From the NCBI RefSeq assembly GCF_037044555.1, contig NZ_CP146275.1, positions 1,716,501 to 1,780,500 of the forward strand: DNA of 64,000 bases, in the 5' to 3' direction. Made by a program: the position numbers and the translations under genes. The notes beneath the pieces were generated by a model. It had not been told where the DNA came from and ran no database searches. It saw only the letters and a list, made by a program, of their open reading frames with translations. The stretch's first letter is position 1. Each line of letters begins with the position of its first letter. This document shows positions 1 to 64,000 of the stretch, one piece after another. This DNA comes from Pelagibacterium nitratireducens (GTDB taxonomy: Bacteria > Pseudomonadota > Alphaproteobacteria > Rhizobiales > Devosiaceae).

Positions 1-10
1 CCCAGACAGT

Positions 11-97
11 GCGGTCGTGGCGGAATTGGTAGACGCGCAGCGTTGAGGTCGCTGTGGGGTAACTCCCGTGGAAGTTCGAGTCTTCTCGACCGCACCA
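11..97 (+). tRNA. tRNA-Leu (anticodon GAG)
   Basis: Complete cloverleaf. The 7-bp acceptor stem GCGGTCG pairs with CGACCGC, and the 3' CCA is encoded. The anticodon arm CAGCG-TTGAGGT-CGCTG places GAG at 45-47. A long variable arm, as expected for leucine tRNA, follows. It reads CUC/CUU codons. Its last 17 bases serve as the left attachment core of the adjacent integrated element, so the gene remains intact after integration while its original downstream sequence now lies beyond 8247. Confidence 0.97.
81..97. repeat. attL core, 17 bp
   Basis: TCTTCTCGACCGCACCA, covering the 3' half of the T arm, the acceptor strand and CCA of tRNA-Leu. It is identical to 8231-8247; identity stops at base 80 (g versus t) and after base 97. 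This is the expected crossover region of a tyrosine integrase that uses the tRNA 3' end. Confidence 0.93.
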
Positions 98-161
98 AGT
101 CTGTGGATTTCTGTTGAAATCCCAAAGACATGAGTGATTTCAGAGAGTTGTAGACGCCCGT

Positions 162-183
162 CCGCTACAAAGGGCGCTACAAA
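162..183 (+). promoter_or_regulatory. Putative integrase arm-binding repeats (left)
   Basis: Two direct copies of CGCTACAAA at 163-171 and 175-183 (12-bp pitch). The second copy ends on the A of the integrase start codon. The same nonamer occurs twice at the other end of the element (8147-8155 and 8160-8168). Distance to the att core is 65 bp here and 62 bp there. Paired direct repeats at similar distances inside both cores fit arm-type sites of a tyrosine integrase, and their position over the start codon suggests that the integrase may repress its own gene. The function is inferred. Confidence 0.6.
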
Positions 184-1826
184 TGATTATTCCGATGACC
201 AGCCTTACACGAGCGAAAAACGGCGATTGGTTTGCCCGCAAAGGTATCCCCGCTGACATTCGCGATGCCTACCAGCGTGCCTATGGTGTCCGCCAGGAAG
301 AACGTTTTCGACGTCCCGCAGCTACACCCGCAGGTGAGGCGAAGATGGCCTTCGCGGATTGGGTCGCGGAATTGGAGGGCAGAATTGCTGCGTTACGGGC
401 CTCTGATTCGGGAGATGCGCCAGCCCTGCCGCTACGCCAGCTGCGTGCCATTCTGGGCGAATGGTACGATTGGTTTATCAATCAGCAAGAAGAGCGCGAG
501 CTATCGATGGAGGCTGTCGATAGCCTTTTTGCGCCAATAGCGGCCATTCATGAGCAGTTTGTGGTCAACTCGGAATCGGTAGATGGCGATTTTGAGCTGG
601 CAAAAGGACCGCGCTATAAGGCGCTTCTGCACGCTCGATTGGCACAAGCCTCAGGCATTGAAATTTTCCTAGCTGAGGCAGGGAGAGCGTTGCGGGATGA
701 GGACCGCCACCGCTTGCTCGAACTGCTTGAAGATGAATTTATCGCAGCATTGCAGGTGTTAAGAAGGCGGGCAGAGGGTGACTATGGGCGAGATACCCAT
801 AGGTTGAGGTTTCCTGCGTCCGGCGCTCAGCCGGTTGATGGACGGAAACACTGCGGCTGGAACGCGTGGGAAGCATTTGAAGCATGGGTGAAAGAACGAA
901 ACCCACAAGCCTCGACCATCAACCGCTGGCGTGGCGTCTTCGAGCATTTAAATACATTCACTGACGGCAAGGACCTGACCCTCATCACCGACGATGATGC
1001 GGTTGCTTGGAAAGACAAGCTTATGGGCGGCAACGCCAGCGGTCGAACTGTCAATGAAGTTTGGCTTACTGCCGCCCGGCGGGTTTTCAATTGGGTGAAG
1101 GACCAGAAGAAGATTGGCAGCAACCCCTTCGATGGGGTGAAGGTGGCGGTGGGTCGTACCTCTGGCACCAAGGGTGAGTTTAGCGAAGAAGATGTAGAGG
1201 CTATTCTTAAGGCTACGCTTATATCGCGTTCCTCCCGCACATCCCCCTATTTACGGGCCGCAATTAGGTGGGTGCCATGGTTGTGCGCATACACGGGCTC
1301 ACGTCCCGGGGAAATGACTCAACTCCGCAAAGAGGACATCGAAAAGCATCGGGACGGCTTCTGGATGCTGCATATTCGTCCAGAGGCGGGCACGGTTAAG
1401 GGATCAGTTTCCCGCACTGTCGTGCTGCACGACCATCTGGTCGAGCAGGGCTTCATTGGCTTCGTCCAAGAGGCAAGGGGCGGGCCGCTGTTTTATGATC
1501 CAAAGGCCAGCGGAAGTCAAAAAAGGGCCGTAGACCCGCTCAATCCAGTGCGCCCGATGTACGTGCAGGTGCGACAAAAGCTGGCCGACTGGGTGCGCAA
1601 ACTCGGTGTTACCGACCAAGGCGTAAGCCCCAACCATGGCTGGCGACATACCTTCAAACGCCGCGCCGCCCGAGCAAAGATCGAGCAGCGTCTGCGAGAT
1701 GCGTTCTGTGGTCATAGTTCCGGAAATGTTGGTTCCATCTACGAACGCCCCAGTGTCGAGGACTTGGCCGAAGCCATCAAGGATTTCCCGCGTTATCCAG
1801 TCGACACTTCCAAGATCGCGCTCTGA
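183..1826 (+). CDS. Site-specific tyrosine recombinase (phage-type integrase)
   Basis: 547 residues. It cuts and rejoins DNA at the tRNA-Leu attachment site to insert or excise the island. The N-terminal half (about 1-240) is a long, mostly helical arm/core-binding region. A SAM-like core-binding domain lies near residues 225-320, followed by the catalytic domain. Catalytic signatures are visible: Arg in GSRPGEMTQL, the His-x-x-Arg pair in HGWRHTF, the Gly-His of CGHSSGNVGSIY and its terminal Tyr nucleophile. It is longer than the usual 380-450 residues because of the N-terminal extension. ATG 183 is the first start after the arm repeats; ATG 195 is an alternative. Its adjacency to attL identifies it as the island's own integrase. 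Confidence 0.93.
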   Translation: MIIPMTSLTRAKNGDWFARKGIPADIRDAYQRAYGVRQEERFRRPAATPAGEAKMAFADWVAELEGRIAALRASDSGDAPALPLRQLRAILGEWYDWFINQQEERELSMEAVDSLFAPIAAIHEQFVVNSESVDGDFELAKGPRYKALLHARLAQASGIEIFLAEAGRALRDEDRHRLLELLEDEFIAALQVLRRRAEGDYGRDTHRLRFPASGAQPVDGRKHCGWNAWEAFEAWVKERNPQASTINRWRGVFEHLNTFTDGKDLTLITDDDAVAWKDKLMGGNASGRTVNEVWLTAARRVFNWVKDQKKIGSNPFDGVKVAVGRTSGTKGEFSEEDVEAILKATLISRSSRTSPYLRAAIRWVPWLCAYTGSRPGEMTQLRKEDIEKHRDGFWMLHIRPEAGTVKGSVSRTVVLHDHLVEQGFIGFVQEARGGPLFYDPKASGSQKRAVDPLNPVRPMYVQVRQKLADWVRKLGVTDQGVSPNHGWRHTFKRRAARAKIEQRLRDAFCGHSSGNVGSIYERPSVEDLAEAIKDFPRYPVDTSKIAL

Positions 1827-1971
1827 GCCCTTTAGTAGGCACACAGGGCGGCTTTGGCGGTGGCTGGCGGATCATCCCAGCCACAGCCATTCTCGACTCT
1901 GTACGTCGCCCTGAGGCCTTCCCCATGATGTCCGAGAACGGTCGACACGGCCGCGAAACACGAGAACGCTC

Positions 1972-2112
1972 ATGCGGGGCTTTTTCACTTCCATCAAAGA
2001 CATTGTCAGCAACCTTCGTGCGGACCTTCGGGAGATGATCCACCGCCACTTCGCCAATCACATCGGGGGTCGTCCTCCGGTCTTTACGTTCGTGTGCCGT
2101 TTCCCCGCCTGA
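1972..2112 (+). CDS. Possible 46-aa protein of unknown function
   Basis: A short open frame from ATG 1972 to TGA 2110-2112, starting MRGFFTSIKDIVSN and continuing with an amphipathic, Arg-rich stretch (LRADLREMIHRHF). No good Shine-Dalgarno sequence precedes it. The 299-bp interval between the integrase and the antirepressor remnant holds nothing else that I recognise, apart from a CCCTTTAGTAGG motif at 1828-1839 directly after the integrase stop. It may be a gene fragment or chance; I do not assign a function. Confidence 0.25.
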   Translation: MRGFFTSIKDIVSNLRADLREMIHRHFANHIGGRPPVFTFVCRFPA

Positions 2113-2125
2113 GCGCATGGGTTGA

Positions 2126-2926
2126 GTGGAGGGGGCTAAGGGTAGGGGAACAGAGCCGGCATCCATGTGTGACCGGCAACTGTTCGCCGGTCGGCTGGCG
2201 GACGTGGGCCAGCGTCGAAAACCGGTAGCGGCAGCGGTAGGGAGTAGGCCGACCATTCCCCGCCTGGCCCCTGCCGAACTAAAAACACTCTCCTTCTCCG
2301 GCCTTGAGCTGCGTGTCCTGACCATCTCGGACGAGCCGTGGTTCGTGGCAGCAGATGTCATCAAAGCAATCTACGGCCCGACCAACAGCAATTCGATGCC
2401 GTACAACATCCTCTCGCCGGATGAGCGAAGCTACACCAATCGGATTGATGTTGGTCTGGCACCCGGTCGCAAGATGGTCAGCATCTCCAAAAGCGGCCTC
2501 TACAAGCTCATTGCGCGGTCGGATAAACCCGAGGCCCGCAAGTTTCAGGATTGGGTGACCCGGGACGTTTTCCCTCTACCACCCTCAAGGACGGACAGGC
2601 CTTCACCAATAGCCGGGACGTGGCTGCCTTCTTCGGCAAGGAACATCGCAACGTTCTCCAATCCATCGACCGATTGGAATGTAGTGCAGGTTTCACTGCG
2701 CTGAATTTTCAGCTCAGCTCCTACAAGGACGCCTCGGGCCGGTCACTCCGCGCGGTCGACATGACCAAGGATGGCTTCTCGTTCCTCGTCATGGGCTTCA
2801 CCGGTAAGGAGGCAGCCCGGCTTCAAGGAGCTCTACACCGCCGCGTTCAACGAGCTGGAAGCTAATGCAAACGCTGCCGTCATGTCGCTCCCCGACTTCA
2901 CCAATCCGGCGGCTGCCGCTCGGGCC
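2126..2926 (+). pseudogene. Frameshifted BRO-N / Rha-type phage antirepressor remnant
   Basis: Three consecutive frames read as one protein. Frame 2 (from about 2270) gives a BRO-N domain (SGLELRVLTISDEPWF, AADVIKAIYG, SKSGLYKLIARSDKPEA, FQDWVTRDVFP). After about 2575 the sense continues in frame 1 as a pRha domain (TNSRDVAAFFGKEHRNVLQ, DMTKDGFSFLVMGFTG). After about 2820 it continues in frame 2 (FKELYTAAFNELEANAN, LPDFTNPAAAARA) before decaying. One base missing in the T4C3 run at 2568-2575 and one extra C near 2820-2821 would explain both shifts. Such fusions act as prophage antirepressors or late regulators. As read, the gene is broken; two sequencing errors are the alternative. Confidence 0.8.
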
Positions 2927-3092
2927 ACGCTGAGGACGATTACCCCCATCATAAGCAATCGCGCACCGATCGGCGCACGGTCCAACCTACGCACCCCCGA
3001 CACGATCAATGCTGGTTCCATCCCTCCCTCTAGCCGACACGTGTTGAACCCAATGCGGGTAGGGGCGTCCCGACATTTCAGAAAGCACACCA

Positions 3093-3935
3093 ATGAGAAT
3101 GGAAGTCATCAAGCGAAAACTCGACAAAGAGGCCCCAGGAAAAGTCCTGGGACCATTTGATGTTGACCTTCTTGCGATCCGCGTCGACCCGACCATGCAG
3201 GTCCGCAATCGCCTCGACGAGGGCAACAAGCAACGGCTACGGGCAGCCTATAGGGCTGGTGCCGACGTGCCCCCCTTGCTCATCGCTTTCATAGAAGGGG
3301 AGCAAGGGTACCCGGTTGTGGTCGACGGACACCACCGCCTCACCGTACTGGAGACGATGCAGGCGGAGGCCAAGCTCAGAGGAGGGCAGCCGGTTAAATC
3401 TGTGCGAGCCAAAGTCGTAAAGCTATCGCGACTCGAAGCACAATATCAGGCAGCGATGGCCAACGGTACGCACGGCCTCCAGCTTACCCCAAAGGAAACC
3501 CGCCGGGTGTTCGCGACCTACATCCGCGCAGGGCATCACATGAACGCTGACGGCACATTTAAGTCCTATCGCGAAATGGGGCGCGATCTTTCGCGCGAGC
3601 ACAAAACCATCATCACATGGATGCGCAAGGACTTCCCTGCGGAATACAAAAAGATGGAGCAGCCCGAGAAGGCAACCATGGGCAGTGATGGACCACCACC
3701 AAAACCGCCCATACTGGTCAAGCACATTATCAACGCCCGCCTCCTCGAAATGCGCTCCCTGTTTCACGACTCGCTTAGCGCGGACCGGCACACGCTCGTT
3801 GATGGCATGTCTAGCCTCCTGTCAGAGTTCCGCAACGCGTTGGAACAGGTCAGCGGCTGGCAGATCGATGAGGAGGTAAGGACATCGCGGATGCATAAGG
3901 CCGGAAACAGACCATCTTCTCACCTGCCCTTCTGA
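3093..3935 (+). CDS. ParB/sulfiredoxin-fold nuclease-like or DNA-binding protein
   Basis: 280 residues. The N-terminal domain (about 15-110) is a ParB/Srx fold: an LLAIRVDPTMQVR strand, then VPPLLIAF and the signature VVVDGHHRLTVLE. Family members bind DNA or nucleotides; some are CTP-dependent clamps, others phage or plasmid regulators. Residues about 130-185 (LTPKETRRVFATYIRAG, YREMGRDLSREHKTI) look like a helix-turn-helix, as found after the ParB domain in small phage/plasmid homologues. No ParA partner lies in the element, so segregation is doubtful; regulation of element genes is as likely. It lies directly upstream of a 461-bp gap containing a palindromic site (4096-4112). ATG 3099 is an alternative start. 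Confidence 0.72.
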   Translation: MRMEVIKRKLDKEAPGKVLGPFDVDLLAIRVDPTMQVRNRLDEGNKQRLRAAYRAGADVPPLLIAFIEGEQGYPVVVDGHHRLTVLETMQAEAKLRGGQPVKSVRAKVVKLSRLEAQYQAAMANGTHGLQLTPKETRRVFATYIRAGHHMNADGTFKSYREMGRDLSREHKTIITWMRKDFPAEYKKMEQPEKATMGSDGPPPKPPILVKHIINARLLEMRSLFHDSLSADRHTLVDGMSSLLSEFRNALEQVSGWQIDEEVRTSRMHKAGNRPSSHLPF

Positions 3936-4396
3936 GTGGGGAATTTCCCCATTGCAGTGCCCAGATGGAGGGGGAGCCTCGCGCCCCCCTTGATTGCCCC
4001 CACTATTAGGAAGAAGTGCCTCCGCGCTCGGGCAAGCTAGCCGCGACCGCGCTGTCTTCTCATCCCCGGATACTTCGGAGAAAAAATCTGAGACGTCCCC
4101 TATAATAGTGGAATGGCGCGCCTCCCCCCTCGCCCCTTCATTCGATGGCCTTCCCACCGGACTGATTGACTTCCCGCCACAATACCACGCCAAAGGTATG
4201 CCCGATCTCCGGGAAGGCGCTGGCATTGAGCAAGCCCAGCTCAACTAGCTGAGCGTGGTCAAGATGGTCCCACCCTGTTGATCAAGGCGTTCCCCGTAGC
4301 AGGGCCGTCTACACCGTGGACCAAATTTTACATCCACAACGATCGTTGACATTAGATAATTGCGGAATATGGTGGTTCCCAGAGTAGGGGATCACC
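3936..4396. other. Long intergenic region with operator-like palindromes
   Basis: 461 bp between the ParB-fold gene and the serine recombinase. No convincing ORF with a ribosome-binding site is seen. It holds a 9-bp inverted pair CCACTATTA (4000-4008) / TAATAGTGG (4103-4111), the near-palindrome at 4096-4112, and the half-site next to the recombinase start at 4383-4392. It is more A/T-rich near 4310-4380, where a promoter for the recombinase would be expected. Confidence 0.5.
4096..4112. promoter_or_regulatory. Operator-like palindrome TCCCCTA-N3-TAGTGGA
   Basis: TCCCCTATAATAGTGGA: the arms are reverse complements at 6 of 7 positions around a 3-bp spacer. The TAGGGGA half-site recurs at 4385-4391 and 5087-5093, each a few bases before a start codon. 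A weaker related sequence (CCCTTTAGTAGG) occurs at 1828-1839 and again within the 5077-5094 site. This distribution suggests a family of binding sites for an element-encoded regulator; the ParB-fold protein just upstream is a candidate. Inference only. Confidence 0.4.
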
Positions 4397-5059
4397 ATGA
4401 AGCAATACGTCATCTACACCCGCGTCAGCACCCAGGAACAGGGCCGGAGTGGTCACGGTCTGGAGGCGCAGGAGAGGGACATTGATCTGTTCCTCACCAA
4501 TTTCTCTGATGTGCCCTACGAGGTAATCGGCCGGTTTCAAGACGTTTTGTCGGGCAGCTCGGATGATCGCCCGGAACTCGCGCAGGCCCTAAAGCTCGCT
4601 CGTTCAACAGGAGCCGAACTGCTGGTCTCCAAGCTGGACCGCCTCAGCCGCAAGGTGTCCTTCATTGCTGCGCTCATGGACGACAAGGCTCTGAAATTGC
4701 GAGTGGCCTCAATGCCGTTCGCGGACAAGTTCCAGCTCCATATTTACGCGGCTCTTGCTGAGCAGGAGCGGGCATTTATCAGTGAACGCACCAAGGCCGC
4801 GCTCAAGTCGGCCAAAGCCAACGGCAAGAAGCTGGGCGGCCTTCGGGACAAGACCATGAAGCGGAATGAGGCTATACAGGCCAAAGCGAAGGCCGAGGCC
4901 GAAAAGGTGATGAAGGTGATAGGGCCTTTGCGCCGGTCAGGGGCCACGCTGGCGGCAATAGCGGCCACGCTAAACGACACTGGCATCGCAACCTCAAGAG
5001 GCGGCGCATGGACGCCTACGCAGGTTTCTCGCGTACTTGCGCGGGTCGAGTCTCCTTAA
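4397..5059 (+). CDS. Serine recombinase (resolvase/invertase family)
   Basis: 220 residues. It catalyses DNA strand exchange through a serine-phosphate intermediate. The resolvase N-domain starts at once: YVIYTRVSTQEQ, with Arg9 and nucleophile Ser11. The family motif then appears as LLVSKLDRLSRK, with the long E helix and LAEQERAFISERTKAAL following. The C-terminal 60 residues (KVIGPLRRSGATLAAIAATLNDTGIATSRGG, then WTPTQVSRVLARV) are a helix-turn-helix of Hin type. Its length fits small resolvases rather than large phage serine integrases. It may resolve dimers or invert a segment; I see no obvious res site beyond the palindromes around it. Start ATG 4397 follows AGTAGGGGATCACC. Confidence 0.9.
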   Translation: MKQYVIYTRVSTQEQGRSGHGLEAQERDIDLFLTNFSDVPYEVIGRFQDVLSGSSDDRPELAQALKLARSTGAELLVSKLDRLSRKVSFIAALMDDKALKLRVASMPFADKFQLHIYAALAEQERAFISERTKAALKSAKANGKKLGGLRDKTMKRNEAIQAKAKAEAEKVMKVIGPLRRSGATLAAIAATLNDTGIATSRGGAWTPTQVSRVLARVESP

Positions 5060-5076
5060 CAAGCTGCCATCGGCGT

Positions 5077-5094
5077 TTCCCTTTAGTAGGGGAT
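5077..5094 (+). promoter_or_regulatory. Repeated leader motif TTCCC-N3-AGTAGGGGAT
   Basis: The 10-mer AGTAGGGGAT occurs at 4383-4392 and 5085-5094, four and three bases before the ATGs at 4397 and 5098. Both copies are preceded by TTCCC. It could be a shared ribosome-binding site (AGGGG), an operator (TTCCCTT-tag-TAGGGGA is a near palindrome), or both. Its 12-base core CCCTTTAGTAGG (5079-5090) is identical to 1828-1839 behind the integrase. Confidence 0.45.
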
Positions 5095-5097
5095 ATT

Positions 5098-5241
5098 ATG
5101 TGTTTTAGAGATTGCGAAACAAGTCCGCCTATTCTCCCTCGGGGTGCCACGATAGCCATTGTCGTTGGCGGGCTTTCGACGGGGCACCCATATGTTTTGT
5201 TCTCTTGGATGATGCCCGAAGATGTTGCTTGGCCGCCTTAA
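5098..5241 (+). CDS. Possible 47-aa protein of unknown function
   Basis: ATG 5098 to TAA 5239-5241, just after the serine recombinase. The predicted peptide has a hydrophobic middle (ATIAIVVGGLSTGHPYVLF) that could span a membrane once, and two N-terminal cysteines. The start is preceded by TAGGGGATATT, the same leader as the recombinase gene, which is the main reason to list it. It ends 39 bp before the Shedu start. No family recognised. Confidence 0.35.
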   Translation: MCFRDCETSPPILPRGATIAIVVGGLSTGHPYVLFSWMMPEDVAWPP

Positions 5242-5280
5242 GGCACATAGTCTCATCATAGTACACGTGGGGGAAATGCT

Positions 5281-6432
5281 TTGGAGGGCTGGGATGAAGA
5301 GTTGGCGTTTTGGAGAAAGCGGCCTTGGAAGACTTACGTGAGCCCCCGGTTGAGCAAGTTCTCCGAGCGGCCATTGCGCATCGCTAGAAAAGTCGTAGAC
5401 GGGGGTGGGGGTCTCGAGTTTGCCAAGGAAAAGGGTGAGGTGGTCCTCCAGGAGAAACCTCCGGCACGGTTTGAACTGGTCGCCAAGTTTCTTGAGGATG
5501 ACCGAGGCATTACCAACTTAGTCATTCAGAAATTCACTAAGGCTGGACCGAGAGAAGCGTTCACGCTCTATCCCGAGCAAATCACTGCCCTCCTGCAATT
5601 CGTGGCAAACATCCGCCGCGTCAAATTTCCCGACAGTAAGGGCCTCAATATCAGCGATGGCGAGCTTGAGGAGATGCTCCTGTCTCCAGAGCAGACCCGG
5701 AGAATGATGGCTGCGAATGCTCCGTTGCTGGCTGCTCTAGCGCGGACTGAAATCACAACAGAGGACGTGGTTGCTCTCGGCTATCGAAAGGCGCAGCTCC
5801 AGCGCTTCGATGGCCTGCTCAACGATGAAGCCGCATTCGCGACCGAGTTGGCCGAATGTGCCGGAAAACCAGAGGCTGTATGGCAGAGGTTTTTCGAGCA
5901 GAACCAATGGGTTTTCGGTTATGGCCTTTCGTACGTGTTTATGACTGGCTTGGAAGACCGCAAGCTGGAGCAGGTAGTGAAGGGCTTTGACGTTTCCGGT
6001 CGTGGAAAGCGGGTGGACAGCCTTTTGAAGACTAGAGCCGAAGTCAGCTCGCTTTGCTTTGTCGAGATCAAGCGTCACGATACCGCGCTGCTAGCCACCG
6101 GTGCTTACCGGCCTGATGTGTGGCAACCTTCCAAGGAACTCACGGGCGCCGTTGCCCAGGTTCAGGCTGCACTTCATGCCGCGTTGGCTGTGATAGGCGA
6201 TGAGCTGCGGCCAGAACTAGACGATGGGAGCCCCTCGGGGGAGCTTTTGCAAGCGATACAGCCCCGGTCCTTCGTGATCGCCGGGAGACTTTCGGAGCTT
6301 ATGACGGATAGTGGGTTGCACCGGCCCAAGTTCCGGGCCTTCGAGCTTTACCGGAGAAACCTCTTGCAACCCGACGTTCTCACTTTCGATGAGCTGTTTC
6401 ATCGAGCTAAGTACATAGTGGAAAGCGCATGA
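5281..6432 (+). CDS. sduA: Shedu (SduA, DUF4263) anti-phage nuclease
   Basis: 383 residues. Shedu proteins are PD-(D/E)xK nucleases that protect bacteria against phages. The C-terminal nuclease domain (about 195-370) is clear: EAVWQRFFEQNQWVFGYGLS, then RGKRVDSLLK with Asp246 and CFVEIKRHDTALL with Glu262 and Lys264 of the catalytic triad, then YRPDVWQPSKELTGAVAQVQ. The N-terminal 190 residues (PWKTYVSPRLSK, ERPLRIARKVVDG) form the variable sensing/regulatory region of the family. The start is TTG 5281 behind GGGGGAAATGCT; no in-frame ATG fits. Its stop overlaps the next start (ATGA). Location inside a tRNA island supports horizontal acquisition and a defence role. Confidence 0.9.
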   Translation: MEGWDEELAFWRKRPWKTYVSPRLSKFSERPLRIARKVVDGGGGLEFAKEKGEVVLQEKPPARFELVAKFLEDDRGITNLVIQKFTKAGPREAFTLYPEQITALLQFVANIRRVKFPDSKGLNISDGELEEMLLSPEQTRRMMAANAPLLAALARTEITTEDVVALGYRKAQLQRFDGLLNDEAAFATELAECAGKPEAVWQRFFEQNQWVFGYGLSYVFMTGLEDRKLEQVVKGFDVSGRGKRVDSLLKTRAEVSSLCFVEIKRHDTALLATGAYRPDVWQPSKELTGAVAQVQAALHAALAVIGDELRPELDDGSPSGELLQAIQPRSFVIAGRLSELMTDSGLHRPKFRAFELYRRNLLQPDVLTFDELFHRAKYIVESA

Positions 6433-7370
6433 CGCAGGTAAACGCCTCCGACCCTAAGTTGTCCAGGTCGCGAGATGACTTTTCTTCGTCCACCGTGAGG
6501 GCACTTTTGATGAGGGTGGCGGGAGCTTGTTCACGCCCGGAATGCAGGCGCATGACGCTTGTCCCTAATCCCGACTATCCAAGCGTCTTTTCAGTCACAG
6601 GTCGAGCTGCCCACATAACAGCGGCGTCCCCGAATGGACCGAGGTATGACGAGACGCTAACAGCCGTCCAGCGCAGGGGCGCTGACAATGGAATATGGCT
6701 TTGCGCGGACTGTGCCGACTTGATCGACAAGCGAGGCGGAGAGGGATTTGACGTTGAGCTGTTGAGGAGTTGGAAGGCCAGGGCGGAGCAAGAGGTTTCC
6801 GACGCTGCTTTGCTGGGCTCGTTTGCGCAGCGACCAGTATGGCTCGATAAGCTCTCCACGCCACATTATGTCAATCTACCGAGGGTGCTCCACTTCTCCA
6901 AGGATACCCTCTCGCCAGCAGCGGCGAAAATACTAAGAAACGGCTTTCCAGAAACTGGCTACATCGCGCCAGAACTATACGAGGCAAAGCTCATCCTAAG
7001 GCGTCTCTCCATCAAGGCAATCGATGTCGAGCAGCTTATGAAGCCCAAGGAGCAGGTTAGGGAGGGACTGACAATTTCCTTCTATCGATCTTGTAGGACG
7101 TTAAACGGCGCTAACTCTGATTCAGCGGACGTGGAGACTTATTCCTATGACCGCTCGCCCTTAGTCTACTGCAAGGCTCATGGTTTCAAGTATGTTATGC
7201 CCTACGACCCGATTTGGGTGACTTCAAATACGGCAGTGGCCACAATGCGTAGCGGCAACACTAAATTGGCAGGCATAGCCGTGGTGAAGAAGGTGGATGT
7301 AGAAGGAAATTTAGCAGTTTGCACACCGCTGACCTTCGGCTTGCCCGATTTGTTGGGTCTGTTCGGGTAG
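6429..7370 (+). CDS. HNH-type zinc-binding protein coupled to Shedu
   Basis: 313 residues, start overlapping the Shedu stop by 4 bp, so translation is probably coupled. Residues about 17-125 match an HNH/zinc module seen in defence loci: Cys34-x4-Cys39, GRAAHITAASPNGPRYD with His62, NGIWLCADCADLID with Cys92-x2-Cys95, and RSWKARAEQEV. Two Cys pairs would hold zinc around a beta-beta-alpha fold. The third catalytic His of classical HNH (usually CHxxID) is replaced (CADLID), so nuclease activity is uncertain. The remaining 190 residues match nothing I recognise. A partner nuclease or DNA-sensing subunit of the Shedu locus is the working idea. Confidence 0.72.
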   Translation: MTQVNASDPKLSRSRDDFSSSTVRALLMRVAGACSRPECRRMTLVPNPDYPSVFSVTGRAAHITAASPNGPRYDETLTAVQRRGADNGIWLCADCADLIDKRGGEGFDVELLRSWKARAEQEVSDAALLGSFAQRPVWLDKLSTPHYVNLPRVLHFSKDTLSPAAAKILRNGFPETGYIAPELYEAKLILRRLSIKAIDVEQLMKPKEQVREGLTISFYRSCRTLNGANSDSADVETYSYDRSPLVYCKAHGFKYVMPYDPIWVTSNTAVATMRSGNTKLAGIAVVKKVDVEGNLAVCTPLTFGLPDLLGLFG

Positions 7371-7418
7371 CAGGAATGTCCCTGCTTAGCTTAACAGTGT
7401 CGCAACCGAGGTGAACGC

Positions 7419-8123
7419 ATGACGGCTGCCGCAACCCCAGGCGCTAGCCTTGCGAAGACGGTATCAGCAGGTGTGGGTACGAATGCATCCGACAGACTGA
7501 CTGCTGTTGCGCGGGCACTTTCTGGTGCAGTTCCAGGCGCGGGCTCTGTGCTTGCCGAGGTGATCTCAACCGCAATACCAAACCAACGTTTGGACCGCGT
7601 ATCCGACTTCCTAGTACTCTTGGCCGGCGAAGTGGACCGGCTCTCCGCTGCGGAGAAGCTGCTGCAACCTTCGAACATGCCCTTAGTCGAGGAGGGCATC
7701 GCCCAAGCCGCTAGAGCCTTTACGCAAGCGCGCCGCATATACTTGGCAAGGTGCGTCGCGCATGGGGTTGACGCTGATGAAGTGGACAAGCTCAACGAGT
7801 TGAAAATCCTCCGACTGCTCGATGAGGTTGGTGACGATGACTTACTGCTCTTGGACGCTGTGAGTGACCCACAAGCATCTGAAAAGTTGGAGGCCCTGAA
7901 ACCACCCCAACTCCCTGCAAACGCGCCTGACGAGGACCGTGCCAAAGGTGAGCTCCACCATGCCTCCTTCCGCAAACTGATTGCCATAGGCTTCCTTAGC
8001 TCTGCTCCGTACGCAGATGAGCCGCGGAGAAGGAGACCCAGCAAATATGGGACGCTGGAGGATGGTCCCTACATCAGCGCACTAGGCAGAATGGTTTTGG
8101 CGCGCGTTGGGCTGCGTCAATGA
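7419..8123 (+). CDS. Unknown 234-aa protein, third cargo gene
   Basis: Not recognised. The N-terminal third contains PGAGSVLAEVISTAIPNQRLDRVSDFLVLL, resembling a hydrophobic-helix plus IPNQRxDRxxxFL motif that I associate with uncharacterised proteins near defence genes. The middle is helical (EEGIAQAARAFTQARRIYLA). The C-terminal 60 residues (SFRKLIAIGFLSS, then SKYGTLEDGPYISALGRMVL) resemble a winged-helix-like end. It has its own ribosome-binding site (CCGAGGTGAACGC before ATG), lies 48 bp after the HNH gene on the same strand, and ends 23 bp before the right-hand arm repeats, so it belongs to the island. Confidence 0.65.
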   Translation: MTAAATPGASLAKTVSAGVGTNASDRLTAVARALSGAVPGAGSVLAEVISTAIPNQRLDRVSDFLVLLAGEVDRLSAAEKLLQPSNMPLVEEGIAQAARAFTQARRIYLARCVAHGVDADEVDKLNELKILRLLDEVGDDDLLLLDAVSDPQASEKLEALKPPQLPANAPDEDRAKGELHHASFRKLIAIGFLSSAPYADEPRRRRPSKYGTLEDGPYISALGRMVLARVGLRQ

Positions 8124-8145
8124 TCACGTTTGAGACGGTTGACAG

Positions 8146-8168
8146 CCGCTACAAAACCCCGCTACAAA
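8146..8168 (+). promoter_or_regulatory. Putative integrase arm-binding repeats (right)
   Basis: Two direct copies of CCGCTACAAA at 8146-8155 and 8159-8168 (13-bp pitch), 62 bp before the attR core, in the same orientation as the pair at 162-183. Together with the left pair they give four nonamer copies placed only at the ends of the element, as expected for integrase arm sites. Confidence 0.6.
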
Positions 8169-8230
8169 CGCCTTCATCGACGGGCGAAAAAGCTCAATGA
8201 AATCAACGGTCGGTCGGCAAAATCGCCGTT

Positions 8231-8247
8231 TCTTCTCGACCGCACCA
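8231..8247. repeat. attR core, 17 bp
   Basis: Exact second copy of the tRNA-Leu 3' end (TCTTCTCGACCGCACCA). The sequence to its right is the chromosomal flank that would have followed the tRNA before insertion. Confidence 0.93.
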
Positions 8248-8251
8248 TCTC

Positions 8252-8269
8252 TGGCCCACGGGCCATTTT
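8252..8269 (+). terminator. Probable original tRNA-Leu terminator
   Basis: TGGCC-CACG-GGCCA hairpin followed by TTTT, five bases after attR. A hairpin directly behind the second copy of the tRNA end is what a displaced tRNA terminator would look like. The stem is short and the T-run modest. The rest of 8248-8377 shows nothing else. Confidence 0.45.
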
Positions 8270-8377
8270 CCTTACATCACTCCGTTCATCCTGGACCGCG
8301 TCCAGCAAATGCATGTCCTCGACGCGATCGGGGATGGAAACGGTCTTGCGGTTCGGACACGCGACAAAGCAACGGCT

Positions 8378-8689
8378 CTAGTGGGCGTGCTCGGCGTTCT
8401 TCTTGCGGGTTTCGGCCGCCTTCTTGGCTGAGGCGGAACGTTCGCTGGCCGGACGGTTTGCGCTGGCTTCGCCGCCTTTTTTGCCGCCCTTGCGGGCAGC
8501 TTCGTGAGTGTCCTTGTGTCCTCGGCCCGAGCCCGACTTGTTGCCGCCGCCCGATTCCTTGTTGACGGTGGCCCAGGCGCGCCGCTCGGCTTCATCCTCG
8601 GAAATGCCGCGGTCTTCGTAGCCTTCGGCGATGTGATCGGCCTTGCGTTCCTGTTTGTCAGTGTATTTGGATTTATCTCCACGTGGCAT
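8378..8689 (-). CDS. Small basic KGG-type stress/plasmid-stabilisation-like protein
   Basis: 103 residues, very hydrophilic. The N-terminal half (MPRGDKSKYTDKQERKADHI, then AEGYEDRGISEDEAERRAWATVN) is a helical motif common in small alphaproteobacterial proteins annotated as plasmid-stabilisation-like. The C-terminal half is Gly/Lys/Ala-rich with HEAARKGGKKGG, like KGG stress repeats that may bind nucleic acid. Start chosen at ATG 8689, eight bases after AAAGGAG; ATG 8695 sits too close to that site. Single gene on the chromosome side of attR. Confidence 0.65.
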   Translation of the reverse strand: MPRGDKSKYTDKQERKADHIAEGYEDRGISEDEAERRAWATVNKESGGGNKSGSGRGHKDTHEAARKGGKKGGEASANRPASERSASAKKAAETRKKNAEHAH

Positions 8690-9028
8690 GGCCATGTCTC
8701 CTTTTTCACGTCTGTCGCTCAAAGGCGTTGGGCGGGCCAAGGTTCCGGATTCGCCTCACAGATCATAAGGGCGTCAGAGGTGTTTTTGCATGTCTGCCGC
8801 GCTTCGATCACCCGGAGCTGGAGGTTGGGTCGAAGGCGCGGGGCCGTACCGGCAAAATCGGTGCATGCTCGGTCGGATGGGTCCGAAATGCCCGAATTCC
8901 GGCAATCTATCGCCGATCACATTCTCGTCATCATCGTCCAAGAGGGTTGCGGGATTGGGTTTGCGAAAACCCGACAAATTGAGTTCGTCTCCGAGAGGCG
9001 TTCCACACCGAACGGAAAAGGACACAAA

Positions 9029-9439
9029 ATGGGTATTCGAAACACCATGACCGCACTGGCCGCCAGCGTCATATTCGCAGCAAGCGCAGGCGGTGCGGTT
9101 CTGGCTCAGGACGCCGCACCGGCAACTCCTGAGCAGCCCCCCATGGCGGCGCCTGCCACTGATTTTGACCAAAGTCAGATTGAGTCATTCGCGGTCGCTT
9201 ACGTTCAAATCATGGATATCGGCATGCAGGCGGAACAGCAGCTGCAAAGCGCCGAGACCGACGACGACCGGGCAGTCATCCAGATGATGGCCCAGGAGCA
9301 AATGGCGAGCACAGTTGAAAGCACCGATGGCATTTCGGTCGATGAGTACAACGCCATTCTGACAGCGGCACAGGCCGATCCGGTATTTGCCGAAGAAGTC
9401 GGGGGCGCCATCGAGGCGATTGTCCAGCCGGCGAACTGA
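9029..9439 (+). CDS. Secreted DUF4168 protein
   Basis: 136 residues. A signal peptide (MGIRNTMTALAASVIFAASA, cleavage likely after VLAQ) is followed by an Ala/Pro-rich linker and a DUF4168 helical domain (FDQSQIESFAVAYVQIMDIG, VDEYNAILTAAQADPVF). The periplasmic function is unknown in this family. ATG 9029 is preceded by GGAAAAGGACACAAA. It is followed after 40 bp by a small lipoprotein gene on the same strand. Confidence 0.8.
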   Translation: MGIRNTMTALAASVIFAASAGGAVLAQDAAPATPEQPPMAAPATDFDQSQIESFAVAYVQIMDIGMQAEQQLQSAETDDDRAVIQMMAQEQMASTVESTDGISVDEYNAILTAAQADPVFAEEVGGAIEAIVQPAN

Positions 9440-9479
9440 CCATCCCAATCAACCGTGCATTAAACAGGGAGAGACAAAA

Positions 9480-9614
9480 ATGCGCAAAATTCTTGCTGTA
9501 CTTGCATTGCCACTATTATTGGCGGCTGCCGCATGCGACATGCCGCCATCCGAGGACGGCGGGGTTCCCCCTGCTGCGACAGGCATGACGTCGGCGCCGG
9601 GCCCGCAAGGGTAA
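9480..9614 (+). CDS. Small lipoprotein, 44 aa
   Basis: MRKILAVLALPLLLAAAAC has a charged start, a hydrophobic core and a Cys at 19 preceded by Ala residues, an acceptable lipobox. The mature part is only about 26 residues and Pro/Gly-rich (entericidin-like in size). A good GGGAGAGAC ribosome-binding site precedes ATG 9480. Function unknown. Confidence 0.6.
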   Translation: MRKILAVLALPLLLAAAACDMPPSEDGGVPPAATGMTSAPGPQG

Positions 9615-9770
9615 CTGGCATCGAACGGAAAGGGGTGTCGGGTCAGATGCTCCTTTCTGTGACGTCCGGCGTTGGACGCGGAGGTGTTGCAGATTTGTCG
9701 CGGTCCCGGCCAGGATCGCTAAAAAGCCGCAATCGGGCCGTCATGGGGCGGAATTATGGTGAGAGAAGTT

Positions 9771-9787
9771 TTAACCCTTGTGGTTAA
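9771..9787. promoter_or_regulatory. Palindrome TTAACC-N5-GGTTAA
   Basis: Perfect 6-5-6 inverted repeat 41 bp before the start of the L,D-transpeptidase gene, in an otherwise gene-free 213-bp interval. Size and position fit a dimeric regulator's operator overlapping the promoter. The regulator is unknown. Confidence 0.4.
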
Positions 9788-9827
9788 TTATTGCTCACGT
9801 TGTTGATTCTTGCCTGGGTAGCTATCG

Positions 9828-10463
9828 ATGAGCCTGACACGCCGCGGATTTCTTGTAGGGCTTCCGCTTTTTCTGGCTGCGTGTTCAACGCGCACCTCTT
9901 CTTCCGTTTCTTCCATGTCCATGGTCAATGCTTACGGGCCCGTGACCGATGAGCCGTTCCCGCTCGCCGCGCTGAACGCACGGCTTATAAAGCCGGAGTT
10001 GCGGCGGCAGCGCGTAGATTATGAGACCAACCATCCCAAGGGCACTATCGTCGTCGATACGCCCGCCCGCTTTCTTTATCTTGTCGAAGATGAGGGCAAG
10101 GCGATGCGTTATGGCGTCGGTGTCGGACGCGAAGGGCTTGCGCTGCGCGGCAATGCCTATATCGGGCGCAAGGCGGAGTGGCCGAGCTGGACACCCACCG
10201 CCAACATGCTGCGCCGCGATCCCGAGGCCAACGGGCCTTATCGCAACGGCATGGCCGGCGGGCCGAACAATCCTTTGGGAGCCCGCGCGCTTTATCTTTA
10301 CCGGAGCGGCGGGGACACGATGTTCCGCATCCATGGCACCAACCAGCCGCAATCGATCGGGCTGGCGATGTCGTCGGGCTGCATTCGCATGCTCAATCAC
10401 GATATCATCGACCTTTACGAGCGCGTGCCCTCGGGTACCCGCGTGGTGGTCATCCAGGCCTGA
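9828..10463 (+). CDS. L,D-transpeptidase (YkuD/ErfK family), lipoprotein
   Basis: 211 residues. It forms 3-3 peptidoglycan cross-links or attaches proteins to the wall in the periplasm. The N-terminus SLTRRGFLVGLPLFLAAC combines a twin-arginine-like RRGF with a lipobox ending in Cys19. The YkuD domain runs about 72-210: strand GTIVVDTPARFLYLV, then FRIHGTNQPQSIG and SSGCIRMLNHDI, giving the catalytic His and Cys. Length is typical. Start ATG 9828. Confidence 0.9.
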   Translation: MSLTRRGFLVGLPLFLAACSTRTSSSVSSMSMVNAYGPVTDEPFPLAALNARLIKPELRRQRVDYETNHPKGTIVVDTPARFLYLVEDEGKAMRYGVGVGREGLALRGNAYIGRKAEWPSWTPTANMLRRDPEANGPYRNGMAGGPNNPLGARALYLYRSGGDTMFRIHGTNQPQSIGLAMSSGCIRMLNHDIIDLYERVPSGTRVVVIQA

Positions 10464-10494
10464 AGCCTGATCCAATCAGATTTCGCACGGCTCT

Positions 10495-11079
10495 TCAGAC
10501 CTCTGAGGAGCCGTTTTTCGTGAAAGGCTTGCTCAAATATTTGCTGCCGGGCAGTCCGAACCGCCAGGGCAGGTCGACGGCTTTGGTAATACCGATGCGC
10601 GGGCCGGTGAGGATCGGCCCCTCGACAGGGGCCGGGGTGAAGCTGAAAGGCGGATCGGACAAGGGACGGTCGTTGTGGCTAAGATCGATGCCGAGCGCCT
10701 GTGTCAGCCGCCCTGGACCCGCGCAGAGCTTTCGCGTGTCCGAGAGGCCGCGCCGGCCGATCATCTCCTCTATTCCCTCGATAGGCACGAGCGCGCGGAT
10801 GAGGACGGCACTGCCGGGACGGCACACGAAATTGACGCACCAGTGGATGCCATAGCTGCGATAGACATAGACGGTGCCCGGTCTGCCAAACATCGGCTTG
10901 TTGCGGGGCGTGGGGCCGCGAAAACTGTGCGACGCGGGTTCGTCCCGAGCGTAGGCCTCGGTCTCGACAATAGTGCCGCCGATGCCATCGACCAGAAATC
11001 GGGCTCCGATCAGGCGTTTGGCGACGGCCACAGCGTCGTCGTCGAAATAGTGCTTGATGGAGGACGGGTCGGCGGCCAT
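10495..11079 (-). CDS. 3-methyladenine DNA glycosylase (AAG/MPG type)
   Basis: 194 residues. It removes alkylated purines from DNA for base-excision repair. AAG-family signatures: AKRLIGARFLV, GTIVETEAYARDEPASHSF with the catalytic Glu, GRPGTVYVYRSYGIHWCVNF, and CAGPGRLTQALGI. Bacterial members are usually about 190-210 residues. Transcribed against the L,D-transpeptidase (31-bp convergent gap) and 14 bp downstream of the diguanylate cyclase gene, probably cotranscribed with it. Confidence 0.92.
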   Translation of the reverse strand: MAADPSSIKHYFDDDAVAVAKRLIGARFLVDGIGGTIVETEAYARDEPASHSFRGPTPRNKPMFGRPGTVYVYRSYGIHWCVNFVCRPGSAVLIRALVPIEGIEEMIGRRGLSDTRKLCAGPGRLTQALGIDLSHNDRPLSDPPFSFTPAPVEGPILTGPRIGITKAVDLPWRFGLPGSKYLSKPFTKNGSSEV

Positions 11080-11093
11080 GGGCCTAGATAGCC

Positions 11094-11879
11094 TCAGGCA
11101 TCGAGGATTGCAAAGCCGGCCCCGCTGTTTGTGCAGCCGATCAGCCTGACAGTGTTGCGCCCTTCGTTCTTGGCGGCATAGAGCCGCTCGTCGGCCAGCT
11201 TGAACAAGTCCTCAAAGCCGGTGCGGCGATCGAACACCACGCCGCCGACGCTCACAGAAAGCTGATGGCGATGACCATCGGCAACGAAGGCCAGCTTTTC
11301 GACGGCGCGGCGGAGCCGCTCGGCCACGGTCTCGGCGCCATAGCGGTCGACAACGGGCAGGAAGACGCCGAACTCCTCGCCGCCCAGCCGCCCCACATTA
11401 TCGCCGGCGCGCACCGAGGAGCGGATGGCCCGGGCGATCAGGGTCAGGGCGATATCGCCATTGTGATGACCGAAGCGATCGTTGACCTGCTTGAAATTGT
11501 CGGCGTCGATGATGAGCAAGGCGCCGTGGACGTGATCGCCCTGAGGAACCAGTGCTTCGAGCCGCGCTTCGACCAGTGCCGTAAAGGCAGTCCGGTTGAG
11601 GCAATTGGTCAGCCCGTCGGTGGCGGCGAGAAGGCCGAGCTGGCGGTTGGCAGACGCCAACTCGCGCAGCTTGAGAGAAAAATAGAGAAAGAACGGTGCG
11701 GCCAGCCCGAGTGGCACGACGATGGCCGCAAAGACAGCGCGGATCTGAATTTCCATGGGAAAGGCCGCAAATGTCACGACGTTGTAACCGAGCGCCACCA
11801 GAACGCAGAACAGCGGGCCGCAAACCGTCCACCCGGCGATGGGCATCCATCCTTTGAGCCTAGGGCCACCGATACGCAT
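11094..11879 (-). CDS. Membrane-bound diguanylate cyclase (GGDEF)
   Basis: 261 residues. It makes c-di-GMP from two GTP. Two N-terminal membrane helices (GPLFCVLVALGYNVVTFAAF; AVFAAIVVPLGLAAPFFLYF) are followed by a short linker and a GGDEF domain from ATDGLTNCLNR. The active motif is GGEEF, with the inhibitory-site RAGD five residues upstream, so product feedback is likely. Start chosen at ATG 11879, behind GGAGGCTGGA, rather than the upstream TTG 11903. No sensory domain beyond the membrane part. Confidence 0.92.
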   Translation of the reverse strand: MRIGGPRLKGWMPIAGWTVCGPLFCVLVALGYNVVTFAAFPMEIQIRAVFAAIVVPLGLAAPFFLYFSLKLRELASANRQLGLLAATDGLTNCLNRTAFTALVEARLEALVPQGDHVHGALLIIDADNFKQVNDRFGHHNGDIALTLIARAIRSSVRAGDNVGRLGGEEFGVFLPVVDRYGAETVAERLRRAVEKLAFVADGHRHQLSVSVGGVVFDRRTGFEDLFKLADERLYAAKNEGRNTVRLIGCTNSGAGFAILDA

Positions 11880-12082
11880 TCCAGCCTCCGTTGCATGGAG
11901 CAACGTGATGGGTATGACGATAAGGTCGCCCTTATATGGCTTTAGGCTAAACTACTTAGCGGGCGGCGGTGGCGGGCAGCTGCCATGCGATTGCGCTGTG
12001 GCAAATGGCAGGCGGATGGGTTACGCCATAGCCAGGAACCAAGAGTCGCGCGCCCTGCGCAATAACCGGGAAGGAGAGTTGC

Positions 12083-13492
12083 ATGGAAGACGCTGCATCG
12101 ACCGGACCGGAACCCGACGAAATTCCCGAAACCATCTATGACGGGAACGGCCGGCTCCGTTCCGATTGGTACGAGGCGCTGCGCGCCGAGATCGACACAG
12201 GGGATGCCGAGGCTCTGCGCAAGCGTATGGAGCCGCTCCATGAATCGGAAACCGGCGACGTCATCGAGGCGCTGCCGGCTGATGATCGGGTGCGGCTGGT
12301 CATGCTGCTGGGCCATGCCTTCGATTATTCGGCGCTGACCGAGGTCGACGATTCGGTTCGTATCGAGCTGATGGAAGAATTGCCAAATGCCGAGATCGCG
12401 CGCGGCGTCGCCGATCTCGACAATGACGATGCCGTTTATATTCTCGAGGATATCGATGCTGCGGACCGGGACGAAATTCTGGCCCAGATGCCGGCTTTCG
12501 ATCGCATCTCGCTCAAACGAAGCCTGGATTTCCCCGAGGATTCCGCCGGACGGCGGATGCAGACCGAATTCATTGCCATTCCGCCGTTCTGGACGGTAGG
12601 GCAAACCATCGACTATCTGCGGACCAATGACGATCTGCCCGACGATTTTTATCAGATCTATGTCGTAGATCCCGGGTTCAACCTGCTTGGCACCATCCCG
12701 CTCGACCGCATTCTTCGGGTTCAGCGGGCGACACGCATCGAAGAGATCATGAACACCCAGATCCGCCAGATCGATGCTACGCTCGATCAGGAAGAGGCGG
12801 CGCGCATCTTCGAGCGCTACGATCAGATCGAAGTCGCCGTTGTCGATGAGAGCAAGCGGCTGGTGGGCGTCCTGACGATCGACGATATCGTTGACGTCAT
12901 CAATGAAGAAGCCAATGAGGATATCCATCGTCTCGGCGGTGTGGGTGACGAAGACATTTCGCGCACGGTGCCCGGCGTTGTGCGCAGCCGGGCGACGTGG
13001 CTGCTGGTCAATCTGGGCACCGCCACGCTGGCGTCGCTGGTCATCGGGCTCTTTGACGGCACCATCGAGCAGATGGTTGCTCTGGCGGTTCTTATGCCCA
13101 TCGTTGCTTCGATGGGCGGGGTTGCAGGCACGCAGACCATGACGGTCACCGTTCGGGCCATATCGCAAAGGGAACTCGACAGGAACAACGCCTGGCGGCT
13201 GATCCGACGCGAATTGCTCGTCGGGCTGACCAACGGTGTGATCTTTGCCGTGCTCCTCGGGGTGATCACCGGGTTCCGGTTTGCCAACCCGGCGCTCGGG
13301 ATGGTGATCGGCTTGGCCATGGTGGTCAACATGATCGTTGCCGGGGGCTGCGGAATTCTCATCCCGATGCTTCTCAACAGGCTTAAGATCGATCCGGCCG
13401 TGGCCTCCTCGACCTTTGTGATGACCTTTACCGATGTGATCGGCTTTTTCGCCTTCCTGACCCTGGCGGGCTGGTGGTTCGGACTGTTCTGA
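12083..13492 (+). CDS. mgtE: Magnesium transporter MgtE
   Basis: 469 residues. A Mg2+ channel in the inner membrane. Domain order is that of the family: acidic superhelical MgtE-N (about 40-150), two CBS domains (about 155-280, e.g. VVDESKRLVGVLTIDDIVDV) that sense cytosolic Mg2+, then five membrane helices from WLLVNLGTATLASLV. The pore Asp lies in VMTFTDVIGF. A GGGAAGGAGAGTTGC ribosome-binding site precedes ATG 12083. The 200-bp upstream region shows no recognisable M-box. Confidence 0.95.
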   Translation: MEDAASTGPEPDEIPETIYDGNGRLRSDWYEALRAEIDTGDAEALRKRMEPLHESETGDVIEALPADDRVRLVMLLGHAFDYSALTEVDDSVRIELMEELPNAEIARGVADLDNDDAVYILEDIDAADRDEILAQMPAFDRISLKRSLDFPEDSAGRRMQTEFIAIPPFWTVGQTIDYLRTNDDLPDDFYQIYVVDPGFNLLGTIPLDRILRVQRATRIEEIMNTQIRQIDATLDQEEAARIFERYDQIEVAVVDESKRLVGVLTIDDIVDVINEEANEDIHRLGGVGDEDISRTVPGVVRSRATWLLVNLGTATLASLVIGLFDGTIEQMVALAVLMPIVASMGGVAGTQTMTVTVRAISQRELDRNNAWRLIRRELLVGLTNGVIFAVLLGVITGFRFANPALGMVIGLAMVVNMIVAGGCGILIPMLLNRLKIDPAVASSTFVMTFTDVIGFFAFLTLAGWWFGLF

Positions 13493-13647
13493 GTGCGATT
13501 CGCCCGTCATGCGAATATTGCAAGTGAGATTTGCGCGAATGTGGCTCAATCATGGCTTGCGGAACCGGCTTTGGGTAGTTAATTAGGCGTTACCGGTGAG
13601 TGGCGGCAATCGCGCTCACCGCTTTTGCAACAGCGCAAGGAGCTTGC

Positions 13648-13749
13648 ATGCGTAGCCAATCCAAGGCCGTATGCTGGCGGGCTGCAAGTTGGACATGTGT
13701 CGGCTTGATCTCGCTCGGTTTCATTGTCTCTGTCATTGCTGGCGCCTGA
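13648..13749 (+). CDS. 33-aa single-span membrane micro-protein
   Basis: ATG 13648 to TGA 13747-13749, preceded by AAGGAGCTTGC, a good ribosome-binding site at ideal spacing. The peptide has a basic N-terminus (MRSQSKAVCWR) and one hydrophobic helix (VGLISLGFIVSVIAGA) ending at the C-terminus. A terminator hairpin follows at 13786-13822, so a discrete short transcript is plausible. No family recognised. Confidence 0.5.
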   Translation: MRSQSKAVCWRAASWTCVGLISLGFIVSVIAGA

Positions 13750-13785
13750 TACGGCCTTTCGGCAACAGACAGATTCAGATACGAC

Positions 13786-13822
13786 AATGGGGTGCCCGGA
13801 AACGGTCGCCCCATTTTCTTTT
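13786..13822 (+). terminator. Rho-independent terminator
   Basis: AATGGGGTG / CGCCCCATT hairpin (13786-13794 with 13807-13815) followed by TTCTTTTT. It would end the 33-aa micro-gene transcript and lies just before the DUF1489 start at 13836. Confidence 0.7.
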
Positions 13823-13835
13823 TGGGTGGTTCCCC

Positions 13836-14258
13836 ATGCATATCATCAAGCTCTGTGTTGGCGTTTCCTCGGTGGAGGAGTTGATCGAATGGCGCGCGCT
13901 GCGCCGCGAGCAAGGCTTCGGACGCCCCGACGGGCTTAATGTCCATCGCACCCGCATGATGCCCAAAAGGGCCGACGAGATTGTGGGACAGGGATCGTTA
14001 TACTGGGTTATTGCCGGTGCGGTGCGTGCGCGTCAGGTGATTGCCGACCTCAAGGCTGAAACCGACGGGGAGGGGCGGTCGTGTTGCGACATCCTTCTTG
14101 AGCCCGATCTGATCCGCACAGCGCCTTATCCGCGTCGGCCATTCCAGGGTTGGCGCTATCTGCAGGCCAAGGACGCGCCACCCGATCTTGCCCGGGCGGG
14201 AGAGGAAACGCCGCCCGAAGGCATGGCCGAAGAGCTGGCCCAACTGGGGCTGCTTTAA
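13836..14258 (+). CDS. DUF1489 family protein
   Basis: 140 residues, typical length. A conserved cytosolic alphaproteobacterial family of unknown function: MHIIKLCVGVSSVEELIEWR, HRTRMMPKRADEIVGQGSLY, WVIAGAVRARQVI, PRRPFQGWRYLQAKDAPPDL. Start ATG 13836 matches the family start. Monocistronic by context. Confidence 0.85.
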   Translation: MHIIKLCVGVSSVEELIEWRALRREQGFGRPDGLNVHRTRMMPKRADEIVGQGSLYWVIAGAVRARQVIADLKAETDGEGRSCCDILLEPDLIRTAPYPRRPFQGWRYLQAKDAPPDLARAGEETPPEGMAEELAQLGLL

Positions 14259-14355
14259 GCCGGTTCAATGACCTCGTGCCTTAGTTTCCTGAAGCTGGAA
14301 CTCCACAGACTCCATTCCGTTGACTCTTCAGTGCAACCAGCGACGGAGATTTACA

Positions 14356-14757
14356 ATGGATCCGAGAACGGACAACGGGCTTGAAGCCCGCGATCTGGAT
14401 CGCCGCGAAAGCGGCAATCTGATCGGGAGCGACAAGGTTGAAGGTACTGCGGTTTACAGCCTGGCCAATGACAAGATCGGCACCATCGAACGGGTCATGA
14501 TCGACAAGGTCAGCGGCAAGGTTGGCTATGCGGTTCTCAGCTTTGGCGGGTTTCTGGGCATCGGGGACGACCATTACCCGATCCCGTGGGCCAAACTGAC
14601 CTATGACGAAAGCATTGGCGGATACCGTACCGACATCTCCAAGGCAGACCTTGATGCCGCACCGCGCTACGAACCCGACGATGACTTTGCCTGGGATGAC
14701 CGCCAGCGGGCCATGGACATCTACACCTATTACGGGGTGCCCCCCTATTGGATTTGA
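14356..14757 (+). CDS. PRC-barrel domain protein
   Basis: 133 residues. The PRC-barrel lies at about 20-95 (NLIGSDKVEGTAVYSLANDK, GTIERVMIDKVSGKVGYAVL, FLGIGDDHYPIPWAKLTYD), a small beta-barrel used in RNA processing and photosystem assembly and widespread as stand-alone rhizobial stress proteins. The C-terminus is acidic and aromatic (WDDRQRAMDIYTYYGVPPYW). ATG 14356 follows GACGGAGATTTACA. Confidence 0.88.
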   Translation: MDPRTDNGLEARDLDRRESGNLIGSDKVEGTAVYSLANDKIGTIERVMIDKVSGKVGYAVLSFGGFLGIGDDHYPIPWAKLTYDESIGGYRTDISKADLDAAPRYEPDDDFAWDDRQRAMDIYTYYGVPPYWI

Positions 14758-14784
14758 TCTGATCGGGCCATGTCTGCGATTCGA

Positions 14785-14817
14785 AATGACCAGCGCGGGC
14801 AAACTGGGCTGGTCATT
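14785..14817 (+). terminator. Hairpin behind the PRC-barrel gene
   Basis: Perfect 10-bp stem AATGACCAGC / GCTGGTCATT (14785-14794, 14808-14817) with a 13-base loop, 27 bp after the PRC-barrel stop. The following T-run is short (CGTTTAT), so termination may be partial. Confidence 0.55.
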
Positions 14818-14944
14818 CGTTTATAAAATGTAAATCAAATACGAACTAAGGTGGGGCGAACGCGCAAAATTCGTACTTGTGCGGGTTTTGTTAAGCACAC
14901 AAGCTGTGCAACGCTTTTGGGGGCAAGGGTTAGAGTCGGATCAA

Positions 14945-15817
14945 ATGCAGCGATCGAACGCGCATGTTATCGTTCTGGGCAACGAAAAAGGCGGCTCGGG
15001 CAAGTCCACCACGGCGATTCATCTTGCCGTCCACCTGCTTTATGAAGGCTTTCGCGTCGCCACGATCGACGCCGACAGCCGTCAGCACACGCTGACGACC
15101 TATGTGCGCAATCGCCGGGAATGGGCCAACGCCCATGGTCTCAAGGTTCCCCACTCCACCCATTTTCATCTGCCGCAGGGCAGGGGTGACTCGCTTGAGA
15201 AAAATGCGGATACCGAGTTCGAGATGTTTCGCCGGGCGGTGGCGGAAGTCGAAAGGGACGTCGACTATCTTATCATCGACACGCCCGGCTTTGACACCCA
15301 CCTCACTCGCATCGCCCACTCGCTGGCCGACACGCTGATTACCCCACTTAACGACAGTCTGATCGATCTGGATGTGATTGCCCGGATCGAACCTGACAGC
15401 GGTGCCTTGATCGAATTGAGTCATTATACGCGGCTGGTCCAACGCTCGCGCCGGGAGCGGCTGGCTATCGACGGGCGCACCATCGACTGGGTCATGGTGC
15501 GCAATCGCATCTCCATGCTCAATTCGCGTAACACGAGGCTGGTGCAGACCGGGCTGGAAAACGTTGCCGAGCGTGTCGGATGCCGTGTGTCCGACGGCAT
15601 TGCCGAGCGGGTGATCTTCCGGTCGCTGTTTCCCATCGGCATGACGGTTTTCGATCCGCTCGATGCGGAGGCACTGGGGGGCATGCCGACCATGAGCCAT
15701 ATCGGGGCGCGGCAGGAATATCGGTTGCTGCTGGAAGCACTCAACCTGTTTTCGCGCCATCGGCGTTCTGGTGAGCACAGTTCGCGCGATCAGCGTGTCC
15801 TGGCGGGATCGGTCTAG
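14945..15817 (+). CDS. mipZ: MipZ/ParA-type ATPase, division-site positioning
   Basis: 290 residues. MipZ forms a polar gradient with ParB and inhibits FtsZ polymerisation away from midcell. Deviant Walker A: VIVLGNEKGGSGKSTTAIH; Walker B: DYLIIDTPGFD; and a long C-terminal helical part typical of MipZ (VERDVDYL, RNRISMLNSRNTRL, GCRVSDGIAERVIFRSLFP). Start set at ATG 14945, where homology begins; an upstream ATG at 14879 would add 22 unlikely residues. Confidence 0.92.
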   Translation: MQRSNAHVIVLGNEKGGSGKSTTAIHLAVHLLYEGFRVATIDADSRQHTLTTYVRNRREWANAHGLKVPHSTHFHLPQGRGDSLEKNADTEFEMFRRAVAEVERDVDYLIIDTPGFDTHLTRIAHSLADTLITPLNDSLIDLDVIARIEPDSGALIELSHYTRLVQRSRRERLAIDGRTIDWVMVRNRISMLNSRNTRLVQTGLENVAERVGCRVSDGIAERVIFRSLFPIGMTVFDPLDAEALGGMPTMSHIGARQEYRLLLEALNLFSRHRRSGEHSSRDQRVLAGSV

Positions 15818-15829
15818 GCGCGGGCCTTC

Positions 15830-16609
15830 TCAGATCAGCAGCGATTGCGCCCCATCGATCCAGATGGGCGTTCCCGTGATGTGCCTTGAGGCATCCGAGG
15901 CCAGAAAGCAGACCAGATCTGCAACGTCCTCGGCTTTGCCGGGGGCACCGTCCGTCAGCGGAATGTCTCCATCGGGGTAGTGGGCGGGTTCGGCTGCTTT
16001 TTCCACATTGCGGAGCTCGGTGTTCTCATCGATCTGGCTTTCGATGGCGCCGGGGCAGATGGCGTTAACGCGGATGCGGTGCTTGGCAAGCTCGAGCGCG
16101 GCCATCTGGGCGAGGGCGAGTTGACCGGCCTTTGTTGTGGAATAGGCGGACGCGCCGGCCGTGGTGAAGGTCCGCGTTCCATTGATGGAGGAGGTTATGA
16201 CGATCGATCCTCCGCGCGCCTTCATCAGGGGCACGGCGTGATGGAGGGTTAGAAACGTGCCGCGCAGATTGACATTGATGGTCCGGTCCCAGTCGTCGAC
16301 CGTCAGATCCTCGATTGGCGCCCAGGTGCCGTTTATGCCCGCATTGGCGAAAACGAAGTCGAGCCGTCCGAACGTCTCGGTGATCTGATCGAATGCTGCC
16401 TGCATGTCGGCGACATCGGAGATGTCGGCATAGAGGGGAAGGGCCTTGCGCCCCAATCGGTTGATTTCAAGGGCGACGGCGTCGACCTCTTCCATCGTGC
16501 GGCTCAGAAGGGCGATGTCGGCGCCCTCGGCAGCCAGCTTGAGGGCGCTGGCCTTGCCCAATCCCGAACCGCCGCCGGTCACCAGAGCGATCTTGCCTGT
16601 GAGTGCCAT
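15830..16609 (-). CDS. Short-chain dehydrogenase/reductase
   Basis: 259 residues. NAD(P)-dependent oxidoreductase of unknown substrate. Classical SDR motifs: TGGGSGLGKASAL (cofactor), NAG in VFANAGING, the Ser of ITSSING, the catalytic pair in SAYSTTKAG, then RVNAICPGAIES, and the C-terminal ITGTPIWIDG. Start ATG 16609 behind GGAGGCAGGT. It converges on mipZ (12-bp gap). Confidence 0.92.
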   Translation of the reverse strand: MALTGKIALVTGGGSGLGKASALKLAAEGADIALLSRTMEEVDAVALEINRLGRKALPLYADISDVADMQAAFDQITETFGRLDFVFANAGINGTWAPIEDLTVDDWDRTINVNLRGTFLTLHHAVPLMKARGGSIVITSSINGTRTFTTAGASAYSTTKAGQLALAQMAALELAKHRIRVNAICPGAIESQIDENTELRNVEKAAEPAHYPDGDIPLTDGAPGKAEDVADLVCFLASDASRHITGTPIWIDGAQSLLI

Positions 16610-16669
16610 ACCTGCCTCCGTTGCCAATACCTCAGGCAACGCAAGCAGGGGCAAGCGGTTCCGCTGACC

Positions 16670-16951
16670 CTAGTCTTCCTGGGGCATATACATGCGCAGG
16701 GCGCGGCGTCCGGCGGGATCGAAGACATCGACATCGACCGACACGCGGGGAAGGACCATGCGGCGTGTACGGGACGAAAGGGCCAGCACGACCGAGAGCA
16801 TGTCCGACATGCGGCGGTGAACGGGCTTGTTTTCTCCCAGGCCGCGGGCCAGCAGGCGCAGGGACTGGACGCGAACCGCGTCATCGTCCGAGGCCAGTGG
16901 CGAGCGGGGCTGAAATTGGCCAAGCTCGGAAAGTCGTGTCATTTCGCTCAT
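16670..16951 (-). CDS. Conserved hypothetical protein, 93 aa
   Basis: Not recognised. Starts MSEMTRLSELGQFQPRS at ATG 16951 behind GGAGTAGCCCA. The centre is Arg/Leu-rich (RVQSLRLLARGLGENKP, HRRMSDMLSVVLALSSRTRR) and the end is strand-like (VSVDVDVFDPAGRRALRMY). It lies 55 bp after the carboxypeptidase gene and 60 bp before the SDR on the same strand, so it may be cotranscribed with either. Confidence 0.6.
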   Translation of the reverse strand: MSEMTRLSELGQFQPRSPLASDDDAVRVQSLRLLARGLGENKPVHRRMSDMLSVVLALSSRTRRMVLPRVSVDVDVFDPAGRRALRMYMPQED

Positions 16952-17006
16952 TGGGCTACTCCATACATCTGCGCCAATTGTCGAAGACCGTCGGTCGTCC
17001 TGTTTG

Positions 17007-18581
17007 TTACCCCTGAACCGTGAGGCAGTTGATCGCGGCTTGTGAGAGCGCATCGCAAGTGGTTCTGGCCTGCGTGCGATCGGCAAAGCCGGCGAAACGG
17101 GCGCGGTAATAGGTCACGCCGTTGCGCTCGAAGGTCTCCACATAGCTGCGAAGGTTGGCAAGCTGATCGTATGTGCGGGTCGCTTCGCTCAGCAACTGCT
17201 CGGCGTTGTCTTCGCTGTCGGCGGCGCCGACCTGGACCACCCAGCCACCGGCCGGAACGGTCTCGGCGCTGTTTGTGCTCATTGTGTCGAGCGCCAGGCC
17301 GTCGGGCCGTGCAATTGGCGCGGGCGGCACGAGAACCTGTCCCGATTGCGGGCCGAGCTGCAGGGATTCTGCAATCCATGCGCCAATCGGATCGTCGGCG
17401 GGATAGACCGGGGCTTCGGACGGCATGACGCCGGTTGCGACATAGGTCGCCTGGTCGAGGGCGTTATCGCCCGGACGCGAGGGAATGTCCTCGGCCGAAA
17501 CGATCTGGAACGGGATGGTCTCGGGTTCGTTCGAGTCCGGCGCTGATCCGGAAGCGGACTGGCTGAGCGACGCCACCTGCATGGCCTGCTCCGCCGTGAT
17601 AACCGGCAGAAGGTTGACGGGACGGCCGGGGGGCAGGCGATTGAGCGGAACGGCAGCACCCGCCGATGCCACGGCAACGCCATTGCCGAGCAGGGTGGGG
17701 CGCGGGATCATCGCTTCGCGCCAGTAGTCGCCCTGGCGCGCCTTGGGGAGATAGGTGCGCACCAGCTCTGCGACGCGCGCGTTGCGCGAAGCGCCGGTGT
17801 TGAACCCCAGGCCGATCACCACGATATGGCGGTTGCTGGAGCGGGCGGCGGTCATCAGGTTGTAGCCCGACGCATTGATATAGCCGGTCTTGATACCATC
17901 GACGCCGTTCTGGCCCAGAAGGGCGTTGTGCCCGTTGTAGGTTCTGCCGTTGTACTTGAAGCTGCGGGCCTGGAAATAGTCGTAGTAGTGGGGGAAATGG
18001 AGATAGACGGCCCGGCCCAGGATCGCTTGGTCGGCGGCCGTCGTGACCTGTCCGGAGTTGGGCAGGCCATTTGCGTTCTTGTATGTGGTGCGCGACATCC
18101 CCAGCGCCCTTGCGGTTTGCGTCATCCGCTCGGCGAACTGGGACTCCGTACCCGAAATATTTTCGGCAACGACGCGGGCGACGTCATTGGCCGATATTAT
18201 AACGAGGGCGTTGATCGCGTCTTCAACGGTGATCGTGCTGCCGGGCTGCACCCAGAGCTTTGTCGGGACTGCCTGAGAGGCGTATTGGGAAACCCTCAGT
18301 TTCGAGTCGAGCTTGAGCCGGCCAGCCTCGAGCTCCTGAAAGATGATATAGAGCGTCATCACCTTGGTGAGCGAAGCGGGGTAGCGCAACTCGTTGGCGT
18401 TGTCCTGATAGAGGACCTGGCCGGTCTTGGCATCCACGGCGATGCCGGCATAGGCACGCGGCACATTTTGCGCCGCCGCAGGAGCGGAAACGGCGGCAAG
18501 GGTCATCGCCGCGATCACAAGTGTGAGAAAAAAGCGTACAAAAGGGACGCGCGCGGAATCGATACGCAGAAGGGTCGGCAC
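17007..18581 (-). CDS. D-alanyl-D-alanine carboxypeptidase with C-terminal SPOR domain
   Basis: About 524 residues. A penicillin-binding peptidase S11 that trims pentapeptide side chains of peptidoglycan. After a signal peptide (hydrophobic FFLTLVIAAMTLAAVSAPAAAQ) come the SxxK motif in YPASLTKVMTLY, the SxN motif in VIISANDVARV and KTG in VDGIKTGYINASG. The last 75 residues (GGWVVQVGAADSEDNAEQLL, YYRARFAGFADRTQA) form a SPOR domain that binds denuded glycan at the septum. The middle is Pro/Ala-rich and unstructured. I favour GTG 18581 (GGAG six bases upstream) over GTG 18626. Confidence 0.9.
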   Translation of the reverse strand: MPTLLRIDSARVPFVRFFLTLVIAAMTLAAVSAPAAAQNVPRAYAGIAVDAKTGQVLYQDNANELRYPASLTKVMTLYIIFQELEAGRLKLDSKLRVSQYASQAVPTKLWVQPGSTITVEDAINALVIISANDVARVVAENISGTESQFAERMTQTARALGMSRTTYKNANGLPNSGQVTTAADQAILGRAVYLHFPHYYDYFQARSFKYNGRTYNGHNALLGQNGVDGIKTGYINASGYNLMTAARSSNRHIVVIGLGFNTGASRNARVAELVRTYLPKARQGDYWREAMIPRPTLLGNGVAVASAGAAVPLNRLPPGRPVNLLPVITAEQAMQVASLSQSASGSAPDSNEPETIPFQIVSAEDIPSRPGDNALDQATYVATGVMPSEAPVYPADDPIGAWIAESLQLGPQSGQVLVPPAPIARPDGLALDTMSTNSAETVPAGGWVVQVGAADSEDNAEQLLSEATRTYDQLANLRSYVETFERNGVTYYRARFAGFADRTQARTTCDALSQAAINCLTVQG

Positions 18582-18858
18582 CCGATACTCCAACTCTTTA
18601 CTGGACCGGTACGAAAAACGCCGCACCGTTACTCTACTCTTGGGGTCGTCGCGCGCTGTCCCCCGATGGCGCCGAAAACCCTAACTCGCAGGCACTTTAG
18701 GCCGATGCGGTTACAAATCCGTAAAGTGCTTAAAACTTGATGCAAAAACCTTGTGGGCGATCACACCTGATTGATCGGATTTTCGCCCCTTAACATGGCC
18801 GAGATTTTGCCTACATAATGGGGCCATCTTGCCTTTCTGATTTGGGATAAAAAAAGCC

Positions 18859-19284
18859 GTGCCAATATCTGCCCTCCCCACCGGACCTGACCTGCCGCAC
18901 AACGGCGGTCTGCTCGCAAAGCACGCCGTGCTGCGGGCGATTTCGGCCGGTCCGGAAAAGGGGGACGATGACAGGGACGAAGGAAGCGATGGCCAGACCG
19001 GTGTCGCGACCAAGACCAGAACGAGGACCAAGAAGCCAAGCCTTTATAGGGTTCTGCTTCTCAATGACGACTACACGCCCATGGAGTTCGTCATCCTCAT
19101 TTTGGAGGAGGTCTTCAACAAATCCCGGGAGGATGCGACGCGCATAATGCTGAGCGTCCATAATCAAGGTGTGGGGGAATGCGGGGTTTATCCGTACGAG
19201 GTGGCCGAAACCAAGGTCACCAACGTTATGGATGCCGCGCGCCGAAACCAGCATCCGCTGCAATGCGTGATGGAAAAGCAATAG
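18859..19284 (+). CDS. clpS: ATP-dependent Clp protease adaptor ClpS
   Basis: 141 residues as read from GTG 18859. ClpS delivers N-degron substrates to ClpAP. The conserved core begins around residue 58: [53 protein letters not shown]. Asn/Asp and His residues of the N-degron pocket are present. The N-terminal 55 residues are low complexity and longer than usual; the true start may lie downstream. The gene is 12 bp before clpA, the usual operon. Confidence 0.93.
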
Positions 19285-19296
19285 GATAGGACCAAC

Positions 19297-21681
19297 ATGC
19301 CTTCATTCTCTCGCGGTCTTGAAAAGGCGTTGCATCAGGCCATGAATTTGGCTCGGGAGCGCAGTCATGAATTTGCGACCCTCGAACACCTGCTGCTGGC
19401 GCTGACCGAGGATCGCGACACGATTTCGGTTCTGACCGGGTGCGATGTCGATATCGAGTCGCTCAGGGCCGATCTCGAAGAGTTCATCGACGAGGAGCTC
19501 GACAGCCTCGTTGTGCCCAACGGCCAGGATGCACGTCCGACGGCCGCCTTCCAGCGCGTCATCCAGCGCGCGGTCATTCACGTTCAATCGTCCGGGCGCG
19601 AGGAAGTGACCGGGGCCAACGTGCTCGTTGCGATCTTTGCCGAGCGCGAAAGCCACGCTGCCTATTTCCTCGAGCAGCAGGACATGACCCGGCTCGACGC
19701 GGTCAATTTCATTTCCCATGGCATCGCCAAGTCGGGCCGCAATGCCGACCGGCCCGTGCGCGGTGCTGAAGAAGGCGGACCCGGGTTCGAGGGCGAGCAG
19801 GAACGCGGCGGGGGCAGCAGCCCGCAGCAGAGTTCGGCGCTTGCCGATTTCTGTGTCAATCTCAACGACAAGGCCAGGGCCGGAAAGATCGATCCGCTGA
19901 TCGGCCGCGGCATCGAGCTTGAGCGCACAATTCAGGTGCTTTGCCGTCGCTCCAAGAACAACCCGCTCTATGTGGGTGATCCCGGCGTTGGCAAGACCGC
20001 TATCGCCGAAGGTCTGGCCCGGCGGATCATTGAGGGTGACGTTCCCGAAGTGCTCGAAACCGCAGTAATCTATGCGCTCGACATGGGTTCGCTTCTGGCG
20101 GGCACGCGTTATCGCGGCGATTTCGAGGAACGGCTCAAGGCGATCATGAAAGAGCTCGAAAAGAAGGACAATGTCATTCTTTTCATCGACGAGATCCATA
20201 CGGTGATCGGCGCGGGGGCAACCTCGGGCGGAGCGCTCGATGCTTCGAACCTTTTGAAGCCTGCTTTGGCCTCGGGAGCGATCCGCTGCATTGGTTCGAC
20301 CACCTACAAGGAATATCGTCAGTTCTTTGAAAAGGACCGGGCTCTCGTGCGCCGGTTCCAGAAGATCGATGTCAACGAGCCCACGATCCCCGATGCCATC
20401 GAGATCATGAAGGGGCTGCGCCCGTATTTCGAGGATTACCACAAGCTCAAATATACCGACGACGCGATCAAGGCATCGGTCGAGCTTTCGGCCCGCTATA
20501 TCAACGACCGCAAACTGCCCGACAAGGCAATCGATGTGGTTGACGAAACCGGTGCCCGGCAGATGCTGGTGACCGAGGACAAGCGCAAGAAGACCATCGG
20601 CGTCGAGGATATCGAGGCGACGATAGCTATGATTGCGCGCATTCCGCCGAAATCGGTCTCCAAGTCCGATACCGAGCTGCTGGGCAATCTCGAAGCCAAC
20701 CTCAAGCGCGTGGTGTTCGGCCAGGACAAGGCCATCGACGCCCTTTCGTCGGCCATCAAGCTGGCCCGCGCGGGCCTGCGTGAGCCCGAAAAGCCCATCG
20801 GTTCGTACATGTTCACCGGCCCGACCGGTGTGGGTAAGACCGAGGTGGCCAAGCAACTGGCCGACACGCTCGGGGTGGAGCTTTTGCGCTTCGACATGTC
20901 CGAATACATGGAGCGTCACACCGTTTCGCGGCTGATCGGCGCGCCTCCGGGTTATGTCGGGTTCGACCAGGGCGGGCTGATGACCGATGGGGTCGATCAG
21001 CATCCCCATTGCGTGCTGCTGCTCGATGAGATCGAAAAGGCCCATCCGGACCTGTTCAATATCCTTCTGCAGGTCATGGATCACGGCAAGCTCACCGATC
21101 ATTCGGGCAAGCAGGTCGACTTCCGCAACGTCATCTTGATCATGACGTCGAACGTGGGTGCGACCGAACTGGCGAAATCGCCCATCGGCTTTGGCCGGGT
21201 GCGTCAGGAAGGCGACGACGAGGAAGCGATCAACCGGATGTTCACGCCGGAGTTCCGCAACCGGCTCGATGCGATCATCTCGTTCGCGCCGCTGCCGTCC
21301 TCGACCGTCAACCGCGTCGTGGAGAAGTTCATTCTCCAGCTTGAAGGCCAGCTTGCCGAACGCGGCATCACCATTGAGCTGACGCCCGAAGCCTCCGATT
21401 GGCTGGCGGCCCGCGGCTACGACGAAAAGATGGGTGCCCGCCCGCTGGGTCGGGTGATCCAGGAATACGTCAAGAAGCCGCTGGCCGAGGAAGTGCTGTT
21501 CGGCCTGCTCCAGAAGGGCGGTTCGGTCAAGGTGACAGTGGTCGGCGAGGGCAGCGAAGCGCGGCTCGAACTGGTCTCAGTCCCTCCGCGCCCGGCACGT
21601 CCAAAGGCGATAACCGGACCCAAGGGCGGCAAGAAGCCGGCCCGCAAGTCCAAGTCCAAGGACGCCGAGCAGAACACCTAA
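19297..21681 (+). CDS. clpA: ATP-dependent Clp protease ATP-binding subunit ClpA
   Basis: 794 residues. The unfoldase of ClpAP. Clp-N repeats (about 1-145: [20 protein letters not shown]), first AAA+ with Walker [14 protein letters not shown] and Walker [16 protein letters not shown], second AAA+ with [13 protein letters not shown] and [19 protein letters not shown]-terminal ClpB-D2 small domain, and a Lys-rich tail. There is no ClpB-type middle coiled coil, which separates it from ClpB. An IGF-type ClpP-docking loop is seen as SPIGFGR. Confidence 0.97.
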
Positions 21682-21715
21682 GCGGGTTTGGTGTTCGACC
21701 ATCCCCTCAAAATCT

Positions 21716-21747
21716 GGAAAAGGCCGGTCCTACGACTGGCCTTTTCC
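21716..21747. terminator. Terminator after clpA
   Basis: Perfect 10-bp stem GGAAAAGGCC / GGCCTTTTCC (21716-21725, 21738-21747) with a 12-base loop, between clpA and the convergent DUF4242 gene. The T/A-rich arms let it work in either direction. Confidence 0.75.
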
Positions 21748-21765
21748 GTGCCGTGAGGTCCCGGC

Positions 21766-22038
21766 TTAGCTGCCGGTCGTCGGATCGATGACAGCGGTCA
21801 CTTCGGTGACGACATTGGCAGGAAACCCACTCAATCGCGCGTGCTCGTGTATCGTGTGTTCGTCTTGGGCAAGATAGATGCAAAAGGTCTTGTCCGCCGT
21901 GAAATAGGAATGCTGCCATTGCACCTTGGGTGCGAGTTGGGCGAGGGCGCCGTTTGAGGTGCGCGCCGCCTCGCAAAGCGCTTCGGGGGACATGGCGCCG
22001 ACGCCGGCAATATCGCGTTCGATGATGAATTTTTTCAT
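21766..22038 (-). CDS. DUF4242 small protein
   Basis: 90 residues. Ferredoxin-like alpha-beta fold family, some members of which bind nickel: MKKFIIERDIAGVGAMSPE, VQWQHSYFTADKTFCIYLAQ, HEHARLSGFPANVVTEV. Start ATG 22038 (GAAAGGCCAACC upstream). It is divergent from the HxlR-type regulator at 22194, which probably controls it. Confidence 0.85.
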   Translation of the reverse strand: MKKFIIERDIAGVGAMSPEALCEAARTSNGALAQLAPKVQWQHSYFTADKTFCIYLAQDEHTIHEHARLSGFPANVVTEVTAVIDPTTGS

Positions 22039-22193
22039 GGTTGGCCTTTCTCTCGCCTCACGTGAGAGGATGAAAGCAGCGACAGCTGTATCTCGCCAGT
22101 TCACGACCTGAATCAAGCCGGTACAGCTTCTGAACTGGAATCTCATTGCTCTGCCCGTTTAAGATTGCAGGCGGATCGGCAGGAGGCGTGTCC

Positions 22194-22892
22194 ATGACAG
22201 AAGCCAGCTACCACCAGTTTTGTCCCGTCGCCATGGCGTCGGAAATCCTTGGTGCCCGATGGACAATTGTTCTCCTACGCGAGCTTTGCGCTGGATCGAC
22301 ACGCTTCAACGACCTGAGGCGCGGCGTGCCGCGCATGTCGCCGGCCCTTCTGGCGCGGCGGTTGCGTGAACTCGAACAGCACGGCGTTGTCGAAAGACGG
22401 CTCGTGCGGCGGACGCCTGAACTCTACGAGTACGTCCTCACCGAGGCGGGACAGGGGTTGCGCGATGTTGTCATGGCGGTGGGCATTTGGGGTCAACGTT
22501 GGATTGAAAGTGCCCCGAGTCTCGAAAACACGGACCCCTCGCTCCTGATGTGGGACATACGCCGCAACATCAGGCTGGAGAATTTGCCACCGCGACGGGT
22601 GACGGTACAGTTCATCTATGCGGACCTTCCCGCTGCATCGGCCAACTGGTGGCTCCTTAGCGATCCGCAAAAAGGCGCCGACTTATGCTCGGTCGATCCG
22701 GGGTTCGATGTTGATCTTTTTGTCCGCACCGATCTGCGCACCATGACGGCCATCTGGATGGGGCTCGAAACCGTTGCCAGGGCGGAAAACGAGCAGCGCC
22801 TGGCGCGGATCGGAGACAGCGATTTAGGTGCGGCGATGCAAAGCTGGCTCGGGCTCAGCCCGTTCGCAGCCTATGAAAAGCACGCTTTCTAG
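22194..22892 (+). CDS. HxlR-type winged-helix transcriptional regulator
   Basis: 232 residues. The N-terminal winged helix (about 5-105) carries the family motif CPVAMASEILGARWTIVLLR, then RFNDLRRGVPRMSPALLARR and LRELEQHGVVERR. An additional C-terminal domain of about 110 residues (PRRVTVQFIYADLP, VDLFVRTDLRTMTAIWMG) resembles the SCP2-like/effector part of longer family members. AGGAGG lies seven bases before ATG 22194. The shared 155-bp upstream region with the DUF4242 gene suggests local control. Confidence 0.88.
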   Translation: MTEASYHQFCPVAMASEILGARWTIVLLRELCAGSTRFNDLRRGVPRMSPALLARRLRELEQHGVVERRLVRRTPELYEYVLTEAGQGLRDVVMAVGIWGQRWIESAPSLENTDPSLLMWDIRRNIRLENLPPRRVTVQFIYADLPAASANWWLLSDPQKGADLCSVDPGFDVDLFVRTDLRTMTAIWMGLETVARAENEQRLARIGDSDLGAAMQSWLGLSPFAAYEKHAF

Positions 22893-22987
22893 ATCCACTT
22901 ATTCCGCAAACATTCCAATCGCCATTGCGCGCCGCCTTGCCTGTCCATGAGTAAGACGGCCGGCCTTCCGACCGGCGCTATTGGGGG

Positions 22988-23041
22988 TTTTCCCCGTACT
23001 TATCCCCAGAATTATCCCCGCTACCCCCGCAATTTTCCACA
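22988..23041. promoter_or_regulatory. Cluster of DnaA-box-like nonamers
   Basis: Four same-strand nonamers: TTTTCCCCG (22988), TTATCCCCA (23000), TTATCCCCG (23012) and TTTTCCACA (23033). The last matches the TTWTNCACA consensus; the others differ by one or two bases. The first three are spaced exactly 12 bp apart. They lie in the 153-bp gap between the converging ends of the HxlR and HIT genes. A DnaA-titration or unwinding-type site, or simply a decayed 12-bp tandem repeat, are both possible. Confidence 0.35.
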
Positions 23042-23045
23042 GACC

Positions 23046-23465
23046 TTAAAACGCGGAGCGGATTTTTTCCGCCTGGGCGGCCAACTCGTCCTGATCGGCC
23101 ATTTCGCCGGTGTGGGGGCGCAGTGGCACGCCCTCATACATGGGTATGATGTGGAAATGGAGGTGGAACACCGTCTGGCCGGCCGGAGCTTCGTTGAACT
23201 GGGCAACGCGCAGGCCGTCGGCATCCATGGCGGTCATGACGGCTTTGGCGACCCGCTGGGTTTTCTGGATCAGATCGGCCAGCACCTGCGGTTCGGCGTC
23301 GAACAGATTGCGTGAACCGGTCTTGGGGATCACCAGCGTATGCCCGCGTGATTGGGGCATCACATCCATGAAGGCCAGCGTGTCGTCGTCCTCATAGACC
23401 GTGTGGCTCGGGATTTCGCCTTTGAGGATCTTGCCGAAGATATTGTCCGGATCGTAAGCAGTCAT
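23046..23465 (-). CDS. HIT family hydrolase
   Basis: 139 residues. A histidine-triad nucleotide hydrolase/transferase acting on AMP-linked substrates. IFGKILKGEIPSHTVYEDDD and FMDVMPQSRGHTLVIPK precede the triad HLHFHIIP. Typical length. Last gene of the minus-strand run from DUF3572; 61 bp separate it from the FemAB-like gene. Confidence 0.92.
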   Translation of the reverse strand: MTAYDPDNIFGKILKGEIPSHTVYEDDDTLAFMDVMPQSRGHTLVIPKTGSRNLFDAEPQVLADLIQKTQRVAKAVMTAMDADGLRVAQFNEAPAGQTVFHLHFHIIPMYEGVPLRPHTGEMADQDELAAQAEKIRSAF

Positions 23466-23526
23466 AACACGCTCCCTTGCTTTTCAATCCGAGCTATAGC
23501 CGAACGGCGATCAGGAACAAACCCCG

Positions 23527-24687
23527 CTATCCCTTGCGGAAGGGGGCGTAGTCGGCCAGCTCCTGGTTCTGCAGGTCGACATATTTGCGCTCGTCCTCGA
23601 GATATTCGGCAACGGCGCGGCGCAGGCCCGGGTGAACGATGTGGTGGATCGAACGGGTGATGGCCGGGGCGTAGCCGCGCGCCAGCTTGTGCTGGCCCTG
23701 GGCGCCGGCCTCGACGCGCTTCAGGCCGTGTTCAATGGCAAAGTCGATGGCCTGGTAATAGCAGAGTTCGAAATGGAGGAACGGCACGTCCCGGATGGCA
23801 CCCCAATTGCGGCCATAGAGCGTGTCTGCGCCAAGGAAATTGAGCGCCCCGGCGATATAGTCGGTACCATCGCGCGCCAGCATCAGGACAATGCTGTCGG
23901 CCATGGTTTCGGTGATGCGCGAGAAAAATTCACGATTGAGGTAGGGGCGGCCCCATTTGCGCGCGCCGGTGTCCATGTAGAACTGATAGAAGGCATCCCA
24001 GTGTGCTTCCGTCAGATCGGTGCCGGTCACCCATTCGCAGGTGATGCCGTCGATTAGCGCCTCTCGCCGTTCGCGACGGATGGACTTTCGCTTGCGCGAT
24101 TGCAGCGTGTCGAGAAATTCATCGAAGGTCTTGAACCCGTCATTGGTCCAGTGAAACTGGGTGTCGTGGCGCACCAGCCAATTGGCGCCTGCGGCAATTG
24201 CTTCTTCGTCACTGGTTACGAACGTCGCGTGGACCGAGGACGCACCGAGCCGCTCGGCTAACGCTTCGGATGCTTGGAGGAGGAGCGTCTGAGTGTCGGC
24301 ACTGCCGTCCCGCGTCAGAAGTTTCGGCGCGCTGGCCGGGGTGAACGGCACTGAGGACTGCAGCTTTGGATAGTAGTTTCCGCCGGCCCGTTCGATGGCG
24401 TCGGCCCAGGCGTGGTCGAAGACATATTCGCCCATCGAATGGGATTTGAGGAACAGCGGCATGAGGCCGACAGGGGTCTCGCCGCGTGAAATCAGGATAT
24501 GCTGGGGCTGCCATCCGGTTGCACCTGTGGCGCATCCCGACTCCTCCAGCGCTGAGAAAAAAGCGTGCTCAAGGAATGGGTTGTCGGGCTTTTCTCCACC
24601 GCAAGATGCAAGTGCATTCCAGGTGGCGGCGGGGATGGAGGCGGTGGTTGGATGAACCGAGATCGTCAGTTCGGAATTTTCACTCAC
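23527..24687 (-). CDS. FemAB-like GNAT protein (peptidogalycan biosynthesis/recognition family)
   Basis: 386 residues. PF04339-like family with a GNAT fold, predicted to act on cell-surface polymers; the substrate is unknown. Family landmarks: CGGEKPDNPFLEHAFFSALE, ESGCATGATGWQPQHIL, GEYVFDHAWADAIER, NYYPKLQSSVPFTPA, LQSRKRKSIRRERR, GRNWGAIRDVPFLHFELCYY and EAGAQGQHKLARGY. Its start overlaps the GDPD stop by 4 bp, so the two are coupled. Confidence 0.88.
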   Translation of the reverse strand: MSENSELTISVHPTTASIPAATWNALASCGGEKPDNPFLEHAFFSALEESGCATGATGWQPQHILISRGETPVGLMPLFLKSHSMGEYVFDHAWADAIERAGGNYYPKLQSSVPFTPASAPKLLTRDGSADTQTLLLQASEALAERLGASSVHATFVTSDEEAIAAGANWLVRHDTQFHWTNDGFKTFDEFLDTLQSRKRKSIRRERREALIDGITCEWVTGTDLTEAHWDAFYQFYMDTGARKWGRPYLNREFFSRITETMADSIVLMLARDGTDYIAGALNFLGADTLYGRNWGAIRDVPFLHFELCYYQAIDFAIEHGLKRVEAGAQGQHKLARGYAPAITRSIHHIVHPGLRRAVAEYLEDERKYVDLQNQELADYAPFRKG

Positions 24688-25442
24688 GCGTCGGGATCGA
24701 ATCCTTCAAACACTATCTGGTCGGCATTGCGCCGGGCGACCCGGGCCTGATCGGACGAACGGACAGTCCAGCTCATGACCTTAAAGCCGATGGCGCGGAA
24801 AAAACGGATCGCTGGCAATGTCAGCGCCGTCTGTTCGCACGATATGAATGTGAAGCGCGTCCACGGGTAGTGCAAGAGGTGGCGCAACATAAATCGCGTG
24901 CGCGCGGGCATGTCGCCATACCAGTCCGGTTTGTCGTATCCGTAGGTGATGATGCCGATTTCGCCCTGAAACCCTTGCCCACGCAGCGCGACGATCATGC
25001 GGGGATCGAAGGTCTTGAGAACGAACGGACCTTTGTAGGTCGCCAAAGATTGAACGACCCGCTTTGCCAGATCGATTGTATCGCGCTCATTTGCCTGCTT
25101 TTTGACCTCGATGACCAGCGGCGCGCGGCCACTGATCTGATCGAGGAAGGCGGCAAAGGTCTGCGGGCAATCGCCCGCAGTGCTGCCAAGCAGGGGAAGC
25201 TCCGTTAACGCGCTGGCGGGCACGGAGCGAACGCGGCCGCTGCCGCTCACAAGCCTGGCCAGGTCGTCATCGTGAAAGACAACCGCCTCGCCATCTTCGG
25301 TCAACTGAAGATCGCATTCGATGCCAAAGCCGCGTTCGATCGCGGCCGCAAAGGCTGAAAACGAGTTTTCGATGATCCCCCGGTCCCTGTCGTGCAATCC
25401 GCGATGGGCGATGGGACGGGCGAACGGGGGATTTGATGTCAT
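24684..25442 (-). CDS. Glycerophosphodiester phosphodiesterase
   Basis: 252 residues, cytosolic GDPD. Hydrolyses glycerophosphodiesters to glycerol-3-phosphate. IAHRGLHDRDRGIIENS and FGIECDLQLTEDGEAVVFHD contain the catalytic His pair and metal-binding Glu/Asp. No signal peptide. It begins on the base after the RidA-like stop and overlaps the FemAB-like start, within one operon. Confidence 0.9.
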   Translation of the reverse strand: MTSNPPFARPIAHRGLHDRDRGIIENSFSAFAAAIERGFGIECDLQLTEDGEAVVFHDDDLARLVSGSGRVRSVPASALTELPLLGSTAGDCPQTFAAFLDQISGRAPLVIEVKKQANERDTIDLAKRVVQSLATYKGPFVLKTFDPRMIVALRGQGFQGEIGIITYGYDKPDWYGDMPARTRFMLRHLLHYPWTRFTFISCEQTALTLPAIRFFRAIGFKVMSWTVRSSDQARVARRNADQIVFEGFDPDA

Positions 25443-25898
25443 TTATTCGATCTCGATGATGGCGTCGATTTCGACTGCGGCGCCAAGGGGAAGGGAGGCC
25501 ACGCCAAACGCGGCGCGGGCGTGCTTACCCGTGTCGCCCAACAGCTTTATGAACAGATCGGACGCGCCGTTGGCCACCAGATGCTGTTCGTTGAATGTTG
25601 GCGTCGAGGCGACGAGAACGGTCAGTTTCTGGACGGCCTTGATCTGCGAGAGCGGCACCACGGTATTGACGTGGGCCAGGATGTTGATGGCGCACAGTTC
25701 GGCGGCCTTTTGCCCGGCCCCAACGTCCAGACTGTCACCGAGGCATCCCTTGGTGATGCCATCGGGGCCCTGGGAGATCTGCCCGGAGACAAACAGAAGC
25801 TTGCCCGACTGACGCACCGGAACATAACTGGCTGCGGGTGCTGTGGGTGTGGGCAGGGTGTAGCCCAGATCATTGAGTTTCTGTTCGATCGTCATCAT
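25443..25898 (-). CDS. RidA family (YjgF/YER057c/UK114) protein
   Basis: 151 residues, the longer RidA subfamily rather than the 128-residue archetype. RidA hydrolyses reactive enamine/imine intermediates from PLP enzymes. LLFVSGQISQGPDG, INILAHVNTVVPL and ARAAFGVASLPLGAAVEIDA mark the fold. The Arg of classical RidA (usually RxxxxV near the end) appears as the HARAAFGV segment. ATG 25898 lies inside the last codons of dinB (29-bp overlap); ATG 25895 is equally possible. Confidence 0.85.
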   Translation of the reverse strand: MMTIEQKLNDLGYTLPTPTAPAASYVPVRQSGKLLFVSGQISQGPDGITKGCLGDSLDVGAGQKAAELCAINILAHVNTVVPLSQIKAVQKLTVLVASTPTFNEQHLVANGASDLFIKLLGDTGKHARAAFGVASLPLGAAVEIDAIIEIE

Positions 25899-27198
25899 CG
25901 TTCTCCGGTTTGATCTTTGTGATTTTCGACTGGCGGTAGAGTTTACCGCGCACGAGCGCTTCGCGGCCATATTTGTCGCGCACCTTGTCCATGGCCCGCT
26001 CCGCTGCCGCCTTGCGGGCGATTTCGGGTTCGATCAAGTCGACCGGATCGATGCCTGTGGCCACCTCAAGACCGGTAACACCGATGCCGAGCAGGCGAAA
26101 GGCCGTGCCGTCCACCTCACGGGCCAGAAGTTTCACGCCGGTTTCATAGAGCGTCGTGGCAAGCTGGGTTGGCAGCATGATGTGTTGCGCGCGGGTGCGG
26201 GATTTAAATCCCGCGGTCTTGAGCTTGACGGTAACGGTATCGCCGACCAGTTGCTGCTTTTTGAGCCGTTCCGAGAGCCGCTCACACAATGAGAGCAGGG
26301 CGGTCGAAAGCGAGTCGAAATCGGCAAGATCGGTTAAAAAGGTCGTCTCCGTGCTCACCGATTTGGTTTCGCGGTCTATCGAGACGCGACGATAATCTTC
26401 ACCGCGCGCCAGTTTGGCCAGGCGTGCGCCCATCTCACCATAGCGGCGCATGAGGTCTTCGGGCGCGCGCTGCTGGAGCTGGCCGATGGTGATCAGCCCG
26501 TCCTTGCGCAGCGTTTCGGCCATGACCTTGCCGACGCCGAAAATTACGGTGATCGGCTTTTCGGCCAGCAGCGATACGGTCTCGGCCTCGCCGATGATGG
26601 CAAAGCCGCGTGGCTTGTCGAGTTCCGAGGCGATCTTGGCGAGGAATTTGTTGTGGCTCAGCCCGATCGAGATGGTGACACCGATCTCTTCCTCAATTCG
26701 TTTGGCCAGCCGGGCCAGCGAGACCGCCGGTGCAGCCTTGTGCACCTTTTCGGTGCCGGACAGATCGAGAAACGCTTCATCGATGGAGAGCGGTTGGACC
26801 AGCGGGGTCAGTGAATCCATAAGCGTGCGAATCTGGCGGCTGACGCCGACATATTTGGCCATATCGGGCTTGATGATAACGGCTTGCGGGCACAGGCGCT
26901 TCGCCTGAAACATCGGCATGGCCGATTTGATGCCACTAATGCGGGCAATATAGCAGCATGTGGAGACCACGCCGCGCTGTCCACCGCCGATGATCAGCGG
27001 TTTGTCGATCAGACTCGGATCATCGCGTTTTTCGACCGAGGCATAGAAGGCGTCGCAATCGATATGGGCGATGGACAGCGAGAAGAGCTCTGGGTGAGCC
27101 AGGATGCGCGGTGAGCCACATTTGGGGCACCTGGCCGGTGCCTTGGCACTCTCGCCTGTCGCAAAGCAATCGCGGCACAGATGTCCGCCGGCGGCCAT
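25870..27198 (-). CDS. dinB: DNA polymerase IV with N-terminal zinc-ribbon
   Basis: 442 residues. Y-family translesion polymerase. The N-terminus carries Cys-x2-Cys pairs (CRDC, CPKCG) forming a small zinc ribbon that is common in rhizobial DinB. Catalytic acidic residues are in AHIDCDAFYASVEK and SIDEAFLDLSG, with Phe as steric gate. The little-finger domain follows (DRETKSVSTETTF). There is no clear C-terminal beta-clamp QL motif that I can single out. It sits between DUF3572 and ridA. Confidence 0.94.
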   Translation of the reverse strand: MAAGGHLCRDCFATGESAKAPARCPKCGSPRILAHPELFSLSIAHIDCDAFYASVEKRDDPSLIDKPLIIGGGQRGVVSTCCYIARISGIKSAMPMFQAKRLCPQAVIIKPDMAKYVGVSRQIRTLMDSLTPLVQPLSIDEAFLDLSGTEKVHKAAPAVSLARLAKRIEEEIGVTISIGLSHNKFLAKIASELDKPRGFAIIGEAETVSLLAEKPITVIFGVGKVMAETLRKDGLITIGQLQQRAPEDLMRRYGEMGARLAKLARGEDYRRVSIDRETKSVSTETTFLTDLADFDSLSTALLSLCERLSERLKKQQLVGDTVTVKLKTAGFKSRTRAQHIMLPTQLATTLYETGVKLLAREVDGTAFRLLGIGVTGLEVATGIDPVDLIEPEIARKAAAERAMDKVRDKYGREALVRGKLYRQSKITKIKPENDDDDRTETQ

Positions 27199-27202
27199 AC
27201 CA

Positions 27203-27478
27203 TCAACTCTGCGGGTTCAGGCCGTGCCAAAGACCCATGACGCGGTTTACGTCCAGACCGGCATTGGCACACATGGCCAGCAACAAGGATTCATTGCGTC
27301 CGAAATAGTCGACCAGGCCCTCTGCCAACGGGCGCGTGCCGACAGATTCCCGCAGGCGTTGCGGCGAAAAACCGGCCAGCGCCATGAAACGCTCAAGCTC
27401 GTTGACGTCAGCGGCGAGCCAGGTGAGGCAGGCATCGCCAACGGCCAGCAATTCTTGTGTATCGACCCTATCGCGCAA
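27203..27478 (-). CDS. DUF3572 protein
   Basis: 91 residues. Alphaproteobacterial family of unknown function regularly located between dinB and divK: LAVGDACLTWLAADVNELER, FMALAGFSPQRLRES, LAEGLVDYFGRNESLLLAMC. The start used is TTG 27478, without a strong ribosome-binding site, so a slightly different start is possible. 4 bp upstream of dinB. Confidence 0.8.
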   Translation of the reverse strand: MRDRVDTQELLAVGDACLTWLAADVNELERFMALAGFSPQRLRESVGTRPLAEGLVDYFGRNESLLLAMCANAGLDVNRVMGLWHGLNPQS

Positions 27479-27578
27479 AGCGTCAGACTCAGCTTATTTC
27501 TTGTTTCGTAACACATTGCTGTTAGCGCAAAGCAATGACAACTCAAAGCACCCGATTGCCGGTGCCGGGCGAGGGTAG

Positions 27579-27953
27579 ATGGCCAAGACCGTCATGATCG
27601 TGGAAGACAACGAGCTCAACATGAAGCTCTTTCACGACCTGCTCGAATCCCGTGGGTACCATACCGTCCAGACCCGCAATGGACTGGAAGCGCTCGATCT
27701 GGCGCGCGAGCACCGTCCGGACCTGATCCTGATGGACATCCAGCTGCCCGAAGTGTCGGGGCTGGTGGTCACCAAGTGGCTCAAGGAAGACGACGACCTC
27801 GCCCATATCCCGGTGATCGCGGTGACAGCCTTTGCCATGAAGGGCGACGAAGAGCGTATCCTTTCGGGGGGATGTGAGGGTTACATCTCAAAACCGATTT
27901 CGGTGCCTCACTTTTTGGAAACGATTGAAAGCTATATTGGCAAGGCCGAATAG
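27579..27953 (+). CDS. divK: Single-domain response regulator DivK
   Basis: 124 residues, receiver domain only. DivK is phosphorylated by DivJ/PleC-type kinases and regulates CtrA activity and polar differentiation. [20 protein letters not shown], phospho-acceptor Asp53 in [26 protein letters not shown] and [12 protein letters not shown] are near-identical to the well-studied DivK. It is 42 bp before pleD, the conserved pair. Confidence 0.95.
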
Positions 27954-27995
27954 CCAGACAACCATTCTTCATTCAGGGCCGAAGGGACGCGCGCC

Positions 27996-29366
27996 GTGAC
28001 TGCACGAGTGCTCATCGTTGATGACATTCCCACCAATGTGAAATTGCTCGAAGCGCGCCTACTCGCCGAGTATTTCGAGGTGGTGACCGCGTCATCGGGC
28101 GCTCAGGCCATCGAGATCTGCCGCAGCCAGGACATCGATATCGTCCTGCTCGATGTTATGATGCCGGAAATGGACGGGTTCACCTGTTGCCAGATTCTCA
28201 AGCGCGACGCCGTGACTGCCCATATCCCCATCGTGATGATCACCGCGCTCGATCAGCCTTCCGACCGTGTGCGCGGTCTGGAGGCGGGGGCTGACGACTT
28301 TCTGACCAAGCCCGTCGATGACGTGCAATTGCTGGCGCGGGTCAAGAGCCTTGCCCGACTCAAGGGGCTGGGCGACGAGTTGCGGGCCCGCAGCCGCACC
28401 AGTCACGAACTGGCGCTCGAAGACACCGCGCGGACCGAGTTCGGCATTGCTGTCGATGCTGGCCGCATTCTGGTCATCGATACCGAGCGGGCACGGGCCG
28501 AACGCATCGAGGCTTATCTGCGCAGTTCCCACAAGGTCACGATTCTGGTCGACCCCTCGGAGGCCGTGTTCCAGATGTCGGGCGGCGACTATGAACTGGC
28601 CATCGTCTCGATGGCGCTCGAGGGCTTTGATCCGCTGCGCATCTGTTCGCAGATTCGCACTGTCGATCAGACCCGCTCGCTTCCCATTATCCTCGTTGCC
28701 GAGGACAAGGATCGCCCGCAGGTGGTTAAGGCGCTCGATCTGGGGGTCAATGATTTCATCATGCGGCCCGTCGAGCGGCATGAGCTTTCGGCACGGGTTA
28801 AGACCCAGATCCGGCGTCAGCGCTATACGGTCGAGCTGCGTGAGAGCCTCAATTCGACAATGGCCATGGCGGTGATCGACGAGTTGACCGGGCTTTACAA
28901 CCGGCGTTATTTCGAGCGGCATCTGGCCATGGTGCTCAACAAGGCCCAGGAGCAGGATCGCGACATGGCGGTAATGCTGCTCGATATCGACTATTTCAAG
29001 CCCGTCAACGACACCTATGGCCATGATGCCGGCGATGTGGTGCTCAAGGAGTTCGCCACGCGGCTGCAGCGCAACATTCGCGGCGTCGATCTTGCCTGCC
29101 GGTTCGGCGGTGAAGAGTTCGTGGTGGTCATGCCCGATACCGACATGCGGGCCGCGCAGGGCGTTGCCGAGCGGGTGCGCAGTGCCATTGCTGATGAAGA
29201 GTTCAAGGTGGGAGCCGCAAAGCCGCTCAACATCACGGTCAGTGCCGGACTGGCGCTGAACGATCAGGAGAGCGATACACCAGAATCGGTCATCAAACGG
29301 GCCGATATCGCGCTCTATCGCGCCAAACGGGCCGGGCGCAATCGTGTGGTCCACGACGCCGCCTGA
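27996..29366 (+). CDS. pleD: PleD-type response regulator, diguanylate cyclase
   Basis: 456 residues. Domains REC-REC-GGDEF. The first receiver has Asp53 in IVLLDVMMPEMDGF; the second lacks the acceptor (AIVSMALEGFD), as usual for the PleD adaptor domain. GGDEF: TGLYNRRYFERHL, then RGVDLACRFGGEEFVV with the inhibitory RxxD site five residues before GGEEF. Phosphorylation-driven dimerisation makes c-di-GMP at the differentiating pole. The start is GTG 27996. Confidence 0.95.
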   Translation: MTARVLIVDDIPTNVKLLEARLLAEYFEVVTASSGAQAIEICRSQDIDIVLLDVMMPEMDGFTCCQILKRDAVTAHIPIVMITALDQPSDRVRGLEAGADDFLTKPVDDVQLLARVKSLARLKGLGDELRARSRTSHELALEDTARTEFGIAVDAGRILVIDTERARAERIEAYLRSSHKVTILVDPSEAVFQMSGGDYELAIVSMALEGFDPLRICSQIRTVDQTRSLPIILVAEDKDRPQVVKALDLGVNDFIMRPVERHELSARVKTQIRRQRYTVELRESLNSTMAMAVIDELTGLYNRRYFERHLAMVLNKAQEQDRDMAVMLLDIDYFKPVNDTYGHDAGDVVLKEFATRLQRNIRGVDLACRFGGEEFVVVMPDTDMRAAQGVAERVRSAIADEEFKVGAAKPLNITVSAGLALNDQESDTPESVIKRADIALYRAKRAGRNRVVHDAA

Positions 29367-29643
29367 TCCTGGGCGGCCGGTAAGGTTAACACTTCATTAT
29401 TAATGGTGAAGCCGGGGCCGGACGACCCCGGAATGCTTGGCGTTCGGGTCGGCTGGGAGTAGGTTGCAGGCACTGAGAAGGACGCGCTTGCGCGATCCGG
29501 TTCAGTACAAACCCCTACGGTTCTCAGGTCCGCCGCAACTCCTGATCCGTAGGGCGGCTGGCCCGGTATCGGACAAGAGTGGCCTCTTCGACAAACCGGA
29601 CCGGGTCAGCCAACCCCGCCTCGCTCAGGATTTTCTGGTGCAA
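29367..29643. other. Intergenic region after pleD
   Basis: No ORF with a convincing start. It contains a CCGGGG/CCCCGG hairpin at 29412-29431, without a T-run, near the pleD end and the larger hairpin at 29513-29554. The remainder shows nothing I can name. Confidence 0.5.
29513..29554. ncRNA. Extended hairpin, possible small RNA
   Basis: CCCTACGG (29513-29520) pairs with CCGTAGGG (29547-29554); inside, TCAGG pairs with CCTGA around a 12-base loop, with a small bulge between the two stems. It is not followed by a T-run, so it is not a simple terminator. It lies between pleD and the rpmG terminator. A structured RNA or a remnant palindromic repeat are both possible. Confidence 0.3.
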
Positions 29644-29676
29644 ACAACAAAAACCCCGCTGCGTGGCGGGGTTTCT
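29644..29676 (-). terminator. Rho-independent terminator of rpmG
   Basis: Read on the minus strand: AAACCCCGC-CACGCA-GCGGGGTTTT followed by TGTTGTTTG, about 30 bp after the rpmG stop. Strong GC stem and T-rich tail. Confidence 0.9.
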
Positions 29677-29703
29677 CTTGTTCGGCAGATGCTTTCGATC
29701 AAA

Positions 29704-29871
29704 CTATTTGATCTTGGCTTCCTTGAATTCGACGTGCTTGCGAACAACCGGATCGTACTTGCGGAACGAGAGCTTTTCGGTCGCGGTACGGGTGTTCTTC
29801 TTGGCAACGTAGTAAAAGCCGGTGTCGGCGGTCGAAACCAGCTTGATCTTGATCGTGTTGGACTTTGCCAT
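29704..29871 (-). CDS. rpmG: 50S ribosomal protein L33
   Basis: 55 residues: [19 protein letters not shown], then [17 protein letters not shown] and [19 protein letters not shown]. It lacks the CxxC pairs of the zinc-binding L33 form, so it is the zinc-independent type. It stands alone with its own terminator, 102 bp downstream of the DUF983 gene. Confidence 0.96.
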
Positions 29872-29973
29872 CGCGGTAGCCTTTGAAACAAACAGGCCGC
29901 GCGACGGATTTGCGCACGGCTCGGGAAATGAGTTGGGCGCAAACTATGCATTTCGCGCCAAAAGTCAAGCGGA

Positions 29974-30402
29974 TCAACTCCGCCCGTCATCCTCGAAATC
30001 ATCATGAGCGCCCACCGGATCGAAGCCGTGCATGTAGCGCGCCCATTGCAGGCCCACGACTGCGCCCTTGGTGACGGGCAGCAGGAGGAGCGAAGAGAGG
30101 ATGATGAGTGGAATCATCACCCACAGATAGGTCAGGGGATGAAGCGGGGTCGAGCTCATCTCCATGTGCAGAACGGCGCCGACGGCCAGATGGCCGACGA
30201 TGGTAATCACGATATAGGGCGGCGCATCGTCGGCGCGGTGGTGAAAAAACTCGGTGCCGCAGACATCGCACTGATCTGCGACCTTGAGGTAGCTCGAAAA
30301 CAGCTTTCCCTGCCGGCAATTGGGGCAGCGGCATTTCATGCCATTGAGCATGGCTGGCCAGGTGGGCCGGGCCGGGCGCAATGTCAGATCGGTATATGGC
30401 AT
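29974..30402 (-). CDS. DUF983 membrane protein
   Basis: 142 residues. N-terminal zinc-ribbon-like Cys pairs (CRCPNC, CDVCG) are followed by two membrane helices (YIVITIVGHLAVGAVL; LWVMIPLIILSSLLLLPV). The DUF983 family, of unknown function, is often beside rnr in Rhizobiales. It starts 3 bp after the rnr stop and is therefore cotranscribed. Confidence 0.9.
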   Translation of the reverse strand: MPYTDLTLRPARPTWPAMLNGMKCRCPNCRQGKLFSSYLKVADQCDVCGTEFFHHRADDAPPYIVITIVGHLAVGAVLHMEMSSTPLHPLTYLWVMIPLIILSSLLLLPVTKGAVVGLQWARYMHGFDPVGAHDDFEDDGRS

Positions 30403-30405
30403 CGG

Positions 30406-32700
30406 CTATCTCCTCGCGCGGTGTCCGCGCGGTGTCGGCTTGCCCTTGCGGTCTCTGCGGCCGCGTGTCGGGCCGGGTGGCTTGACCCGTTCACCTTCAG
30501 ATAGAACTTCAAACCGCAGCGCGCCAGCCATGGGCGCTGCTTCAAGCAGTCGCACCTCGACCCGGTCGCCGATTCGGAACCGCTCGCCGGTGCGTTCACC
30601 GATCAGGGCCTGCTGGTCCTCGAAATGGCGGAAATAATCCTGGCCGAGCGAGGAGACGGGCACGAAACCATCGGCACCGGTTTCATCGAGCCGCACGAAC
30701 AGGCCCGCGCCGACAAGGCCGGCGATTTTGCCGGTGAACCGGGCGCCGATATGGGCAGCCAGATATTGCGCCAGAAGACGGTCGGACGTTTCGCGCTCGG
30801 CAACCATGGCGCGGCGCTCGGTGGCCGAAATGTGCTCGCCAATCGAGCCCAGCCGCTGTTCCTCGGCCACACTCAGCCCATCATCGCCAAGATCGAGCGC
30901 CCGGATCAGGGCGCGATGGACGATCAGATCCGCATAGCGGCGGATGGGCGATGTGAAATGGGCGTAGCGGTCGAGGTTGAGGCCGTAATGGCCATAATTG
31001 CCCGGCGCATATTCCGCCTGCGCCTGGCTGCGCAGCACCATTTCGTTGACCTGCTGGCTCTTGCCGGCCTTGTCGGCACGGTAAAGGATCTGGTTGAAAT
31101 CTTTCGGCCTTAGCGCTTCGCTGCGCGGCACAGGCAGGTCGAGAGACTTCAGGAATTCGCCAAGCGTCACGATCTTTTCCTGGCTCGGCGCATCGTGGAC
31201 ACGATAGAGCAGGCCGAGTTTGTGTTTTTCCAGCGTCTCTGCGGCGCAGACGTTGGACAGGATCATCATCTCTTCGATGAGCTTGTGGGCGTCCAGCCTC
31301 TCGGGGACATAGACGCCCTCGACCATGCCGTTGGCATCGAGCCGGATGCGGCGCTCGGGCAGGTCGAGCGCCAGCGGGCCGCGCCGGTCGCGGGCTTTCG
31401 CGAGCGCCGCATAGGCGGCCCACAGGGGTTTGAGGATCGGTTCGAGCAAGGGGCCGGTCACGTCGTCGGGCTGGCCGTCTATTGCAGCCTGAGCCTGCTG
31501 GTAGCTGAGCTTGGCCGCCGAGCGCATCATCACCCGATGGAAGGAATGGCTCTTCTTGTTGCCTTCGGCGTCGATCACGATGCGCAGCGCCATGGAGGCG
31601 CGATTTTCACCTTCGCGCAGCGAACACAGATCGTTTGAAATACGCTCGGGCAGCATGGGCACGACCCGGTCGGGGAAATAGACCGAATTGCCACGCAGGA
31701 ACGCCTCGCGGTCCATGGTCGAGCCCGACTTCACATAATAGGAAACATCGGCGATCCCCACGCGGATTATGAAGCCGCCGGCATTATTGGGGTCGGTATC
31801 GGGTTCGGCGTGAACGGCGTCGTCATGGTCCTTGGCATCGGCAGGGTCGATGGTGACCAGCGGGATGTCGCGCCAGTCCTCGCGGCCCTTGAGCGGTGCT
31901 TCCTGAGCCTCTTCGGATTCCTTGAGGACGGAGGCGGGGAACCGATAAGGAATATCGAGCGAATGGAGGGCGATCAGGCTGACTGCGCCCTCAGACTGCG
32001 GGTTACCCACAACGCTGACCACCTTGGCGCGCGGGATCATCATCCGGCCCGAAACGGTCACCTCGACTTCGACCAGATCGCCGTCTTTGGCGTCACCGAG
32101 ATCGCCGGCGGAAATCCGCATTTCGCGGGCCTTGCGCTCGATAGGCACCAGCCGGGCGCCGTCGTCGTCCATGCGCACGATGCCCAGATCGGCCTTGCGG
32201 GGCTTGTCGAGCACCTTCATGGGCCGGGCGGTGTAGGTCGGCACGGTGCCGCCATCGCGCTGGATGCGGGCAAGAATTCGGTCGCCGGGGCCGGGGACGA
32301 CGCGGGCATCCTTGCTCACCGACACCGCCACGCGGGGCTTTTCGCCCTCGTCTTCGTCCCATTTGGCGGGGAAGGCGTGAAGATTGTCAGGATCGGCATC
32401 GGCGGGAATGTCGAGCACGGTCACTGCAGGCAATTCACCCACGGGACGCAATTCCTTGCGCTTGCGGGCCAGAAGGCCCTCTTTTTCCATGTCGCGCAGC
32501 AGCACCTTGAGCGGCACGCGGTCGTCGCCCTTGATGTTGAAATGCCGGGCGATCTCGCGTTTGGAATTGATCTCGGGGAAATCGGCGATCGCTTCGAGAA
32601 TCTGTTCGCGGGTCGGCAATTGACCGGGTGTAAAGCTGGCCGAACGCCGGCCCTTACGCGGAGCGGGGGCCGAAGGGGATTGTCCTGTGCGTTTGGCCAT
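30406..32700 (-). CDS. rnr: Ribonuclease R
   Basis: 764 residues. Processive 3'-5' exoribonuclease that can degrade structured RNA. N-terminal winged helix (LPTREQILEAIADFPE), cold-shock OB domains, RNB catalytic domain with the acidic cluster DPADAKDHDDAV, ERISNDLCSLREGENR, then an S1 domain (GKIAGLVGAGLFVRLDETGA) and a short basic tail. It follows topA by 9 bp on the same strand. Confidence 0.95.
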   Translation of the reverse strand: MAKRTGQSPSAPAPRKGRRSASFTPGQLPTREQILEAIADFPEINSKREIARHFNIKGDDRVPLKVLLRDMEKEGLLARKRKELRPVGELPAVTVLDIPADADPDNLHAFPAKWDEDEGEKPRVAVSVSKDARVVPGPGDRILARIQRDGGTVPTYTARPMKVLDKPRKADLGIVRMDDDGARLVPIERKAREMRISAGDLGDAKDGDLVEVEVTVSGRMMIPRAKVVSVVGNPQSEGAVSLIALHSLDIPYRFPASVLKESEEAQEAPLKGREDWRDIPLVTIDPADAKDHDDAVHAEPDTDPNNAGGFIIRVGIADVSYYVKSGSTMDREAFLRGNSVYFPDRVVPMLPERISNDLCSLREGENRASMALRIVIDAEGNKKSHSFHRVMMRSAAKLSYQQAQAAIDGQPDDVTGPLLEPILKPLWAAYAALAKARDRRGPLALDLPERRIRLDANGMVEGVYVPERLDAHKLIEEMMILSNVCAAETLEKHKLGLLYRVHDAPSQEKIVTLGEFLKSLDLPVPRSEALRPKDFNQILYRADKAGKSQQVNEMVLRSQAQAEYAPGNYGHYGLNLDRYAHFTSPIRRYADLIVHRALIRALDLGDDGLSVAEEQRLGSIGEHISATERRAMVAERETSDRLLAQYLAAHIGARFTGKIAGLVGAGLFVRLDETGADGFVPVSSLGQDYFRHFEDQQALIGERTGERFRIGDRVEVRLLEAAPMAGALRFEVLSEGERVKPPGPTRGRRDRKGKPTPRGHRARR

Positions 32701-32709
32701 TTCTATCCT

Positions 32710-35304
32710 TTAGGCCTCGGCCTTCTTCTTGGCTGCTGGCTTTTTGGTTGCCGTCTTCTTTGCCGCCGGCTTTTTGGCGGCCGGCTTTTTTGCTGCTGCT
32801 TTGGGTTTGGCTTTCGCCTTGCCCTTCGAACCGCCCTTGGCGGCGATCAGTTCCAGGGCTTTTTCAAGCGTCACGGCTTCGGGGGCCAGATCCTTGGGCA
32901 GGGTGGCGTTGACCTTGCCCTGATTGACATAAGGGCCGTAGCGGCCCGCGCGAACCGTGATCGGACCGTCGTCATGCTCGAAGGTCTGGATCGCCGCCAC
33001 CGCGGCCCCACGTCCTCCGCGCCCGCCGCCGGCCCGCTTCTGGGCGATCAGGTCAACAGCGCGGTTGAGCCCGACTGTGAAAACTTCTTCCACATCAGGG
33101 AGATTGGCATATGTCTTCTCGTGCAACACGAAGGGGCCGTAACGCCCGATCCCTGCGGTGATCGGCTTGCTGTCTTCGGGATGCAGACCGACTTCGCGCG
33201 GTAGGGACAGCAGCTTGAGCGCCTTTTCCAGATCCATGGCACCGACATCCCAGCCCTTGGGGATTGAGGAACGCTTGGCATCCTTGGCGTCTTCGCCAAG
33301 CTGCACATAGGGGCCGAACCGACCGGTTTTGAGGTAAATTTCCGATCCCGTTTCCGGATCCGCGCCCAGAACGCCATCGCCCTGTGCGGCTTCGGACGCC
33401 TGTCCGGTGGCGCTTTCGGCAAGCTGCTGGGTATGGCGGCATTCGGGATAGTTCGAGCAGCCGATAAAGGCGCCGTACTTGCCCAGTTTCAGCGAAAGCT
33501 GGCCGGTCCCGCAGGTCGGGCACAGCCGCGGGTCGGTCCCATCGGGCTTTTCGGGGAAGATATGGTGTCCCAGAAGGTCGTTGAGCGCATCGAGGACTTC
33601 GGAAACCCGCAGATCCTTGATCTCGTCGGCCTGATGGGAAAAATCCTTCCAGAAACGCCGCAGCACTTCCTTGTAGTCGATCCGGCCGGCCGAAATCTCG
33701 TCGAGCTCTTCCTCGAGACCGGCGGTAAAGCCGTATTCGACATATTTGGTGAAAAAGCTCTGCAGGAATGCCGTCACCAGCCGTCCGCGATCCTCGGGCA
33801 TGATGGCGCGTTTTTCAAGCTTGATATAATCGCGATCCTGGAGCGTCTTGAGCGTCGCCGCATAGGTCGAGGGACGGCCGATCCCCAGCTCTTCCATCTT
33901 CTTGATGAGGCTCGCTTCAGTATAGCGGGCAGGGGGCTGGGTGAAATGCTGTTCGATCTCGACGTTTTCGAGCGCCGGGGTGTCGCCGACATCGAGCGCG
34001 GGCAGATCCTTGCCGTCCTCATCGTCCTCGTCGGTCTTTTCCACGCCATAGACGCCGAGAAAGCCCGGGAAGGTCACGACCGAACCCGTAGCACGCAGGG
34101 TAATGGCGCGGCCCGCGGCAATGACGTCGATATCGGCTGTGGTGCGTTCGATTTCGGCCGAGCGCATCTGGCTGGCCAGCGCGCGGCGCCAGATCAGCTG
34201 GTAGATCTTGTGCTGGTCGGGGTCGAGATTGCGCAGCGTATCGGGGTGCTTGCCCAGATCGGTGGGGCGGATCGCCTCGTGCGCTTCCTGGGCGTTTTTG
34301 GCCTTGGTCTGATAGAGGCGCGGCTTTTCGGGCACGTACTCGGTGCCGAATTCCTTGCCGATCACCCGGCGCGCAGCTTCGATGGCCTCGGGCGCCATCT
34401 GCACCGCGTCGGTGCGCATATAGGTGATCAGCCCGTCCTCATAGAGGCGCTGGGCAATCTGCATGGTGCGCGAAGGCGACAGCGACAGCCGCGAGGAGGC
34501 GTCCTGCTGCAGCGTGGATGTTGTGAACGGCGCGTACGGATTGCGCTTGGTCGGCTTCTTGTCGACGCTGGCGACCTTGAAATTGCCCTTCTCGATTGCG
34601 GCTTTGAGGCCTTCGGCATCCTCGCCGGTCTTGACGGCCAGCTTGTCGGTCTTGTCGCCATCGACCGAATACAGCCGCGTCGCAAAGCTCTTGCCGGACT
34701 GGTTGAGAGTCGGAATGACGCTCCAGTATTCCTGGGGCTTGAAGCGCTCGATCTCTTCCTCGCGCTCGGTGACCAGTCGCAGCGCGACCGATTGCACGCG
34801 ACCTGCCGAGCGTGAGCCGGGCAGCTTGCGCCACAGGATTGGCGAGAGCGTGAACCCCACCAGATAATCAAGCGCCCGGCGCGCCAGATAGGCATCGACC
34901 AGCGGCGCATCGATATCGCGCGGATGCTGCATGGCGGTGGTCACGGCATCCTTGGTGATGGCGTTGAACACCACGCGCTTGACCGGCATGTCGGCCTTGA
35001 TGGCCTTTTTCGCCTTGAGCGCATCGAGCAGGTGCCAGGAAATGGCTTCGCCTTCACGATCCGGGTCAGTTGCCAGAATCAACTCGTCGGCGCCCTTGAG
35101 GGCGCGGGTGATGTCGGCAAGGCGTTTTTTGGAGTTGGAATCGACTTCCCAACTCATGGCGAAATCGTCGTCGGGCCGCACCGATCCGTCCTTGGCGGGC
35201 AGGTCGCGCACATGGCCAAAGCTGGCCAGAACCTCGAAGTCCTTGCCCAGATATTTGTTGATGGTCTTTGCCTTGGCCGGGCTTTCGACGATGACGACTT
35301 TCAT
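32710..35304 (-). CDS. topA: DNA topoisomerase I
   Basis: 864 residues. Type IA topoisomerase that relaxes negative supercoils. Toprim domain from MKVVIVESPAKAKTINKYLG; catalytic Tyr in GLITYMRTDAVQ. Only one intact four-Cys zinc finger is seen (CPTCG, then GCSNYPEC), followed by Cys-free repeats (GRFGPYVQLGE, IGRYGPFVLH, AGRYGPYVNQG) and a Lys/Ala/Pro tail for DNA binding. Start chosen at ATG 35304, where homology begins; the frame is open upstream to 35379. Confidence 0.96.
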   Translation of the reverse strand: MKVVIVESPAKAKTINKYLGKDFEVLASFGHVRDLPAKDGSVRPDDDFAMSWEVDSNSKKRLADITRALKGADELILATDPDREGEAISWHLLDALKAKKAIKADMPVKRVVFNAITKDAVTTAMQHPRDIDAPLVDAYLARRALDYLVGFTLSPILWRKLPGSRSAGRVQSVALRLVTEREEEIERFKPQEYWSVIPTLNQSGKSFATRLYSVDGDKTDKLAVKTGEDAEGLKAAIEKGNFKVASVDKKPTKRNPYAPFTTSTLQQDASSRLSLSPSRTMQIAQRLYEDGLITYMRTDAVQMAPEAIEAARRVIGKEFGTEYVPEKPRLYQTKAKNAQEAHEAIRPTDLGKHPDTLRNLDPDQHKIYQLIWRRALASQMRSAEIERTTADIDVIAAGRAITLRATGSVVTFPGFLGVYGVEKTDEDDEDGKDLPALDVGDTPALENVEIEQHFTQPPARYTEASLIKKMEELGIGRPSTYAATLKTLQDRDYIKLEKRAIMPEDRGRLVTAFLQSFFTKYVEYGFTAGLEEELDEISAGRIDYKEVLRRFWKDFSHQADEIKDLRVSEVLDALNDLLGHHIFPEKPDGTDPRLCPTCGTGQLSLKLGKYGAFIGCSNYPECRHTQQLAESATGQASEAAQGDGVLGADPETGSEIYLKTGRFGPYVQLGEDAKDAKRSSIPKGWDVGAMDLEKALKLLSLPREVGLHPEDSKPITAGIGRYGPFVLHEKTYANLPDVEEVFTVGLNRAVDLIAQKRAGGGRGGRGAAVAAIQTFEHDDGPITVRAGRYGPYVNQGKVNATLPKDLAPEAVTLEKALELIAAKGGSKGKAKAKPKAAAKKPAAKKPAAKKTATKKPAAKKKAEA

Positions 35305-35427
35305 GCCTGTGACGGCTCCGCGAATAAGAGAGAATTGCCTTGAAGGGATGGAGATAGGGCGGAAGACACCCGCCCACAAGGTCCGCGCAAAATGGTGAAA
35401 GCGTTCGCTTCTGTCAATTGCGCGCGG

Positions 35428-36102
35428 TTATTGCAGCTTTTCGGCCGCCGCCTGGGATGCCTTCCGACGCTTTTCGATGAAGGGGCGTATTGCCTCCATC
35501 GCCTGCGTAAGGTCGGTCTCTGACGCCGTCCTTGGCGATCCGCCTGTGAACGGCGGCTGCGGATCGTATTCCATCCCCAACTGCGTCATTCTCGCACGCT
35601 CTTGGCCGAATAGTTGTGCGCTCAGGCTCAGCGCAAAGTCGATTCCCGACGTCACGCCGGCACCTGTTATCACATCGCCGTCGATCACGACGCGTTCGGC
35701 GACTGGCGTAACCCCGAACAGCGCGAGCTGGTCCAGTGACGTCCAGTGGCATGTTGCCCTGCGGCCCTTGAGCAGGCCCGCTGCAGCAAGGACCAGCGAG
35801 CCGGTACACACAGAAGTGACATAGCGTGCCGTCCGGGCCTGATCGCGCAGGAAGTCGAGCGTTTCGGGATCGTCCATAAGCGCGATTTGTCCGGGCCCCC
35901 CGGGCACGAAGACGATATCGGCCGGCGGGCAGGTCGAAAACGTATGTGTCGGCACAATGGCCAGCCCGTTCGCATCGCGCACCGGATCGAGCGTTTTCCA
36001 CACCAGATGCAGCTTGAGCTCGGAAAAGCGCGCCATCACCTCGAACGGCCCGGTGAGATCGAGCTGTGTCAGGCGCGGATAGAGCAGCATGGTGACGTTC
36101 AC
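35428..36102 (-). CDS. DJ-1/PfpI family protein (isonitrile-hydratase-like)
   Basis: 224 residues. The nucleophile-elbow Cys is in VTSVCTGSLVLAAAGLLKG; VFVPGGPG and ITGAGVTSGIDFALSL fit the GATase1-like ThiJ/PfpI group that includes isonitrile hydratases. There is no AraC domain. I use GTG 36102, with GAGGGTG upstream, giving MNVTMLLYPRLTQLDLTGP; an internal ATG at 36090 is possible. It starts 10 bp after the dprA stop, which is unusual company for dprA. Confidence 0.85.
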   Translation of the reverse strand: MNVTMLLYPRLTQLDLTGPFEVMARFSELKLHLVWKTLDPVRDANGLAIVPTHTFSTCPPADIVFVPGGPGQIALMDDPETLDFLRDQARTARYVTSVCTGSLVLAAAGLLKGRRATCHWTSLDQLALFGVTPVAERVVIDGDVITGAGVTSGIDFALSLSAQLFGQERARMTQLGMEYDPQPPFTGGSPRTASETDLTQAMEAIRPFIEKRRKASQAAAEKLQ

Positions 36103-36112
36103 AGGCGCACCC

Positions 36113-37228
36113 TCACGCCCTGAGCGCGAAAAGCTGACCGGCCGAGCGCTCGATCCGGCCGGCCAGTTCGAGTTCGAGCAGCAGGATCTGCATGACCGGG
36201 GCCGCAATGCCGGTCGCCTCGATCAGCATGTCGGTGGCCGTGGGGGCATGGCTGAGCGCTGTTATCAGGCGCCCGCGTTCGTCCTCGGATGGGTCCGCCG
36301 TGGCGGCGGGGGGAGATGAATCCGTGATCTCTTTTTCGAACAGCGGCAGGCGCGCCGGATCGGCATGGGTGAGTTCGGCGACGATGTCGCGCGCGCCGGT
36401 CACCAGTTTTGCGCCCTGCTGGATGAGGTGATTGCCGCCCTCGGCGCGCGGATCGAGTGGCGAGCCGGGCACGGCGAAGACCTCCCGGTCCTGTTCCAGT
36501 GCCAGCCGCGCGGTAATCAGCGATCCTGACCGCTTTGCGGCCTCGACGATGACCACGCCAAGGCAGATGCCGGCCACGAGCCGGTTGCGGCGGGGGAAAT
36601 CGCGGGCGCGGGGCTCCCACCCGAGCGGCATTTCGGTGACCAGCGTGCCGCCCGCCTCGACAATGGCGCGGGCCAGGTCCTCATTTTCGCGGGGATAGAT
36701 GTGGTCGAGACCGCCAGCCATCACGGCGACGGTCCCGGTTTGAAGCGAAGCGTGGTGCGCCGCCGCATCGATGCCGCGCGCCAGGCCCGAAACGATGACA
36801 TAGCCTTCGCGCCCCAGATCGGTGGCGAGCAGCTGCGCCATGCGGCGTCCGGCGGCCGAGGCGTTGCGTGCACCCACGATGCCCACTGTCCGCTTGCCGG
36901 TCAAAGCGGTGCCACCCATCACGGTCAGAACAGGCGGTGGCCCGGCGACGTGGCGCAGATGGGGCGGATAGTCGGGGTCATTGATTGTAACCAGCCGCGC
37001 CCCGATTGCCTCGGTGCGCGCGATTTCGTCTTCGGCCTCGTCCCGGCTCGGGATTCCGACATGCTGGCCGCCGCCGCGCCGGGCCAGATGGGGCAGGGCG
37101 TCAAGCGCGGCGTCGGCCGAGCCGAACCGGTTGATGAGCGTGCGGAAGGTTGTCGGCCCGACATTCTCCGAACGGATAAGTCGGAGCCATGAAACGCGCT
37201 GGGATGGGGTCAAACTCGAGCGCGTCAT
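36113..37228 (-). CDS. dprA: DNA processing protein DprA
   Basis: 371 residues. Loads RecA on incoming single-stranded DNA during transformation; also widely conserved in non-competent species. A short SAM-like N-terminus, the Rossmann core with VGIVGARNASAAGRRMA, VSGLARGIDAAAHHASL, GGLDHIYPRENEDLA and FPRRNRLVAG, and a C-terminal winged helix (LITALSHAPTATDMLIEATG). It lies 10 bp downstream of plsY. Confidence 0.94.
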   Translation of the reverse strand: MTRSSLTPSQRVSWLRLIRSENVGPTTFRTLINRFGSADAALDALPHLARRGGGQHVGIPSRDEAEDEIARTEAIGARLVTINDPDYPPHLRHVAGPPPVLTVMGGTALTGKRTVGIVGARNASAAGRRMAQLLATDLGREGYVIVSGLARGIDAAAHHASLQTGTVAVMAGGLDHIYPRENEDLARAIVEAGGTLVTEMPLGWEPRARDFPRRNRLVAGICLGVVIVEAAKRSGSLITARLALEQDREVFAVPGSPLDPRAEGGNHLIQQGAKLVTGARDIVAELTHADPARLPLFEKEITDSSPPAATADPSEDERGRLITALSHAPTATDMLIEATGIAAPVMQILLLELELAGRIERSAGQLFALRA

Positions 37229-37237
37229 CTATTCGGC

Positions 37238-37840
37238 CTAGCCTTGCCCGGCGTTTTTGCTGCTGCCAACCTTGCTTTCGGTTCCTCTGGCCAGCCGCAT
37301 GATGTTTTCGCGATGGGTGATGAACAGCACGATCGAAAGGATGCCGGTGACCCAGGTCAGCGGCACGCCTGAAAAGGCGAAGGCAAACATCGGGGCTGTG
37401 GCCGCGGCAGTGAGGGCGGCGAGCGAGGAATAGCGCTGAGCGAACAGGATCAGCAGCCAGGTTGCGCAAAAGATCAGCCCGACCACCCAGTTGAGGGCCA
37501 GAAGGATGCCGACATAGGTTGCTACACCCTTGCCGCCCTTAAAGCCCAGCCAGACCGGGAAGATGTGGCCCATGAAGGCCGCAACGCCGGCGATCATCGC
37601 GGCCTCTTGGCCCCAGAGCCAGTTGGCGACCAGCACGGCCACGGCACCCTTGCCCGCATCGAGGAGCAGGGTTAGCGCCGCGATATCGCGCCGGCCGGTG
37701 CGCAGCACATTGGTTGCGCCGATATTGCCCGAACCGATGGTGCGGACGTCTCCGAGCCCGGCTGCTCTGGTGATCACAAATCCGAACGGAACCGAGCCGA
37801 GCAGATACCCCAATATAAGGGCCAGCGCATACTGGGTCAT
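37238..37840 (-). CDS. plsY: Glycerol-3-phosphate acyltransferase PlsY
   Basis: 200 residues, polytopic inner-membrane enzyme using acyl-phosphate to make lysophosphatidate. All three family motifs are present: GSVPFGFVITR, GSGNIGATNVLRTGR and GFKGGKGVATYVG. The start overlaps the pyrC' stop by 4 bp. Confidence 0.95.
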   Translation of the reverse strand: MTQYALALILGYLLGSVPFGFVITRAAGLGDVRTIGSGNIGATNVLRTGRRDIAALTLLLDAGKGAVAVLVANWLWGQEAAMIAGVAAFMGHIFPVWLGFKGGKGVATYVGILLALNWVVGLIFCATWLLILFAQRYSSLAALTAAATAPMFAFAFSGVPLTWVTGILSIVLFITHRENIMRLARGTESKVGSSKNAGQG

Positions 37841-39135
37841 GCGAAGGCTTCCTCTCTATAAACAACGCGCCCGCCGACCAGGGTCGCCATGACCTTGCCC
37901 GACATGCGGGCGTTCTCGAACGTGGTGTTGGTCGAACGCGAGCGAATGGTAGCTTCCTCGACAATCCATGGATAGTCCGGATCGAAAAGACAAATATCGG
38001 CCTTGGCGCCCTTGGCGATCCGCCCGGCCTCTATTCCCAGAATTTCAGCGGGCCGCGCGGTCATGGCGCGCAGAATGGTCATCAGATCGACATCACCTGA
38101 ATGGACGAGCCGCATGGCGGCGGCCAGCAGGGTCTCGAGCCCGATGGCGCCCGTCGCGGCGTCGGCAAAGGGCTGGCGCTTGCCTTCGGCATCCTGAGGG
38201 TCGTGATCGGAGACGATAACGTCGATGGTCCCGTCCTTGAGCGCTTCGACCAGCGCCAGCCTGTCGTCTTCGGTCCGCAGGGGCGGGTTGAGCTTGAAGA
38301 AGGTGCGGTACGAGCCGATGTCGTTTTCATTCAGGCACAGATTGTTGATCGAAGCGCCGACCGAAATGGCATTGCTGCGCTGCTTGTAGAATGCAGCCAG
38401 TTCGGCGGAACGGGCCGTCGAGATGGCTGCGGCGTGGTAGCGCGCGCCGGTCATCAGGGCCAGTTGCAGGTCGCGGTCGAGCGGGATGGTTTCAGCTTCT
38501 GCCGGAATGCCCTTGAGCCCCCGGAAGGTGGCCAGCGGCCCCGAATTCATTACCCCATCGGAAACCAGGTGCGCATCTGCGGGCAGGTGCATGATCGGCA
38601 TATCGAAATTGGTGGCATAGACCATGGCGGCGCGGATCACCGCGCTGCTCTGGAGCGCTTTGCGCCCCTCGGTAAAGCACACCGCGCCCGCTTCCTTGAG
38701 CAGTCCGAATTCGGTGAGGTCCTTGCCCTCGGTGCCCGTGGTGATTGCAGCGGTTGGCAGGACGTTGACGCAGGTGGTCGCCTCGGCATGGCGGGCGATG
38801 AATTCGACCAGCGCGCTGTTGTCGATCACAGGTTGGGTGTCGGGCATGACGAGGATCGAGGTGACCCCGCCCGCTGCGGCAGCGCGGCCGGCACTCTTGA
38901 GTGTCTCCCGGTATTCGTGGCCGGGCTCGCCGGTAAACACCCGCATGTCGATAAGACCCGGCGCCAGCACCAGCCCTTTTGCATCGATGGTTTCGGCCTT
39001 GTCGGGTGCTCCGGGCGCCTTGCCCTCAACGATGTCCGATATGCGCCCGTTTTCGATCAGCACCGCGCCGGTGAAATCGGCATTGCTGGCGGGATCGATG
39101 ATGCGCGCGTTTTTTATAAGGAAGGGCTTATTCAC
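37837..39135 (-). CDS. Dihydroorotase-like protein PyrC', probably non-catalytic
   Basis: 432 residues, class I dihydroorotase fold next to pyrB. The usual metal-binding DxHxH is DMRVF ([19 protein letters not shown]), and the usual HxxH before the STAxS segment is [11 protein letters not shown], so several zinc ligands are missing. [13 protein letters not shown] retains the last Asp. In several bacteria such copies (PyrC', PyrX) are structural partners required for aspartate transcarbamoylase assembly, with a true dihydroorotase elsewhere. GTG 39135 overlaps the pyrB end by 8 bp with AGGAAGG upstream, so synthesis is coupled. Confidence 0.9.
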
Positions 39136-40117
39136 GGCCTTCCTCCTTGTTGAGCAGCGCATCGAGCACCGCCATGCGCACGGCGACGCCCATCTCGACC
39201 TGTTCGGTGATGACCGATTGCGGGCCGTCGGCAATGGCAGGGTCGATTTCCACGCCCCGGTTCATGGGGCCAGGGTGCATGACCAGGGCATCGGCATTGG
39301 CTCTGGCCAGCTTGTCGGCATCGAGCCCGTAAAAACGGTAATATTCGCGCACCGATGGGATCAGCTTGCCGCCCGAGGCACGTTCGTTCTGCAGCCGCAG
39401 CATCATCACAACGTCGACGCCTTCGAGGCCCTTTTCCATGTCGGTGAAGACTTCCGAGGCCATTTGTTCGACACCGCGCGGCAGCAGCGATTTTGGCGCG
39501 ATGACCCGCGTACGGGCCTGCATGGCGCCCAGAAGAATAAGGTTCGAGCGGGCAACGCGCGAATTGGCGATATCGCCGCAGATCGCCACGGTCAGCCCGT
39601 TCAGCCGCCCCTTGTGGCGGCGGATGGTCAGCGCATCGAGCAGGGCCTGTGTGGGGTGCTCGTGAGCACCGTCACCAGCGTTGAGCACCGCGCATTCGAC
39701 CTTTTGACTCAGCAATTCCACCGCGCCGGACGATCCGTGCCGCACGACGATGGCGTCGGGCTGCATGGCGTTCAGCGTCGCTGCGGTATCGATCAGCGTT
39801 TCGCCCTTGGCCACCGATGATGTGCGCACGGCCATGTTCATCACCGTCGCGCCCAGCCGCTTGCCGGCGATCTCGAAACTCGCCTGAGTGCGGGTCGAAT
39901 TTTCGAAAAACAGATTGATCTGGGTCTTGCCCGCCAGGCTCGGCAGCGTCTTGCGCTGTCGCGAAATGGGGATCATCGCCTCGGCCCGGTCCAGGAGATC
40001 GATGATCTCGACCGGATTGAGCTGGGCGATTCCCAACAAATGCCTGTGGCGGAAAGGAAGAAAGGAACCGGACGCGCCGGCCTGCGTGTCCGAAGATTCT
40101 GGCTGTCGTCGTGCCAT
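39128..40117 (-). CDS. pyrB: Aspartate carbamoyltransferase catalytic chain
   Basis: 329 residues. Condenses carbamoyl phosphate and aspartate in pyrimidine synthesis. [20 protein letters not shown] (carbamoyl phosphate site), [12 protein letters not shown] and [14 protein letters not shown] are diagnostic. ATG 40117 matches the family start (a short leader, then [16 protein letters not shown]); the frame is open far upstream but that part has no homology. No pyrI is present, consistent with class A ATCase built with PyrC'. Confidence 0.95.
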
Positions 40118-40203
40118 CTGATGTCCCACTTGCGACTGCCGGTCCCTACCGTATGGCGGCGGGGGCGGCAAGGGTCGCAAGCGAGATTTCTGTGATTCCC
40201 GGA

Positions 40204-40608
40204 TTATGGGAGCCCGAGCCCCTCGGCATGTCTGCGCCGCCAGAAAAGCGCGCCGGCGATGCCGAGCAGCAGTTCTGATGTCATCGCAGTTATCAGGCCG
40301 GGTCCGGGCGGACCGTCCGCGGCGATCGCCAAGCCTCGTGCTGCGGCATGGCTGAGATAAAAGGCAGCCGCGGTGGCGAGCGGGAGGCGTCGCATATCGG
40401 GCCTCAACGCTCCGCGTGCGATAATGAACCCGATCAAGGCGAGCCAAAGTCCTGGCGAACGTAACTCGTTGGCCAGATCGATCGAAGCCGCCGGATCGAT
40501 ACCGTAGCTGCCATAAAAGGCGCCGGGCAGGGCGATCATACCCAGTCCGGTCAGCGCTGCGACCACTCCGGCCAGTAACAGATAGCCGCTTTCGAGCCGG
40601 GCGATCAT
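40204..40608 (-). CDS. DUF4345-like membrane protein
   Basis: About 134 residues with four hydrophobic segments ([70 protein letters not shown]), resembling the DUF4345 four-helix family of unknown function. ATG 40608 overlaps the stop of the upstream oxidoreductase gene (ATGA), suggesting coupling; ATG 40623 is an alternative. Confidence 0.72.
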
Positions 40609-41435
40609 GCTGCCTGCTGCCATGCGCCATTGGCGATTGCGGTGCGAAGATAATCGGCAAAGTCTCGCGGCTCACGCCTCAGCGCGCGCTGAACCCCGTC
40701 GCCAAGCCATTCATTGCGTCCGTCGAACACCTCGGCGCAGAGATTGGCGAGAAGATCGGCATCGTCTTTGCCGATGACGGGCAACAGGGCCGCGTGGAAG
40801 TCTTCGACGCTGAGCGGGATGTAGGTTACGTCCAGTCCGGATGCGGCCGAAATCTCCCTTGCGACATCGGCAAATGTCATGAGTCGCGGTCCCGTCACCT
40901 CATAAGTCTCGCTGGTGTGGCGCTCATCGAGCAGCGCGGCGACGGCCACATCGGCGATGTCGTCGGCGTCCACGAAGGGCTCGAGCCTGTCGTCGGCGGC
41001 CAGCGCCAGCGTGCCCGAGAGAACCGAAGGGAGCAGTTGGCCCTCATCGAAGTTCTGGTTGAACCAGCTTGCCCGCACAATGACATGGTCAAGTCCGCTC
41101 CGGCGTACCCTGTCCTCGGACAGCTCGGCGCCGTGCTCGCCGCGCCCCGAAAGCAGAACGATCTTGCGAAGTCCTTGAGCCCTAGCGGTCGTGGCGAACC
41201 GCTCGATGATTTCGGGTGCGCCGGGAACCGCCAGGTCGGGCACGTAGGTGACAAAGGCACTGTGCATGCCTTCCATGGCTCTTGCCCAGCCTGCCGGGTC
41301 CTCCCAGTCGAATACCGGTGCCGTGGAACGCGAAACGGCCCGATGGGGATGTCCGTTGTCGGCAAGGCGGTCGGCGACGCGGGAGCCGATTTTGCCGGTG
41401 GCACCGATGACGAGGATTGGATTGTCGATTGGCAT
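40605..41435 (-). CDS. NmrA/QOR2-like NAD(P)-binding protein
   Basis: 276 residues. Atypical SDR with [16 protein letters not shown] at the N-terminus, [20 protein letters not shown] and [20 protein letters not shown], as in NmrA regulators and NADPH-quinone oxidoreductase 2. No Tyr-x3-Lys. AGGAGA lies seven bases before ATG 41435. Divergent from the AraC-type gene over a 126-bp gap, so it and the DUF4345-like gene are its likely targets. Confidence 0.88.
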
Positions 41436-41561
41436 TTTCTGTCTCCTGTTGACGATAATGCCAATGTCAGGCGAATGGTCTGGACGAACAATGATTTTTC
41501 GACCGGATATATTTGCGGTTCGTCTAAACATGTGGACTATCGGAAAGCGCTGGGTTAGTTT

Positions 41562-42521
41562 TTGGAGATGGACGATTGCTTTCAACCCGCGCCGCTGGCC
41601 GATCCCCTTGGCGAAGTGCTTCACATGTTGCGGCTCACAGGCACGCTCTATTGCCGTGCGACCATGACGGCGCCTTGGGGGATCGTCCTGCCCAGGCTCA
41701 TCGATTCGATGATCTTCGTGATTGTCACCGCTGGACGCTGCATTGCTGAAATGGACGATGAGAGTGTGCCGCTCTCGGCTGGCACCATGGTGCTGCTTCC
41801 GCATGGCGACAGTTTCAAACTGCTGAGCGAGACGGGTGCCCACGCAGAGCCACTGTTCGACCTCCCGGTCGAAAAGATCAGCGAACGCTATGAGTTGATG
41901 ACCCATGGTGGAGGCGGGGAGATGACGCGCGCCATGGCGGGCGTCGTGCAGTTCGACAGTGTTGCGGGGCAGCGACTGCTGAGCGTTTTGCCACGGGTTA
42001 TCCGGATCGAGGGATGGGATGAGTCGCTTGGCGATTGGGTGCGGAGCACGCTGGGGCTGATTTCGCGCGAAGCGAGTTCGCTCAGGCCGGGGGGCGAAAT
42101 CGTCATGACGCGGCTTGCCGATATTCTGGTCATTCAGGGTGTCCGAACCTGGCTCGACTCGGCGCCCGAAAGCGAACAGGGCTGGCTTGCCGCGTTGCGC
42201 GATCCGCAATTGGGGCGGGCGTTAGTGGCCATTCATCGCTATCCGCAAACCGACTGGACGCTCGCACAACTGGCCGCCCAGGCGGGTATGTCGCGTTCTG
42301 CCTTTTCGGCGCGGTTCAGCGCGCGGCTGGGGCAATCGGCCATGGCCTATCTTGGGCAATGGCGGTTGCATCTGGCCCGGGCGCGGCTCATGGAAACCAC
42401 CGATCCGTTGGCTATGGTGGCTCGGGCGGCCGGCTATCAATCCGAGGCCGCTTTCAGCCGGGCCTTCCGGCAGTATTTTGGCAAACCTCCGGGTGCAACG
42501 CGTCGCTCAGTTGCGGCGTAA
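41562..42521 (+). CDS. AraC family transcriptional regulator with N-terminal cupin
   Basis: 319 residues from TTG 41562; ATG 41568 is the alternative but touches the GGAG. N-terminal cupin (about 10-185; [34 protein letters not shown]) and C-terminal double helix-turn-helix ([53 protein letters not shown]). It probably regulates the divergent oxidoreductase operon. Its 3' end overlaps ruvX by 15 bp tail to tail. Confidence 0.9.
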
Positions 42522-42965
42522 ACGGTCCAGCGCACCCTGCAAAATGTAGCTGGCGGCCAGCTTGTCGACCACTTCGGCGCGCTTGGCGCGCGAAAGATCG
42601 GCTTCAAGCATGGTGCGGGTGACCGCCATTGTGGACATGCGCTCGTCCCAGAAGACGACCGGCAGATCGGTCTTTTGCTTCAGATTCCGCACGAACGCCC
42701 TGGCCGATTGGGCGCGGGGCCCCTCGCTGCCATCCATGTTGAGCGGCAGGCCCATGACGATGCCCGTCACATTGTTTTTGGCAATCAATGCCAGGAGGCG
42801 CTCCGCGTCCGCGGTAAATTTCGTGCGCTTGATGGTTTCGATCGGCGAGGCCGCCATGCGCAGGGAATCCGAGATCGCCACACCGATGGTCTTCGTACCC
42901 AGATCGAGCCCCATCAGCTTGCCCGCAGGACGCAGGTCGGCGAGGGCATAGGGGGCATCGGTCAT
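42507..42965 (-). CDS. ruvX: Holliday junction resolvase RuvX / YqgF
   Basis: 152 residues. RNase H-like fold acting on rRNA processing and/or Holliday junctions. [35 protein letters not shown] and [14 protein letters not shown] with acidic active-site residues; C-terminal [15 protein letters not shown]. Typical length. Confidence 0.93.
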
Positions 42966-43036
42966 TTCGAGGTTCCTTGCGGAGATTTCTCTGTCGGCTT
43001 ATCAGCAGTTTGCGCCGCACTGGCAAGGGAAATGGA

Positions 43037-43573
43037 ATGAAGATCACCTGGTTTGCCGATATGACCTTCCGCGTCCAGATCGCGGGGCGGATCATTGTTA
43101 CTCATGTCGAGGGCGCTCCCGAGGGGATCGATCGCACCGAACTGATCGCCGGAGCCCAGACAGTTATTTCGGCCCAGAGTTCCGATCTTGCCCAGTTCGA
43201 CGCCAAAGAATGGCGTCCGCGCCGCCGCCCGCGGCTGATCGACGAAGACGAGGGTGATGAGGGGCTCGACCTTTACCGGTTCGGCGCGCGCAGTCTTGTT
43301 GCCTATTCGGTCGATGAGGGGCTGCTGGTGCTCGAAGACGCCGGGGTCGGCGCGCAATGGAATGGGTTCGCGGACAATGGCGTTATCGTCCTCGCCGGAT
43401 CGGGTGCGCAATGCGCCGCCCACGGCACCGCCTTGCTCGATATCGCCCGGCCGCGCCTCATTGCGCTGGCCGTCGACGATGGAGAGATCGACATCGCCTT
43501 CGACGCACTCGTGCCAAACCTGGGCCAGACGAGCCTGATCGTCCTTGAGCCCCGGCTCGCGGTGGAAGTGTAA
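43037..43573 (+). CDS. Metallo-beta-lactamase-fold-like protein lacking metal motif
   Basis: 178 residues. The start MKITWFADMTFRVQIAGR is like the first strand pair of UPF0173-type metal-dependent hydrolases, but the HxHxDH zinc motif is absent from the whole protein and the length is short. The rest alternates strands and acidic loops (RRRPRLIDEDEGDEGLDLY, VDDGEIDIAFDALVP). Probably a non-enzymatic derivative; function unknown. ATG 43037 behind AGGGAAATGGA. Confidence 0.6.
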   Translation: MKITWFADMTFRVQIAGRIIVTHVEGAPEGIDRTELIAGAQTVISAQSSDLAQFDAKEWRPRRRPRLIDEDEGDEGLDLYRFGARSLVAYSVDEGLLVLEDAGVGAQWNGFADNGVIVLAGSGAQCAAHGTALLDIARPRLIALAVDDGEIDIAFDALVPNLGQTSLIVLEPRLAVEV

Positions 43574-43684
43574 GACGGATCGATCGAACCCATAAAGCCT
43601 TCCGATGGGCGGATTTGCCGATTGCGTTTGCTGGACGCCCATTGCTAAAAGCCCATTCAACACCAAGCTTGCCAGGAGATAGCT

Positions 43685-43972
43685 ATGTCGGTCGACGCCG
43701 ATACAGTAAGACGCATCGGGCGTCTGGCCCGCATCCGGATCACCGAAGACGAAGTCGCCGCCTATGAGGGTGAGCTCAACGCCATTCTCGGCTTTGTCGA
43801 ACAGCTCGGCGAGGTCGATGTCGAAGGCGTCGAGCCGATGAATTCGGTGACCCCCATGACCCTGCGCCGCCGCGATGACGCGGTGACCGATGGCGGGTAT
43901 GCTGATCGGATCGTCGCCAACGCGCCGATTTCGGAAGACAATTTCTTCATGGTCCCCAAGGTCGTGGAGTAG
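43685..43972 (+). CDS. gatC: Asp/Glu-tRNA amidotransferase subunit C
   Basis: 95 residues. Small subunit that holds GatA and GatB together. [57 protein letters not shown] and [11 protein letters not shown] match the family closely. CAGGAGATAGCT precedes ATG 43685. Confidence 0.95.
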
Positions 43973-43975
43973 GCC

Positions 43976-44443
43976 GTGGCCGCAACCATAGCCATCGAGA
44001 CGCCGTTGACCGACGAGGTGCGGGCGCTGGTCAAGGCGCTCAACGCCTACCTCAACCCGCTCTCACCGCCAGAGTTTCAGTTCCAGATGACCGTCGAACA
44101 GATGGCGGGTGCGGACACCACGGTGTTCATCGCCCGCGATGCGGCCGGACAGCCGGTGGGCATGGGCGCTCTCAAAACGTTCGGCGAGAACATGGCCGAG
44201 GTCAAGCGCATGTATACGCTGCCACAAGTGCGTGGCCAGCGCATCGGCGTCGCGCTGCTCGAGGCCATCGAGGCGCTTGCCCGCCAAAAGGGCGTTACGA
44301 TGCTCAAGCTCGAAACCGGAAAAGTGGCCGGGTTCGAACCGGCCTGGCGGCTTTACGAGCGCGGTGGCTTTACCCGTTGCGGCGCCTTTCTCGATTATCC
44401 CGATAGCGAATATTCAGCCTTTTACGAAAAGGCCCTGATCTAA
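43976..44443 (+). CDS. GNAT acetyltransferase within the gatC-gatA operon
   Basis: 155 residues. GNAT core: [20 protein letters not shown] (acetyl-CoA loop RGQRIG), [35 protein letters not shown], resembling YjaB/PhnO-like N-acetyltransferases. GTG 43976 follows the gatC stop by 3 bp with GGAG at good spacing; gatA follows 10 bp later. The substrate is unknown. Confidence 0.88.
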
Positions 44444-44453
44444 GGATTTATCC

Positions 44454-45938
44454 GTGACCGATCTTACCCGTCTGAGCCTCAAAGCCCTGCGCGATGGTAT
44501 CGCCGCCAAGGAATTCACGGCGCTCGAAGCCACCGATTCCTATATTTCGGCCATCGAGGCCGGAAACGACAAGCTCAACGCCTATGTCGCCGTCACCGCC
44601 GAGCAGGCGCGCGAGATGGCCAAGGCATCCGACGCCAAAATCGCGTCCGGCGACAATGGTATGCTCGAAGGCGTGCCGCTTGGCGTCAAGGATCTGTTCG
44701 CCACAAAGGGCGTCCACACCCAGGCCGCCAGCCACATCCTCGATGGCTTCAAGCCCGAATATGAATCCACGGTCACAGAGCACCTGTGGGCCGACGGTGC
44801 CGTCATGCTGGGCAAGCTCAACATGGACGAATTCGCCATGGGTTCGTCCAACGAGACCTCGTATTACGGCCCCGTGGTCAATCCCTGGCGCGGGGAGGGC
44901 GGCAACAAGGATCTGGTGCCCGGCGGGTCCTCTGGCGGGTCCGCCGCCGCCGTTTCCGCATGGCTGTGCGCCGGCGCGACGGCCACCGACACCGGCGGTT
45001 CGATCCGCCAGCCAGCGGCGTTCACCGGCACCGTGGGCATCAAGCCGACCTATGGCCGCTGCTCGCGCTGGGGCACCGTTGCCTTCGCCTCCTCGCTCGA
45101 TCAGGCCGGGCCGATTGCCCGCACCGTTGAGGATACGGCCCTGATGCTGCAGTCGATGGCCGGGTTCGACCCCAAGGATTCCACCTCGGTCGATATGGCC
45201 GTCCCCGATTTCGCCGCTGCGGTGGAGCGGGGCGTCAAGGGCATGACCATCGGCGTTCCGGCCGAATACCGCATGGACGGCATGCCCGAAGAGATCGAAA
45301 AGCTCTGGACCCAGGGCCTTGAATGGCTGAAAGCCGAAGGTGCGACGGTCAAGGACATTTCCCTGCCGCACACCAAATATGCGCTGCCGGCCTATTACAT
45401 CGTCGCCCCCGCCGAAGCTTCGTCCAACCTCGCCCGCTACGACGGCGTCAAATACGGTCTGCGCGTTTCGGGCAAGGACATCACCGACATGTACGAATTG
45501 ACCCGCGCCGAAGGGTTCGGTCGCGAGGTCAAACGCCGCGTGATGATCGGCACCTACGTGCTTTCGGCCGGCTATTACGACGCCTATTACGTCCGTGCCC
45601 AGAAGGTCCGCACCCTCATCAAGCGCGATTTCGAGGACGTCTTCAACGCTGGTGTCGATGCCATCCTGACCCCGGCCACGCCCTCGGCGGCCTTTGGCAT
45701 CGCCGATCAGGAACTGCACGCCGATCCGGTCAAGATGTATCTCAACGACATCTTCACGGTGACCGTGAACATGGCCGGTCTGCCGGGCATTGCTGTTCCC
45801 GCCGGCAAGGACGGGCAGGGGCTTCCCCTCGGGCTACAGCTCATCGGCAAGCCGTTCGACGAAGAAACGCTATTTGCCGCCGGTCGGGTCATTGAAAAGA
45901 GCGCCGCTCTCGATCTGGCCCCCGCCAAATGGTGGTGA
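44454..45938 (+). CDS. gatA: Asp/Glu-tRNA amidotransferase subunit A
   Basis: 494 residues. Amidase that releases ammonia from glutamine. Ser-cisSer-Lys triad: Lys in [14 protein letters not shown], the serines in [17 protein letters not shown] and [16 protein letters not shown]-terminal [16 protein letters not shown] 44454 behind AAGGATTTATCC. Cotranscribed with gatC and the GNAT gene. Confidence 0.97.
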
Positions 45939-46699
45939 TGACCCAGGGGCAGCTCGAAGAGCTGATCCTTGCCAAAAAGCCCGTCGAGAATGCCGATCTC
46001 TCGGCGATCGACTGGTCCGACCTCCCTGATGGCGCGCTGCATGCGCGCCATTGCGCCTTCCGCGATGCCCATTTGACCGATGCCGAGCTGGCAGGTGCAA
46101 AGTTCGAAAACTGCACCTTCGAGCGGGCCTGGTTCGGCGGCGCCAATTTCACCGATGCGACATTTTCCAATTGCTCGTTCTTTGATGCCGAAACCCGGCA
46201 GGGCTGCGATTTCTCCCGCGCTGATTTCGAGGGCGCGACGTTCGAGAACTGCAATCTGGCGACGGCGAAATTCGGGCTGGCAAGCCTGTTCGATACGACC
46301 TTCAAACATTGCAAGGCTGCAGGGGCAGATTTCGAGGATGCGCGGTTTGCCAAGGCCTCGGGCCGGGTCGCGGTTTCCCGCGTGCGCTTCATCGGCACCC
46401 AGCTCGATATGTCGAATTTCCGCCAGGCCCGGCTTGAAGACTGCGTGTTTTCCGAATGCAGCCTGCGCCAGGCCGATCTGCGCCAGACAACGCTTTCGAG
46501 CGCGGACATGCGTGGCTCGGACCTTTCCGAAGCCAATCTCAACGGCGCCATTCTCGATAATACCGATCTGCGCGAAGCTACGCTGCTCGGCCTCGATGTA
46601 ACCGGGCTCACCAGCTTTGAAGGCGTCAGGGTTTCGGCCGACCAGTTGACCGATCTGGTGCGGCCTTTGGGCATCAGGGTCTTTCCGCGGGCCCGCTGA
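45929..46699 (+). CDS. Pentapeptide-repeat protein
   Basis: 256 residues. Many A(D/N)LxX-type repeats from about residue 48 to 225 ([60 protein letters not shown]) predict a right-handed beta-helix. Some family members mimic DNA and protect gyrase (Qnr/McbG); nothing here decides that function. It overlaps the gatA end: ATG 45929 lies within gatA, and ATG 45938 shares the A of the gatA TGA. Confidence 0.9.
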
Positions 46700-46772
46700 G
46701 CCACCATGTTGCACTGACGGCCCTTAGCGGCTAACTCACCTTTTCAACTGTTTACCGGTATGCACGAAACTC

Positions 46773-47087
46773 ATGTCCGATATCTTCACCACCCACGATT
46801 GGTCCGCTCCGCCCAAGGATCTCAGCATGCCGCTTCAGGCGCTCTGGTGGATTCGCAAGGGCGAATTCCGCATGGGACCGGAATGGGAGGAGGCCCACCG
46901 GATCGTGGTCCAGATGGAAGGCGTCGAAGCCTTCGATTGGGTTCACGCCCTGCTGCACTGGATTGAAGCCGATATGGGGAACGCCGATTATTGGTACCGC
47001 CGCTCCGGAAAACGCCGGGCCGCGCCGTCGGTCTCCCAGGAATGGGAGCATATCGCCATGACGCTGTCCGAAGCGCCACGCCATTAG
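46773..47087 (+). CDS. Conserved hypothetical protein, 104 aa
   Basis: Not assigned. MSDIFTTHDWSAPPKDLSMP, ALWWIRKGEFRMGPEWEEAH, VHALLHWIEADMGNADYWYR, RSGKRRAAPSVSQEWEHIA: a Trp-rich helical protein resembling uncharacterised alphaproteobacterial proteins. There are no transmembrane or signal segments. Monocistronic by spacing. Confidence 0.75.
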   Translation: MSDIFTTHDWSAPPKDLSMPLQALWWIRKGEFRMGPEWEEAHRIVVQMEGVEAFDWVHALLHWIEADMGNADYWYRRSGKRRAAPSVSQEWEHIAMTLSEAPRH

Positions 47088-47262
47088 CCGCCGACGGCAC
47101 TCGCCTCACCCCCAAAGTTATCCCGGAGCTTTGCCCAGGGATCTGCGACGCTGCCTGTGGGAGAAGCCGCGTGGCGGCCTCACGCTCCCCCCTCGCTTCC
47201 CCGGCGAACGCCGAGGTCCATGTGCCTCTCCTCCCGCACCGGAGCGGCGGCGATGCTGCTGG

Positions 47263-47283
47263 GTCCCGGATCGCGTCCGGGAC
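47263..47283. repeat. Perfect hairpin GTCCCGGA-TCGCG-TCCGGGAC
   Basis: 8-bp stem and 5-base loop. Such GTCCCGGA/TCCGGGAC palindromes are typical of dispersed intergenic repeats in Rhizobiales. No gene is close enough for it to be an obvious terminator. Confidence 0.6.
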
Positions 47284-47341
47284 AGCGATGGGAGTTGGGC
47301 AGGCTCCCGGCTCCATCACCACCACTCACTTCCCCCCATCG

Positions 47342-47479
47342 TCATCCTCGGGCTCGACCCGGGGATCTGCTGCATCGGGAAGCCGGTGAAGGGGTTGGGG
47401 ACCGATGAAGCGCGAAGGCGCACCATTTCTGCTGCGCTAGTGGACGCCCTGCGGATCCCCGGGTCGAGCCCGAGGATGA
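47342..47479. repeat. Palindromic repeat element with 26-bp perfect inverted arms
   Basis: The left arm 47342-47367 is the exact reverse complement of the right arm 47454-47479, and each arm contains the CCCGGG-type core with CTCGGGCTCGA. The 86-bp centre has no ORF. The organisation (short element, long IR, intergenic) fits a REP/BIME- or MITE-like unit. No transposase or clear target-site duplication is seen. Confidence 0.7.
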
Positions 47480-47991
47480 TGTGAGTGAAGTTGGAAACGC
47501 TGCGTAAAAAACTTTATCCCCGTCCCCAGTCCCTCATGGCATTCTCCCCTCACGGCCGCACCAGAGACGAGGATGCATACGAGCTTCCGGTGAGGGCAGG
47601 ATGGAGAAAGGGGAAGCATGGGTCCGAGCCTTAGGACCGCATTGGCCTCCGGGCACTTCGATCCCATCCGACAGGCCGATCCGGGTTCCATGCGGGTCGC
47701 CGCAGGGAAGGCCCAAAGCGGACGGATGGCCGGGCGAGGATGGGAGTCCACGTCGTACTCCCGAAAGGGAGAGGGGCACCGCGGAAGGCACCAGCGATGG
47801 TGCCATCCCGACAAACCCCAGCCCGAGACGCCGCCATAAGCCAAAAACCCCGGATGCGTGGGGCGATGATCGCTTCATATAAAAACTAAATCATGCGGAG
47901 CGTTCATTGCCCCATGCCGTCTTTGAGTTTTGCGATAACCGCGGTCCGCTGGACCGGCGGACGATTTGCCGCGCCGGTCCATCGGCATCGT

Positions 47992-48249
47992 TCAGCGGTT
48001 GTCGGTTTGACTGCGCACCAACATCACGCCCCGCCTGGTTATCCGGTAGGGGCCACCACCCTGAGAGGCGATGGTCTTGCGGCGGCGCAGCTTCTTGAAC
48101 AGCGTCATGTCGCACTGGGTCAAAAGCCAGCCGTCGCGGTTATAGCACTCGATGTCGGCGATTTTGCCGCGTGCGTCCTTGAGCGGCTGGATGTAGCCGC
48201 CCTGTGCCAACGCGTGCAGCACGCGCTGTTCGTCTCGGGAAATGTCCAT
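47992..48249 (-). CDS. yjhX: YjhX-family toxin (UPF0386), orphan
   Basis: 85 residues, exactly the usual length of YjhX. MDISRDEQRVLHALAQGGYI, IADIECYNRDGWLLTQCDMT, LFKKLRRRKTIASQGGGPYR and the terminal VRSQTDNR match the family. E. coli YjhX is reported as a topoisomerase I-inhibiting toxin paired with the acetyltransferase-like YjhQ; no such partner is adjacent here. ATG 48249 is where homology begins; the upstream open frame has none. The 257 bp before the next gene on the right are empty. Confidence 0.85.
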   Translation of the reverse strand: MDISRDEQRVLHALAQGGYIQPLKDARGKIADIECYNRDGWLLTQCDMTLFKKLRRRKTIASQGGGPYRITRRGVMLVRSQTDNR

Positions 48250-48506
48250 GAAAGTGTGTCTGCAAATTTGGCGGAAAGGACCGCCAGCCGATCGAAACCG
48301 TGCCGCCCGCATAACGCAGGGAGGACGGTGGGTTCGATTTTCAGCCCAGCCTTATTTGACCGGGCCTCAGCGGAGCTCAGACAGATTACACATCAGGTGG
48401 TTGCTTAGACCGGTGGCTGCCGGCAGGCAAGTGGGCCGAATAGGGTGGTTGAAAATTGTCGTCCGCCGATGCACACCTGCATCACTGCCAAAATGGAAAC
48501 ACTGCA

Positions 48507-48821
48507 ATGACCGCCATAAAACTGCCCGCCGACTGTGAAACCAAGGACGATGTGCGCGTCGAGATCGACCGGATCGATAACGCGCTGATCGAACTTTTTG
48601 CCGAGCGGCATGGCTATGTGACGCGGATGGCCGAGATCAAGACCGATCCCCATGAGGCCAACGATCCGGCCCGGATCGAGGCGATTGTCGCCAAGCGACG
48701 GGCCCAGGCTCTTGATCTCGATCTCGATGAAGATCAGGCCGAATTGCTCTGGCGCACATTAATTGACTGGAACATCAACTACGAAAAGGGCATCATCATT
48801 GCCCGGACCCGGAAAAAATAG
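48507..48821 (+). CDS. Chorismate mutase, AroQ type II
   Basis: 104 residues, all-helical. Converts chorismate to prephenate for Phe/Tyr synthesis. DVRVEIDRIDNALIELFAER with the key Arg, HGYVTRMAEIKTD with Arg/Lys, and ARIEAIVAKRRAQAL; Glu/Gln at the C-terminal helix in EDQAELLWRTLID. ATG 48507; the ribosome-binding site is weak. No signal peptide, hence the cytosolic form. Confidence 0.88.
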   Translation: MTAIKLPADCETKDDVRVEIDRIDNALIELFAERHGYVTRMAEIKTDPHEANDPARIEAIVAKRRAQALDLDLDEDQAELLWRTLIDWNINYEKGIIIARTRKK

Positions 48822-48834
48822 AGCGCCAAGGGAA

Positions 48835-49350
48835 ATGCTCGACAATCTGATCCTCCGCCGCGCCTCCATCGCCGAAGCCGACAAGCTCGGCAAGCTGGCT
48901 TTTGCGTCCTGGGATTCGAGCATGCGCCACATCATCAGCCCTGAATCCGAAGAGGGAATAGCTGCCGAACGTGCCGCGCTCGAGCTGTCGTTCCAGCTGT
49001 TCTGCATCACGGCCAGCGACGCGATCACGGTGGCCGAGCATGACGGGGAGCTGACGGGCTGGGGTGCCCGCGAGCCGATGAGTGATTATATATCCGATCT
49101 CTGGGTCACCCCCGCCCATCAGCGAAACGGCATTGGCCGTGCACTTCTTTCTGCCGTCGAGCAGGACATTTTCCGCGCCGGGCACGATGTCGCCGTGCTC
49201 GAAACTCACGCGGAAAATGGTGGAGCCATCCGCTTTTACGCTCGCGAGGGGTATGGGATCGTCTGGCGCGGGGTCAAATTCTCCCGCATGCTGGGCCAGC
49301 GCGTCGAAAAAGTGCGCATGGAAAAGCAATTGGTGGTCACGGCCCACTAG
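48835..49350 (+). CDS. GNAT family N-acetyltransferase
   Basis: 171 residues. Acetyl-CoA loop in VTPAHQRNGIGRALLSAVEQ, preceded by the strand MSDYISDLW; C-terminal AVLETHAENGGAIRFYAREG and YGIVWRGVKFSR. The substrate is not predictable. ATG 48835, 13 bp after the chorismate mutase stop, with CAAGGGAA upstream; probably cotranscribed with it. Confidence 0.88.
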   Translation: MLDNLILRRASIAEADKLGKLAFASWDSSMRHIISPESEEGIAAERAALELSFQLFCITASDAITVAEHDGELTGWGAREPMSDYISDLWVTPAHQRNGIGRALLSAVEQDIFRAGHDVAVLETHAENGGAIRFYAREGYGIVWRGVKFSRMLGQRVEKVRMEKQLVVTAH

Positions 49351-49433
49351 CCTGACGGCGGCAATTGTTTTATCCCCCACATCATATTTCCGCGCATTCT
49401 CGCGCCTGAGCAATCAAGCAGGTCTTCGCTTCC

Positions 49434-50918
49434 ATGACACTGGTCGATACACGCACCCCCACCCCGAAATATTTCATCTCCGGCGCCACCGGCGATTGGG
49501 AAATGGTCATCGGTATGGAGGTGCATGCCCAGGTGACCTCGGAGTCCAAACTGTTCTCGGGCTCGTCCACCGAATTCGGCAATCCGCCCAATTCCAACGT
49601 CTCGTTTGTCGATGCCGCCATGCCCGGCATGCTGCCGGTCATCAACGAGGAATGCGTGCGCCAGGCCGTGCGCACCGGGCTGGGGCTCAAGGCCCAGATC
49701 AACAAGCGCTCGGTGTTCGACCGCAAGAACTATTTCTATCCCGATCTGCCTCAGGGCTATCAGATTTCCCAGTTCAAGGACCCTATCGTCGGCGAGGGCA
49801 AGGTCATGCTCGACCTCGGTGAAGACGGCGAGGTCGAAATCGGTATCGAGCGTCTGCATCTCGAACAGGACGCGGGCAAGTCGATTCACGATCAGCACCC
49901 CAATATGAGCTTTGTCGATCTCAACCGCTCGGGCGTGGCGCTCATGGAAATCGTCTCCAAGCCCGATCTGCGCTCGTCGGATGAAGCCAAGGCCTATCTC
50001 ACCAAGCTGCGCACGATCCTGCGTTATCTGGGCACCTGCGACGGCAATATGGAGCAGGGCTCGATGCGCGCCGATATCAACGTTTCGGTTCGTCGCCCCG
50101 GCGGCGAATTCGGCACGCGCTGTGAGATCAAGAACGTCAATTCGGTCCGCTTTGCCGGCCAGGCCATCGAATATGAGGCGCGCCGCCAGATTGATATTCT
50201 GGAAGATGGCGGGGTGATCGATCAGGAAACCCGGCTTTACGATCCCAAGACCGGCACGACCCGGTCGATGCGGTCCAAGGAAGAAGCGCACGACTATCGG
50301 TATTTCCCCGATCCCGACCTGCTGCCGCTCGAATTCGATGACGCTTTCATCGCCATGCTCGCGGAGAACCTGCCCGAGCTCCCGGACGAAAAGAGCGCGC
50401 GTTTGGTCCAGGACTATGGCGTCACCCCTTACGATGCGTCTGTTCTGGTCTCGGATCGGCGCTATGCCGATTTTTACGAGGACGTCGCAAAGGGGCGCGA
50501 TGGCAAGCTGGCCGCCAACTGGGTGATCAACGAATTTTTCGGACGCCTGTCCAAGGAAGGGCTTTCCATCGATGACAGCCCGATGGATGCCGGCCAGCTC
50601 GGCGGCATCGTGGATTTGATCTCCAAGGGTGAGATTTCGGGCAAGATCGCCAAGGATCTGTTCGAGATCGTGTGGACCGAAGGCGGCGATCCGGCCGAAC
50701 TGGTTGAATCGCGGGGCATGAAGCAGGTCTCCGATACCGGGGCGATCGAAAAGATCGTCGATGAGATCATTGCCGGCAATCCCGGCCAGGTCGAAGCGGT
50801 CAAGACCAAGCCGGGTCTTCTGGGCTGGTTTGTCGGTCAGGTCATGAAGCAGACCGGCGGCAAGGCCAATCCGCAGACGGTCAATGAAATCCTGAAAGCC
50901 AAGCTGGGACTGGAATAG
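49434..50918 (+). CDS. gatB: Asp/Glu-tRNA amidotransferase subunit B
   Basis: 494 residues. tRNA-binding kinase subunit of Gat[82 protein letters not shown] and [15 protein letters not shown] are diagnostic; the C-terminal YqeY-like tail is complete. It is 3.5 kb from gatA, unlike the compact gatCAB operon of many bacteria. Confidence 0.97.
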
Positions 50919-50968
50919 ATAGGGAACACAGGCGATAGGGTTATCGTTGGTTGGGAAAGGAGGTCGCC

Positions 50969-51160
50969 ATGACCAACCCACCACCCGACAACCCTATTCC
51001 CAATCCCGATCCCACCCCGCCGATTCCGGGGCCGAATCCCGACCCGGTTCCACGGCCGCCCGATAGTCCGGTCCCAGATCCCACCGATCCCATTCCGCAT
51101 CCGCCGGAACCGGAAATTCCGCCCAATCCGGGCGATCCCGTTCAGCCGACGCGGAGCTAA
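50969..51160 (+). CDS. Proline-rich micro-protein, 63 aa
   Basis: 29 of 63 residues are proline, with Asp, Asn and Glu between them (MTNPPPDNPIPNPDPTPP at the start), so a polyproline-II rod is expected. No signal peptide, no cysteine, no hydrophobic span. An ideal AAAGGAGG site lies six bases before ATG 50969, 50 bp after gatB. Its stop overlaps the DMT exporter stop tail to tail by 4 bp. Function unknown; translation would be expected to need EF-P. Confidence 0.65.
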   Translation: MTNPPPDNPIPNPDPTPPIPGPNPDPVPRPPDSPVPDPTDPIPHPPEPEIPPNPGDPVQPTRS

Positions 51161-52056
51161 TCGGCGGTTCGTGAGCGCAGGCCCAGCAGGCGGGGCAGGC
51201 GGCCATCGATCATCAACAGACCGATGAAGATGGCCAGCATGCCCAAGAGATGGGTGGGCAGAATGATTTCCCCGAGCAGCACGAAGCCGAATATGATCGC
51301 GGATACGGGCGCGATGAAGGTTACCGTCGAAAAGTTGGTCGCACCGATCCGGGGCAGGATGCGATACATGATGATGAACGTGAAGGTCGTGGCCATAAGT
51401 CCGATCCCAAAGGCGGCCAGCCAGGTTTCCGGCAAGGTAATGACCGGCGGACCCTCAAAGCCGAAGGCCACGATCGCCGAGCTCAGGCCCGCGCCTGACA
51501 GGGCCATGACCGCGAATGCCGTCGGCTCAACGGATTTGAAGCTGCGGGTAATGTTGAGCGAAAACGCGTAGCAGATCGTCGCGCCCAGGCATGCGGCGAT
51601 GGCCCAGAGTTGCGAATTTCCGCCGCTCTGAAGAGCCGGCGAGGCAAGAATGGCAACGCCGGTGAACCCGCAAACCACGCCGACGAATTTAAGCACGCTG
51701 GCCCGTTCCCCATCGCGGAAGAACAGTGAGATGATCACCGTCATGATGGGGGTCAGGGCATTGATGATCGCCGCGACACCACTCGCCAGGCTCCCTTGAG
51801 CCAGCGGATAGAGGGCGAACGGGATCGAATAGGCCAGCCAGCCCAGTGCACCGAGTTTGAGCCAGAGCATGGGGTCGCGCGGCACGGGTTTGCGCATGAC
51901 GAACAGCGCCACCCAGCAGCCCAGCGCGCCGATACAGACGCGCAGCGCCGAAACCCAGAGAGGTCCGAGTTCGCGAATCAGGATTGCGTTAAAAATGAAA
52001 GAGAAGCCCCAGATCCCTCCGAGCAGAAGAATCCAGAACCAGTCACGAGTCGCCAT
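51157..52056 (-). CDS. EamA/DMT family exporter
   Basis: 299 residues, ten predicted membrane helices in two EamA repeats (ILLLGGIWGFSFIFNAILIR at the start; CLGATICYAFSLNITRSFKS opening the second). Drug/metabolite transporter superfamily; the substrate is unknown. The C-terminus ends in a short Arg-rich tail. It stands alone, downstream of purN on the same strand but separated from it by a hairpin. Confidence 0.9.
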   Translation of the reverse strand: MATRDWFWILLLGGIWGFSFIFNAILIRELGPLWVSALRVCIGALGCWVALFVMRKPVPRDPMLWLKLGALGWLAYSIPFALYPLAQGSLASGVAAIINALTPIMTVIISLFFRDGERASVLKFVGVVCGFTGVAILASPALQSGGNSQLWAIAACLGATICYAFSLNITRSFKSVEPTAFAVMALSGAGLSSAIVAFGFEGPPVITLPETWLAAFGIGLMATTFTFIIMYRILPRIGATNFSTVTFIAPVSAIIFGFVLLGEIILPTHLLGMLAIFIGLLMIDGRLPRLLGLRSRTAD

Positions 52057-52139
52057 GGGATTGTGCCTACAGGTGGAAGACCGGAACGCTACGCCTTTGC
52101 CGGCGCGATGTCGAAGCAGTTATGGAAATGACACCTATC

Positions 52140-52167
52140 AAATCGGGTGATCCGAACCACCCGATTT
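52140..52167 (-). terminator. Terminator behind purN
   Basis: 10-bp stem AAATCGGGTG / CACCCGATTT (52140-52149, 52158-52167) with an 8-base loop, starting 5 bp after the purN stop. The minus-strand T-run is weak, so it may only attenuate. Confidence 0.65.
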
Positions 52168-52172
52168 TGACG

Positions 52173-52766
52173 TCAGCCGCGATAGGCAACCGCTCCGGAT
52201 GCAAGCAGGGCCAGAGCCTTGGGATAGAGCTTGTGTTCCTCCGCCAGCACCCGGGCAGCCAACGTCTCGGGGGTATCGCCCGGCGCGATGGGCACGCGGG
52301 CCTGCAGGATGGCAGGGCCCTCATCAAGGCCCGGTGTCACGAAATGGACGGTACAACCTGCCTCGAGCGCGCCATCGGAAATGGCCCGTGCGTGGGTGTC
52401 GAGCCCCTTGTAGGCGGGCAGGAGCGAGGGATGGATGTTGATGGCCTTTCCCTGCCAGTGCGTCGTGAACTCGGCCGTCAGAATACGCATGAAGCCGGCA
52501 AGGCAGATGTAATCGACGGCCCAGCCCTCAAGGATCCGGGTCAGCGCATTTTCGAAATCGAGACGGCTCTCAAAGCTGCTCTGCGCGAGGTTGGCCGTCT
52601 CGATCCCCTCGGCGCGGGCCGTTTGCAGGCCCGGTGCCGCGGCGCGATTGGAAAAGACGCCGACGATTTCGGCGGGATATTGTGGAGCCTTGGCGGCTTC
52701 GATCAAGGCCGTCATGTTCGAGCCGCGCCCGGAAATAAGGACGGCGACGCGCTTTTTGGCGCTCAT
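52173..52766 (-). CDS. purN: Phosphoribosylglycinamide formyltransferase
   Basis: 197 residues. Third step of purine synthesis, using 10-formyl-tetrahydrofolate. [20 protein letters not shown] (phosphate loop), [20 protein letters not shown] with the catalytic His, [15 protein letters not shown]. Overlaps the purM stop by 4 bp; the purM-purN pair is a common operon. Confidence 0.96.
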
Positions 52767-53839
52767 AGGGAGAGGGCACCGGTAAATTCAACGGCATCAC
52801 CGCTGCGCTCGACCAGTTCGCCAACGATGCTGGCGGTTTCGCCGTGGCTTTCGAGTTTGGCGACGAGTGCTTCGGCATCCCCGGCACTCACGGCGACCAG
52901 CATGCCGACACCGCAATTGAAGGTGCGCAGCATTTCCCGCTCGGCAATCCCGCCCTGTCTGGAAAGCCAGCCAAAGACTTTCGGCGTCGATACCGCATCG
53001 AGATCGACGCGCGCCGCCAGCGTTTGGGGCAGGACGCGGGGGATGTTTTCCTGAAATCCGCCACCGGTGATATGGGCCAGCGCCTTGATGTTCAGACCCG
53101 AGCGGATTGCATCGAGCAGCGGCCTGACGTAGATTTTCGTGGGCACGAGCAGCGCGGCGCCAAGGCTGGATTCGGGCGCAAAGGGTGCTGGATCGGACCA
53201 GGCAAGGCCGGACATGTCCACGATCTTGCGGACCAGCGAATAGCCGTTCGAGTGCACGCCGGACGAAGCGATGGCGACGAGTTTGTCCCCGGCACCAATA
53301 TCGGTACGGGGCAGGAGGCTGCCGCGTTCCGCGGCGCCCACGGCAAAGCCGGCGAGGTCGTAATCGCCACCGTGATACATGCCAGGCATTTCAGCGGTTT
53401 CCCCACCGATCAGCGCGCATCCCGCCTGACGGCACCCTTCGGCAATGCCTTCGACGATGGCAGTGCCCTGGGCCACGTCAAGCGCGCCGGTGGCGAAGTA
53501 ATCGAGGAAAAACAGCGGTTCGGCACCCTGGACGACGAGGTCGTTGACGCACATGGCGACAAGATCGATGCCGACGGTATCGTGGATGCCGGCATCAATC
53601 GCGATCCGCAGCTTGGTTCCGACGCCATCATTGGCAGCGACCAGTACGGGATCGGTGAACCCGGCCGCCTTGAGATCGAACAGACCGCCGAAACCGCCGA
53701 TTTCCCCATCTGCGCCCGGGCGGCGGGTCGACTTGACTGCCGGCTTGATGGCTTCGACGAGCGCGTTTCCCGCGTCGATATCGACTCCGGCCTGCTTGTA
53801 GGAAAGGCCGTTCGAGGGCAGGTTTGTGTCGTCGGACAT
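52763..53839 (-). CDS. purM: Phosphoribosylformylglycinamidine cyclo-ligase
   Basis: 358 residues. Fifth step of purine synthesis (AIR synthetase). [65 protein letters not shown] and [17 protein letters not shown] 53839 matches the family start ([14 protein letters not shown]); upstream in-frame sequence is not conserved. Divergent from the AI-2E-family gene. Confidence 0.96.
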
Positions 53840-53966
53840 TTGAATACGCCATCCCCAGTGATGCGCCCTTGTGAGGGGCGGCATCAGATTAACGTTGATC
53901 GGCCCGGTCGGGCTCTATATTTCGGAAGGCTGATACCGGCTCGCAACGCTACACGCAAGGACTGCC

Positions 53967-55082
53967 ATGTCACTGAGGAACCAGATCACCTTCTGGATCG
54001 CACTGTTAGTCGTTCTGGGGGTCCTGTTGTGGGTCTTCCGCGGCATTCTGCTGCCATTCGTTCTCGGCATCACGCTGGCCTATCTGCTCAACCCGTTCGT
54101 CGACTGGCTTCAGAGCCGCAAGTTCCATCGCGGGTTTGCAACGCTGATTGTGATGCTGCTGGCCATGCTGGCGCTGCTGGCTGTCTTCCTGCTTATTGTT
54201 CCGCTCCTGCTTCAGCAGGCTTTCGGGCTGGCGCGCAACATTCCCACCTATGTCCAGCAGTTGCAGGTGTTCATCGAGAACATGATCCCGCGGCTCGAGC
54301 AATGGCTCGGTCCCGAACGGATGCAGGAACTCGAGCGCGGCATCGAACAGATGTTTGCCGATGGCATCGGCATGCTCACCGGCTTTACCGGGCAGGTGAT
54401 GCAGCAATCGATGAGCATCATAAATACGATCGGCATCATCGTCGTAACCCCGGTCGTGGCTTTCTATCTCCTTCTCGATTGGGACCGGATGGTGGCCAGC
54501 GTGGATAGCCTGTTTCCACCGGCGCACCGCGCCGAGATGCACGCGCTGTTTAAGGACATGGACATAGCCCTTGCCGGTTTTGTTCGCGGGCAGGGCGCCG
54601 TGGTGGGGATATTGGCAATATTTTATGCCGTGTCGCTGTCGCTGGCGGGGCTGAGCTTTGGTCTCGCCATCGGATTGATGGCCGGGCTTTTCAGCTTCAT
54701 CCCCTATGTCGGCGCATTGATCGGGTTTGTGCTTTCGATGGGCATTGCCCTCGTGCAGTTCTGGCCCGAATGGCCCATGATGGCTGTGATCCTGGCGATT
54801 TTTCTCGTCGGCCAGTTTCTCGAAGGCAATATTTTGTACCCCAAACTCGTGGGATCGAGCATTGGTGTTCATCCCGTTTGGCTGATGTTCTCGCTTTTTG
54901 CCTTTGCCGTCCTCTTCGGGGCGCTGGGGGTCTTGATTGCCGTGCCACTGGCGGCCATCTGTGGTGTGCTCGTCCGTTGGGCTGTTCGCAAATACAAGCA
55001 AAGCCCCATCTACGATTCACCGACTGCAATGATTGCTCCGCAGAAGGCTGGCGCCGATGCAAGCCCAAAAGAAATCTCCTAG
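53967..55082 (+). CDS. AI-2E family (PerM/YhhT-like) permease
   Basis: 371 residues, about eight membrane helices with the large amphipathic periplasmic segment after helix 3 typical of the family; FVRGQGAVVGILAIFYAVSL, FSFIPYVGALIGFVLSM and PKLVGSSIGVHPVWLMF are family landmarks. Members export small molecules or run Na+/H+ exchange. AAGGACTGCC precedes ATG 53967. The 3' end overlaps hdaA by 26 bp, the usual alphaproteobacterial arrangement. Confidence 0.92.
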   Translation: MSLRNQITFWIALLVVLGVLLWVFRGILLPFVLGITLAYLLNPFVDWLQSRKFHRGFATLIVMLLAMLALLAVFLLIVPLLLQQAFGLARNIPTYVQQLQVFIENMIPRLEQWLGPERMQELERGIEQMFADGIGMLTGFTGQVMQQSMSIINTIGIIVVTPVVAFYLLLDWDRMVASVDSLFPPAHRAEMHALFKDMDIALAGFVRGQGAVVGILAIFYAVSLSLAGLSFGLAIGLMAGLFSFIPYVGALIGFVLSMGIALVQFWPEWPMMAVILAIFLVGQFLEGNILYPKLVGSSIGVHPVWLMFSLFAFAVLFGALGVLIAVPLAAICGVLVRWAVRKYKQSPIYDSPTAMIAPQKAGADASPKEIS

Positions 55083-55764
55083 CACCTTGTCCCCGCTGAC
55101 AAAGGAACAGCTTATTCTCGATCTCGGGCACGATGTTGCCCAGACCGAGGATGATTTCATGGTGTGTGCCGGCAACGAGATGGCTTTCGGACATGTGATG
55201 GCGTTCCCCGACTGGGCCGCTCCCATGACGCTGGTGGTCGGAGCCGCCAAATCGGGCAAGTCGCATCTGGCACGGATATGGGCGAGGCGGGCCGGTGCAG
55301 CCATCATGCGGCCCGATATTGCCGAAACATTCGCCACAGAGGGCGGACGGCAACCGGTTCTGGTGGAAGATGCGGATCGGAACGGATATGAGGAAGCGGA
55401 GCTTTTTCATTTGCTCAACCAATCCATGCGCGACGAGCGGCCTCTATTGATGACGGCCAGGACTCAGGTAAACGAATGGCCCTACAAGACCAATGACGTC
55501 AAATCGCGTGTCCGGCTGGCCGCGCACTTTTCGCTCACGGCGCCCGATGACATCTTGTTGTCGCAGATGTTCGTGAAGTTGTTCGCCGACAGGCAGTTGT
55601 CGGTCGATCCGAAAGTAATCTCCTATCTGGTGGGCCGCATGGAGCGCTCGTCGGAGGAAGTGGTCGCTCTGGTCGAGCTTCTCGACAGGCTGTCACTGTC
55701 ACGGGGGCGGGCAATCACGCGGGCCATTGCGGCCGAAGCGCTGGTAATCCGCTCGGAACGCTAG
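55057..55764 (+). CDS. hdaA: DnaA-related regulatory inactivator HdaA
   Basis: 235 residues. AAA+ protein that, with the sliding clamp, promotes hydrolysis of DnaA-ATP and prevents re-initiation. Walker A VVGAAKSGKSHLARIW; short Walker B in VLVEDADR; sensor-type VKSRVRLAAHFSLTAPDD. The DnaA DNA-binding domain is absent, separating it from DnaA. ATG 55057 is favoured over 55033. Confidence 0.9.
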   Translation: MQAQKKSPSTLSPLTKEQLILDLGHDVAQTEDDFMVCAGNEMAFGHVMAFPDWAAPMTLVVGAAKSGKSHLARIWARRAGAAIMRPDIAETFATEGGRQPVLVEDADRNGYEEAELFHLLNQSMRDERPLLMTARTQVNEWPYKTNDVKSRVRLAAHFSLTAPDDILLSQMFVKLFADRQLSVDPKVISYLVGRMERSSEEVVALVELLDRLSLSRGRAITRAIAAEALVIRSER

Positions 55765-55784
55765 GCGACCGGGAAAGGTGAAAA

Positions 55785-57965
55785 ATGGACGATATGGCCC
55801 ATGACCAGCATTTGAGCGACGAGGCAGCGCCCGATATCGAGGCATTGCGGTCGAGCCCTGCGCGGTTTGTAAACCGCGAGGTGAGCTGGCTGCAGTTCAA
55901 CATGCGGGTGCTCGAAGAAGCGGCCAATCCCAATCACCCACTGCTGGAAAGGCTGCGGTTCGTCTCGATTTCGGCCAACAATCTCGACGAGTTCTTCATG
56001 GTGCGCGTCGCCGGTCTGAAAGGGCAATTGCGGGCGGGTCTGCCGCGCGAAAGCGCCGATGGCATGACGCCGAGCGAGCAGATCGAGGAGATCACGACGC
56101 TTGCCCAGCATCTGCACCTCGAACAGCAGGATCAGTGGCAGTCTATTCGCGACGAGTTGTTCGAGCAGAACATCATTCTGCATGAAGCCGCGGATCTCAC
56201 GCCGGAGCAGGTTGAATTCCTGCAAAAGATTTTCCGGGAAGAGATTTTTCCGGTGTTGACGCCGATTGCCATCGATCCGGCTCACCCCTTCCCGTTCATT
56301 CCCAATCTCGGGTTCTCTCTGGCCTTCCAACTCGACCGAGCGACTGACAATTCGCGCCTGACCGCACTGGTGCGCATACCGTCCAACCTCGACCGTTTCA
56401 TAAAGCTGCCCACCAAGGCGATTTCGGATCGGCGCGTCGAGATGGTGACTGTCGAGACGATGGTCCAGATCTTCTTCCACAAGATATTTCCCGGCTACAA
56501 CATCGTCGGGCACGGGTCGTTCCGGATCGTTCGTGACAGCGAAATCGAAATCGACGATGAGGCAGCCGATCTGGTCGTCGAGTTCGAATCGGCACTGCGT
56601 CAGCGTCGTCGCGGCCAGGTGATAAGGCTGGAAATCGAGCGGTCCATGCCGCGTTCGCTCAAGCGGCTTATCGCTGAAGAACTGGGCATTACGGCCGAGG
56701 ATACGTTCGAGGTCGATGGCTTTATGGCGCTCGCCGACGCGGGCAAGATTTGCGATCTGGATCGGCCAGAGCTGAAGTTTCCGCGCTACCACGCCCGCTT
56801 TCCCGAGCGCATCCGTGACCATCACGGTGATTGTTTTGCCGCGATCCAGGAAAAGGACATTGTTGTCCACCACCCTTACGAGAGTTTCGATGTCGTTGCG
56901 CAGTTTGTCGCCCAGGCGGCACGCGATCCCGACGTTGTGGCGATCAAGCAGACGCTTTACCGCACGTCCAAGGACTCGCCGATCGTCAAGGCCCTGATAG
57001 CGGCGGCCGAAATGGGTAAATCGGTCACCGCGCTGGTCGAACTCAAGGCACGGTTCGACGAGGAAGCCAACATCCGCTGGGCGCGTGATCTTGAACGGGC
57101 CGGCGTGCAGGTGGTCTTCGGGTTCATAGAGCTCAAGACCCACGCCAAGCTCAGCCAGGTCGTGCGGCGCGAGAAGGGCAAGCTGGTTTCCTATTGCCAC
57201 GTCGGGACGGGCAACTACCACCCGGTAACGGCCAAAATTTATACCGATCTGTCCTACTTTACCGCCGATCCGATCATCACGCGTGACGTTGCACGGGTGT
57301 TCAACTTCATCACCGGCTATGCACGCCCCAGTGAACTCGAAGCCATCGCCATTTCGCCGTTCGCGTTGCGGGCGACTTTGATGGAACATATCGCAACCGA
57401 GATCGAATTGGCGCGCCGGGGCGAGCCCGCTGCCATCTGGTTCAAATGCAACGCACTGGTCGATCCCGAGCTCATTGATGCCCTTTACGAGGCCAGTCAG
57501 GCCGGCGTGAAGGTCGAGCTGGTGGTGCGCGGGATATGTTGTTTGCGGCCTGGTATTCCGGGCTTTTCTGACAATATCCGCGTCAAGTCCATCGTCGGGC
57601 GGTTCCTTGAGCATTCCCGAATTTATTGCTTTGGCAATGGTGGCGAGATGCCATCGCGCGACGCGGCGGTCTATATTTCTTCGGCAGATCTGATGCCGCG
57701 CAATCTGGACTGGCGTGTCGAAACGCTGGTGCCTATTAAGAACCGGACCGTGCACAGGCAGATTCTCGACCGCATCATGGTGGCCAACCTTCGCGACAAC
57801 CAGCAAAGCTGGGAGGTCCTGCCGGATGGTACTGCCCAGCGCATTGTGCCTGGCGATGGAGAAGAGGCATTCAACGCGCACGACTATTTCATGACCAATC
57901 CATCCCTGTCGGGACGCGGGAGCGCGTTGCACGGGGATAGCGACGACGAGGACAGTGATCTTTGA
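55785..57965 (+). CDS. ppk: Polyphosphate kinase 1
   Basis: 726 residues. Builds polyphosphate from [22 protein letters not shown] at the N domain; the autophosphorylated His lies in [40 protein letters not shown] and [20 protein letters not shown] in the C domains. GGGAAAGGTGAAAA precedes ATG 55785. It overlaps ppx by 4 bp: a coupled synthesis/degradation operon. Confidence 0.96.
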
Positions 57966-59503
57966 TTCGATTCTGGAGCCTTGAATCCGACCCGGCCGGG
58001 CAGGGCCGCCTTTCAGGGGCCAAGCCCGTTGCGGTGCTCGACATCGGCTCGAACTCGGTGCGTCTTGTTGTTTACGAGCGCCTCGCGCGCGCTTTGACGG
58101 TTCTCTACAATGAGAAGTCCTCGTCCACGCTCGGGCGCGGGGTGGCCGCCACTGGGCGGCTGGCCGAGACCTCGATGGCCAGCGCCCTGAAGGCCATAAG
58201 GCGGTTTGCGCTGGTCTGCCGTTTGACTGAAGTCGGCGACATTTACGCCATCGCGACATCGGCCACCCGGGAGGCTGAAAACGGGCCGGAATTTGCACGG
58301 GCCGTCGAGGATATCATAGGTGTGCCGGTGCGGGTGCTCAGCGGCTCTGAAGAAGCCCACTATGCGGCCCTTGGGCTTGTCTCGGGTATGCCCGAGTTCG
58401 TGGGAGTGGTGGGTGATCTGGGCGGTGGTAGCCTGGAACTGGCCATGGTGGATGGCGGGCAAGATACCGGTGGGGAGACCCACGAATTGGGCGTCATCAG
58501 GCTTCAGGACGACACCCAGATGACAGCGACCAAGGCGTCGGGGATCATCCGGGAGCGCCTCAAGTCGTCCAAGCTGCTCGAACCGGGACGATACAAATCT
58601 TTTGCGGCCATCGGTGGTACGTGGCGTGCGTTGGCCAAATTGCATCAGGCCCGGTGCAACTATCCTTTGCATATGGTGCAGGATTACGTGGTCAGTACGG
58701 CGGACATCCTGCCCTTGTGCGAAGCACTGATTGAGGGCAATGGCGACAAGAAACTGGTCAAGGGCATCGAAACGGTATCGGGGTCGCGAAAGGATCTTCT
58801 GCCCTACGGTGCGGCCGTTCTGGCGGAAGTGTTGCGGGCCGGAGACTTCGATGAAGTCGTCTTTTCGGCACAGGGCGTACGTGAGGGCTATCTTTACGAC
58901 AGGCTCCCAGACTCTGAAAAGGAAATCGATCCACTGCTGCAGGCTGCAGCGGAAATTTCCATGCTGCGTTCGCGGGCGCCTGAATTTTCGGGCGATCTTA
59001 TCGATGGCAGCGGGGCATTGTTCAATCTGATCGGAGCTCAGGAAAGCACCGATGAGGAAAGATTGCGCAAGGCTGCGTGCTATATTTCCGATATCGGTTG
59101 GCGGGCACATCCGGACTATCGGGGCGAACAAAGCATCCAGATGGTGGCCTTTTCCGACATTGTCGGGATCAGTCACGCCGGTCGGGCTTTTCTCGCTCAA
59201 ACCCTGGCGTTCCGCTACATGGGCTTTAAGCAAAAAAGCACCAATGCCAAGCTGCTTGAACTTTCTGGCAAGGATTTGGGGCCAAGGGCGCGATTGATCG
59301 CTGCCTATTTTCGGGTCGCTTATCCGCTGGCGGCAGCCATGCCGGGAATTCTGCCGCGCACCCGGTTCTCGGTGGATGGCAAAACACTCGAATTGCACCT
59401 GCCTGCCGACCTGGCGTTTCTGGACGGCGACAGGATGCGCGGGCGCCAACGCCAACTGGCCACTGAGGCAGGGTTCAAGGATGGCACAATAAGGGTCGAT
59501 TGA
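57962..59503 (+). CDS. ppx: Exopolyphosphatase (Ppx/GppA)
   Basis: 513 residues. Releases phosphate from polyphosphate; some members hydrolyse pppGpp. ASKHA-fold motifs [34 protein letters not shown] and [16 protein letters not shown], with a C-terminal HD-like region. The start is TTG 57962 overlapping the ppk stop. Confidence 0.95.
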
Positions 59504-59506
59504 CCC

Positions 59507-60667
59507 TTATTCGGCAAGGTCGACGGACACTTCGACCACACCTTTGCGCGTCGCGGCCAGAGCCATGCGACCGTGCTTGATCGCCAGGGCCTTTTCGCCA
59601 AACAGCTTGCGGCGCCAGCCTTTGAGGGCAGGCACGTCGGCGTTGTCGTCAAGCACAATGGCATCGATGTCATCGGAACTGGCGATGATGCGGGTTGCAA
59701 CGCCGTTGGTGTCGGCAACGGCCTTGAGCCAAACTCGAAGCAGGTCGCCGACTGCGCCTTTGGGTGAAGGTCCGCGGGGGCGTTCGGCGATCTTGGGCAG
59801 GCTCGATTTGTCCGCCGCTTCCACCGATTTGATGATGGCGATCAACTCTCCAGCAGCCGACGACCGGCCATAGCCACGCGGTACGGCGCGAAGCTTTTCA
59901 AAGGCATCGGGTGTGGTGGGGCGCTGGATCGCCAACTCGGCGATGGCGTCGTCCTTGAGGATCCGGCCACGTGGCTGGTCGTTTTCCTGAGCGCGGCGTT
60001 CGCGCCAGGCGGCAATGGCTTGAAGGGCGGCCAGGTCGCGGGGCTTGTTGACCCTGGCCTTAACCCGCTTCCAGGCGACTTCGGGCTGGATAACGTAGGT
60101 ATCGACGCTTTCCAGTACGGCCATTTCGTCGGCGACCCAGGCGCCCCGGCGCGTTTTTTCGATTTCAGTGCGCAGTTGCGCATAGATGTCGCGCAGATGG
60201 GTGACATCGGCCAGAGCGTAGCTGAGCTGCTTTTCGGTCAGTGGGCGGTGCGACCAGTCCGTAAAGCGTGAACTCTTGTCGATCTGCTCGCCGACCACGG
60301 AGCGCACCAGATTGTCATAGGAGACCGAATCGCCATGGCCGCACACGCTGGCGGCAACCTGCGTATCGAAGATGGGGTGGGGAACGACGCCGAACAGCTT
60401 TACGAAGATTTCGATATCCTGCCTTGCGGCATGGAATACTTTTGTCACATGCCGGTCCGCAAGAAGTTCTGCGAACGGCGCCAGATCGATGTCATCGGCG
60501 AGGGGGTCGATGATGACCGCCCGGTCGGTGGTGGCAGCCTGAATGAGGCAAAGCTTCGGCCAGTATGTCGTTTCGCGCAAGAATTCGGTATCGACGGTCA
60601 CGAAATCATAGGTCGCAGCGTCCTTGCAGAACGCTTCCAGCGCCCGCGTCGAAGTGATGACCTGCAT
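59507..60667 (-). CDS. rnd: Ribonuclease D
   Basis: 386 residues. 3'-5' exonuclease trimming tRNA and other stable RNA. DEDD motifs: FVTVDTEFLRETTYWPKLCL, FHAARQDIEIF, SYALADVTHLRDIY; HRDC domain at about 210-290. I chose ATG 60667, matching the family start (MQVITSTRALEAFCKDA), over the far upstream open frame. It converges on ppx with a 3-bp gap and is divergent from aspS. Confidence 0.94.
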   Translation of the reverse strand: MQVITSTRALEAFCKDAATYDFVTVDTEFLRETTYWPKLCLIQAATTDRAVIIDPLADDIDLAPFAELLADRHVTKVFHAARQDIEIFVKLFGVVPHPIFDTQVAASVCGHGDSVSYDNLVRSVVGEQIDKSSRFTDWSHRPLTEKQLSYALADVTHLRDIYAQLRTEIEKTRRGAWVADEMAVLESVDTYVIQPEVAWKRVKARVNKPRDLAALQAIAAWRERRAQENDQPRGRILKDDAIAELAIQRPTTPDAFEKLRAVPRGYGRSSAAGELIAIIKSVEAADKSSLPKIAERPRGPSPKGAVGDLLRVWLKAVADTNGVATRIIASSDDIDAIVLDDNADVPALKGWRRKLFGEKALAIKHGRMALAATRKGVVEVSVDLAE

Positions 60668-60820
60668 TGAGTCGGTATCCAGTTCAAAAATAATGGGATG
60701 TCTGTTATCAGCATTGTTGTCCCACCGCAAAGTGCCATGGCGCATCATGCTTGACATTGGGCCCGTCACATGCGCTTTTCCGGCACAAATTCCCACTCCG
60801 TTCTCGAAAGACTTGTTGTG

Positions 60821-62605
60821 ATGCATCGCTATCGTTCGCACACCTGTGCCCAACTCAAAAAGGCAGATGTTGGCTCGACCGCTCGGCTGTCAGGATGGGT
60901 GCATCGCATTCGAGATCATGGCGGGCTGCTGTTTCTGGACCTGCGCGACCATTATGGATTGACCCAGTGTGTGATCGATCCGGACTCGCCCGCTTTCAAG
61001 CTGGCCGAAACCGTTCGGGCCGAATGGGTCATTCGCGTGGACGGCGAGGTCAAGGCGCGTACGCCGGAAACCACAAACAAGAATCTGCCGACCGGCGAGA
61101 TCGAGGTTTTCATCCGCGACATTGAAGTGCTGGGCAAATCCGCAGAGCTGCCCTTGCCGGTGTTCGGGGAGCCCGACTATCCCGAAGACACCCGCTTGCG
61201 TTATCGCTTTATCGATTTGCGCCGCGAGACCTTGCACGCCAACATCGTCAAGCGTTCCCAAATTATCGCCGACATGCGCCGTCGCATGAACGAGATCGGC
61301 TTTGGGGAATACTCAACGCCGATCCTGACCGCCTCGTCGCCCGAAGGTGCCCGTGATTTTCTCGTGCCGAGCCGTATCCACCCGGGCAAGTTCTTCGCTC
61401 TGCCGCAGGCGCCGCAGCAGTACAAGCAATTGCTTATGGTGGCCGGGTTCGATCGGTATTTCCAGATTGCCCCGTGCTTCCGCGACGAGGACCCGCGCGC
61501 CGATCGGCTGCCGGGTGAGTTCTATCAGCTCGATGTTGAAATGAGCTTTGTGACCCAGGAAGAAGTTTGGGACACAATGGAGCCGGTCATTCGCGGCGTG
61601 TTCGAGGAATTTACCGAAGGCAAGAAAGTTACCGGGGAATTTCCGCGTATTCCCTATGATGTGGCAATCCGCAAGTACGGTTCGGACAAGCCCGACCTGC
61701 GCAACCCGATCGAGATGGACGATGTTACCGAGCATTTCCGCGATTCAGGTTTCAAGGTTTTCGCCAATCAGATAGCGGGCGATCCCAAGGTCGAGGTTTG
61801 GGCCATTCCGGCCCCGACAGGTGGATCGCGTGCGTTCTGCGACCGCATGAACGCCTGGGCGCAAGGTGAGGGCCAGCCGGGCCTGGGCTATATCTTCTTT
61901 AAGGATGGGGCCGGTTCGGGGCCGATCGCCAAGAACATCGGTGAGGAGCGCACGGATGCCATTCGTGCTCAACTCGGCCTCAAGGATGGCGATGCCGTGT
62001 TCTTCGTCTGCGGCGTCCCTTCCAAGTTCCATAGCTTTGCCGGTGCTGCCCGCACCAAGGTTGGTACCGATCTCGAACTTCTCGATCTCGATAGCTATGC
62101 GTTGTGCTGGATCGTCGATTTCCCGTTCTATGAGTGGGACGAAGAAGAAAAGAAGTTCGAGTTCGCGCACAACCCCTTTTCGATGCCCCAGGGCGGTCGC
62201 GAGGCGCTGGATGGCGAGGATCCGCTGTCGATCAAGGCCTATCAGTACGACGCCGTCTGCAACGGCTTTGAAATCGCCTCGGGTTCGATCCGTAATCAGG
62301 AGCCTGAAACCATGGTCGCCGCCTTCGAGAAGGTGGGGCTGTCGCGCCAGGACGTCGAGGATCGGTTTGGAGGACTGTACCGTGCGTTCCAGTATGGTGC
62401 CCCGCCGCATGGCGGCATGGCTGCGGGCATCGACCGTATCGTCATGCTGTTGTGCGGTGTTCAAAACCTGCGTGAGATCACTCTGTTCCCGATGAACCAG
62501 CAGGCGGAAGACCTGCTTATGGGCGCACCGAGCGAGGCATCGCCCAGACAGTTGCGTGAGCTTCATTTGCGGCTCAACTTGCCGGCGGACAAGAAGAACG
62601 CCTGA
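60821..62605 (+). CDS. aspS: Aspartyl-tRNA synthetase (bacterial type)
   Basis: 594 residues. N-terminal OB anticodon-binding domain ([20 protein letters not shown]), class II motifs [19 protein letters not shown] and [20 protein letters not shown], with the bacterial GAD insertion between. With GatCAB encoded nearby, it is likely the non-discriminating form that also makes Asp-tRNA(Asn). ATG 60821 is where homology starts. Followed by a strong terminator. Confidence 0.96.
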
Positions 62606-62649
62606 TGTATGCGGCGTAATGCGCCCGATTTAATGCGTAGTTAAAGTGT

Positions 62650-62698
62650 TGCCCGGTAGGGTCGAATTTGAGGGTTCGATACTTCCGGGCATTTTTTT
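62650..62698 (+). terminator. Strong Rho-independent terminator of aspS
   Basis: TGCCCGG (62650-62656) pairs with CCGGGCA (62685-62691); inside, GTCGAA pairs with TTCGAT, giving a long stem, followed by seven T. It lies 44 bp after the aspS stop. Confidence 0.85.
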
Positions 62699-64000
62699 GC
62701 GATCGCGTTTTTCACAAATTGTGCTGCTCGTCGTCGCACTGCTGGCGTTTCTGCCGGTGGTGGCGGTTGACCATGTCATCGACGGATACGTCATGGCACG
62801 GGAAACAACCGCGCTTCAGACGACGGTCGATGCCATCACCCACGATTCCCAGCTCACGGTTCACGAGGGCATTCAATCGCTCAGACGTATTCTGGCGAAC
62901 AGCCCGTCACTGTGCGCTGCAACGTTTGTGGACAACGTCAACACTGAACTTCAATCCAATCCGTTTTTGCGACAGGTGATCGTGCAGAATAGTGATGGCG
63001 TGCAATACTGCTCTGCGTTCGGGCATGCGGTGCAGTACCGTGTGCTGTCCGAAAATCTTACAATTCCGGGCCATACTGAAACGCTCAGCGTTGTGGCCAT
63101 CGATGGCATAGAGACGCCGCTGCTCAAGATAACCCAGGCGTTCGGACGCGAGCGTACCGTCTCGGCGCTCGTGCTGGCCTCACCGATGCTCATGAGAAAC
63201 GATGTCCCGCTTCTCGGCCAGATCAGCTATTTGCAGGTCGCTCTGACAAGCGGCAGTTCAATCCTGCTGCGGGGAGACGAGCGGATCGGGCAAGGGGCCG
63301 GTCGGGACGACTATATTTTCGCGCGTTCATTTGCTGGTGAAATACCGCTCAAGGCCGAAGCCGGGGTTTCATTTTCTCAAGTTCGTTCCGGTTATTCGCC
63401 GCTCGATATCGGATTTACGGTTGCTGCATGTTTCATGGGCGGGCTCATTTTGGTTCTGGCGATCCAATATGCACGCAAGGCCGATATCGTTGCCTTCGAC
63501 CTCGAACGCGCCATTATCGCCGGTGAGATGAAGCCCTATTACCAACCGGTCATCAATCTCAGGACCGGAAAGCTCATAGGCTGTGAGGTCCTCATCCGGT
63601 GGGTGAAGAAAAACGGTGAAGTCATTCCGCCGGGGGTCTTTATCGATTACGCGGAGATGTCGGGGCTGGCCATTCCTATGACATTGAGCCTGATGGAGCA
63701 GGTCCGCTACGACCTGGAGGACATCTGCCGTGAAGTTCCGGATTTCAAGGTGTCGATCAATCTGTTCGAGGGCCATTTTCGGGACGGATCGATTGTGGAG
63801 GACATTCAGTCGGTCTTTGAAGGCAGCGGCATCTCCTATCGTCAACTCGTCTTCGAAATTACCGAGCGCAGGCCGCTTGACGATCGCAATGCTGCAAACC
63901 GGGTCATGACGGCGATGCACAAGCTGGGGGTTCGGATCGCCATGGATGACGCGGGCACCGGGCATTCAAATCTCGCGTATCTTCAAACGCTGGGCATCGA
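62697..64000 (+). CDS. CSS-motif/EAL c-di-GMP phosphodiesterase (3' end outside window)
   Basis: At least 434 residues, cut by the window end. A first membrane helix (IVLLVVALLAFLPVVAV) is followed by a periplasmic CSS-type sensor domain of about 200 residues with paired Cys (SPSLCAATFVDN, DGVQYCSAFGH), a second helix (FTVAACFMGGLILVLAIQY) and an EAL domain. The catalytic signature reads EVLIRW, with VSINLFEGHF, LVFEITER and MDDAGTGHSNLAYL, so activity against c-di-GMP is likely. The start is uncertain: TTG 62697 or GTG 62721; TTG 62649 lies in the terminator hairpin. Periplasmic disulfide redox state probably controls it, as in other CSS proteins. Confidence 0.85.
   Translation, partial: MRSRFSQIVLLVVALLAFLPVVAVDHVIDGYVMARETTALQTTVDAITHDSQLTVHEGIQSLRRILANSPSLCAATFVDNVNTELQSNPFLRQVIVQNSDGVQYCSAFGHAVQYRVLSENLTIPGHTETLSVVAIDGIETPLLKITQAFGRERTVSALVLASPMLMRNDVPLLGQISYLQVALTSGSSILLRGDERIGQGAGRDDYIFARSFAGEIPLKAEAGVSFSQVRSGYSPLDIGFTVAACFMGGLILVLAIQYARKADIVAFDLERAIIAGEMKPYYQPVINLRTGKLIGCEVLIRWVKKNGEVIPPGVFIDYAEMSGLAIPMTLSLMEQVRYDLEDICREVPDFKVSINLFEGHFRDGSIVEDIQSVFEGSGISYRQLVFEITERRPLDDRNAANRVMTAMHKLGVRIAMDDAGTGHSNLAYLQTLGI

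Follow-up and report, generated by a model that had tools for sequence, protein, structure and literature searches.

Shedu, a single-gene nuclease system, is here followed by two co-oriented genes in a stretch of 64,000 nucleotides from Pelagibacterium nitratireducens (the window, Table 1). A sequence-only reading of the window had proposed a multi-gene Shedu variant, and the locus thus raises the question of whether the three genes form one system or are separate genes carried by the same element.

A tRNA-Leu island with three cargo genes

The genes are part of an 8.15 kb element inserted at a tRNA-Leu gene (bases 98–8247). G419, a genome of the same species, has the tRNA joined directly to what is found here from position 8231 on (772 bp at 96.6%), and bases 98–8247 therefore represent an inserted element with an empty counterpart site. 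The congener G008 is also without the island, with an alignment past 8231 of 25 bp only. Reading away from the tRNA, the island encodes an integrase, BRO-N and pRha regulators, the 280-aa protein, a serine recombinase and finally the cargo. The three cargo genes have a GC content of 54–58% compared with 60.7% in the window after position 8250. The 17 bp att repeats and the empty site bear out the earlier placement of the three genes at the cargo end of a tRNA island.

The overlap that had been reported between the Shedu stop and the start of the second gene is present as an ATGA, the HNH313 start codon (6429–6431) lying on the Shedu stop TGA (6430–6432), and the third gene does begin 48 bp past the HNH313 stop, with a purine-rich GAGGTGA ahead of its start. 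The three genes are probably one transcription unit. With the ATGA coupling the genes would be expressed jointly from the island, but such coupling does not in itself create a complex. The locus thus represents a small defence island of recent insertion; two defence-type genes about which little is known are probably expressed there along with a familiar nuclease.

Table 1. Features of the island and its integration site (positions in the window)
Feature	Position	Strand	Evidence
tRNA-Leu (gag), integration target	11..97	+	ARAGORN and Rfam
attL, 17-bp repeat, tRNA 3′ end	81..97	+	Exact repeat with 8231..8247; empty site in G419
Tyrosine integrase, 547 aa	183..1826	+	Pfam Phage_integrase, E 3.9e-7
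BRO N-terminal domain protein, phage/element regulator type	2126..2704	+	Pfam Bro-N, E 3.9e-18
pRha-type phage regulator, overlaps BRO-N frame	2551..2865	+	Pfam Phage_pRha, E 3.7e-22
280-aa island protein, no significant family; ParB-like by eye only	3093..3935	+	ORF list, Pfam
Serine recombinase (resolvase)	4397..5059	+	Pfam Resolvase, E 2.6e-26
Shedu nuclease SduA, 383 aa, TTG start	5281..6432	+	Pfam, PADLOC, alignment
HNH313, Cap5-type HNH/zinc protein, 313 aa, ATGA overlap with Shedu	6429..7370	+	ORF list, PADLOC, relatives, structure rows
HNH/zinc domain of HNH313, residues 15–125, Ala96 for third His	6471..6803	+	PADLOC, alignment, structure rows
C-terminal OB-like domain of HNH313, residues 193–309, weak structural assignment	7005..7355	+	
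234-aa helical protein, putative remote Abi-alpha (PF14337) relative, C-terminal part winged-helix-like (weak)	7419..8123	+	Relatives, profile comparison, model
attR, 17-bp repeat, island end	8231..8247	+	Exact repeat with 81..97; empty site in G419

The Shedu protein

The Shedu protein matches Pfam SduA_C (DUF4263, PF14082) with an E value of 7.5e-28 (98 bits against a cut-off of 27) and the PADLOC SduA model PDLC00394 with an E value of 1.8e-140 across residues 6–382. Residues D246, E262 and K264, which we take to be the catalytic PD-(D/E)xK residues of the family, do not vary in any of the 30 aligned sequences, and a PDB sequence search recovered, for the nuclease part only, distant relatives among Shedu proteins of solved structure (8ti8, E 9.4e-12; 8ps4). 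The protein is like known Shedu in its whole-length match, in these invariant residues and in being the product of one gene that includes an N-terminal region, whereas the two co-oriented genes that follow set the locus apart. As judged from its family, it is predicted to be a complete single-gene DNA-end nuclease system.

Published accounts of Shedu (PMC12904381, PMC12137116, PMC12839542) portray a nuclease to which various regulatory or sensory domains are joined at the N-terminus, with DNA-end binding for the Escherichia coli protein. Such diversity, together with the ATGA coupling, would suit a true multi-gene Shedu variant in which the HNH/OB protein is a split-off sensor counterpart that delivers or licenses DNA ends, and the third protein a back-up abortive effector. 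However, because its own N-terminal region is complete, the Shedu protein in the window does not look like one whose sensor domain has moved into the next gene, and with the neighbourhoods described below such a variant seems unlikely.

HNH313, a Cap5-type HNH protein without the third histidine

The zinc module noted earlier in HNH313 (C34-x4-C39, H62, N87, C92-x2-C95) is present, and varies little or not at all across 30 aligned sequences. The loss of the third, metal-ligand histidine also holds: the position is Ala96, with alanine in 31 of the 31 close relatives having that column and A, S or G in 87 of 88 broader relatives. H62 and N87 are kept, although the full H-N-H pattern with a third histidine is not found in HNH313. 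With a single exception among 119 relatives, the third histidine position is taken by A, G or S, which makes cleavage by this protein doubtful.

In PADLOC the HNH domain comes closest to PDC-M68A (E 3.7e-24), a candidate defence protein to which the likeness is confined to residues 17–126. The domain is of the Cap5 type, a defence-effector type, and matches SAVED-effector models. Cap5 is an HNH-SAVED CBASS effector, whose HNH domain is described in PMC8568899. Although the N-terminal HNH domain of HNH313 is of this type, its C-terminal half has no SAVED match: PADLOC SAVED_HNH matches end by residue 125, and residues 193–309 are weakly assigned as OB-like in the structural rows of one Foldseek list. 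Further differences from Cap5 are the alanine at the third histidine position and the lack of a nucleotidyltransferase among the nine proteins scanned with Pfam between 183 and 10463.

The same HNH module is found alongside other domains, namely the NACHT-associated NCAB2 as well as AAA_31 and AAA_21. Here is an HNH-derived domain that has lost its metal-binding histidine in a whole branch, yet is attached to NACHT-associated and AAA proteins, and whether it is a nuclease or a DNA sensor is therefore a clear and testable question. Proteins of ~1500 aa with an N-terminal NGIWLC-type HNH domain are encoded at L110, L067, L019, L020, L022 and L023 with A or G for the third histidine; the two scanned (L110 and L067) end in an NCAB2 domain.

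The 234-aa protein

There is no match of the 234-aa protein to Pfam or PADLOC at E values up to 1, and to this extent it has no recognised family, as first stated; its distant relatives do reach one, however, with P0140 and P0148 both bearing the Pfam label Abi_alpha. P0148 scores 26.4 bits against the Abi_alpha model, below the cut-off of 29. Profile–profile comparison of the 234-aa family with Abi-alpha gave 91.6% (E 8e-7) over residues 94–234, from an alignment of five members only, compared with 0.2% (E 0.38) for the unrelated control A1. (Among the sequences handled, P0002 and P0177 come from the window itself, and A5 does not include P0115.) Although the protein itself falls short of the Pfam model, and its N-terminal part is unaligned, these comparisons point to a remote, effector-like relative of Abi-alpha (PF14337), which fits the earlier suggestion that it could be an effector. 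According to PMC6356687, Abi-alpha is an abortive infection protein that Enterococcus faecalis carries on a prophage.

Neighbourhoods of the relatives

We asked whether the three genes recur together at 160 loci, 62 of which have a Shedu match at the HMM threshold. Six of these are from the window's own genome, and the other 56 reduce to 40 distinct ORFs, which occupy 38 places; at two of these Shedu is in two frames. One place was found through its HNH gene (L153) and three through an SduA model (L116, L127 and L130); L075, L085 and L086, with Shedu matches below threshold, are outside the 38, as are the own-genome loci. Between 65 bp and some 6 kb of downstream flank was read at these places. 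The 234-aa family is at none of the 38 places, and a Cap5-type HNH gene is at one, in Phaeobacter inhibens (L093), 143 bp downstream of Shedu and with a match to the HNH part only (28.7 bits).

Outside the own genome there are 62 HNH-positive loci (56 distinct ORFs), with Shedu in the flank read at L093 only. The 234-aa family is at five such loci, which correspond to three distinct viral places (L041, L042, and L043 and L044 with the same ORF) and one plasmid (L115), none with Shedu in the flanks read. The sole near-full-length HNH313 relative with a readable context, 64% identical and in Martelella radicis, is without Shedu, and no HNH313 relative with such a context adjoins one. Homologues of the two downstream proteins lying mostly away from Shedu had been named beforehand as the outcome that would speak against a multi-gene variant; this is what we find in the readable contexts, which are what the counts cover, most relatives, and most of the metagenomic ones, being on contigs without one. 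At the M. radicis locus (L018:6155–7906) the HNH313 relative has a TTG start and is beside a divergent 221-aa gene that has no Pfam or PADLOC match; the flanking genes are housekeeping-like by eye.

We also looked for contigs of equal size among 31 close HNH relatives (with contigs of at least 5 kb for 10 of the 31), 55 relatives of the 234-aa protein and the best 120 of 584 Shedu relatives. None are shared by the HNH and 234-aa sets (31 versus 55), and the HNH set has one size in common with the best 120 Shedu relatives, 1518 bp, which is too short for both genes. One sign of linkage remains: in Mesorhizobium sp. KR2-14 a Shedu homologue (89% identity) and a 234-aa homologue (73%) are on contigs of equal size, 954,617 bp, and among the 120 matches listed there is no HNH313 relative on a contig of that size. 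This hints at a two-gene unit of Shedu and the Abi-alpha-like protein, between which HNH313 was inserted later. However, the 234-aa relatives described above are without Shedu in the flanks read and the contigs of the other close Shedu relatives (12,130, 20,706 and 2,869,586 bp) equal none of the 55 in size, and we regard such a unit as quite unlikely. The KR2-14 Shedu record (P0182) is only 306 aa with first residues that do not match, which may reflect damage to the gene or an error in its annotation.

HNH-like genes behind other Shedu genes

Nineteen Shedu loci of full-length type, the window included, were surveyed downstream using our own cut-off (a score of at least 280 and at least 500 bp of downstream sequence, with L045, L074 and lower scorers left out). 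An HNH-like gene is close behind Shedu at three of the 19, again counting the window, a rate that may be above chance; defence genes cluster anyway.

In Phaeobacter (L093) the HNH gene overlaps the next gene by 4 bp. Together with its plasmid relatives this locus (L093:4787–6114) represents a conserved module of a Cap5-type HNH protein with an intact third histidine and a 212-aa protein, known in Phaeobacter, Polymorphobacter, Ensifer and Rhizobium, and followed in the last two by a small annotated nucleotidyltransferase gene. Wherever the second gene occurs in the plasmid records (eight, one of them from Phaeobacter), the HNH gene is there too. In the three others opened, from Polymorphobacter, Rhizobium and Ensifer, there is no Shedu annotated within 4 kb of the module and no Shedu profile match, and the Phaeobacter Shedu gene thus precedes an independent module.

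In G106 (L061:5989–8042) Shedu is followed by a 291-aa HNH-like zinc protein with a mechanically assigned GTG start and a 4 bp overlap, and without BLASTP similarity to HNH313. A 43% identical relative in Agrobacterium (L153), weakly like PtuB of Septu (E 1.4e-4), is also behind Shedu, with a DUF5677 gene between, while five other plasmid relatives that were opened (one of seven records was not) have no Shedu. The Agrobacterium run, on a plasmid of A. tumefaciens Q15/94 (L153:1778–5992), is composed of Shedu, DUF5677, HNH/PtuB-like and HEPN_Swt1/PDC-M34B-like genes with ends that overlap or nearly touch, and is a candidate for another multi-gene Shedu neighbourhood. At L098 (4987–5988) a 333-aa protein with very weak AbiJ_NTD3 and Mrr_cat matches is encoded 3 bp behind Shedu.

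In PADLOC, model PDLC00406 seems to combine a Shedu nuclease with an N-terminus that is HNH-like, and its halves match the two adjacent genes in the window. Like the HNH-like genes in G106 and Phaeobacter, this favours a multi-gene variant; however, no single protein spans both halves among the matches listed from 150 genomes, the HNH genes near other Shedu genes belong to different families, and Shedu is missing from most of the plasmid relatives that were opened. An HNH partner gene of Shedu is not reported in the titles and abstract openings of the literature matches listed. Three families of HNH genes have members behind Shedu, but all three have members elsewhere without Shedu as well, which suggests that the tight coupling can be incidental.

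A model for the island

We consider it likely that the island carries three separately acting defence genes as cargo, in a probable single transcription unit. This is favoured because the island has att repeats and an empty site, Shedu is full length with an intact D/ExK site, and the HNH and 234-aa families rarely or never accompany Shedu (one and none of the 38 places), with M. radicis and the 234-aa relatives both lacking it; there is also no real contig sharing for the 31 HNH relatives, the HNH module is found in defence-type proteins, and the profiles link the third protein to Abi-alpha. Against it are the equal-sized KR2-14 contigs, the HNH-like genes behind Shedu at L061 and L153, and the PDLC00406 halves. 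In this separate-genes model Shedu would act alone as a DNA-end nuclease, and HNH313 would be a two-domain protein of its own, with an HNH/zinc module of the kind that serves as the effector end of Cap5 and an OB-like part that probably senses or binds nucleic acid or nucleotide. Because the metal-ligand histidine is lost throughout its branch, HNH313 probably binds, or cuts via an altered site, and the 234-aa protein probably aborts infection on its own.

A layered three-gene Shedu, in which the usual fused sensor is a separate subunit, with HNH313 a catalytically dead adaptor that passes phage DNA ends or modified DNA to Shedu and the Abi-alpha-like protein killing the cell if Shedu fails, is in our judgement distinctly improbable. 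A role of HNH313 or the 234-aa protein in the upkeep of the island, in maintenance or excision control, instead of in defence is highly improbable: the island has its own regulators and recombinases and the model of the 234-aa protein has a weakly winged-helix-like C-terminus, but both genes are at the far cargo end, their relatives are in other elements and a chromosome (L018, L041–L044), and the HNH module recurs in defence-type proteins. Elsewhere in the window there is an EcpR1-type small RNA (Rfam Atu_C6) at 29510–29616.
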